In this document: positions 1 through 32,343 of the stretch, in pieces
Position numbering within the stretch: the stretch's first letter is position 1
Layout of the letters: each line of letters begins with the position of its first letter
DNA from: Thiohalomonas denitrificans
GTDB lineage: Bacteria; Pseudomonadota; Gammaproteobacteria; Thiohalomonadales; Thiohalomonadaceae
DNA: 32,343 nt
Direction: 5' to 3'
Assembly (NCBI RefSeq): GCF_016841685.1
Contig: NZ_JAENYR010000041.1
Location: forward strand, 1-32,343
The notes under the pieces: generated by a model
What the model saw: the letters and a program-made list of their open reading frames with translations, nothing else
What the model was told of the DNA's origin: nothing
The model's database searches: none
Program-made: the position numbers and the translations under genes

Positions 1-466
1 GCTCTGGCATGCCCGCCAACCCCCGGGGGCCGGCCCCGCGCAGCATTTGCAACAGGAGCGTCTCCGCCTGATCGTCCTCGTGGTGGGCGGTCAGCAGGAA
101 GGCTTCCGATTCCAGCCCCTCGGCAAAGGCCCGGTAACGCGCCTCACGGGCAGCTGCTTCCGGCCCTTCACCCGGATGAGAACGGGCATCGACCTTGATC
201 GTTTGCAGGGGGATACTCAACCGGCGGCAAACGGCTTCGCACTGCCGGGCCCACTCGCCGGAAAGTGGATGCAGACCGTGATCGACGTGAACCGAATCCA
301 GCGGAACGGTCAATCGCTCCCGGAGCGAGGCCATCAGATGGAGAAGTACGGTGGAATCCAGGCCGCCGCTGAAGGCGACCCGGTAGCGGGAAGGTGTCGG
401 CAGTTCACCAAGCCGCTCAAGCAGCCAGTCAGGCCCTGGCCGCCTGGCGGAACCGTTGCCGTTCAG
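1..466 (-). CDS. tilS: tRNA(Ile)-lysidine synthase TilS, N-terminal part, cut by window edge
   Basis: TilS uses ATP to attach lysine to C34 of tRNA-Ile(CAU), so that it reads AUA. The visible 155 residues hold the PP-loop ATPase signature SGGLDS (residues 33-38), the VDHGLHP motif and the HHEDDQAET motif, all typical of TilS; the C-terminal domains lie outside the window. The frame has an upstream TAA inside accA and no ATG, GTG or TTG before the PP-loop. The only near-cognate codon with a good Shine-Dalgarno sequence is CTG at 464-466, preceded by GAGGTG at a 5-base gap and overlapping the accA stop (CTGA). Synteny accA-tilS is as in E. coli and the overlap suggests translational coupling. 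Family identity is secure; the start is inferred. Confidence 0.9.
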
Positions 467-1425
467 CCTTTCACCTCGTAATTACCAAACCCCATCAGCC
501 GCTGGTAGCGCTGCTCCAGCAGTTTATCGACGGGAACACTCGTCAGCACATCCAGGCTTTCGACCAGTGCGGTGCGAAGGCGGGCCGCCATCGTATTGAT
601 TTCACGATGCGCCCCCCCCAGTGGTTCGCCGATAACCTGATCGATAAGCCCCAGCTGCTTGAGGCGCTCTGAGGTGACCCCCAGCGCTTCTGCCGCATCC
701 GAAGCCCGTTCGGCGCTCTTCCACAAAATCGAGGCGCATCCCTCCGGCGAGATGACCGAATAGGTGCTGTATTCCAGCATCATCACCCGATCGCCAACAC
801 CAACGGCGAGCGCTCCACCGGAGCCGCCTTCCCCAATTACGGTACAGATAATCGGCGTCTTGAGCCGGGACATGACAAACAGATTCCGGGCGATCGCCTC
901 ACTCTGTCCCCGCTCCTCGGCCCCGACCCCGGGGTAAGCTCCCGGTGTATCGATCAAGGTGAGGACCGGCATCTTGAAGCGCTCGGCCATCTCCATTAGG
1001 CGAAGTGCCTTGCGATAGCCCTCCGGACGCGGCATGCCGAAGTTGCGGCGTACCTTCTCTGTAGTGTCGCGCCCCTTCTGATGGCCAATCACCATTACCG
1101 GCCGGCCTTCAAGGCGGCCCACGCCGCCTATGATGGCGGCATCATCGGCGTAGGCGCGATCCCCATGCAATTCCTCGAATTCCGTGAAAAGACGTTCCAC
1201 GTAATCCTGGGTGTAGGGTCGCTGAGGATGACGAGCCAGCTGGGAAACCTGCCAGGCATTAAGGTTCGAAAAGATCTGCTCAGTGAGGCTGCGGCTTTTT
1301 TGCCGCAGCTTATCGATCTCTTCCGACAAATTGACTTCGTTATCATCGCCGACATAACGAAGCTCTTCGATCTTCGCCTCCAGCTCGGCTATCGGCTGTT
1401 CAAATTCCAGGAAATTCAGATTCAT
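463..1425 (-). CDS. accA: Acetyl-CoA carboxylase carboxyltransferase subunit alpha
   Basis: This is the alpha subunit of the carboxyltransferase that moves the carboxyl group from biotin-BCCP to acetyl-CoA, giving malonyl-CoA, the first committed step of fatty acid synthesis; it acts in the cytoplasm with AccD. The 320 residues match the usual length. The protein begins [20 protein letters not shown], a typical AccA opening helix, followed by the carboxyltransferase core with the conserved TPGAYPG and the glycine-rich EGGSGGALA motif. The stop codon TGA overlaps the putative CTG start of tilS. Nothing in the gene looks broken. In E. coli dnaE lies directly upstream; here an HD-domain gene and two opposite-strand genes intervene. 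Confidence 0.97.
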
Positions 1426-1467
1426 AGACGTAGTTCTTCGAGGGCGACTTGCTATCGGAATCGGCGT

Positions 1468-1497
1468 AGTTTACCGGTTTACATGAATCGCTTACAA
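1468..1497 (-). promoter_or_regulatory. Weak sigma70-like promoter candidate for accA
   Basis: On the minus strand TTGTAA (1492-1497) and TAAACT (1468-1473) are separated by 18 bases, each matching the sigma70 consensus at 4 of 6 positions. They lie about 45 bases upstream of the accA ATG in the 164-base gap after the HD-domain gene. A match this weak can arise by chance. The rest of the gap (1426-1589) shows no other clear signal. Confidence 0.25.
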
Positions 1498-1589
1498 ACC
1501 GCTCGTTCGCAAAGACGTCAGAAGCACGCGATCACCGAGGTGAAGGCGGGGAGACAAGGGACATAACTACCGATTCAGGGGGGTATCAG

Positions 1590-2510
1590 CTACCTGGAAT
1601 CCTGCTGCTCTCCCTGCAGAGAGGCCACCACATCGCCGCGGCGCAGCCAGCGACGGTAGTGGGGCTTGTCGGTGGCCAGGATCCGTTCCAGATACTGCAG
1701 ATTTCGCTCGATCGCCAGGTGAAAAGGTTCCTCGTCCTGGCCCCAGTGTACCCTTGCGTGAGCATCGAGGAAGGCGTCTACATGGTCGAATTCATCCTCG
1801 AGACGGCGTTTTACGACTTTTTGGTAGAAAGTGGGCGTCTTCTCCAACAGGTCCAGTTCCGACTCGTAACCGGGGAGGCGACCCTCCCCGAACTCGCGGA
1901 AGAGCAGCAGGAGCTTCTCGAGATAGGCCCGGTCGGCCATCTGCGCCACCACATCAGCGCTCCCCAGAATCTGTCCCAGTCTTCTCATTTCAGCATTTCG
2001 AAAGGGGATTTCGCCTACCGGTTTGTCCAGTACGGTACAAAGAATGATATGGGCCGCATCGGTGATCGATTCGCCTGAAAAGTCATGGGTTACAAAATAG
2101 TCGGTCATCGAGGCGATGCTGCGGCCCTCGTGACCCACCGTGAAGCGGGCTCCGGTGCCCTCGGTCTCATCCAGGCGACGAATCAGTCCGACGTCATGGA
2201 ACAGCGCACAGGCAAGGACCAGGAGCTTCCCGCGGGAACTGATCCGGACACCGTCATGATGTGCACCGTCCAGCATCGCCGCCACGCAGAGAAAAACCGC
2301 ATTGGTGTGCTCCAGGTCATGGTAACAGGCGTCACTGGCCCGATAGCCGGGATAGAGTCCCTGAAACAGGAGCACGATATGCCGATACAGATGCTGAAGA
2401 CGGTCCGTTTCAAACTCCGCATCAATCGCCCGCAGGGTGGCGATGACTTCCCGCTCCACCGACTCCGGGTTTTGGGGCTCGATCAGATCGTAGAGATTTC
2501 GCTTCGCCAT
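1590..2510 (-). CDS. HD-domain metal-dependent phosphohydrolase, function unknown
   Basis: The protein of about 306 residues carries an HD-superfamily metal site: a first histidine in CYHDLEHTN, the HD pair in CALFHDVGLI, further histidines in VGHEGRS and an aspartate in GSADVVAQMAD. Such domains usually hydrolyse phosphomonoesters or phosphodiesters of nucleotides. No partner GGDEF, response-regulator or RelA synthetase domain is fused, so the substrate cannot be named. It looks soluble, without signal peptide or membrane segment. Two starts are possible: a GTG at 2540, and the ATG at 2510 that I chose because the protein then begins MAKRNLYDLIEPQ; neither has an ideal ribosome site. It lies between accA and a divergent feoB-like gene. 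The domain is certain, the role is not. Confidence 0.8.
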   Translation of the reverse strand: MAKRNLYDLIEPQNPESVEREVIATLRAIDAEFETDRLQHLYRHIVLLFQGLYPGYRASDACYHDLEHTNAVFLCVAAMLDGAHHDGVRISSRGKLLVLACALFHDVGLIRRLDETEGTGARFTVGHEGRSIASMTDYFVTHDFSGESITDAAHIILCTVLDKPVGEIPFRNAEMRRLGQILGSADVVAQMADRAYLEKLLLLFREFGEGRLPGYESELDLLEKTPTFYQKVVKRRLEDEFDHVDAFLDAHARVHWGQDEEPFHLAIERNLQYLERILATDKPHYRRWLRRGDVVASLQGEQQDSR

Positions 2511-2664
2511 ACCACCGATTCCCGACTGATTAAGTGTCACTCTCTCGATTTATGGACCCCCAGCGGGCATGGGGATTCCCGGCAAGATTGTGACATCGCT
2601 CAAATATTCGACGATTTTGGATAAGTGCTGGACCCGGAGAGCCCGATTGGGAAAAATGGGTCGG

Positions 2665-4722
2665 ATGCCCAAATCCCCCCGCGAATCCGTTGTTCCTGTC
2701 CCCGCTCGCCTGTTTCGGGGAGAACACCGCCTGCGCATCGCCCTTATCGGCATGCCCAATAGCGGCAAGAGCACGCTGTTCGACGCGGTTTCCAGCACCT
2801 CTGTCCACACCGGTGAACTGGGTGGGACACACCGTGCTTACCGCGACTGCTCTGTTCAAATCGGCCTGGATGAGGCACGGGTGGTGGATCTCCCCAGTAT
2901 TCGCTCGCTGCACCTGCTCCGCAAAGATGAACAGGTCGCACTCCGCTACCTGCTTTGGGGTGATGAATTGCCGCCGGTGGCGGCTCATGAGCCGGAGGGG
3001 CCGCCGGCCCCCCTGGCACCACCTGACGTCATTATTCAGGTAGTGGATGCCACGGCACTCGACCGACACCTTGAACTCACTCTGGAGTTGGCGCAGCTTG
3101 GCCGTCCCGTGGTGCTGGCGCTCAACATGATGGATGAGGCCGCTCAAAAGGGGCTTCACATCAACACCAGGAGCCTGAGCCGGCAGTTGGGCATCCCCGT
3201 AGTGCCCACTACGGTCCTTATGGGGCATGGCATCTCGGAACTGTTCGCCAGGGCAGCGGACGCGGTACGTGAGAAAGCCTGCCCACTCTCTCAGCCGGCC
3301 AGCCCGCATATCTGTGGTCCCCTCCAGCCCCTCAGCCGGGCGCTGAATCGCTCTGATATCCACGCGGCATTCCGAGTGCCCCACCCCTTTCTGCTGATGC
3401 AGGTGGCAGTCGGCGATCGCTACTTCAGAGAAGAGCTGCAGCAGCATTTCCCGGAACTCGTTCCCGATCTGGAGCGCTTGCGAACGGAGGCGGAACAGAA
3501 CCTGCCCCGCCCGTTGGATGAAGAGCTACACGCCGACCGTCATCATCGTGCGGCCAGCCTGTTCGAGTCGGTAACGCGTATCGGTGCACCTCACGAGGGT
3601 GGCGGATGGCGCTATTGGCTCGACGAACTCTTCCTGCATCCCCAGTGGGGGCTGGCGGGGAGCCTCGCCGTATTCGGGGCAGTGCTGTTTGTGGTGTTCG
3701 AGATCAGCGCCTGGCTCGACAGTTTGACGGCGGCGCGGCTGATAGACTGGACCGCAGTTTGGCAACCGGAATCGACCCTCGGCATCGTCACTCGGGCCGT
3801 TGTGGATGGACTGATCGGACTGGTGGGGATCGTCATCCCCTACATGATCCCGCTGGTGATGCTGCTGGTGGCTCTCGAAGAGGCCGGGATCATGCAGCGC
3901 ATCGCCTTCGTGGTGGACCGCGGCTTTCACCGCGTCGGCCTGCACGGCAGCGTAGCCGTCCCGTTCCTGCTTGGTCTCGGCTGCAATGTCCCTGCCCTTT
4001 CCGCCGTCGCCGCCACCACCCGCGGACGGGCGCGGGTAGTGGCATCCATTCTGATTACCTTCGTCCCCTGCTCCGCCCGTTCGGCCATCATTCTGGCACT
4101 GGCGGGCAAGTACCTTGGGGGTGTAGGTGTCCTGTCGCTATTTCTCCTCACCATGGTCGTTATCGCGGTGGTCGGACAACTACTCGCCCACCGCTATCCC
4201 GAGACCGGTCCGGGGCAGGTTCAGGAGATCCCCTCCTATGCACTGCCGTCGTGGCACACACTGTTGACAACCACCTGGGCACGTACCAGCGACATTCTCA
4301 CCATCGTCTCGCCGCTACTGGTTGGGGGGAGTGTGATACTCGCCCTGCTGAGCCATTTCGGAGCCGACGGCTTTATCAACCTGGCGCTGACACCGATCAC
4401 TGGTTGGTGGCTGGGGCTACCGGTCGTACTGGGTGTCCCCATCCTGTTCGGGATCCTGCGAAAGGAGCTGTCGCTGTTGATGGTCTACCAGGCCCTCGGC
4501 ACCTTCGAAGTGGGCAACATCCTCGACTGGGTGCAGATCACCACCTTTCTGATTTTTCTGACCTTCTATATCCCTTGCGTATCCACGTTCGCCGTAATGC
4601 TCAGGACTATCGGCCGCCGCAATGCCCTGATTTCGATAACCCTCTCGGTGGCCGTGGCGCTTCTGGTCAGCGGCGTGATCCGCCTGCTCCTGGAAACCTT
4701 CCGCTTTATCAGCAGCGGTTAG
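2665..4722 (+). CDS. FeoB-like ferrous iron transporter with degenerate G domain
   Basis: FeoB proteins are inner-membrane Fe(II) importers with an N-terminal GTPase domain. Here G1 is GMPNSGKST (about residues 29-37) and G4 is NMMD, both good. The usual G3 motif DLPG reads DLPS, and the region after it holds a proline-rich stretch. The membrane part carries both gate signatures, GLGCNVPALSAV and FVPCSARSAII, with the conserved cysteines, plus several hydrophobic segments up to the C-terminus. Length is about 685 residues, slightly under the usual 700-770. Starts at 2569, 2656 or 2665 are possible; I chose the ATG nearest the G domain, without a strong ribosome site. No feoA or feoC is nearby. 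Iron is the family substrate; another divalent metal is possible. Confidence 0.88.
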   Translation: MPKSPRESVVPVPARLFRGEHRLRIALIGMPNSGKSTLFDAVSSTSVHTGELGGTHRAYRDCSVQIGLDEARVVDLPSIRSLHLLRKDEQVALRYLLWGDELPPVAAHEPEGPPAPLAPPDVIIQVVDATALDRHLELTLELAQLGRPVVLALNMMDEAAQKGLHINTRSLSRQLGIPVVPTTVLMGHGISELFARAADAVREKACPLSQPASPHICGPLQPLSRALNRSDIHAAFRVPHPFLLMQVAVGDRYFREELQQHFPELVPDLERLRTEAEQNLPRPLDEELHADRHHRAASLFESVTRIGAPHEGGGWRYWLDELFLHPQWGLAGSLAVFGAVLFVVFEISAWLDSLTAARLIDWTAVWQPESTLGIVTRAVVDGLIGLVGIVIPYMIPLVMLLVALEEAGIMQRIAFVVDRGFHRVGLHGSVAVPFLLGLGCNVPALSAVAATTRGRARVVASILITFVPCSARSAIILALAGKYLGGVGVLSLFLLTMVVIAVVGQLLAHRYPETGPGQVQEIPSYALPSWHTLLTTTWARTSDILTIVSPLLVGGSVILALLSHFGADGFINLALTPITGWWLGLPVVLGVPILFGILRKELSLLMVYQALGTFEVGNILDWVQITTFLIFLTFYIPCVSTFAVMLRTIGRRNALISITLSVAVALLVSGVIRLLLETFRFISSG

Positions 4723-4884
4723 CCAGCCCGAAAGGTAGCCGTTCCTCCGTACGAAGTGCGCTGTTTCCCCACCGGGAAATACAGGAAATCCCGCATTACT
4801 ATACACGGCGACAACAGCTAACCTTTTCTAGCGTGCAACACACGCAGCTTGCAAAACGGAAGTGAAAACACAAGGAGCTGTTCT

Positions 4885-6198
4885 ATGTCCCCCTCCAAAC
4901 CGGTTAGCTTATCCGTGCTATGGCCAATGAGATTGACCTTGCTGCTTCTATGGGGTTTGTTCGCCTCGCCTATCGCCAGCGCAGCGGTGGATTTGCGCGT
5001 CAACTCCCAGGTCGACCCGATTGAGTTGTATGTGACCGTCACAGATGCCGATGGCCATTATGTGAATAACCTGACCCAAAACGACTTTAAGATCGTCGAA
5101 AATGGTGTCGAAAAGATACCCTCCAGCTTTACCCCGCCGGCAAACGGCAGTAATCAGGTGTCGCTTTCGGTTGTCTTCGTAATAGACAACAGCAGCAGTC
5201 TCGACACCGTGAATGAAGAAATCGAGGATTCGGTAGTCAGCTTTATACGAAGTATGAACCTCAACGATCGGTTCGGGTTGGTGAAGTTCCGTGGTGAAAT
5301 CGATGTCACGGACTTTATGACCATCGATCCGGAAAACACCACAGCGGCCGAAGAGGCGGTACGCAAGGAGTTGAATCCGGAATCCGATTCGCCGGTTTTC
5401 GATGCACTGATCGCGGCACTCGACCTGTTCGAAGGGGCGACTCTGCCTGCGGGACCAAGAGCCATTGTCTTGCTGTCCGATGGCCGTAACAACAGCAGTG
5501 AAACCACACTCGACGGGCTTCTCGATCGCATCGTTTCCAGCGGCATACCGGTGTTTACCGTCGGGTTCGGCTACACCAATACCAGCGTCCTGACGCAAAT
5601 CGCCCAGGCGGGCGGAACCGACTACATTGCCGGGCAGGACGCCAATGCCTTTGAGGTAATCCAGTCGGAGGTGGCGGAGCTACTGCAAAATCGCTACTCA
5701 CTGACTTACACGTCCAGTATCGCTATCGATGACTGTCGTGATGTCCCCCTCTCGCTCGAGGTGTCGGGAGAGCCGGCTCAGGAGATGATCTTCGATCGCT
5801 GCGGTAGCAGCAATCGGGCACCGCAGATCCAATCCGAGAAGCGCAAGAGCTTTACTATCGGTCAGGAGGTTTCACTCGCAATAGAGGCTATCGATCCCGA
5901 TGGTGGGGTGCTCACCTTCAGCGCAAGGAATCTCCCGACAGGGCTCTCCATCGATTCCAGGACCGGGCTTATTTCAGGTACAGCGAACGAGCTTGGCAGC
6001 TACGATGTTCAGGTCGCGGTTACCGACGGAGAGGCCACCAGTCGCATCGCCTTTACCGCTGACGTGGTCGACCCTGTATCGGAAACCTCCAATGACTCCG
6101 GCGGCGCCGCCGCCGGTCCCTGGGCGCTGCTACTGATGTCGCTGCTTCTGGGCTGGCGAGCCCTGCCTGCCGGAAGTCTGAAACGAAAGGGAGGCTGA
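4885..6198 (+). CDS. Exported von Willebrand A protein with putative Ig domain and C-terminal membrane anchor
   Basis: The 437-residue protein starts at an ATG with AAGGAG seven bases upstream. A signal peptide (residues 1-33, cleavage probably after ASA) is followed by a region ending in NDFKIVENG that resembles the start of VWFA-related proteins. A von Willebrand A domain (about 95-265) has the metal site DNSSS at 101-105. Then comes a putative Ig domain of the He_PIG type, with GVLTFSARNLPTGLSID and SGTANELGSYDVQVAVTDG. The C-terminus runs from a Gly/Ala/Ser stretch into a short hydrophobic helix (GPWALLLMSLLLGW) and ends KRKGG, like a GlyGly-CTERM rhombosortase sorting signal. It probably binds other proteins at the cell surface. 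It converges with dnaE 40 bases downstream. The ligand is unknown. Confidence 0.85.
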   Translation: MSPSKPVSLSVLWPMRLTLLLLWGLFASPIASAAVDLRVNSQVDPIELYVTVTDADGHYVNNLTQNDFKIVENGVEKIPSSFTPPANGSNQVSLSVVFVIDNSSSLDTVNEEIEDSVVSFIRSMNLNDRFGLVKFRGEIDVTDFMTIDPENTTAAEEAVRKELNPESDSPVFDALIAALDLFEGATLPAGPRAIVLLSDGRNNSSETTLDGLLDRIVSSGIPVFTVGFGYTNTSVLTQIAQAGGTDYIAGQDANAFEVIQSEVAELLQNRYSLTYTSSIAIDDCRDVPLSLEVSGEPAQEMIFDRCGSSNRAPQIQSEKRKSFTIGQEVSLAIEAIDPDGGVLTFSARNLPTGLSIDSRTGLISGTANELGSYDVQVAVTDGEATSRIAFTADVVDPVSETSNDSGGAAAGPWALLLMSLLLGWRALPAGSLKRKGG

Positions 6199-6238
6199 TT
6201 CTCCGCCCTGACAAAAACGGCGACCAGTGCCTCCCAGG

Positions 6239-9200
6239 TCAGGCTTCGAAGGGCTGGGGCTCGGCAAGGGAATGCACGTGACGGGACACCCGGTCGTAAT
6301 CGATGCGAACCCGCTCCGGCCCCAACAGGCGGCACAAACGAGCCATCAATTCCTCTGAGGGGAGGACCCGCCAGGCGTGGCCGAGCGCCGCCAGGGCCCT
6401 CCCCTTTTGGTTACGATAAACGATAATGACCGGGCACTGGCCCTCGCCGCTTGCACGGAGCGCGGCCGCGAGATCATCCATTAGCGACTCCTTCAGGGAT
6501 TCTTCGTCAAGCTCGATAATCAGTCCATGACCGAAGGCCTGCCGCGCCTCGCCCAGTTCATACAGTTCATCGACACTGACGCTGTTCCCACCGGAATAGT
6601 CGTCGACCCCGACTTCACCCTTGACCACCACGAGCCGATCCTTGCCGAGCTTGTCACGGACCCGCTCGAAGACCTCCGAAAACAGCTTTAGATCGATGCG
6701 CGCGGTTCGGTCATCCAGGGTAACGATGGCCATCTTGTCGCCGCGGCGCGTGGTCATCACCCGCATGCCACTGACCAGTCCGGCCAACACCTGGTTTTTA
6801 CCTTTCTGTGGTGCCAGCCGGACGATCGGGGCAGTGATGAAACGTCTGAGCTCAGCCTCGTACCGGGTGATCGGATGGCCGGTGAGCCAGAGTCCGAGAG
6901 TCTCTTTTTCTCCCGTTAGGCGGATATCGTCATCCTCTTCGGGAACGACTTCATATTCACAGGCACCTTCCCCCGGCTCGCTGCCGATGCCGAAACCGAA
7001 CAAATCCTCCATACCCGCCTGGGCATTCTGAAAGTGCTTTTCAGCAATGCGCAGCGCATCCGGCAAAGCGGCTGCCAGGGTGGCGCGGTTGGGACCGATG
7101 CCATCCAGGGCGCCCGCCCGGATGAGGGCTTCCATAACCCGCCGGTTGGCCTTCTTCAGATCGACGCGCTTGCAGAAATCGAACAGATCCTTGTAGGGGC
7201 CGTTGGCACGGCACTCCTCGACAATGGAGGCGATAGCCCCCTCACCCACGCCCTTGATCGCACCGAGCCCATAGACCACCGCACCATCCTCGCGAACCGT
7301 GAACTTGTAAGCCGAGGTGTTCACCGATGGCGGCACCACATCGAGACCCATGCTCTTGCACTCGTCGATGAGCGTGACCACCTTGTCGGTATTATCCATA
7401 TCCGCCGACAGCACGGCGGCCATAAACGAAGCGGGATAGTGAGCCTTGAGCCAGGCGGTCTGGTAGGAGACCAGCGCATAGGCGGCCGAGTGGGACTTGT
7501 TGAAACCGTATCCGGCAAATTTCTCCACCAGATCGAAGATTTTAATCGCCAGAACGGGATCGATACCGTTCCTTTCGGCGCCCTCCTGAAAGCCCGCCCG
7601 CTGCTTGGCCATCTCTTCGGCCTTTTTCTTGCCCATGGCGCGACGCAACAGGTCGGCGCCGCCGAGAGTATAGCCGGCGAGGGCCTGGGCGATCTGCATC
7701 ACCTGCTCCTGATAAAGGATGATGCCGTAGGTGGGCTCCAGGATCGGCTTCAGCAGGTCGTGCTGATACTGGGCGTCTGGATAGGAGACCCTCTCGCGGC
7801 CATGTTTGCGGTTGATGAAATTGTCCACCATACCCGACTGCAGGGGGCCGGGCCGGAACAGTGCCACCAGGGCGATGATCTCTTCGAAGGAGTCCGGCTG
7901 CAGGCGGCTGATCAGCTCCTTCATGCCGCGTGACTCCAGCTGGAACACCGCCGTTGTCCTGCACGCCTTGAGCAGATCGAATACCGGCCGGTCATCCAGC
8001 GGGATGGTGGCGATATCGACTTCTTCGCCGCTCGCCTGGCGAATATTGTCCAGGGCCCAGTCGATGATGGTGAGGGTGCGCAGGCCCAAAAAGTCGAATT
8101 TCACCAGACCCACCGACTCGACATCATTCTTGTCGAACTGGGTCACCAACCCCTGCCCACCCGGCTCACAGAACAGCGGAGCGAAATCGGTCAGTTTCGA
8201 GGGCGAGATGACCACGCCACCGGCGTGTTTGCCGGCATTGCGGGTGATCCCCTCCAGAGATTGCGCCATATCGATGAGGTCATGCACCTCATCTTCCCGT
8301 TCGTAGCGCTCGCGAAGCTGCGGCTCGTCTTCCATCGCCTTTTTCAGCGAGATCCCCACCTCGAAGGGGATCAGCTTGGAGATCGGGTCGACGAATCCGT
8401 ACGGGTGGCCCAGCACCCGGCCCACATCGCGCACCACGGCCTTGGCCGCCATGGTGCCGTAGGTGATGATCTGGGAGACCTTGTCACGGCCATAGTGTTC
8501 GGCCACGTAATCGATCACCCGGTCGCGGCCCTCCATGCAGAAGTCGACGTCGAAATCGGGCATCGAGACGCGCTCGGGATTGAGAAAGCGTTCGAACAGC
8601 AGGTCGTAGGCGAGGGGATCCAGGTCGGTGATGGTGAGTGCATAGGCCACCAGGGAGCCAGCTCCGGAGCCGCGTCCCGGCCCCACCGGTACCCCGTTGC
8701 CCTTCGCCCACTGGATGAAATCCGCAACAATCAGAAAGTAGCCGGGGAAACCCATTTGGGTGATCACGCCCAGCTCACGCTCCAGACGCTCATCATAGGG
8801 CCTGCGGAGCTCGGCAAACTCGGGGGCGTCGGTGTCGAAAAGCGCTCTCAGGCGGTTTTCCAGTCCCTCCATGGAGATTTGGCGGAAGTATTCTTCCATG
8901 GTCATCCCCGCAGGGACGGGAAACTCGGGCAGGTGGTAGGTACCCAGCTTCAGCTCGAGATTGCAGCGCCGTGCGATCTCCACTGAGTTCTCCAGCGCCT
9001 CGGGGATGTCGGAGAAGAGTTCCGCCATCTCCTGCGGGCTGCGCAAATACTGCTGCTCCGAGTAGCGGTGGGAGCGACGTGGGTCATCCAGCGTGCGCCC
9101 TTCATGGATGCAGACGCGCACCTCGTGACTATCGTAATCCCCTCTATCGAGGAAGCGCACATCATTGGTGGCAACCACCGGGACACCCATCGCAACTGCC

Positions 9201-9781
9201 AGCTCTACCGCTCCGTGAAGGTAATCCTCTTCCCCGTCCCGACCGGTGCGCATCAGCTCCAGATAGAAATTGTTGCCGAACAGACGAATCCATTCCGTCA
9301 GCAGTCCCGCGGCGACATCGCGCTTACCATTCAGAATGGCGCGGCCCACATCGCCCTCGCGTCCGCCCGAGAGCGCTATCAGGCCCCGGGTGCTGTCGGC
9401 CGTCAGCCACGCCTTCTTGATCATGGGCACACCGGCGTGCTGGTTTTCGATATAGCTGCGCGAGACCAGTTCGGTGAGATGGCGGTAGCCGGTCTCGTCC
9501 TTGCACAGCAGTAGCAGGCGAGTGGATTGCCCCGGCCCTTCACGGGTCGGGTCGTCGGTTTCGTCCTCGAGCCAAAGGTCCACCCCGACAATCGGCTTTA
9601 CCCCCGCACGCTGAGCGGCACCATAGAATTTCACCAGGGCGAACAGGTTGCACTGGTCGGTCAGCGCGACCGCCGGCATTTCCGTCTCGGCAGCCGCCTT
9701 GACCAGCGGCTTGATGCGGACGATGCCGTCGACCAGCGAATACTCGGTGTGTATGCGAAGGTGGCAAAAGGTAGGCGTCAT
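6239..9781 (-). CDS. dnaE: DNA polymerase III subunit alpha
   Basis: This is the catalytic subunit of the replicative DNA polymerase III holoenzyme. The 1180 residues match the family (E. coli has 1160). In order they hold the PHP domain (starting CHLRIHTEYSLVDG), the polymerase core with GPGRGSGAGSLVAYAL and the catalytic aspartates in PDFDVDF (408-414), the DFLGL motif with the third acidic residue, the helix-hairpin-helix region, and an OB fold beginning GLVSGMRVMTTRRGDK. The start is the ATG at 9781, which gives a normal N-terminus, though with only a weak ribosome site. It is normally cotranscribed with rnhB and accA. Here a small plus-strand gene separates it from rnhB, so it probably has its own promoter. 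Confidence 0.98.
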   Translation of the reverse strand: MTPTFCHLRIHTEYSLVDGIVRIKPLVKAAAETEMPAVALTDQCNLFALVKFYGAAQRAGVKPIVGVDLWLEDETDDPTREGPGQSTRLLLLCKDETGYRHLTELVSRSYIENQHAGVPMIKKAWLTADSTRGLIALSGGREGDVGRAILNGKRDVAAGLLTEWIRLFGNNFYLELMRTGRDGEEDYLHGAVELAVAMGVPVVATNDVRFLDRGDYDSHEVRVCIHEGRTLDDPRRSHRYSEQQYLRSPQEMAELFSDIPEALENSVEIARRCNLELKLGTYHLPEFPVPAGMTMEEYFRQISMEGLENRLRALFDTDAPEFAELRRPYDERLERELGVITQMGFPGYFLIVADFIQWAKGNGVPVGPGRGSGAGSLVAYALTITDLDPLAYDLLFERFLNPERVSMPDFDVDFCMEGRDRVIDYVAEHYGRDKVSQIITYGTMAAKAVVRDVGRVLGHPYGFVDPISKLIPFEVGISLKKAMEDEPQLRERYEREDEVHDLIDMAQSLEGITRNAGKHAGGVVISPSKLTDFAPLFCEPGGQGLVTQFDKNDVESVGLVKFDFLGLRTLTIIDWALDNIRQASGEEVDIATIPLDDRPVFDLLKACRTTAVFQLESRGMKELISRLQPDSFEEIIALVALFRPGPLQSGMVDNFINRKHGRERVSYPDAQYQHDLLKPILEPTYGIILYQEQVMQIAQALAGYTLGGADLLRRAMGKKKAEEMAKQRAGFQEGAERNGIDPVLAIKIFDLVEKFAGYGFNKSHSAAYALVSYQTAWLKAHYPASFMAAVLSADMDNTDKVVTLIDECKSMGLDVVPPSVNTSAYKFTVREDGAVVYGLGAIKGVGEGAIASIVEECRANGPYKDLFDFCKRVDLKKANRRVMEALIRAGALDGIGPNRATLAAALPDALRIAEKHFQNAQAGMEDLFGFGIGSEPGEGACEYEVVPEEDDDIRLTGEKETLGLWLTGHPITRYEAELRRFITAPIVRLAPQKGKNQVLAGLVSGMRVMTTRRGDKMAIVTLDDRTARIDLKLFSEVFERVRDKLGKDRLVVVKGEVGVDDYSGGNSVSVDELYELGEARQAFGHGLIIELDEESLKESLMDDLAAALRASGEGQCPVIIVYRNQKGRALAALGHAWRVLPSEELMARLCRLLGPERVRIDYDRVSRHVHSLAEPQPFEA

Positions 9782-9965
9782 GGCGGAAAGCTACCGGATC
9801 GCCCCGGAAGCAACAAGTCTTGACAGACGATGGTCTTGGGTTTCGGCCTCCCACACACTGTAGCGATCGCGGATCTCGCCGGGAGTGTGCGCACGTTCGC
9901 CCCGATGAACCGGAAAATCCCGCCTATACTTGCTTCGATAGTGTTCAGGACGGAGTTATGTACCC

Positions 9966-10262
9966 ATGCAGGAAAAAGCCATTCAACGGCTCGAGAACCA
10001 ACTGGTCGGCTGGGAGCACCAGATCAATGAATTGGAAGCCGAATTGGATCGAATCGGACCGCGGACCCGCAGCCGCTATTTTCGCGATGTCCAGGAATTG
10101 AAGGAGCGGCGCGATGCTGCGAAGAACCGCTTGAGTCAACTGCGGCTCAAACAGGCCGAATCGTGGGAGGAAGAGGATCTGCAGGCGGGTATCATTCGCG
10201 TCTTCGATGACATCGGCTGCCGTGTCAATCGGCTGGTCTCGAAGGTTTCGCGGACCCACTGA
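9966..10262 (+). CDS. Small coiled-coil protein of unknown function
   Basis: The 98-residue protein is highly charged and helical. Residues 1-35 and 50-72 have heptad-like patterns (ENQLVGWEHQINELEAELD and ELKERRDAAKNRLSQLRL), suggesting a coiled-coil dimer or a protein-binding helix pair. There is no signal peptide or membrane segment. GGAG lies ten bases before the ATG, and a TATACT that could be a -10 box lies about 30 bases upstream without a good -35. It is on the opposite strand between rnhB and dnaE, which normally adjoin. I do not recognise the family. The codon use and composition look like a real gene. Confidence 0.7.
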   Translation: MQEKAIQRLENQLVGWEHQINELEAELDRIGPRTRSRYFRDVQELKERRDAAKNRLSQLRLKQAESWEEEDLQAGIIRVFDDIGCRVNRLVSKVSRTH

Positions 10263-10313
10263 TACTCAAATCAATACCAGGGCACCCCTTGGTCCACACC
10301 CCACGGGGCGCCC

Positions 10314-10964
10314 CTATCCAAATTCCCTTTCCAGCAACCGGCGCACTGGAGCGAACGTGGTCCGGTGTACAGGACTCGGCCCCAGACGGTTCAGGGCCTC
10401 CAGGTGGGCGGCCGTCGAATAGCCCTTGTGGCTGGCGAATCCATAGCCCGGGAATCGGGTATCCAACTCGGCCATTTCCCGGTCCCGGGTCACTTTGGCC
10501 ACAATGGACGCTGCACTGATCGCCGGCACCAGTGCATCCCCTCCAATGACATATTCGACCGAATACGGCACTCGAGGACACTGATTGCCATCAACCAGGA
10601 CGTGCTCCGGCTCGACGCCGAGCCCATCGACCGCCCTCGCCATGGCCTTCAACGTGGCCTGCAGGATATTGATCCGGTCGATCTCCTCCACCTCGGCCCG
10701 ACCGACCGCCCAGGCGAGTGCGCTCCCGGTAATCCTCCCGTAGAGCGCCTCCCGGGCCGCTGCGGAGAGCACCTTCGAGTCGTCGAGACCCTCGATAGGG
10801 TGGTTGGGATCGAGAATCACTGCCGCCGCCACTACCGCACCGGCAAGCGGTCCCCGTCCGGCTTCATCGACGCCCGCAAGCCGGTCACCCCCGGCGGAAA
10901 AATCGAAACGGGTCTGTATCGGCACTCGGATTTCTCTCCCCCGCTGGATTTTTTCCGAGAGCAT
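10314..10964 (-). CDS. rnhB: Ribonuclease HII
   Basis: RNase HII cuts RNA in RNA-DNA hybrids and removes single ribonucleotides misincorporated in DNA. The 216 residues hold the type 2 signature: [22 protein letters not shown] with the first Asp-Glu pair of the metal site, GLDDSKVLS with the next aspartate, and the VLVDGN motif. Length is normal (E. coli 198), with a short N-terminal extension of about 25 residues before the conserved core. The ATG at 10964 follows a G-rich AGGGGCGGGG stretch. In E. coli rnhB lies between lpxB and dnaE; here lpxB is 2.5 kb away on the opposite strand. Confidence 0.95.
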
Positions 10965-11214
10965 ACCCCGCCCCTAACGGCAAAGCACGCGTTGATTTGC
11001 ATCCGGGCAAATGCGATCATGCAGCGGCCTGCCGGACCCGGGTAATCATCGCCTGGGCAATGTGTACTCCTCGTTGCCCGGCTATCTACATCGCTCTAGG
11101 CATGCGCTGACGAAAGAGCGAAGCTCCTTGGCAGATCGCAAACGATTACCTGAATCCGACAGAATGCCGGCCGTCGTGAAGCGGCTTCCGTTTCCTAACC
11201 TTCCGTGTTTGCAG

Positions 11215-12150
11215 ATGATACGAACCGCTGTTATCGGAGTCGGCTACCTTGGCCGCTTCCACGCCCAGAAGTATGCCGCGCTGCCTCATTCCGAACTGGT
11301 GGCAGTCACCGATGTGGACCCTGAAGCCGCCGCAAGAGTCGCCGAGGAGTTGGGTACCTGGGCTCTCTCCGACTACCGTGAGCTATTCGGCCAAGTGGAT
11401 GCGGTCAGTATCGTGGTGCCGACGCAGCTGCATTACGAGGTTGCCAAAGAGTGTCTGGAAAACGGCCTGCACGTGCTGGTCGAGAAGCCGATCACTGCGA
11501 CGGTGGCCCAGGCCGAAGAGCTGGTGCAACTCGCCCGGCAGCATCAACGGGTCCTGCAGGTGGGCCATCTGGAACGTTTCAACGCCGCCATTCTGGCGCT
11601 GGATGATGTGCTGCTGGATCCGCTGTTCATTGAATCCCACCGGCTGGCCTCCTTCAATCCGCGCGGCGCCGACGTCAACGTGGTACTCGATTTGATGATC
11701 CACGACATCGAGATCATTCAGAACCTGGTCCGCTCACCGGTGCTGGAGATCCATGCCGACGGGGTCTCCGTCCTCACCAACGAAACCGACATCGCCAACG
11801 CACGCATCAAGTTCGAAAACGGCTGCGTTGCCAACGTCACCGCCAGCCGGGTCAGCCTGAAACCACAACGCAAGATGCGGGTTTTCCAGCATGACATGTA
11901 CATCGGCATCGATTTTCAGGACAAGACGCTGAGTATCCACCGCAAGGGTGAGAAGGAGATGTTCCCCGGCATACCGGAAATCACCAGTGAAGAGACCGCC
12001 TTCGAAAGCAGCGATGCCATCATGGCGGAGATCGAGGCGTTCCTCGACTCCATTACCGAGGGCAAACCGGCGGTGGTCAGTGGTGAAGATGGGTGCCAGG
12101 CACTGAAGACCGCCACCCGAATAACCGAAATGGTCACCCGCAGCCACTGA
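11215..12150 (+). CDS. gnnA: Gfo/Idh/MocA-family oxidoreductase, probable GnnA (UDP-GlcNAc 3-dehydrogenase)
   Basis: GnnA oxidises the 3-hydroxyl of UDP-GlcNAc with NAD(+), forming the 3-keto sugar that GnnB then aminates. The 311 residues start with a Rossmann fold carrying GVGYLG (8-13), then the family motif EKP (90-92) and LMIHDIEII with the probable catalytic histidine. The reading frame is open further upstream (ATGs at 11011 and 11164), but MIRTAVIGVG is the natural start of the fold; its ribosome site is weak. The function rests on the adjacent aminotransferase and lpxB, the arrangement known from Acidithiobacillus ferrooxidans, where gnnA and gnnB lie beside lpx genes. Alone, the sequence would only support a sugar dehydrogenase. 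Confidence 0.85.
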   Translation: MIRTAVIGVGYLGRFHAQKYAALPHSELVAVTDVDPEAAARVAEELGTWALSDYRELFGQVDAVSIVVPTQLHYEVAKECLENGLHVLVEKPITATVAQAEELVQLARQHQRVLQVGHLERFNAAILALDDVLLDPLFIESHRLASFNPRGADVNVVLDLMIHDIEIIQNLVRSPVLEIHADGVSVLTNETDIANARIKFENGCVANVTASRVSLKPQRKMRVFQHDMYIGIDFQDKTLSIHRKGEKEMFPGIPEITSEETAFESSDAIMAEIEAFLDSITEGKPAVVSGEDGCQALKTATRITEMVTRSH

Positions 12151-12346
12151 CCCGATATTGATCATGTTCACCGCAAAGGCCCAAAGAGCGCCAGGAACCG
12201 ATAGCGGACCGCAAATCAGGCGGTGCAGTCGTAACAAAAAAGCAACAACATTACGGCGAAGGCAAAGTATCCTAAAATCAGGTCCTTGTGCTCTTTAGAC
12301 CTTTGCAGTAAAGAATCCGGGCTAACGAATCTAAGGAGTTCCCGAT

Positions 12347-13444
12347 ATGATCCCAATGGTGGATCTCAAGGGCCAGTATCTCGCCATCAAAGACGAGATC
12401 GACGCCGGTCTGTTGCAAGCACTGGAAAAAACGCAATTCATTCTGGGCCCGAATGTGCAGGCCTTCGAGCGGGAGACCGCCGAATACCTGGGGGCGGAAC
12501 ACGCCATCGCGGTCGCCTCTGGAACCGACGCCCTGCACCTGGGACTGATCGCCGCCGGAATCCAGCCGGGCGACGAGATAATCACGACACCCTTCACCTT
12601 TATCGCCACCGCCGAGGCGATCCGCTATGTAGGTGCTACGCCGGTCTTTGTGGACATCGACCCAGACACGTTCAACATCGACTTGGCGAAGACAGCGGCC
12701 GCCATCACCGAGCGGACCCGCGCCCTGCTTCCCGTGCACCTATTCGGTCAGCCGGTGGACATGCAGGCCGTCGGTGCATTGGCGCAGAAGCACGGCCTTT
12801 CTGTCATCGAGGATTGTGCGCAATCATTCGGCGCGGCCGTTGGCCAGCGGAAAACCGGTACCATTGGCGCCGTCGGCGCCTTCAGCTTCTTTCCCAGCAA
12901 AAACCTGGGCGGTTTCGGCGACGGCGGGCTGATCACCACCAACTCGACCCCCATGGCCGAACACCTGCGGGTCCTGCGTAACCACGGCAGCTGGAAGCAG
13001 TACCATCACTCCGAGATCGGTTTCAACAGCCGCCTGGATGAGCTCCAGGCCGTCATTCTGCGTGCCAAGCTCAAATACATCGATCAATACAACGACAGCC
13101 GTCGGCGGGTTGCCCACCGCTATACCTCTGCGCTGAAAGAGATGACCGACATCACGCCGCCGCACGAGGATGGCATCGGCCGCCATGTGTACCATCAGTA
13201 CACACTGCTCTCGGAGCGCCGGGATCAAATCATGCAGGCGCTGCGCGGTAACGACATTGCCTGCGCCGTCTATTACCCGATCCCGCTCCACCGGCAGGAG
13301 GTGTTTGCCGAAGCGTGCCAAGGCGTCGAACTGCCTGTGGCCGAGGCCGTAACAGCCCAATGCCTCTCCCTGCCTATTTTCCCCGAAATGACCGATGAAC
13401 AGGTGGATACGGTCATCGGCGTGATCAGCAAAACCGTCACCTGA
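12347..13444 (+). CDS. gnnB: DegT/DnrJ/EryC1-family aminotransferase, probable GnnB
   Basis: GnnB is a PLP enzyme that transfers an amino group from glutamate to the 3-keto sugar made by GnnA, giving UDP-GlcNAc3N, the donor for lipid A with amide-linked acyl chains at position 3. The 365 residues have the classical fold-type I features: ASGTDALHLGL for phosphate binding, EDCAQSFGA with the PLP-ring aspartate (156), and FSFFPSKNLGGFGDGG with the Schiff-base lysine at 185. The ATG follows AAGGAG at a good distance. The 196-base gap after gnnA contains no gene. Other DegT members make different amino sugars, so the substrate is inferred from the gnnA-lpxB context. Confidence 0.87.
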   Translation: MIPMVDLKGQYLAIKDEIDAGLLQALEKTQFILGPNVQAFERETAEYLGAEHAIAVASGTDALHLGLIAAGIQPGDEIITTPFTFIATAEAIRYVGATPVFVDIDPDTFNIDLAKTAAAITERTRALLPVHLFGQPVDMQAVGALAQKHGLSVIEDCAQSFGAAVGQRKTGTIGAVGAFSFFPSKNLGGFGDGGLITTNSTPMAEHLRVLRNHGSWKQYHHSEIGFNSRLDELQAVILRAKLKYIDQYNDSRRRVAHRYTSALKEMTDITPPHEDGIGRHVYHQYTLLSERRDQIMQALRGNDIACAVYYPIPLHRQEVFAEACQGVELPVAEAVTAQCLSLPIFPEMTDEQVDTVIGVISKTVT

Positions 13445-13531
13445 AGATCGATAGCCACAGAGATCGCACAGACACAGAGAAGGCGGAAATGGCCTCCATC
13501 CCATCAAGCCAATCACCAATAACCGATTAAC

Positions 13532-14683
13532 GTGCACTCTGTGGCTAGCAATCAGCGGGTGATGATCGTCGCCGGGGAGGCCTCCGGCGAGTCGCGGGCG
13601 GCGCGGTTGGTGGAAGAAGCACACCTACTGCGCCCCGATGTCGAGTTCTTCGGGATCGGCGGACCGCGCATGCGCGCCGCCGGCGTGAAGACCCTGGTGG
13701 ACTGCCGCGACATGGCGGTTCTCGGTCTGTTCGAAATCCTCAGACACTTCCGCTTTATCTATGGCGTCCTGCAGCGGATGCGCCGGCTTCTGGCAAGCGA
13801 ACGACCCGATCTGCTGGTTTTGGTGGACTACTCCGGTTTCAATCTGAAACTCGCCAAAAGCGCCAGGCAGTTGGGCATCCCCGTTTTCTATTACATCAGT
13901 CCCCAGGTCTGGGCCTGGCGCCGCAAGCGCGTTTACACCATCAAGGAGTATGTGGACCTGATGGCGGTGGTCTTCCCTTTCGAAGAGTCGTTTTACCGGG
14001 AGTATGGCGTACCGGTGCGGTACGTCGGTCACCCCCTGGTCGATGAGGTCGGTAGTGACTTGACCCGCGACGAGGCGGCCCGCGCCTTCGGCCTCGATCC
14101 GGCCCGCCCGATTATCGGTCTGTTTCCGGGGAGCCGCCGGAGCGAATTGCAGCGTCTTCTGCCGCTGTTGCTGGAAGCCGCCACGCTGCTGCAGTCGCAT
14201 ATCGGAAAGGTACAGTTTTTGTTGCCACAGTCATCGAGTCTCGATCGTCACGAACTCGATGTTCACCTGGAGAGCAGCAGCGCCAACGTCACCGTCGTGG
14301 AGGACCGCTTTTACGACGTCATCCGCGCCTGTGACGCCGTTGCCACAGCATCCGGTACCGCGACGCTGGAAGTCGCCTTGATGGGCGTCCCGCTGACCGT
14401 CGTGTACAAGGTGTCACCGCTCAGTTTCGCCATCATGCGACGGCTGATAAAGCTCCCGCACATCGCCATGTGCAATATCGTAGCCGGTCGCCAGGTGGCA
14501 CGGGAGCTCCTCCAGGGCGAGGCGACCCCGCAGGCCCTGGCTGCCGAGCTCGAACAGCTCCTGCTGCCGCAAATCCATACCCGTTCGGTGGAGGACCTTA
14601 AAGAGGTGCGCGGGAAGCTCGGTGAACCCGGGGGCGCCCGGCGTGCCGCCGAACTGCTCGATGGCATGCTGCCGATCCGGTAA
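13532..14683 (+). CDS. lpxB: Lipid-A-disaccharide synthase
   Basis: LpxB is a peripheral inner-membrane glycosyltransferase (GT19) that joins lipid X to the UDP-2,3-diacyl sugar, making the lipid A disaccharide. The 383-residue protein shows GEASGES near the N-terminus, SPQVWAWR, LFPGSRRSEL (the donor-binding PGSR motif) and ATASGTATLE near the C-terminus, all typical. The start is a GTG at 13532, with another GTG at 13541; neither has a strong ribosome site. It follows gnnB by 87 bases and probably belongs to the same transcript. lpxA, usually nearby, is not in the window. The short inverted-repeat element at 14756 follows the gene. Confidence 0.96.
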   Translation: MHSVASNQRVMIVAGEASGESRAARLVEEAHLLRPDVEFFGIGGPRMRAAGVKTLVDCRDMAVLGLFEILRHFRFIYGVLQRMRRLLASERPDLLVLVDYSGFNLKLAKSARQLGIPVFYYISPQVWAWRRKRVYTIKEYVDLMAVVFPFEESFYREYGVPVRYVGHPLVDEVGSDLTRDEAARAFGLDPARPIIGLFPGSRRSELQRLLPLLLEAATLLQSHIGKVQFLLPQSSSLDRHELDVHLESSSANVTVVEDRFYDVIRACDAVATASGTATLEVALMGVPLTVVYKVSPLSFAIMRRLIKLPHIAMCNIVAGRQVARELLQGEATPQALAAELEQLLLPQIHTRSVEDLKEVRGKLGEPGGARRAAELLDGMLPIR

Positions 14684-14755
14684 CTGCTTTGTGATTTCAT
14701 GGCAAGACACCAGAAAACCGGGTGGCTACGCCTTTGCGGTGAGCACTCCGGCTAG

Positions 14756-14823
14756 GGGCCTGTCCGAGAATAGACTGACCTACAGTCTTGCCCTCTTGAC
14801 TGTCGCTATTCTCGGACAGGCTC
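14756..14823. mobile_element. Short inverted-repeat transposable element (MITE-like), copy 1
   Basis: The ends GGGCCTGTCCGAGAATAG and its near-perfect inverse (GAGCCTGTCCGAGAATAG on the other strand) form 18-base terminal inverted repeats with one mismatch. CTAG lies on both sides (14752-14755 and 14824-14827), as expected of a 4-base target duplication. The 68-base element has no coding capacity. Read on the minus strand, its first 39 bases match copy 2 (from 25637) at 34 positions, and its last 26 match at 25, so it is an internally shortened copy. It lies between the convergent lpxB and nadE, and the right CTAG contains the nadE stop. The whole can fold as a hairpin and may end transcripts from both sides. 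The parent transposon is not in the window. Confidence 0.75.
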
Positions 14824-15810
14824 CTAGTCAGCACAAAGCAGTGGTGGTGCATGAAGGTAACTGGCCATCCGCCGTTTCTTTTCGATATCGGCATAAACCC
14901 GTAACGCCCCGTCGGTGCCGATATCCAATACCTGACCCAGCTCCTGGGCTGCACGGCCATGGTCGTAGGCCCAGAGCGCCAGGTCCATCTCCCCGTACGG
15001 GAGTGCGAAATAGAATTCGTCCTGGCCCTGTGCAAGGCTGTAGGTGTCGGTACTCGGCAGAGCCATTCGGATCGACTCCGGGATATCGAAGTGCTCCGCC
15101 AACGCATACACCTGGGTTTTATAAAGATGCGCGATAGGCTTGAGATCGGCCGAGCCGTCACCATTTTTCACAAAAAAGCCCAGGTCATACTCGAGCCGAT
15201 TAGGCGTACCCACCACCGCATAGTTGAAGCGATCCGCATAGTGGTACTCCAGCATCTTGCGGACCCGCTGCTTGTAGTTGGTGGCAGCGACGATCTGCAG
15301 ATACTCCTCCATCCTCAGGCGCTGCTCACGTAACTGCCCGTCCGGGGATTCGACCACCAGGTTGAAGTGGTTGATCCGCCCGTCCTGACCGCCACGAATC
15401 ACGATTTTGTTGCGCCAGTCAGTGTCGTAGTCGGAAAAGACCCGTCGAATTGCATCATCCCGGGTCTGATAACACCCCAAGGCCTGCAGAGTTGCGGTGA
15501 TATCCCGGATTTCATAGCTGATGCCCAGCTGTTCTGCGAGCATCCGGCCCTTTTCGAGGCTTTCACTCGAGGCGTCATCTTCCGGCATCAGCAACGCGAA
15601 CACCCGCTCCGGTCCCACGGCCTCGACTGCCAGCGCGGCACAGACACTGCTGTCGACGCCTCCGGACAGACCCAGAACCATTCCCCGCCGTTTCAAACTG
15701 GCCCGAAGGTGCTCCCGGATTCCGCGACCGATCCGTTCGGCTTCGGAAGAGGGATCCAGGGTCAGCACTCCATAGCTCAGACTCGACTTCGCTGTCATCG
15801 TATCTGCCAT
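14824..15810 (-). CDS. NadE-like NAD synthetase family ATP pyrophosphatase
   Basis: NAD synthetases adenylate deamido-NAD with ATP and replace AMP by ammonia. The 328-residue protein has the PP-loop SGGVDSS (49-55) and GFFVKNGDGSADLKPIAHLY, a region typical of ammonia-dependent NadE. It is about 50 residues longer than usual, owing to an insert around 110-175 (RNKIVIRGGQDGRINHFN onward), and the usual N-x-x-E motif reads NRLEYD. There is no glutaminase domain, so it needs free or delivered ammonia. The ATG lies two bases after the ligase stop, with GAGGAAGG upstream, so it is the last gene of the polysaccharide operon. It could be the cell's NAD synthetase or a pathway-specific amidating enzyme. 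Its TAG stop is in the target site of the adjacent mobile element. Confidence 0.85.
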   Translation of the reverse strand: MADTMTAKSSLSYGVLTLDPSSEAERIGRGIREHLRASLKRRGMVLGLSGGVDSSVCAALAVEAVGPERVFALLMPEDDASSESLEKGRMLAEQLGISYEIRDITATLQALGCYQTRDDAIRRVFSDYDTDWRNKIVIRGGQDGRINHFNLVVESPDGQLREQRLRMEEYLQIVAATNYKQRVRKMLEYHYADRFNYAVVGTPNRLEYDLGFFVKNGDGSADLKPIAHLYKTQVYALAEHFDIPESIRMALPSTDTYSLAQGQDEFYFALPYGEMDLALWAYDHGRAAQELGQVLDIGTDGALRVYADIEKKRRMASYLHAPPLLCAD

Positions 15811-15812
15811 CG

Positions 15813-17414
15813 TTACACCTTCCTCAATGCGGCGCCTTCGCCTGTTATCTGCGCAAATTCGGCAGACAGATGTCGCTTATCCACCTTTCCGTTTGCTGTC
15901 CGAGGCAACTGTTCGATGATCTCAAAATGCCTGGGAACCATGAAAGGCTCGAGCTTTTCGCTACACCCCGCTTTCAGGTGCGCGGGAGTGATCTCGCTCG
16001 TTCCATCCGGTTCGACAAAGGCACAAATCGCCTGTCCCAAAATGGGGTCATCCATTCCGAGCACCGCCGCCTGGTGGACACCTTCGAGCCCGCAAAGCAC
16101 TCTCTCCACCTCTACCGGACTGACCTTTTCACCACGGCTTTTGATGACATCATCCGACCGTCCCACGAAATAGAGGTAGCCGTGCTCATCCGAACAGAAC
16201 AGGTCCTGGGTACACAGCATACGTTCCCCCGGCCAATTACCCGGCCTGAGCATCCGGGCCGTCTGCTCGGGTCGCCTCCAATACCCGAGCATCACGTGGG
16301 GGCCACGCACGTGAAGAATTCCGGTCTCCCCGGGCGGCGCCCGTGTGCCATCGTCACGCAGCACAAAAGCATCCGTCCCCGGGATCGCCTTGCCCACCGA
16401 ACCGGGCCGTTTTTCCAACTGCTCCGGATCGAGCCAGGTCGCTCGCTTGCACTCGGTCAAACCGTACATGCTGAAGACCAGCGATTCCGGAAACACCTTT
16501 TGCAGCCCGGCGATAAAACCTTCCGGCAGCGCTGCGGCAGTATTGGTTACCCGCTGCACGAAAGGAAATGTCTTGCCGTTGCGCCGGTAGCCGTCAATCA
16601 GACTCGCAAACAGCGTCGGTACGCCGGGAAACACCGTCGCCCGTTCTTTTTCCAGTCGCGCCAGCACTTGCCCGGCAAACGCAAACGATTTCTCCAGTAT
16701 CAGGGTTGCTCCGAGCTGAACCGACATAAGCAGCTGGTACAGGCCATAATCGAACGCCAAAGGCAAAACGCAGAGCACCCGGTCGTCTTCAGACAGACGC
16801 AGATATTCGATGATACTGGTCGATGCAAATACCATGCTCTGATGGTTGTGCATCACGCCTTTCGGTTCACCGGTACTGCCGGAGGTATAGATTAGCGCCG
16901 CCAGATCGGTCGCTATCACCGGTCGGGGCTCAATTAAAGGCGCCGCTACATCTTCAAATAGGGCTTCGATGCTTTCAAAGTGAACGGATTCTCCACTCAC
17001 GGCCGTATAACGCAAGCTGCTGTCGACCGTTCCCAGGACGCCGCTCAGCGGCTCAACAAGCTTCGCTTCTCCAATGAGCGCAGTTGCCTGGCTGTCCTTT
17101 GCGATAAACAGGAACTTGTCCGGCCTGGTCTGCGGATTGATCACGGCCAGTACGCCACCCGCGATCCACACTGCATAGATCGATACCGCCGCCGCCCATC
17201 CATTTTCCAGCCAAAGCAGCACCCGATCACCAGGCTGGACACCGTGCGTTTGCAGGGCACCGGCCAGACGCCGGGCGGAATCCCACAACTCCCGGTAGCT
17301 GTGGTGTACGCCGTCGGCGATCACACTCGCTTTGTCAGGTGCGCGTGATGAGCTCAATACCAGGGCGTCATGCACGAGCCGCTGAATACGAGTCGTACTT
17401 CCCCGCTCAGGCAT
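15813..17414 (-). CDS. AMP-forming acyl-CoA ligase-like enzyme, exosortase-A-locus type
   Basis: Enzymes of this superfamily adenylate a carboxylic acid and pass it to a thiol of CoA or a carrier protein. The 533-residue protein has the ATP-binding loop LIYTSGSTGEPKGV, the SRGEKVSPVEVERVL hinge region and the C-terminal catalytic lysine in RTANGKVDKRHL. The ATG at 17414 overlaps the last eight bases of the carrier-protein gene (AATGCCTGA), and the protein begins MPERGSTTRIQRLVHDALVL, so a longer start at 17501 is unlikely. The direct overlap with a carrier protein suggests the carrier, not CoA, is the thiol acceptor. It resembles the ligase family found in exosortase A loci (TIGR03098). The substrate acid is unknown. 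Confidence 0.88.
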   Translation of the reverse strand: MPERGSTTRIQRLVHDALVLSSSRAPDKASVIADGVHHSYRELWDSARRLAGALQTHGVQPGDRVLLWLENGWAAAVSIYAVWIAGGVLAVINPQTRPDKFLFIAKDSQATALIGEAKLVEPLSGVLGTVDSSLRYTAVSGESVHFESIEALFEDVAAPLIEPRPVIATDLAALIYTSGSTGEPKGVMHNHQSMVFASTSIIEYLRLSEDDRVLCVLPLAFDYGLYQLLMSVQLGATLILEKSFAFAGQVLARLEKERATVFPGVPTLFASLIDGYRRNGKTFPFVQRVTNTAAALPEGFIAGLQKVFPESLVFSMYGLTECKRATWLDPEQLEKRPGSVGKAIPGTDAFVLRDDGTRAPPGETGILHVRGPHVMLGYWRRPEQTARMLRPGNWPGERMLCTQDLFCSDEHGYLYFVGRSDDVIKSRGEKVSPVEVERVLCGLEGVHQAAVLGMDDPILGQAICAFVEPDGTSEITPAHLKAGCSEKLEPFMVPRHFEIIEQLPRTANGKVDKRHLSAEFAQITGEGAALRKV

Positions 17415-17667
17415 TTGCCGCGATGCGCTGTTTTCGAAGGACAAAGCCGACAATTTGGTTGATAGAGTCGAGGTTGTCGGGAAGGAGTTCATCATCGGCA
17501 ACCCCGATGCCGAACTCCTCTTCGAGAAAGGCGACCAGCTCCATCACACCGGTAGAATCGATGATCCCGCGTTCCAGCAGGGATTCCTGATTTTCCAATA
17601 CGGAATCATCGTCAGTAAAAAGAAAATTATCGAGGATATAGGCGCGAACATCATGCTCGATGGACAT
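17407..17667 (-). CDS. Acyl carrier protein
   Basis: The 86-residue protein is a phosphopantetheine carrier. The attachment serine is Ser38 in GIIDSTGVMELVAFLEEEFG; the usual DSL motif here reads DST, which also occurs in standalone carriers. The protein is acidic and four-helical in pattern. The chosen ATG at 17667 gives MSIEHDVRAYILDNF, has GGAGAG just upstream, and overlaps the amidotransferase stop by 17 bases; an earlier in-frame start at 17718 would lie deep inside that gene. Its own stop overlaps the ligase start. The arrangement implies a dedicated carrier for this operon, not the fatty-acid AcpP. Confidence 0.9.
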   Translation of the reverse strand: MSIEHDVRAYILDNFLFTDDDSVLENQESLLERGIIDSTGVMELVAFLEEEFGIGVADDELLPDNLDSINQIVGFVLRKQRIAANA

Positions 17668-19630
17668 TGTACTCTCCGCTTCCTTGCAGGTTGGGGTGCT
17701 CCGATGCCATTGCGGCATTTTCGATAAAAAACTGGTGCCATAGCTGCGTCGAAAGGATGCCGACGAAAGCCATGTTATCTTTATAGCCTAGCGTGCCACC
17801 ACGTGCCATCTTGCGTTGCAGCATGGCGACGCGTGCCGGATCAAAATAGCCATAATCTCGCAGTTTTTCCGGTTTCATCATTTCATGAATGAATTCCGGA
17901 GTTTGACCACTGAGGAATGGCGCAGACTCCGGCGCCCGGTACGGCTGCTTGGTCCGCTGCGCGATGCGTTTCGGCAGGTACCGGCCCACCGCCTTTTTGA
18001 GGAGGTATTTTTCGGTAAGGCCCCTCATTTTCAGGCGCGGGTGGATCCGGTTCGCGAATTCGATAATACGGTGATCCAGAAATGGATAGCGTCCTTCGAC
18101 TCCGTTGGCCATCAGCATGCGATCGCCTTGAGAACACAGCAGATAGCCCGCCATCAGAGTCTTTGATTCAAGATACTGTGCTTTTTCAAACCAGTGCCAC
18201 CGCTCAAAACCGGCGGGCAAAAGGGAACGGGCCGATTCATAACCGGAGACGGCGTGTTCCTGCATCCGTTCCGAGAAAAAACCTTTTATGGCCTCGGTCG
18301 TGGTCCAGCGGGGGACGTGAGAAAACCAAGGACTATCAGGCTCATGCAGTCCCCGCCCAAAAAACTGTTTGAGATAAGCCAAGGACTGCCCGCCGGCGAT
18401 ATTCAAGTAAGGATAGAGCCGCTTCAGCAGTGCCGGACGGAATTTCGAGTCTGGATTTCGGGCCCAGAACTGGCGGATTTTGGCTTCCTTGAAGATGTCG
18501 TAGCCACCCAGAACTTCATCCGCACCCTCTCCCGTCAGTACGACCTTGTAACCTTCACCCCGCACATGCCCCGACAACAATTTCATCGGTGTCGGTGCGG
18601 TACGAAGCAGAGGGCTTTCCGCATGCCAAACGGTGTCCGAGAACGACTCGGCGATATCACTCAACCCGCACCGAAAGGACCGGTGCTGCGTTCCGAGGTG
18701 CGATACCATCTCTGTCTGATAGTCAGATTCGTCATATCCCTCTTGATCGAAGCCGATCGAAAAGGTCTTCAGTGGCGCGCTATCTGCTTGGCGGATGAGA
18801 GCGGCAATTGCCGAGGAATCCAATCCTCCGGACAGATAAGCCCCAACCGGAACATCGGACCGAAGACGGATTCGGACTGCGTCTGCCAGCAGGGACCGCA
18901 ACTCTTCTGCCAACTCATCTTCATCCCGGTGGTCATAGATGCCATCGGGGGGATAGCTCCAGTCCCAGTAGCGGCGAATGGATTTGTTTCCATTTTCGAT
19001 GGTCATCGTGTGCCCCGGAGGCAGCTCATGAATCCCCTCAAACATCGTATTCGGGCTTATCGGTGCCCAGTACGTCATGACCTGTTCCAGTGCCGCCGGG
19101 TTGGCACGCGAAATCCTTTTTTGGACGGGCTGAATCGCCTTGATCTCGGAGGCGAAAAAGAGCCGGTCTCCCTCTTGGGAATAGAACAGCGGTGCGATCC
19201 CGACCCGGTCCCGAACCAGGATCAGTTTTTCCTTCACGCTATCCCACAGAGCGATGGCGAACTGACCATTCAGCTGGTGCACGAACTCTTCGCCATGATC
19301 TTCATAGAGGTGAACGATGACCTCGGTGTCCGATTCCGTTCGAAAGCTGTGTCCAGCTGATTTGAGTTGCTGACGAAGTTCGGGGAAATTAAAGATTTCG
19401 CCATTCAAGACCACCCAAATAGAGCCGTCCTCGTTAGCGAGAGGCTGTTTCCCGCCCTCCAGGTCGATAATGCTAAGCCGTGCGTGGGCCAGCCCTACAG
19501 GCCCCATCGGACGCACGTCGGCGCCGTCAGGTCCACGATGGGCCAGTTGGACAATCATTGCACCCAGTTCCAGGCTGCCGACCGCCGGCATTCCTTGCCG
19601 AAGGTTCAAAATACCCGCTATTCCACACAT
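17651..19630 (-). CDS. Asparagine-synthase-like glutamine amidotransferase
   Basis: The protein takes ammonia from glutamine and uses it to amidate an adenylated carboxylate. It begins MCGIAGIL, with Cys2 as the glutaminase nucleophile once the initiator methionine is removed, so the start is 19630 rather than the longer frame at 19705. The class II glutaminase domain shows HRGPDGADV and LNGEIFN. The synthetase domain has the PP-loop SGGLDSSA (267-274) and VLTGEGADEVLGGYDIF. At 659 residues it is longer than AsnB (554). It resembles the exosortase-A-associated amidotransferase (TIGR03108). It starts 13 bases after the glycosyltransferase stop. True asparagine synthesis is possible, but the operon points to modifying a sugar acid or carrier-bound acid. 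Confidence 0.9.
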   Translation of the reverse strand: MCGIAGILNLRQGMPAVGSLELGAMIVQLAHRGPDGADVRPMGPVGLAHARLSIIDLEGGKQPLANEDGSIWVVLNGEIFNFPELRQQLKSAGHSFRTESDTEVIVHLYEDHGEEFVHQLNGQFAIALWDSVKEKLILVRDRVGIAPLFYSQEGDRLFFASEIKAIQPVQKRISRANPAALEQVMTYWAPISPNTMFEGIHELPPGHTMTIENGNKSIRRYWDWSYPPDGIYDHRDEDELAEELRSLLADAVRIRLRSDVPVGAYLSGGLDSSAIAALIRQADSAPLKTFSIGFDQEGYDESDYQTEMVSHLGTQHRSFRCGLSDIAESFSDTVWHAESPLLRTAPTPMKLLSGHVRGEGYKVVLTGEGADEVLGGYDIFKEAKIRQFWARNPDSKFRPALLKRLYPYLNIAGGQSLAYLKQFFGRGLHEPDSPWFSHVPRWTTTEAIKGFFSERMQEHAVSGYESARSLLPAGFERWHWFEKAQYLESKTLMAGYLLCSQGDRMLMANGVEGRYPFLDHRIIEFANRIHPRLKMRGLTEKYLLKKAVGRYLPKRIAQRTKQPYRAPESAPFLSGQTPEFIHEMMKPEKLRDYGYFDPARVAMLQRKMARGGTLGYKDNMAFVGILSTQLWHQFFIENAAMASEHPNLQGSGEYNVHRA

Positions 19631-19643
19631 ACCTGTGACCTGT

Positions 19644-20546
19644 TTAGTTCCCCGCGCTGCAAAATCCGTGCGGTAGAAGACACTTCGCCAATCCTTTCCA
19701 GGCACCCATCAAAGAAGGCTCGAACCTGATGGCCTTCACGAAATCCAATGCTGCTGCAGTCCGGTTCCCTTCCAGGGAAAGATAGTTGATACCACGCCCG
19801 AGGTATGACAGCGCCTCTGTTTTCCGAATGCGCTTCTTACTGACCATTCCGGGAAATTCCTCCAGAAAACGACTCCGTATGACGGCATCCGAATCGTGTC
19901 TCCCCTTGAAGTTGTGCGAACAGGTCTGCCCGTCCCAGCTCCTCCACAACAAAAGCGGTTCCGGCACATGAACAAACTTCCAGACCGCTGAAACCCGCAG
20001 CCAGAGATCATAATCCAAACCCATGCTCAGGCTTTCCGAAAATCCGCCCACTGCCTCCAGAGATCGCCTACGCGCAACCGCCGACGACATGGGTATGAAA
20101 TTTCCCGAAAACAATGGTTGGGTGATGCAACCAGAATATCGTTGGATTTTTGGAAAATACTGAACACTGCCCTTTTCATCCATGACAACCACATCGCTGT
20201 AGACCACGCCGACCTTGTGGTCTGTAAGGAAGGCCGGTATTTGGCGTTCCAGCTTATCTCTGGTCCACAGGTCATCCGCATCCAGAAAGGCCACGAATTC
20301 GCTACGTGCAACCTCCAGCGTCAGATTGCGTGCCTTACCCTGCCCCATACGATCTCGCCGAAGATACCTCACCCGGTCGTCGTCCTTGAACTGTTCCATG
20401 ACCCGTTCGGTGTCGTCGGTAGAACCGTCATCCACTACGACGATCTCCGATACCGGATAGCTTTGCTCCAATGCCGATAGGATAGCGGTGGCGATGTGTT
20501 TCCCCATGTTGTGAGTAGGGATTAAAACACTGACTGTAGGCTCCAT
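19644..20546 (-). CDS. Family 2 glycosyltransferase
   Basis: A GT-A fold glycosyltransferase that adds a sugar from a nucleotide donor to the growing repeat unit on the inner face of the membrane. The 300 residues start SVLIPTHNMGKHIATAIL with the family's first strand, then IVVVDDGSTDDTERV and the metal-binding AFLDADDLW. The middle holds the acceptor-side pattern GGFSESLSMGLDYDLWLRV. There is no membrane segment. The ATG has AAGGAT upstream. The C-terminal 60 residues (KTEALSYLGRGINYLSLEGN onward) look like a short helical repeat. It follows the FemAB gene by 79 bases. Donor and acceptor cannot be read from the sequence. Confidence 0.93.
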   Translation of the reverse strand: MEPTVSVLIPTHNMGKHIATAILSALEQSYPVSEIVVVDDGSTDDTERVMEQFKDDDRVRYLRRDRMGQGKARNLTLEVARSEFVAFLDADDLWTRDKLERQIPAFLTDHKVGVVYSDVVVMDEKGSVQYFPKIQRYSGCITQPLFSGNFIPMSSAVARRRSLEAVGGFSESLSMGLDYDLWLRVSAVWKFVHVPEPLLLWRSWDGQTCSHNFKGRHDSDAVIRSRFLEEFPGMVSKKRIRKTEALSYLGRGINYLSLEGNRTAAALDFVKAIRFEPSLMGAWKGLAKCLLPHGFCSAGN

Positions 20547-20625
20547 GATATTTATCCTTGGCCTCTAATCGTATACCGAAGATCCATTTTCGAGTCGCGT
20601 ACACCCGTCGGTGTCCTGCGGAAAT

Positions 20626-21729
20626 TCACGGCAGATTCTTCACGATTCCGGGACCTAATCGATTAGCGACACTCAGTGGAAGCCTCTTCCACAGGGCGAT
20701 CGCATACTTGAATCTGCGGTTTTGCGGCGTCAAATCAGGTAACTCTCCATCCTCTGGAAGCGCATAGGACCAATGCAGCTGTTTGGCGCTGGCTCCCCAC
20801 TGGCGTTTGAATCTGTAGGTCCCGCTCTGATAAGTCGATCGACCAAAATCAAAGCTTTTTGCGCCCTTTTCGATCGCTTCCGATAAGGCGTTCCAGTACA
20901 GCAGCATATTGACACCCAGACGGTTATATTCTCGCAGCGAAGATGCCCAGGGGATTTCCATGGTGTTGCCATCGAACAGAAGAATTCCTGCAGCGACAGG
21001 CTTTCGCGCTATGTAGACAACCCCAATGCCTGCCCTCTCTGCGAAATTCTGCAGAATCTCTGCAAAAAACCTTTTGGGATAGACCGGCGTTCCCAGATCT
21101 CTCATGTTACGTGAAAAGACCCTATAGAAATCATCAATACGTTCCCCACCTCCACAAACAAATTGCGCCCCTTCCCGCATCGGACGACGAACCTGTGACC
21201 TCACTTTCCCCCCCAATTCACTCCAGAGTCGGTCACCGTCTGATGGCAATTCTCTGAGCATCGCCACCTTGTCCTTTCTGCATGGCAAATCCGCATCTCG
21301 CGAGATTGAATCCCGAAATTCAATGTGTCCCACACCCTGCTGGCTTGCGCGAACCCACGCCTGTTCCATTAAATCTCTTTCGATATCGGGATCGGTTCCC
21401 AGTGCCCCGCCATAGTTAAAGAAGGGAAGCGAGATTTGATAGGTACCAAACAACTTGCTTCTGATCTCGACCAATGGAAGTACACCCGCTAGTTCTCCAT
21501 ATTCATCAATTTGCATCCAATAGTGGGTTTTGTGCCCAAAGACCCGCTCAATTAACCGGCCCCACTCCAACCGGTGATAGATGGTCCGTCTTTCGTGGCA
21601 CGATATGAATTCGTCCCATTGTTTAACCTCTGTCTCCTCGAAGTCCTTCGCGTGCTTGCAAAGAGTCCGGCGTTTTCCGGAGACGGTTCGTTCTGGCCAT
21701 CGTCTGCTGTTCACGTGCAGCTGCATCAT
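20626..21729 (-). CDS. FemAB-like GNAT-fold protein, exosortase-A-locus type
   Basis: FemAB proteins transfer an amino acid from aminoacyl-tRNA, or act as related GNAT acyltransferases. The protein of about 367 residues shows IYHRLEWGRLIERVFGHKTHYW near the N-terminus in two motifs, IEFRDSISRDADLP in the middle, and IARKPVAAGILLFDGNTME and FDFGRSTYQSGTYRFKRQWG in the second GNAT domain, as in the exosortase-A FemAB family (TIGR03019). The start is unclear: ATGs at 21756, 21729 and 21726 and a GTG at 21714 are in frame, none with a good ribosome site, and all lie inside the upstream deacetylase gene, giving an overlap of at least 92 bases. It may add an amino acid or acyl group to a sugar of the polymer. 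Confidence 0.85.
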   Translation of the reverse strand: MMQLHVNSRRWPERTVSGKRRTLCKHAKDFEETEVKQWDEFISCHERRTIYHRLEWGRLIERVFGHKTHYWMQIDEYGELAGVLPLVEIRSKLFGTYQISLPFFNYGGALGTDPDIERDLMEQAWVRASQQGVGHIEFRDSISRDADLPCRKDKVAMLRELPSDGDRLWSELGGKVRSQVRRPMREGAQFVCGGGERIDDFYRVFSRNMRDLGTPVYPKRFFAEILQNFAERAGIGVVYIARKPVAAGILLFDGNTMEIPWASSLREYNRLGVNMLLYWNALSEAIEKGAKSFDFGRSTYQSGTYRFKRQWGASAKQLHWSYALPEDGELPDLTPQNRRFKYAIALWKRLPLSVANRLGPGIVKNLP

Positions 21730-22636
21730 AGGAAGTAACCATACTTGTTTTGCCATGAATGCTCAGATAACCCAGCTCGGCCAGCACGTTTCTGGCCGTA
21801 TCAAACTGAAAATCACCGAGTAATCGACACAAACGCTGCTCACACCGCGTCAGATTCAGGTAATGGCGAAATCGGGATTTGATTCCGGCCGCAAGCCGCG
21901 GCTGCTCCGGATCGATCTCCCATGGATGGACATAAAACATGAAACGACACGATCCGATTTGATTGGTCCGTCGTAGGGCCGCCCGGGTAAAGGCGTAGGG
22001 ATAAAGCCTGAAATAGCCACCTCCACCAACCGGCAGGTTTCGTCCGAACACGGGGAGCGTGGCGGGTGGGAATTCGGTCAGGGGGCCGGAATTTGTGGGT
22101 CGTTGGTGTATATCCCGGGGGGAACCGGGTATCCCATAGATGTCTCTTCGGACGGGAAAAATACTTGAATCGTATTGAAAGCCAACCTCATGAAGGATAT
22201 CCAACGCCCATAGTGATTCGGAAGTGACGGACCAGCTGGCCGCCCGGTAGCCGATCACCGGTTGCTGCGCCTGCTCCTCAAGGACGGCTTTTGCTCGAAT
22301 GGTTTCCTGAAGGAAGGTCGTGTTCTTTTGCTCATAGACCAGTGCGTGACTGTACCCGTGACATGCCACTTCGTGGCCATTATCGGCGATGCGCCTGACC
22401 AGATTCGGGTATTTTTCTGCCACCCACCCGAGGACGAAGAAAGTCGCCTTTACCGAACTCCGGTCGAATATCCTTATTAACCTATCGGTGTTTCTCTCCA
22501 CTCTGGCGGGAAACTTATCCCAGTCTTGGCGGACAACGGAGTGACGAAAAGCAGAGACGTGGAAATAATCTTCAACATCCACGCTCATCGCGTTTATCGG
22601 CCGTTCCTTGACCACTGCCCTCTCCCTGTGACTCAT
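21623..22636 (-). CDS. Polysaccharide deacetylase with DUF3473, exosortase-A-locus type
   Basis: A NodB-fold carbohydrate esterase that removes N-acetyl groups from polymer sugars. The 337-residue protein shows NAMSVDVEDYFH (metal aspartates), CHGYSHALVYEQ (metal histidines) and VIGYRAASWSVT, then the DUF3473 region with LPVGGGGYFRLYP and FMFYVHPWEID. This matches the family used to define exosortase A exopolysaccharide loci (TIGR03006). No signal peptide is seen, so it may act in the cytoplasm or with a partner. The usual end falls near residue 290; a further 45 low-conservation residues run into the overlapping FemAB gene. The ATG follows GGGAA; a second ATG (MSVDVED) is 48 bases inside. 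It follows the chain-length gene by 46 bases. Confidence 0.92.
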   Translation of the reverse strand: MSHRERAVVKERPINAMSVDVEDYFHVSAFRHSVVRQDWDKFPARVERNTDRLIRIFDRSSVKATFFVLGWVAEKYPNLVRRIADNGHEVACHGYSHALVYEQKNTTFLQETIRAKAVLEEQAQQPVIGYRAASWSVTSESLWALDILHEVGFQYDSSIFPVRRDIYGIPGSPRDIHQRPTNSGPLTEFPPATLPVFGRNLPVGGGGYFRLYPYAFTRAALRRTNQIGSCRFMFYVHPWEIDPEQPRLAAGIKSRFRHYLNLTRCEQRLCRLLGDFQFDTARNVLAELGYLSIHGKTSMVTSYDAAAREQQTMARTNRLRKTPDSLQAREGLRGDRG

Positions 22637-22682
22637 TTCCCGGTTTACGTGAAAGTCGAACCGCTATCGAATATCCCACCTC

Positions 22683-24233
22683 TTAACCGCTTGCCGGGGG
22701 CACTATCATGCCCAATTGCGCCACTGTAATGCCGCCAAACACCAGAACGAGAGCCACGACGACAAGCCCGATTAGCCAGCGCTCCCGCAGTTGCTGTTTT
22801 TTATGCTCCGGACTCGATATCAGGGCTACACTACCGATGACCTCCATCCCCCCAATCTCTTCAAGCATACTGCGCGTATAGACCGCCGGTCGAACCTGGG
22901 ACAGAACCGCTGCCAACCCGACTCCCATGCCGAGAGAGACCATAAGGACCAGGCTATTCAGTATCGGTCGATTGGGTGCCGCCGGGAAAACCGGCTCCCT
23001 CGGTGGATCGATAATGCTGAACTTTACCTTTTCACCCGCTTTATCCACATCCTCGGATATTCTGGCTGCTGCCATTCTCTCCAAGAGGGAGTTATACCGC
23101 TCCTTGTGTACGTTGTAGTCACGAGTGAGGCGCTGTAGCTTCGCTTCTACTTGCGGCAGGGTCTTGGTCTGCCTGCGAAGTGTCTCAACTCGCTCCGCGT
23201 ACTCATCCCGTTTTACCTGGAGCGAAGCGATATCGGCCTTGGTTTCCCCTAGGGTCAACTGAAGCTGCTGAACCAATGGATTGGCCCCCGTGTCTTCGTT
23301 ACCGAGCGTCGCCCGCTGACGACGTAGATCCTGCAGCGTCGCCTTCGTCTCCCTGTAGTCGGGATGAAATTCGGTATACCTCAGAGAAAGTTCATCAAGA
23401 CGACTTTCCAGCGTCAGGATCCGCTCTTCCAGGGGCGATCGCACCGGCTGACCATCCGGACCGAGAATGACACGCATTTCCCTGGCTTTTTCCAACTGCG
23501 AGTGCAACTCATCGCGGCGGCGTTTCGCTTGCCGTAAATCCAATTCAGCTTCCGAGAGAGCCCCACGGGATTGCTGCAGGCGTTGAAAATAGGAGCCTCC
23601 CTGCTCGGGCAAAACATCCGCGTACTTCTCCTTGAATTCTTCAACCCGCTTTTCCGATGCTAGGAGTTTCTCTTCGTAAGCGCTGATCTGTTCAGTCAGA
23701 AACTCCTCCGCCACTTTGGAGTTGTGCAAAGAATCTTGCCTGGTTTTCGCCATAAAGGTTTCCAAGAGAGCCAGGACGATCTTTTTCGCCGTCTCCGGAT
23801 CGCCATGACTGCTATTGATCGTGTAGATATCCGGAGCGGCTCGCGGATTATCAGCACTGTTGCTGGCTTCTATTTCGATGGATCGCGCAAGTCCGATGAG
23901 CGCCCTTTCATGCTCTTCGGGGGTTTCAGCTGTCTCTACGATACCCACCTTTTGGGCCACAGCTTCCAGGTTGGGTCGGCTCAACAGGATCCGGGTCATC
24001 GCGCCGAGCCGATCCCCGGCATCCTCGGTGTCGACCGATATGCCCTGAAGCAGAGGTTTCAAAATACTATCGGTATCGATATACACCTTTGCCTGTGCCG
24101 AGTACTGGTTGGGCATCGTGCCAACGAAAAGCCAGCCTCCCACCGCTACAAGCCAGGCAATTGCCAGGGCCTGCCACCGATATCTCAGGGCTTCCCGCGC
24201 GTATACGACGATCTGCTGAAAGATTTCGTTCAC
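22683..24233 (-). CDS. Polysaccharide chain-length determinant (Wzz-like), exosortase-A-locus type
   Basis: An inner-membrane co-polymerase that controls polymer length. The 516-residue protein has an N-terminal membrane helix (about residues 20-38, ALAIAWLVAVGGWLFVG), a long periplasmic coiled-coil region (KVAEEFLTEQISAYEEKLLA and QAKRRRDELHSQLEKAREM) and two C-terminal hydrophobic segments, with the proline-rich DPPREPVFPAAPNRP motif before them. It resembles the exosortase-A chain-length family (TIGR03007). I chose the GTG at 24233, with AAGGGAT seven bases upstream, giving VNEIFQQIVVYAREALR; the in-frame ATG at 24347 would add an atypical hydrophilic 38-residue leader. No kinase domain is fused. 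It is the first gene of the minus-strand operon. Confidence 0.92.
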   Translation of the reverse strand: MNEIFQQIVVYAREALRYRWQALAIAWLVAVGGWLFVGTMPNQYSAQAKVYIDTDSILKPLLQGISVDTEDAGDRLGAMTRILLSRPNLEAVAQKVGIVETAETPEEHERALIGLARSIEIEASNSADNPRAAPDIYTINSSHGDPETAKKIVLALLETFMAKTRQDSLHNSKVAEEFLTEQISAYEEKLLASEKRVEEFKEKYADVLPEQGGSYFQRLQQSRGALSEAELDLRQAKRRRDELHSQLEKAREMRVILGPDGQPVRSPLEERILTLESRLDELSLRYTEFHPDYRETKATLQDLRRQRATLGNEDTGANPLVQQLQLTLGETKADIASLQVKRDEYAERVETLRRQTKTLPQVEAKLQRLTRDYNVHKERYNSLLERMAAARISEDVDKAGEKVKFSIIDPPREPVFPAAPNRPILNSLVLMVSLGMGVGLAAVLSQVRPAVYTRSMLEEIGGMEVIGSVALISSPEHKKQQLRERWLIGLVVVALVLVFGGITVAQLGMIVPPASG

Positions 24234-24628
24234 GAACTTATCCCTTGGTGATGAAAACCCGGAGTAATCTCTATCCTGTTCGGCTATTGACTGCCGCCAC
24301 AGCGAGTGAAGTCGCCATGGAACTGCTTTCTCCAAGCCGGTCGGCAAGCGTGACTTACTGCCGAATACACCATCACGTATAGCTCTGTTTTATATTCCAT
24401 GCAAACCGCTCGGACGGCCGCTATCCGGCGCATCGCTGCGGGGCGTGTTTGGTTCTATAGTATGGAAAGTAGCAATCCGGGAACGTGAGTTTCTAAGTAT
24501 TGTGTTGTGCGAAATTCGATCCGTGAAGGGGCGCCAGCCATATGGACGAGCGGTAATTTTTCGACAGCCAATTGTCTTGCTCGCGTGCAGCTTGGCTGTT
24601 ACGACTCGTCCACGGGTTTCGAAATCCG
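24234..24628. other. Intergenic divergent promoter region, no gene
   Basis: These 395 bases separate the divergent chain-length gene and the second deacetylase gene, so promoters for both directions should lie here. Open frames in it are short and unconvincing. A minus-strand TATAAA at about 24390 and a plus-strand TATAGT at about 24457 could be -10 boxes, but neither has a good -35 partner. No sigma54 site of the GG-N10-GC form with a good consensus was seen. The right end holds the nested inverted repeat at 24543-24612. Confidence 0.5.
24543..24612 (+). promoter_or_regulatory. Nested inverted repeats in the leader of the second deacetylase gene
   Basis: TGGACGAG (24543-24550) pairs perfectly with CTCGTCCA (24605-24612). 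Inside it ACAGCCAA (24564-24571) pairs perfectly with TTGGCTGT (24592-24599). The structure ends 16 bases before the ATG at 24629, which has no clear ribosome site of its own. It could be an RNA leader structure that controls translation or a DNA operator. The two 8-base arms are seen directly; the regulatory role is inferred. Confidence 0.45.
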
Positions 24629-25654
24629 ATGCTAAAACGAATCATCAAAACTTCAGTCGGCTCCTTCATTGCCGCAACAGGATTGGATCGACGCTCATTT
24701 GGAGCGCCCCGACTGATTGTGCTGATGTATCACCGCGTATTGCCCTTTGATGAGATCGCAAAACCAACCGTGCAGCCCGGCATGGCTATCTCCACGGCCG
24801 CTTTCAAAAGTCAGCTTGAAGCACTCAGGAAACACCATGAACTGGTACACCTTTCCGATTGGATGACGCAGGCACAATCTGGCGCTCCACTACCGAAAAG
24901 TGCGATTGCCGTCACATTCGATGACGGGTGGGCTGACAACTATCAGCATGCGTATCCGCTGCTTGCGAGGTACCAGGTTCCGGCAACCCTGTTTCTGGCA
25001 ACCGACTATATCAGCACCAACGACTGGTTCTGGCCGGAACGCCTGGCCAGAGTGATAGCAAAGGGGTGGCCCGACATGCGCCGCCACCCGGCTTTTACCT
25101 GGATCGAGAAGCTGCTACCGCCGGATGCCGACTCGGGGCGGTTGTCCCGAACTGATATTCACTGCATGATTTCTGCAGCCAAGTCACACGGCGATACCGA
25201 GTTACGCCGGCGCATTGAATTGGCAGAGCGCACTGCCGGCATCGGCCGGCCGCAAACGCGGGCACTGTTGACATGGGACGAAACCAGAAACATGACAACA
25301 TCGGGGCTTGTCGAACTGGGTTCCCACACACGGACGCATCAACGCCTTGATGCTACGCTTTCGCACTCTTCTCTTGAACATGAGGTTGTGGGCTCCAGCA
25401 ATCAGATCGTCAAGGAGACAGGGGTTAAACCGGTTCTGTTCTGCTACCCAAACGGGAATCGCTCCGATGATGCGGAGGCTGTCGTCCGAAGGCACTATTC
25501 GGGGGCCTGCACCACCGTCCGCGGCTGCAATACCCGGAACACGGATCCGTTTCGCATTGCACGCATCGGAATACACCAGGGTATGGGGACTTCGACCGCC
25601 CTCTTTCGGTTTCACCTCTCCTGCTTGAATCGCCAGGAGTCTGTCCGAGAATAA
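24629..25654 (+). CDS. Second polysaccharide deacetylase
   Basis: A NodB-fold deacetylase: TFDDGW (about residues 96-101) supplies the catalytic and metal aspartates and GSHTRTHQRLD the metal histidines (233, 237). LIVLMYHRVLP near the N-terminus is typical of this group, which includes deacetylases of polysaccharide loci. The ATG at 24629 gives MLKRIIKTSVGSF; the longer frame from a TTG at 24572 is unlikely. No signal peptide is evident. The 341-residue protein ends NRQESVRE, where ESVRE and the TAA stop come from the terminal repeat of the adjacent mobile element; the original end was probably after CLNR. The core is intact, so the gene is likely functional. It is divergent from the chain-length gene. 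Confidence 0.88.
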   Translation: MLKRIIKTSVGSFIAATGLDRRSFGAPRLIVLMYHRVLPFDEIAKPTVQPGMAISTAAFKSQLEALRKHHELVHLSDWMTQAQSGAPLPKSAIAVTFDDGWADNYQHAYPLLARYQVPATLFLATDYISTNDWFWPERLARVIAKGWPDMRRHPAFTWIEKLLPPDADSGRLSRTDIHCMISAAKSHGDTELRRRIELAERTAGIGRPQTRALLTWDETRNMTTSGLVELGSHTRTHQRLDATLSHSSLEHEVVGSSNQIVKETGVKPVLFCYPNGNRSDDAEAVVRRHYSGACTTVRGCNTRNTDPFRIARIGIHQGMGTSTALFRFHLSCLNRQESVRE

Positions 25655-25793
25655 CGACCGTCACGAGGACAAGACGGATTGAGTCAGATCCTTCGGTCTT
25701 TGAGGCGAATAGTGGTCTATTTAACGAAAATGAGCGGAAAATCTGGCCAATCAGGCTTCGCCGCAGTAGGTCAGCCTATTCTCGGACAGGCTG
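25637..25793. mobile_element. Short inverted-repeat transposable element (MITE-like), copy 2
   Basis: The left end GAGTCTGTCCGAGAATAA and the right end (CAGCCTGTCCGAGAATAG on the other strand) form imperfect 18-base terminal repeats. CCAG precedes and CTAG follows, consistent with a CTAG target duplication with one change. The 157 bases contain no open frame of note. The ends match copy 1 over about 39 and 26 bases, while about 90 central bases are absent from copy 1. The family cannot be named from the ends alone; a CTAG target duplication would fit the YTAR preference known for the IS5 group, which is only a suggestion. Confidence 0.72.
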
Positions 25794-25817
25794 CTAGTGG
25801 TCCATGCGGAAAAAAAT

Positions 25818-25841
25818 AGTGTGGCTCTCAGAGCCCCCCAC
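25818..25841 (+). terminator. GC-rich hairpin without a T run, possible terminator
   Basis: GGCTCT and AGAGCC (25823-25835) pair around a single C, and the flanking AGTG and CACT extend the stem across a bulge. There is no T run afterwards, so intrinsic termination is doubtful. It lies downstream of the deacetylase and copy 2 of the mobile element. Confidence 0.25.
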
Positions 25842-25920
25842 TAATGGGCCAAAACCAGGCGCGCTGCGCAGGGAATGGCGCGCCCTTTCCAGACAGCGCA
25901 ACGCGGGATTGGCCCATTAG
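25841..25920. repeat. 80-base palindromic element with complex internal pairing
   Basis: Perfect 12-base inverted repeats CTAATGGGCCAA (25841-25852) and TTGGCCCATTAG (25909-25920) enclose a GC-rich centre with further pairings: GCGCTG (25861-25866) with CAGCGC (25894-25899), and GGAA with TTCC inside that. Unlike copies 1 and 2 it shows no relation to the CTGTCCGAGAATA ends. It could be a second type of short mobile palindrome or a structured RNA. No other copy was noticed in the window. The rest of the gap 25655-26082 holds only the mobile element, the hairpin and the leader of the next gene. Confidence 0.5.
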
Positions 25921-26082
25921 CGGAGCTCCCTTCGGGCCGGCTCACAAGGCTCCAATGCGTTGCAATCGGCTGAATTGTTCACGCGATCAGTCCTGTGCGC
26001 TCCTCGCCTGCCGATAGCGCTTGTGAGACCGTCTGAGTGTTGCACTATTTTCCACATGGACCACTGGATAAGGAGTATCAAG

Positions 26083-27237
26083 ATGCCATCGAGTTCAAAA
26101 CAGTCTCTTCTTCTTCTTTTTCCTGGCCCGAAATATGACCTTGATCGCCAGTTCGGCGAACGTCTCGCGCTGCTTTCCCGGGATTTCGAGGGCGAGGTAC
26201 TCACATCGGGTAACGACGATGAATCGAGGGTCTATGGTTCATTTCGCTTGCGGACTATCCATCGCAACCGAGCTATCAATCTTCGCTTTGCACTCTTTGT
26301 AATGGGGACTGCTCTAAAACACCGTATCGCAGGTCGAAACTTTGATCTGGTCGTCTCCTACGACCCGATAAAAACCGGAATTTTAGGAATCGTCGCCGCC
26401 CGCATTCTGAAGGCGAAAATGATCACCGAAGTCAACGGCGACTATGCCGAGGATATTCATTATGTCGATGAGGTTACAGGCCGTAAGGCGGTCATCAAAA
26501 AAACTTTGTACGGCCTGATTATTCGCTTTGTTCTGCTCCGCTGCTCAGGCATCAAGACGCTTTACCCCGGCCAGCTGGCTCCCTTCCGGGAGAGTCTTCG
26601 AAAAGGGCAGAAACTCGCCTGCTTTCACAATCACATCAACCTTCAAGGATTTTCCAAAGGAGCCGAAGAGAAAGTCGTTCTCTTGGCGGGATTTCCTTTT
26701 TATGTGAAAGGCGTGGACATCCTTATTGGTGCCTTCAGAAAGATATCAAGCCTGCATCCGGATTGGCGCCTGAAAATCCTTGGCTGGTACCCTAATCGTG
26801 ACCTGCTAAACCGGCATATCGCCGGCCATCCACAAATCGAGTTTCACCAGGCAGTCCACCATCGTGATATGCCGATCCATATTGGCGGCGCCGGAATTTG
26901 CGTACTCGCTTCCAGAACTGAAGGCATGGGCCGCTTTCTGATCGAAGCGATGACCGCAGGCAAACCCCGAATCGGTCCAAGAATCGGTGGTATCCCGCAG
27001 ATCATCGAATCTGGTATCGATGGTTTGCTGTTCGAGCCGGAGAATACAGATGCATTAGCAGAATGTCTGGAACTTCTGATGCGGAATTCAGCCCTCCGGC
27101 AGCGTCTTGGGGAAGCTGCGCAAAAACGGGCTGTGAATTTTGGCGCAGACAACTATTACCGACAGCTTCGCGATTTTTATTGTGATGTCCTCGGGCAGCC
27201 ATTTAGGTCGGAAGCCACTGTATCGACGGAATACTGA
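26083..27237 (+). CDS. GT4-like glycosyltransferase
   Basis: A GT-B fold glycosyltransferase of 384 residues. The C-terminal half carries KGVDILIGAFRKI, LKILGWYPNRD and the donor-binding region SRTEGMGRFLIEAMTAGKP, with the glutamates of the E-x7-E motif, followed by GGIPQIIESGIDGLLFEP. The N-terminal half, with LVVSYDPIKTGILGIVAARIL and VNGDYAEDIHYVD, is the acceptor domain. The start is the ATG at 26083, with AAGGAG seven bases upstream; earlier in-frame starts (25960, 26056) have no ribosome site, and the first lies in repeat-rich DNA. It converges with the ATP-grasp gene 23 bases downstream. The sugar is unknown; the context says exopolysaccharide assembly. Confidence 0.9.
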   Translation: MPSSSKQSLLLLFPGPKYDLDRQFGERLALLSRDFEGEVLTSGNDDESRVYGSFRLRTIHRNRAINLRFALFVMGTALKHRIAGRNFDLVVSYDPIKTGILGIVAARILKAKMITEVNGDYAEDIHYVDEVTGRKAVIKKTLYGLIIRFVLLRCSGIKTLYPGQLAPFRESLRKGQKLACFHNHINLQGFSKGAEEKVVLLAGFPFYVKGVDILIGAFRKISSLHPDWRLKILGWYPNRDLLNRHIAGHPQIEFHQAVHHRDMPIHIGGAGICVLASRTEGMGRFLIEAMTAGKPRIGPRIGGIPQIIESGIDGLLFEPENTDALAECLELLMRNSALRQRLGEAAQKRAVNFGADNYYRQLRDFYCDVLGQPFRSEATVSTEY

Positions 27238-27260
27238 ATCGAAAGTTGGCTGGTGCTGTA

Positions 27261-28496
27261 CTAATGATGTTCCAGGCTTTGATGAAGCGCTGAAAGTTCA
27301 GTTGTTTCGTTTCGTCGAAAATATTGCAAAAGCTCGATTATGCCCGGCTTGATATCCTCCAGGCGGAAAACCTCATTGCGACTACTCCTGTCACTGACCG
27401 CCAGGACGAAGGAAGCCAACGTCCTGAATTTTTGAACCAGTTTCCGGTTACCGCGAAACGTCAGGTACAAGTGATCAAGATCCCCGAGAAACCAGCGATT
27501 GCGGACACCAACCTTATAGCGGCCCTGTGCCGATACATCGTCATCCCTCCTCCGTCCCATATTGCAGCTCAAATAGGGAAAGTCGATTCCTGAATCGATT
27601 GCCAATTGCAACGAACCCCAAAATCGGGCATTGATTTCCATCAAATAGGGAACACCATCCGGCGCGATCTTGAATTCAATCATTGCCGGACCCTGCCATC
27701 CGGTTTGCTTTAGAATCTTTTCGGCCGCCTTTTGCAGGGGTTCGTTGAGCGACGTACTCTCCGAAAGCGTGCTAACACCACCCGCCGGGGGCCGCTCCCG
27801 AATCCGCCGATGGGAAAACCAGGCGGTTCCAGTACCTCCATCGAAGAGCACAAATAGCCCTGCGCCGTACCCCTGAATCACATCCTGAACCAGAAACGAC
27901 CCATATCGGAACACCGGGTCCGAACCCAAAACCGCCTCCAGTTCCTCCCTGGAAGCCACGACCTTGACCTTTCCGGACAAAAACCGCTTGCCTGACCAGA
28001 TGCGGGAGCAACACGGCTTTAACACTACGGGAAACCCTCCCACCGCACTGACTGCATCGTTCACTTCCTCTATACCGACTGCCGGTTCCATTTCGCGGCT
28101 CTGCGGCACCGAAACACCCGCGTCCCGGGCCAAACGAAGCACCTCTCCCTTATGGCTTAAGGTACTGAATGCCGCCTCCGGGCCAAACGGGACCGTATTC
28201 CCCAACACCTTTCCTGCACCAAGTACTAACGGCACGGTGGAGTCGGTCATCGGCAGAACATAGTCCACGGGATTCAGGCTCAAGGCATGGGCTACCGACC
28301 GAATAAAGCCTTCGGGATTGTCATCCGGTGACGGATACCTGAACGTCGCATTACAGTATCGGGACACACCCGCTATACACTGGCGTCTTGACGTACCGAC
28401 TACCACCCGAAAACCCCGTTTGCCTAATGCGCGGACCGTGGCGAGTGCACTCCTCTCATTACCGTCCAAAACCAGCGCCGATGGTTGGCCTTGCAT
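27261..28496 (-). CDS. ATP-grasp carboxylate-amine ligase-like protein
   Basis: ATP-grasp enzymes activate a carboxylate as an acyl phosphate and join it to an amine or thiol. The 411-residue protein begins with a pre-ATP-grasp domain (ALVLDGNERSALATVRALGK), then the ATP-binding region with VVLKPCCSRIWSGKRFLSG and the metal-binding MIEFKIAPDGVPYLMEINARFWGS in two motifs, close to the carbamoyl-phosphate-synthase-like group. The ATG at 28496 overlaps the stop of the upstream glycosyltransferase (TGATG); a GTG one codon earlier is also possible. The coupling suggests it adds an amino acid or similar group to the sugar made or moved by that glycosyltransferase. The substrates are unknown. Confidence 0.88.
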   Translation of the reverse strand: MQGQPSALVLDGNERSALATVRALGKRGFRVVVGTSRRQCIAGVSRYCNATFRYPSPDDNPEGFIRSVAHALSLNPVDYVLPMTDSTVPLVLGAGKVLGNTVPFGPEAAFSTLSHKGEVLRLARDAGVSVPQSREMEPAVGIEEVNDAVSAVGGFPVVLKPCCSRIWSGKRFLSGKVKVVASREELEAVLGSDPVFRYGSFLVQDVIQGYGAGLFVLFDGGTGTAWFSHRRIRERPPAGGVSTLSESTSLNEPLQKAAEKILKQTGWQGPAMIEFKIAPDGVPYLMEINARFWGSLQLAIDSGIDFPYLSCNMGRRRDDDVSAQGRYKVGVRNRWFLGDLDHLYLTFRGNRKLVQKFRTLASFVLAVSDRSSRNEVFRLEDIKPGIIELLQYFRRNETTELSALHQSLEHH

Positions 28497-29623
28497 CACG
28501 AATTCTCCCTGACCGCGGCCATGCCGCGTTCCCTGGCCCGATACAAATCCATATAGGCTCCGAGCATGGCATCGAGGCTGTACGCTTCTATGACGCGCCG
28601 ACGCCCCCTTTCCGCGACGGCCTTCGTCGCTTCTACTTCGTCTAACGCGCCAATGACTTTCATGCTCAGTTCCTGGTGATCAGCAACTCGAAAAAGATAG
28701 CCCTCCCTGCCATCCTCTATCACCTCAGGTAGGCCGCCGACGTTTGAAGCGATAACCGGACGTTCACACGCCATAGCTTCCAGTAGCGACAAGGGATGGC
28801 CTTCGGATATCGAAGGCAGGACAAACACATCCATGGCGCAGAGTAGTGAATGAACATCCTCTCTAAAGCCGAGGAAAGATATCGCATGTCCTATTCCCAG
28901 CTCTTTGGCCTGTCTCTTGAGTATTTCTTCCTCACTCCCCCGACCCGCAATAAAAATCTTCACGTCGGGCCTCTCCTCGAGAATCGACACGGCTGCTCGC
29001 AAAAGAACCTGGTGCCCTTTTACGGGGTACAGATTCCCGATAGCACCTAGCACTGGATACTTCCCGTAACGTAGTTCCCGGCGGGTGCGCTCTCTCAGTT
29101 TACTATCAAACTGAAAACGACTCGTGTGAATGCCGTTTGCAATAACCTGCACCCGGTTTTCCGGAATGCCAATCCCTTCGTTCAGGTACTGACGTATATC
29201 CTCCGAGACCGCGACCATGCGCGAAAAGCGGGCAACATAACGATATGCAAACCGTCGCCGCATCCTGTCACCGTAATAATTTTTGCCATGGATGGTTGCA
29301 ATACACCTTCGCCCGGTCAGTCGGCCGAGCAGGGTTCCATAGACGTTCATGGCGAATTCATGGGAATGGATGACATCCGCTTCTTGATCTTCAACCAGCT
29401 GCGCCGCTTTTCGAAGCCATCCTGAATCGATCGTTCGCTTGAGAGGCAGAAGCTTGACCTGGCTTCCGACCGCTTCAAGCGCTTCTCGAAGCCAGCCATC
29501 TTTAATCAGAATCGTGCAGGATTGGATGCCACGATGCTTCAATCCTTCAACCATGCTGATAAGCATGCGTTCGGCCCCACCCGGACCTGAGGTTTCTATA
29601 AGGTGTAATACAAGGCGCGTCAT
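28496..29623 (-). CDS. GT4 glycosyltransferase
   Basis: A GT-B fold glycosyltransferase of 375 residues. The N-terminus LVLHLIETSGPGGAERML is a hallmark of GT4 enzymes, and DVIHSHEFAMNVYG completes the acceptor domain. The donor domain shows VLGAIGNLYPVKGHQVLLRA, IFIAGRGSEEEILKR and SISEGHPLSLLEAMACERP with the E-x7-E glutamates. The start is uncertain: the ATG at 29623 gives MTRLVLHLIE but lies 15 bases after AGGAGG, while the ATG at 29638 directly follows AGGAGG. The frame stays open to 29746. It overlaps the ATP-grasp gene by one base and is divergent from the phosphatase gene. Confidence 0.92.
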   Translation of the reverse strand: MTRLVLHLIETSGPGGAERMLISMVEGLKHRGIQSCTILIKDGWLREALEAVGSQVKLLPLKRTIDSGWLRKAAQLVEDQEADVIHSHEFAMNVYGTLLGRLTGRRCIATIHGKNYYGDRMRRRFAYRYVARFSRMVAVSEDIRQYLNEGIGIPENRVQVIANGIHTSRFQFDSKLRERTRRELRYGKYPVLGAIGNLYPVKGHQVLLRAAVSILEERPDVKIFIAGRGSEEEILKRQAKELGIGHAISFLGFREDVHSLLCAMDVFVLPSISEGHPLSLLEAMACERPVIASNVGGLPEVIEDGREGYLFRVADHQELSMKVIGALDEVEATKAVAERGRRRVIEAYSLDAMLGAYMDLYRARERGMAAVRENS

Positions 29624-29714
29624 AAGCTGCGGAATCATCCTCCTTGCGCTAATCTTCCGTGAACAGGAATACTCACCTGGATTTATCCTTACAGTCATAG
29701 CATGTCCATAGCTT

Positions 29715-30281
29715 ATGTTCCCCAGCGCTCTAGAGCAGACACTCAAAGACGAATTTGGCGGAAAGCGGGCATGGCTGAGACATGCCTGGGCCTTGATGGC
29801 TCTCCGTAGTGGGCAATTGAGTCACTTCACACAGGTGGATTTCCACACCGTTCGGCGCGTGGTCTTCGTTTGCAAGGGCAACATCTGCCGAAGTGCCTAC
29901 GCCCATGCCCGAGCCCGCCAACTGGGCCTCTACACCGATTCATTTGGTCTGGAAGCCGATGCCTTACACGCAGACGCGGATGCCATCCAAAACGCAACAG
30001 CACGCCAGCTGGATTTAAGTGCACACACGCCCAAAGCGCCTCATCAGCTACGCCTTACCGAAACCGACCTGTTAGCGGCCATGGAACCGCAACAATGCTT
30101 GCAACTGGAGAAGCAGTACCCGAATGCCCAGATTACTCTGCTGGGACTATGGGCCTCCCCCAGACGACCGTACATTCATGATCCGTATGGACACGGTAGC
30201 CGCTATTTTCAGGCCTGCTTTTCAACCATCGATTCCGCTGTAGACTGCATAGCGAAAAATCTCATCGAGGCCGAACGCTGA
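29715..30281 (+). CDS. Low-molecular-weight protein tyrosine phosphatase
   Basis: Enzymes of this family dephosphorylate tyrosine kinases that control capsule and exopolysaccharide export (Wzb-like). The 188-residue protein has the P-loop CKGNICRS with nucleophile Cys53 and Arg59 (C-x5-R) and the general acid Asp156 in HDPYGHG. It is about 40 residues longer than usual, because residues 1-45 precede the first strand (VRRVVFVCKGN); this extension is basic and helical with no signal peptide. The ATG at 29715 has only a weak ribosome site. No tyrosine kinase is in the window, though one is expected in such loci. It is the first gene of a plus-strand group with the lipoprotein and beta-helix genes. 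Confidence 0.88.
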   Translation: MFPSALEQTLKDEFGGKRAWLRHAWALMALRSGQLSHFTQVDFHTVRRVVFVCKGNICRSAYAHARARQLGLYTDSFGLEADALHADADAIQNATARQLDLSAHTPKAPHQLRLTETDLLAAMEPQQCLQLEKQYPNAQITLLGLWASPRRPYIHDPYGHGSRYFQACFSTIDSAVDCIAKNLIEAER

Positions 30282-30293
30282 AGATTGCATCGC

Positions 30294-30360
30294 CGGGCTG
30301 TGAACTCCGACACCCTCTGCCTGATTGGCGTTTGCTAACGCTACGCCGTTCACAGGCCCG
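30294..30360 (+). repeat. Imperfect inverted repeat between the phosphatase and lipoprotein genes
   Basis: CGGGCTGTGAAC (30294-30305) pairs with GTTCACAGGCCCG (30348-30360) with one bulged base, and the enclosed GGCGTTTGCTAACGCTACGCC can form its own small hairpin. It follows the phosphatase stop by 13 bases. It could be a read-through terminator without a T run, a processing site or part of a mobile palindrome. The sequence on the other strand just beyond it (GGTTCGAGTC) looks like a tRNA T-loop, but no tRNA is present. Confidence 0.4.
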
Positions 30361-30409
30361 GTGTGACTCGAACCGACGTACCGCTCCCTGACGCGTTGAT
30401 AAAGTCTGC

Positions 30410-30429
30410 CCTCCGAAATAAAGCGGAGG
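30410..30429 (+). promoter_or_regulatory. Hairpin that masks the ribosome binding site of the lipoprotein gene
   Basis: CCTCCG (30410-30415) and CGGAGG (30424-30429) form a perfect six-base stem with an eight-base A-rich loop. The right arm contains the Shine-Dalgarno sequence GGAGG, six bases before the ATG at 30436. Folding would hide the ribosome site, so translation may depend on temperature, a binding protein or upstream translation. The pairing is seen directly; the effect is inferred. Confidence 0.5.
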
Positions 30430-30435
30430 CCTGAA

Positions 30436-30831
30436 ATGCGCCTTGAAAAACCCAGCCTGATTCCGGGAGTCGTCTTGACCGGATCCCTGCTACTTGCCGG
30501 GTGCGGTGGTGGTGGTGTCGACGGTACGACCACGACCAACCCCGACACACCACATATTCCCACCGGCGAAGGGGTCGCTACTCTCGCCTGGACCCCTCCA
30601 CTGGAAAACACCGATGGTTCCACCCTCACTGACCTGGATGGCTATCGTATTCACTATGGTGAATCCGCCGGTGACTATCCTTACGCAATAGAGGTTACGA
30701 ACTCCGGGCTTACCGCCTACACCATCGAAAACCTCGCACGCGGGATCGAGTATTTCTTTGTGGTTACGTCGATAAACTCTGAGGGGATCGAAAGCGCCTA
30801 TTCCGAAATGGTTACGACACTCATTGATTGA
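30436..30831 (+). CDS. Lipoprotein with one fibronectin type III domain
   Basis: The 131-residue protein has a lipoprotein signal peptide ending in LLLAGC, with Cys23 as the lipidated residue, then a Gly- and Thr-rich linker and a single fibronectin III domain (about 45-130) with VATLAWTPP, LDGYRIHYG and ARGIEYFFVVTSINSEG. The residues after the cysteine (GGGG) carry no Asp at +2, which suggests the outer membrane. It probably binds carbohydrate or protein at the cell surface. The ribosome site GGAGG is good but lies in a hairpin. The next gene starts 11 bases after the stop, so the two are likely cotranscribed. The exact function is unknown. Confidence 0.85.
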   Translation: MRLEKPSLIPGVVLTGSLLLAGCGGGGVDGTTTTNPDTPHIPTGEGVATLAWTPPLENTDGSTLTDLDGYRIHYGESAGDYPYAIEVTNSGLTAYTIENLARGIEYFFVVTSINSEGIESAYSEMVTTLID

Positions 30832-30842
30832 TAAGGTCCGAC

Positions 30843-32204
30843 ATGAAATACGCCCCTTTTCCCAGACTCTTTAGAGTCTCTCTAGTTACATTTTTGCTTC
30901 TGATGGCAGCGCCACACGTTGCTCTTTCGGCACCAGGAGACATCTTCTATGTCGATGCCGGCAATTCTTCGGCCTCGGACAGCAATGACGGTAGCGAATC
31001 ACGACCCTGGAAAACTATTCAAAAAGCGGCATCAACCCTGACTGCCGGTGAAACCGTACTCGTCAAAGCCGGAACCTACACGGAACTTTATTCTGGGTAT
31101 CCAAACACCTCGGCCAGTGGTTTAAAGCCGCAAAACTCTGGAACCGCTGATGCTCCCATCATCTTCAAGGCTTACCCGGGCCACCACGTGGTCATTGACC
31201 AGCAACAACAGGGGGCAGGATTCTATATCCTCAAGCGAAACCATCTCGTCATCGACGGCTTTGAAATCAAAAACGCACGTTCAGGGGGTGTCTACACAGC
31301 GGATTCCGCCGAAGCCATCGTGGTTAAAAATAATCACATTCACCACATAGACGGAAGCTCCGGAGGAAATGTCGGAGGTATCAAATTCGACGGGTGCGGC
31401 TACTGCACGGCTGACAGCAATCGGATACATAACATCTATGTCGGCGGAACGGCGTATAACCAGAACGTCGCAGGCCTGCATAGCTTCGACATGCACCACA
31501 CCACGATTTCAAACAACGAATTCTCTGATGTCTATCGGGGCGTCTATCACAAACGCTCCTCCGGACAAAAGGGCGTCACAATCCATAACAACACGTTCCG
31601 GAACATCTATGACTCAGGCGTCATCTATTCGGTTGCCGGCGGCAGCAACCCGGGACATAAAGATCAGGAAGTTTATGAGAACATCTTTGACAATGTTCCG
31701 ACCGGCGTAAAATCCACAGTCTGGGAAACCTCGACCGTAAATGATGGCCTTCTGATTCACAATAACATCTTCAATACCAAAACGGCCATTTCGCTGGCAG
31801 GTCACCGGGGTGTGGAGATATGGGACAACATATTCCTCGGCAACGAGCAACAGATTGTGACCACTTATCACTCGGGAGGATGGGACAATCATATCGATTA
31901 TAGTGACCACAACCTCTACGACAGCTCTCTGTCGAACATCCTGGAACGTTATGGCAACGAGCAAAGTTACGGCTCACTGGAGACGTGGCAGGATGCGGCG
32001 GACACGTCATGGGTTTCCGGGAACCCCGGAGCCAATAGCCTCGTCGGCAGCTCGGGTTGTGTCGATCCATCCGCAAGCGACTATCAGCTTCTTGACATCT
32101 CCATTGCCAAAGGTGCCGGCCGTTACGGTGATGATATCGGAGCCTATCCCAACGGTGCGGGAAGCATCCGGCCGCAGCCTCCCACCAATGTCATCGCTCA
32201 GTAA
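30843..32204 (+). CDS. Secreted right-handed parallel beta-helix protein
   Basis: The 453-residue protein has a signal peptide (about residues 1-30, ending HVALSA) and then FYVDAGNSSASDSNDGS and SRPWKTIQKAASTL, the usual opening of DUF1565-type beta-helix proteins. A series of PbH1-like coils follows, seen as repeated Asn-rich turns (VVKNNHIHHI, TISNNEFSDV, TIHNNTFRNI, LIHNNIFNT, EIWDNIFLGN). Such proteins are often polysaccharide lyases, epimerases or binding proteins, so it may trim or bind the polymer of this locus; no catalytic set can be assigned. The start at 30843 has AAGG upstream. It ends in a proline-rich tail (RPQPPTNVIAQ) without PEP-CTERM or membrane anchor. The tail resembles a linker to a missing domain. 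Confidence 0.88.
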   Translation: MKYAPFPRLFRVSLVTFLLLMAAPHVALSAPGDIFYVDAGNSSASDSNDGSESRPWKTIQKAASTLTAGETVLVKAGTYTELYSGYPNTSASGLKPQNSGTADAPIIFKAYPGHHVVIDQQQQGAGFYILKRNHLVIDGFEIKNARSGGVYTADSAEAIVVKNNHIHHIDGSSGGNVGGIKFDGCGYCTADSNRIHNIYVGGTAYNQNVAGLHSFDMHHTTISNNEFSDVYRGVYHKRSSGQKGVTIHNNTFRNIYDSGVIYSVAGGSNPGHKDQEVYENIFDNVPTGVKSTVWETSTVNDGLLIHNNIFNTKTAISLAGHRGVEIWDNIFLGNEQQIVTTYHSGGWDNHIDYSDHNLYDSSLSNILERYGNEQSYGSLETWQDAADTSWVSGNPGANSLVGSSGCVDPSASDYQLLDISIAKGAGRYGDDIGAYPNGAGSIRPQPPTNVIAQ

Positions 32205-32222
32205 TACGGGTGCGTTATCACG

Positions 32223-32254
32223 GAGAGGCAGCCGCTTACGGCTGTCTCTTTTTT
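32223..32254 (+). terminator. Rho-independent terminator after the beta-helix gene
   Basis: CAGCCG and CGGCTG pair around CTTA, with GAGA and TCTC extending the stem past a GG bulge, followed directly by a run of six T. It lies 19 bases after the beta-helix stop and probably ends the phosphatase, lipoprotein and beta-helix transcript. Confidence 0.8.
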
Positions 32255-32267
32255 GCGAGCACCGCCG

Positions 32268-32343
32268 CTTCGCAGCCCCGAATCAGTGACGAACCTTTAG
32301 CCGTCATTGCGAGCCGTACCCCCTGCTGCGCAGACCCGAATCA
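32268..32343. repeat. Pair of near-identical direct repeats at the window edge
   Basis: GCTTCGCAGCCCCGAATCA (32268-32286) and GCTGCGCAGACCCGAATCA (32325-32343) agree at 17 of 19 positions, 57 bases apart, with GTCATTGCGAGC between them. The second copy ends at the window edge, so a longer array or a larger repeat cannot be excluded. No gene was seen here. Confidence 0.4.

Follow-up and report, generated by a model that had tools for sequence, protein, structure and literature searches.

A MITE family frequently placed on TAG stop codons in Thiohalomonas denitrificans

MITEPsy1 of Pseudomonas syringae, for which transposition was demonstrated, resembles the element family described here in being short, non-coding and directed to CTAG or YTAA. 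It differs by its terminal repeats, which are linked to ISPsy2, and by a reported 4-nt duplication, and the accessible part of the source describes no stop-codon bias (PMC3189936). QMITE1 and QMITE2 of Coxiella burnetii overlap the 3' ends of genes (ubiB, kdgK, CBU_2020) by 1-3 bp, and one copy yields a C-terminal extension (enhC), as in the deacetylase gene discussed below; the likeness is one of description alone, the accessible part of that source giving neither a CTAG target nor a test of stop bias (PMC5896051). A literature search, largely of papers outside subscription journals, found no description of a stop-codon bias of such elements.

The window, i.e. the whole stretch of 32,343 nucleotides that was analysed, contains two copies of one MITE family exactly where they had been noted. 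Copy 1 (70 bp, 14755..14824) has the inverted ends GGGGCCTGTCCGAGAATAG / CTATTCTCGGACAGGCTCC and is foldable with an outer stem of 19 bp. Its left TA target (14753..14754) lies within CTAG 14752-14755. The right TA target (14825..14826) lies within CTAG 14824-14827 and forms, together with element base 14824, the TAG stop (14824-14826, minus strand) of the nadE (NAD synthase) ORF (14824..15810, minus strand), the end of which is thus placed on the element as foreseen. Copy 2 (159 bp, 25636..25794) is close to a 160-161-bp form found repeatedly in other genomes. It is flanked on the right by CTAG (25794-25797) and on the left by an altered target, CA (25634..25635) within CCAG 25633-25636. The second polysaccharide deacetylase gene (24572..25654, plus strand), which has its natural end codon at 25634-25636, now reads on as ...LNR QESVRE* to a TAA at 25652-25654 within copy 2. 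Copy 2 and element B (25797..26064) share the TA at 25795..25796, which flanks copy 2 on its right and element B on its left. Element B, a member of a second repeat family, has ends (GTGGTCCATGYGGAAAA) unlike those of the MITE and is joined directly to copy 2 at this stop-codon TA; one terminator-like site was found in it. Rfam gave no match across the window.

The sister genome has neither copy 2 nor element B at this place, and its deacetylase gene stops with CGG TAG at the same codon. The window gene therefore once ended there, and loss of the stop has added six codons of the element. The original prediction of a former CGC TAG end holds for the position of the stop; that CCAG was formerly CTAG we infer, the stop context of the sister gene being GTAG. 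A similar case is L049, which has a CCAG junction and the tail QAPVRE and has apparently also lost its stop and run on into the element; no empty site was found for it.

The family has the ends GGAGCCTGTCCGAGAATA and is one of non-autonomous transposons (MITEs). We counted 66 sites in the window genome and 18 in its congener, the sister genome. The exact 13-mer end occurs 80 and 23 times, respectively; its reversed pattern is absent from the window genome, and controls were likewise 0 overall. The 62 paired copies measure 56-444 bp, most commonly 161 bp (7 copies) or 131 bp (6 copies). They are short and numerous, have inverted ends and lack a transposase gene; intact copies show TA on both sides, and element-free places occur in the sister species. 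The exact 20-base end is patchily distributed, being present in 13 of 369 genomes of the class. The duplicated target is TA, usually inside CTAG. Of 75 ends, 74 have G beside TA, whereas only 62 have C as the outer base; the G is therefore the element's own first base, and the target is TA. The predicted CTAG flanks are present, but they arise from duplication of TA, to which the element adds end bases of its own, and not from duplication of CTAG. Further out, at positions -4 to -8, no base is strongly preferred. The idea that CCAG is itself a target, with CA duplicated, was rejected, as none of the 60 paired elements is flanked on both sides by CA in direct orientation. Fast, Vsr-like decay of CTAG as the cause of CCAG and CTGG flanks was also rejected: over 160,617 aligned bases, CTAG had changed in 34 of 98 cases (0.35), compared with 0.25-0.56 for the other TA words listed. 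A Vsr profile matched only below threshold in the window genome and not at all in the sister genome.

CTAG is depleted in the window genome (180 observed against 410 expected from trinucleotides). It is also scarce in genes, as had been suspected: 122 of 357 control CTAGs lay in gene bodies, though coding DNA made up about 86% of the sample, which was drawn largely from outside known element sites, leaving out two MITE-end CTAGs. Scoring all copies in the window and sister genomes, as had been proposed, found 24 of 84 sites to coincide with stop codons. Each site had at least one exact 13-mer end, duplicate flanks were dropped, 22 of the 84 were seen from one side only, and sites and controls both rest on a simple gene caller. 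The 24 are a low count because three stop sites were missed: copy 2 of the window, for its weak codon score, L029, for a one-base junction shift, and L056. This share exceeds that among all control CTAGs (46/357, p=0.0008); it is not clearly above that among CTAGs outside gene bodies (46/235, p=0.09). The idea that stops are favoured was therefore right as to their frequency and not clearly so beyond the supply of non-genic CTAGs. Among the 60 paired elements, with junctions set to TA, 18 were on stops, 40 were intergenic and two were inside called genes (L030, L094). In a test free of any codon model, reading frames that stay open for 450 nt or more in the direction of the element fell into phases 0, 1 and 2 (0 being the TAG frame) at 27, 7 and 4 of 146 ends in the window and sister genomes. 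In 12 other genomes the figures were 7, 0 and 2 of 90 ends, taken from the places listed through a pattern that demands an unaltered TA at one or both ends, and counted without CTAG controls. Gene starts were avoided, with 1 of 64 element-to-5'-end distances at or below 30 nt compared with 26 of 203 for control CTAGs.

Among the genes that carry copies on their stops, trpE, hisZ, trmB, purB and infB have complete C-termini. Six of ten scanned genes gave full-length model matches above the cut-off that ended at most 3 positions from the model end (trpE 454/455, hisZ 387/389, trmB 193/194, mlaE-type 257/260, purB 454/456, infB 585/587). Both flanks of 19 of the 60 paired elements could be located in the other species' DNA examined (two pairs among them being one place viewed from both sides), and at 14 of the 19 the element was missing, as read by eye. 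Six of the 19 were stop sites, taken from the stop list of the 84-site count plus window copy 2. Visual comparison showed that the counterpart gene in the other species terminates at the identical codon in all six, with TAG at copy 1, copy 2, L011 and L094, TAA at L042 and TGA at L062. At nadE and the deacetylase gene, the two places proposed for comparison, the sister gene has TAG at the codon in question.

Active targeting of gene ends, by a complex attracted to sites where translation or transcription terminates, or to a 3'-end structure, beyond the choice of CTAG, would offer another explanation, which we regard as improbable. In its favour, of 19 copies that retain TA on both sides 13 are at stops, compared with 46 of 235 non-genic CTAGs (p=1.6e-5), an excess beyond what CTAG supply explains, and 27 of 52 element-to-3'-end distances are at or below 30 nt as compared with 90 of 239 for control CTAGs. 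One flank is, however, guarded by stop selection in the intact-flank comparison, and for the far flank, which is not so protected, the difference in intactness is weaker (13/20 versus 31/84, p=0.026). Paired copies that lack TA on one or both sides show no excess (7/43), the full set does not depart significantly from CTAG supply, positions -4 to -8 lack a strong preference, and in the 12 other genomes no more than 11 of the 90 ends listed have long TAG-phase open runs at a limit of 300 nt, and 7 at 450 nt. Even less probable, in our view, is that stop copies are retained as domesticated 3'-end signals whose hairpin protects mRNA or terminates transcription. The predicted RNA folds of copy 1 (-41.6 kcal/mol, z -8.1) and copy 2 (z -5.7) would suit such a role, but neither copy holds a terminator-like site, the genes on either side of stop-site copies are tandem in 14 cases and convergent in five, and the patchy occurrence in the class and the 14 places without the element in the other species speak against retention. 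With p=0.09 for the full set, the choice of CTAG, together with the loss of insertions that disrupt genes, accounts for most of the stop placement, though not provably all of it.

The MITEs were probably mobilised in trans by a transposase of the IS1182 family, ISMno8 type. Three such elements (L129-L131; Methylobacterium nodulans, M. radiotolerans and Xanthobacter plasmids) have CTAG on both sides in 3 of 3 copies, and their ends start with the same 14 bases, GGAGCCTGTCCGAG, identical at five of six ends and with one mismatch at the sixth. Unlike the MITE, they encode their own 444-aa transposase (DUF772 + DDE_Tnp_1), diverge from it after base 14, and are on an annotated stop codon in 0 of 3 copies, the gene table being incomplete. 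They account for three of the seven plasmid records matched, with weak E-values, by a short end query, another being a Pseudomonas record. A viral contig (L119) has IS1182-type frames followed about 520 nt downstream by TTATTCTCGGACAGTCTCC|TAG, a one-sided 17/19 match whose left end was not found. It alone had a CTAG flank among ten viral contigs with the end pattern, in all of which flanks were inspected; frames were examined in L119 only. We found no intact element that combines the full MITE end with an IS1182 transposase. In these multi-contig assemblies DUF772 was absent from the window genome and represented in the sister genome by one contig-end fragment without MITE ends, and none of ten DUF772 loci in 12 other host genomes had such ends. 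Five DDE_Tnp_1 loci of the window and sister genomes were rejected as partner for the same reason. TA duplication is the expected target pattern of IS630 elements and is shown by our family, and an IS630/Tc1-type or IS5-type origin, the latter akin to MITEPsy1, would be compatible with this; yet we consider it improbable. DDE_3 has no match in the window genome, so that IS630 was rejected, and both the 14 shared end bases and the viral contig would point to IS1182. MITEPsy1 likewise targets CTAG or YTAA, but its ends GGAAGGTCTGAAAAAGCC are by eye unlike GGAGCCTGTCCGAGAATA (PMC3189936).

We therefore favour, as the probable explanation, a single MITE family that is mobilised by an IS1182-type transposase and inserts into TA, mostly within CTAG, with duplication of TA. 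CTAG being depleted and rare in genes, the CTAGs at which insertion is harmless would include a sizeable share of C-preceded TAG stops; genic insertions would be purged by selection, and stop and intergenic ones would persist. As the element starts with G, insertion at TA within a stop codon TAG or TAA would give TA|G, again TAG, and leave the protein unchanged. Most ends also carry a second in-frame TAG six codons on (TAG GAG CCT GTC CGA GAA TAG), which the GAACA subfamily lacks. This spare stop would hold the damage to six extra residues should the first stop later mutate, a role taken by TAA in the window deacetylase and apparently also filled at L049. Insertion on a stop thus probably does little harm and may be nearly neutral. 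More tentatively, stops could be a self-healing landing site in which a gene-avoided CTAG, the first-base G and the spare TAG permit near-costless build-up at the ends of housekeeping genes, maybe as a selected safe-harbour strategy, with recent insertions favouring stops beyond CTAG supply.

The family offers a countable case of a scarce tetranucleotide that, as a transposon target, steers insertions from gene bodies onto stops, among them the stops of housekeeping genes like purB and infB, and it makes testable whether transposons use host sequence avoidance to find safe sites. Small QESVRE-like C-terminal tails can be explained as element-derived, a caution for gene annotators. IS1272 of Staphylococcus belongs to the IS1182 family, as does the proposed source of the MITE, and has palindromic targets, but is reported to replace a stem-loop (PMC5678879), whereas the TA on both sides of intact MITE copies points to ordinary duplication.

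The two MITEs of the window, copy 1 (14755-14824) and copy 2 (25636-25794), carry CTGTCCGAGAATA exactly at both ends. As originally noted, the right CTAG of copy 1 holds the nadE TAG stop (14824-14826, minus strand), which consists of the right TA and the terminal base of the element. The second polysaccharide deacetylase gene was supposed to have formerly ended at the junction of copy 2, and this is borne out by the congener genome: there, copy 2 and the adjoining element B are both absent and the gene ends ...LNR TAG (CGG TAG) at exactly the codon where the window has CAG. In the window, translation continues past CAG as QESVRE, then TAA. The proposed empty-site comparison thus has a clear outcome for this gene. 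The nadE gene of the congener likewise has a TAG stop, yet the site cannot be called cleanly empty because the adjoining sequence GACAGACTGCTAG (locus L092, opposite window 14755-14824) resembles, and is possibly, a remnant of an element end. Element B (25797-26064) belongs to a second repeat family with ends GTGGTCCATGYGGAAAA and uses the same stop-codon TA as copy 2; among 92 loose matches to its end in the fetched DNA, many of them by chance, the junction is CTA followed by G in 12 and CTG followed by G in 5. DNA similar to element B is present in several other genomes.

The whole genome contains 80 exact matches to CTGTCCGAGAATA (reversed control: 0) and the congener 23, while no exact match was found in the 18 other family genomes searched. 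Around these ends 84 sites were counted (66 and 18 in the two genomes), 62 of them with both ends present; paired lengths range from 56 to 444 bp, with 161 and 131 bp commonest, and the repeat family is a typical MITE. Element ends lie within ~200 bp of the ends of contigs C11, C119, C134, C139, C146, C153, C154 and C155 of this genome, so the repeats may have broken the assembly there and could conceal an autonomous copy. At two loci, L053 and L110, both species carry an element between the same flanking sequences, and these insertions are probably older than their split.

The 75 ends with an exact partner end give a flank consensus of C T A followed by G G A G C C T G T C C G A G A A T A. 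TA is preceded by C in 62 and followed by G in 74 of them, and no strong base preference was found at the next five positions further out. Some copies have unequal flanks, either left GTAG and right CTAG (L094, L097) or left CTAG and right CTAA (L069, L106, L107); the G is therefore the element's own base and the duplication is TA only. Thus, the predicted CTAG on both sides stands as a target preference, but not as the duplicated unit. In the two genomes, 120 junctions include CTAG 53, CCAG 24 and CTGG 12 times, and junctions are altered more often than most terminal-repeat positions. Faster decay of CTAG elsewhere does not explain the CCAG and CTGG junctions.

Since the element starts with G, insertion at TA makes TAG from either a TAG or a TAA stop, as at L042 (TAA in the congener, TAG here); the first base would thereby rebuild the stop and soften the harm of insertion. 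In the stop frame the repeat reads TAG GAG CCT GTC CGA GAA TAG, so that a gene losing the first stop gains six residues before the second. The T of the second stop is retained in 57 of 75 ends; a GAACA subfamily is without this in-frame stop. Readthrough frames are present at copy 2 and at L049 (QAPVRE), an empty site having been seen for copy 2 only, and the altered junction of L095 reads GAG TAG.

A codon-usage gene caller, trained on 799 kb of DNA sampled from the two genomes, places 24 of 84 sites on the stop codon of one of its genes; it misses the stop sites at copy 2, L029 and L056. Ten stop-site genes were scanned and six (trpE, hisZ, trmB, an mlaE-type permease gene, purB and infB, the last essential in E. 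coli) match full-length models above the cut-off, the match stopping no more than 3 positions short of the model end, hence these are natural ends and not truncations; the other four gave domain-level or sub-threshold matches, which carry little information on the gene end. For 19 of 60 paired elements, DNA of the other species was in hand on both sides, and at all six stop sites among them the other species stops at the same codon (four TAG, TAA at L042, TGA at L062). At 146 ends, open runs that enter the element and reach 450 nt or more number 27 in the TAG frame, compared with 7 and 4 in the remaining two; this test, independent of the gene caller, agrees with placement on stop codons.

Whether C-preceded TAG stops are favoured beyond the supply of CTAG depends on the comparison. 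CTAG is scarce, as had been assumed: 180 were observed against 410 expected from trinucleotides in this genome, and 179 against 374 in the congener. Of 357 CTAGs in the control sample, 122 lie inside genes, 189 between genes and 46 on stops. The element stop share (24/84) is above that of all CTAGs (46/357, p=0.0008), but not clearly above that of CTAGs outside gene bodies (46/235, p=0.09); with plain TA outside gene bodies as the reference, the elements are far more often on stops (p=3e-9). Gene starts are avoided, with 1 of 64 distances from an element to a gene 5' end at most 30 nt, compared with 26 of 203 in the control. CTAG depletion, gene-start avoidance and the stop shares together indicate that choice of CTAG plus loss of harmful insertions probably accounts for most of the stop-codon placement. 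Paired sites that retain both TA flanks lie on stops in 13 of 19 cases (p=1.6e-5 versus 46/235), against 7 of 43 for the other paired sites, which show no excess. The stop itself shields one flank from change; the unprotected far flank is intact at 13 of 20 versus 31 of 84 ends (p=0.026), and terminal-repeat mismatches show no difference (means of 1.65 and 2.00, p=0.23). The excess among intact-flank copies is a lead, obtained among several comparisons, that points beyond CTAG supply.

Of 369 genomes of the class, 13 from 11 families contain the 20-base end TAGGAGNCTGTCCGAGAATA, and our genome is one of the 13. Among the matches listed, 8 of 9 end pairs outside our genome span exactly 165 bp TA to TA, corresponding to the 161-bp element commonest here, which suggests horizontal spread. 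In the 12 other genomes (90 ends among the matches listed), open runs reaching 300 nt or more number 11, 1 and 3 in phases 0 (the TAG frame), 1 and 2, and those reaching 450 nt or more 7, 0 and 2; the TAG-frame bias is present there, with fewer stop sites. On a Pseudomonas sp. MPC6 plasmid, a related element lies ~20 nt beyond a gene's TGA. Within the MITE, a 50-base segment is 86% identical to part of pglX (BREX) on a Moellerella plasmid (L173) and a Salmonella plasmid.

No DUF772 transposase locus with these MITE ends was found in the two Thiohalomonas genomes or 12 other hosts, all multi-contig assemblies. Congener contig C8 breaks off inside another DUF772 transposase, and the remaining fragment (L128) is without MITE ends. 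A Vsr-like match at C31:30005-30205 of our genome (L172) is below threshold (24.1 bits, cut-off 27). Three alphaproteobacterial plasmids carry IS1182-type elements, one annotated as ISMno8 family. Their ends read GGAGCCTGTCCGAG, with a single mismatch at one of the six, and they sit in CTAG on both sides. A viral contig (L119) has IS1182-type transposase frames with TTATTCTCGGACAGTCTCC followed by TAG ~520 nt downstream; no matching left end was found on it. ISPse1, a Paracoccus IS1182 element, is listed in PMC3281130 with 4 in the apparent duplication column, and a TA duplication with G/C element ends would mimic such a 4-nt duplication.

In the literature searched, seen in part, we found no description of a CTAG-targeting element biased towards stop codons, whereas gene-end MITEs and a CTAG-targeting MITE are already described. 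MITEs covering the final bases of genes, one of which lengthens a protein, are reported from Coxiella (PMC5896051), and a Pseudomonas syringae MITE is reported to target CTAG/YTAA (PMC3189936); the Thiohalomonas MITE resembles the former in gene-end overlap and protein extension and the latter in its CTAG target.
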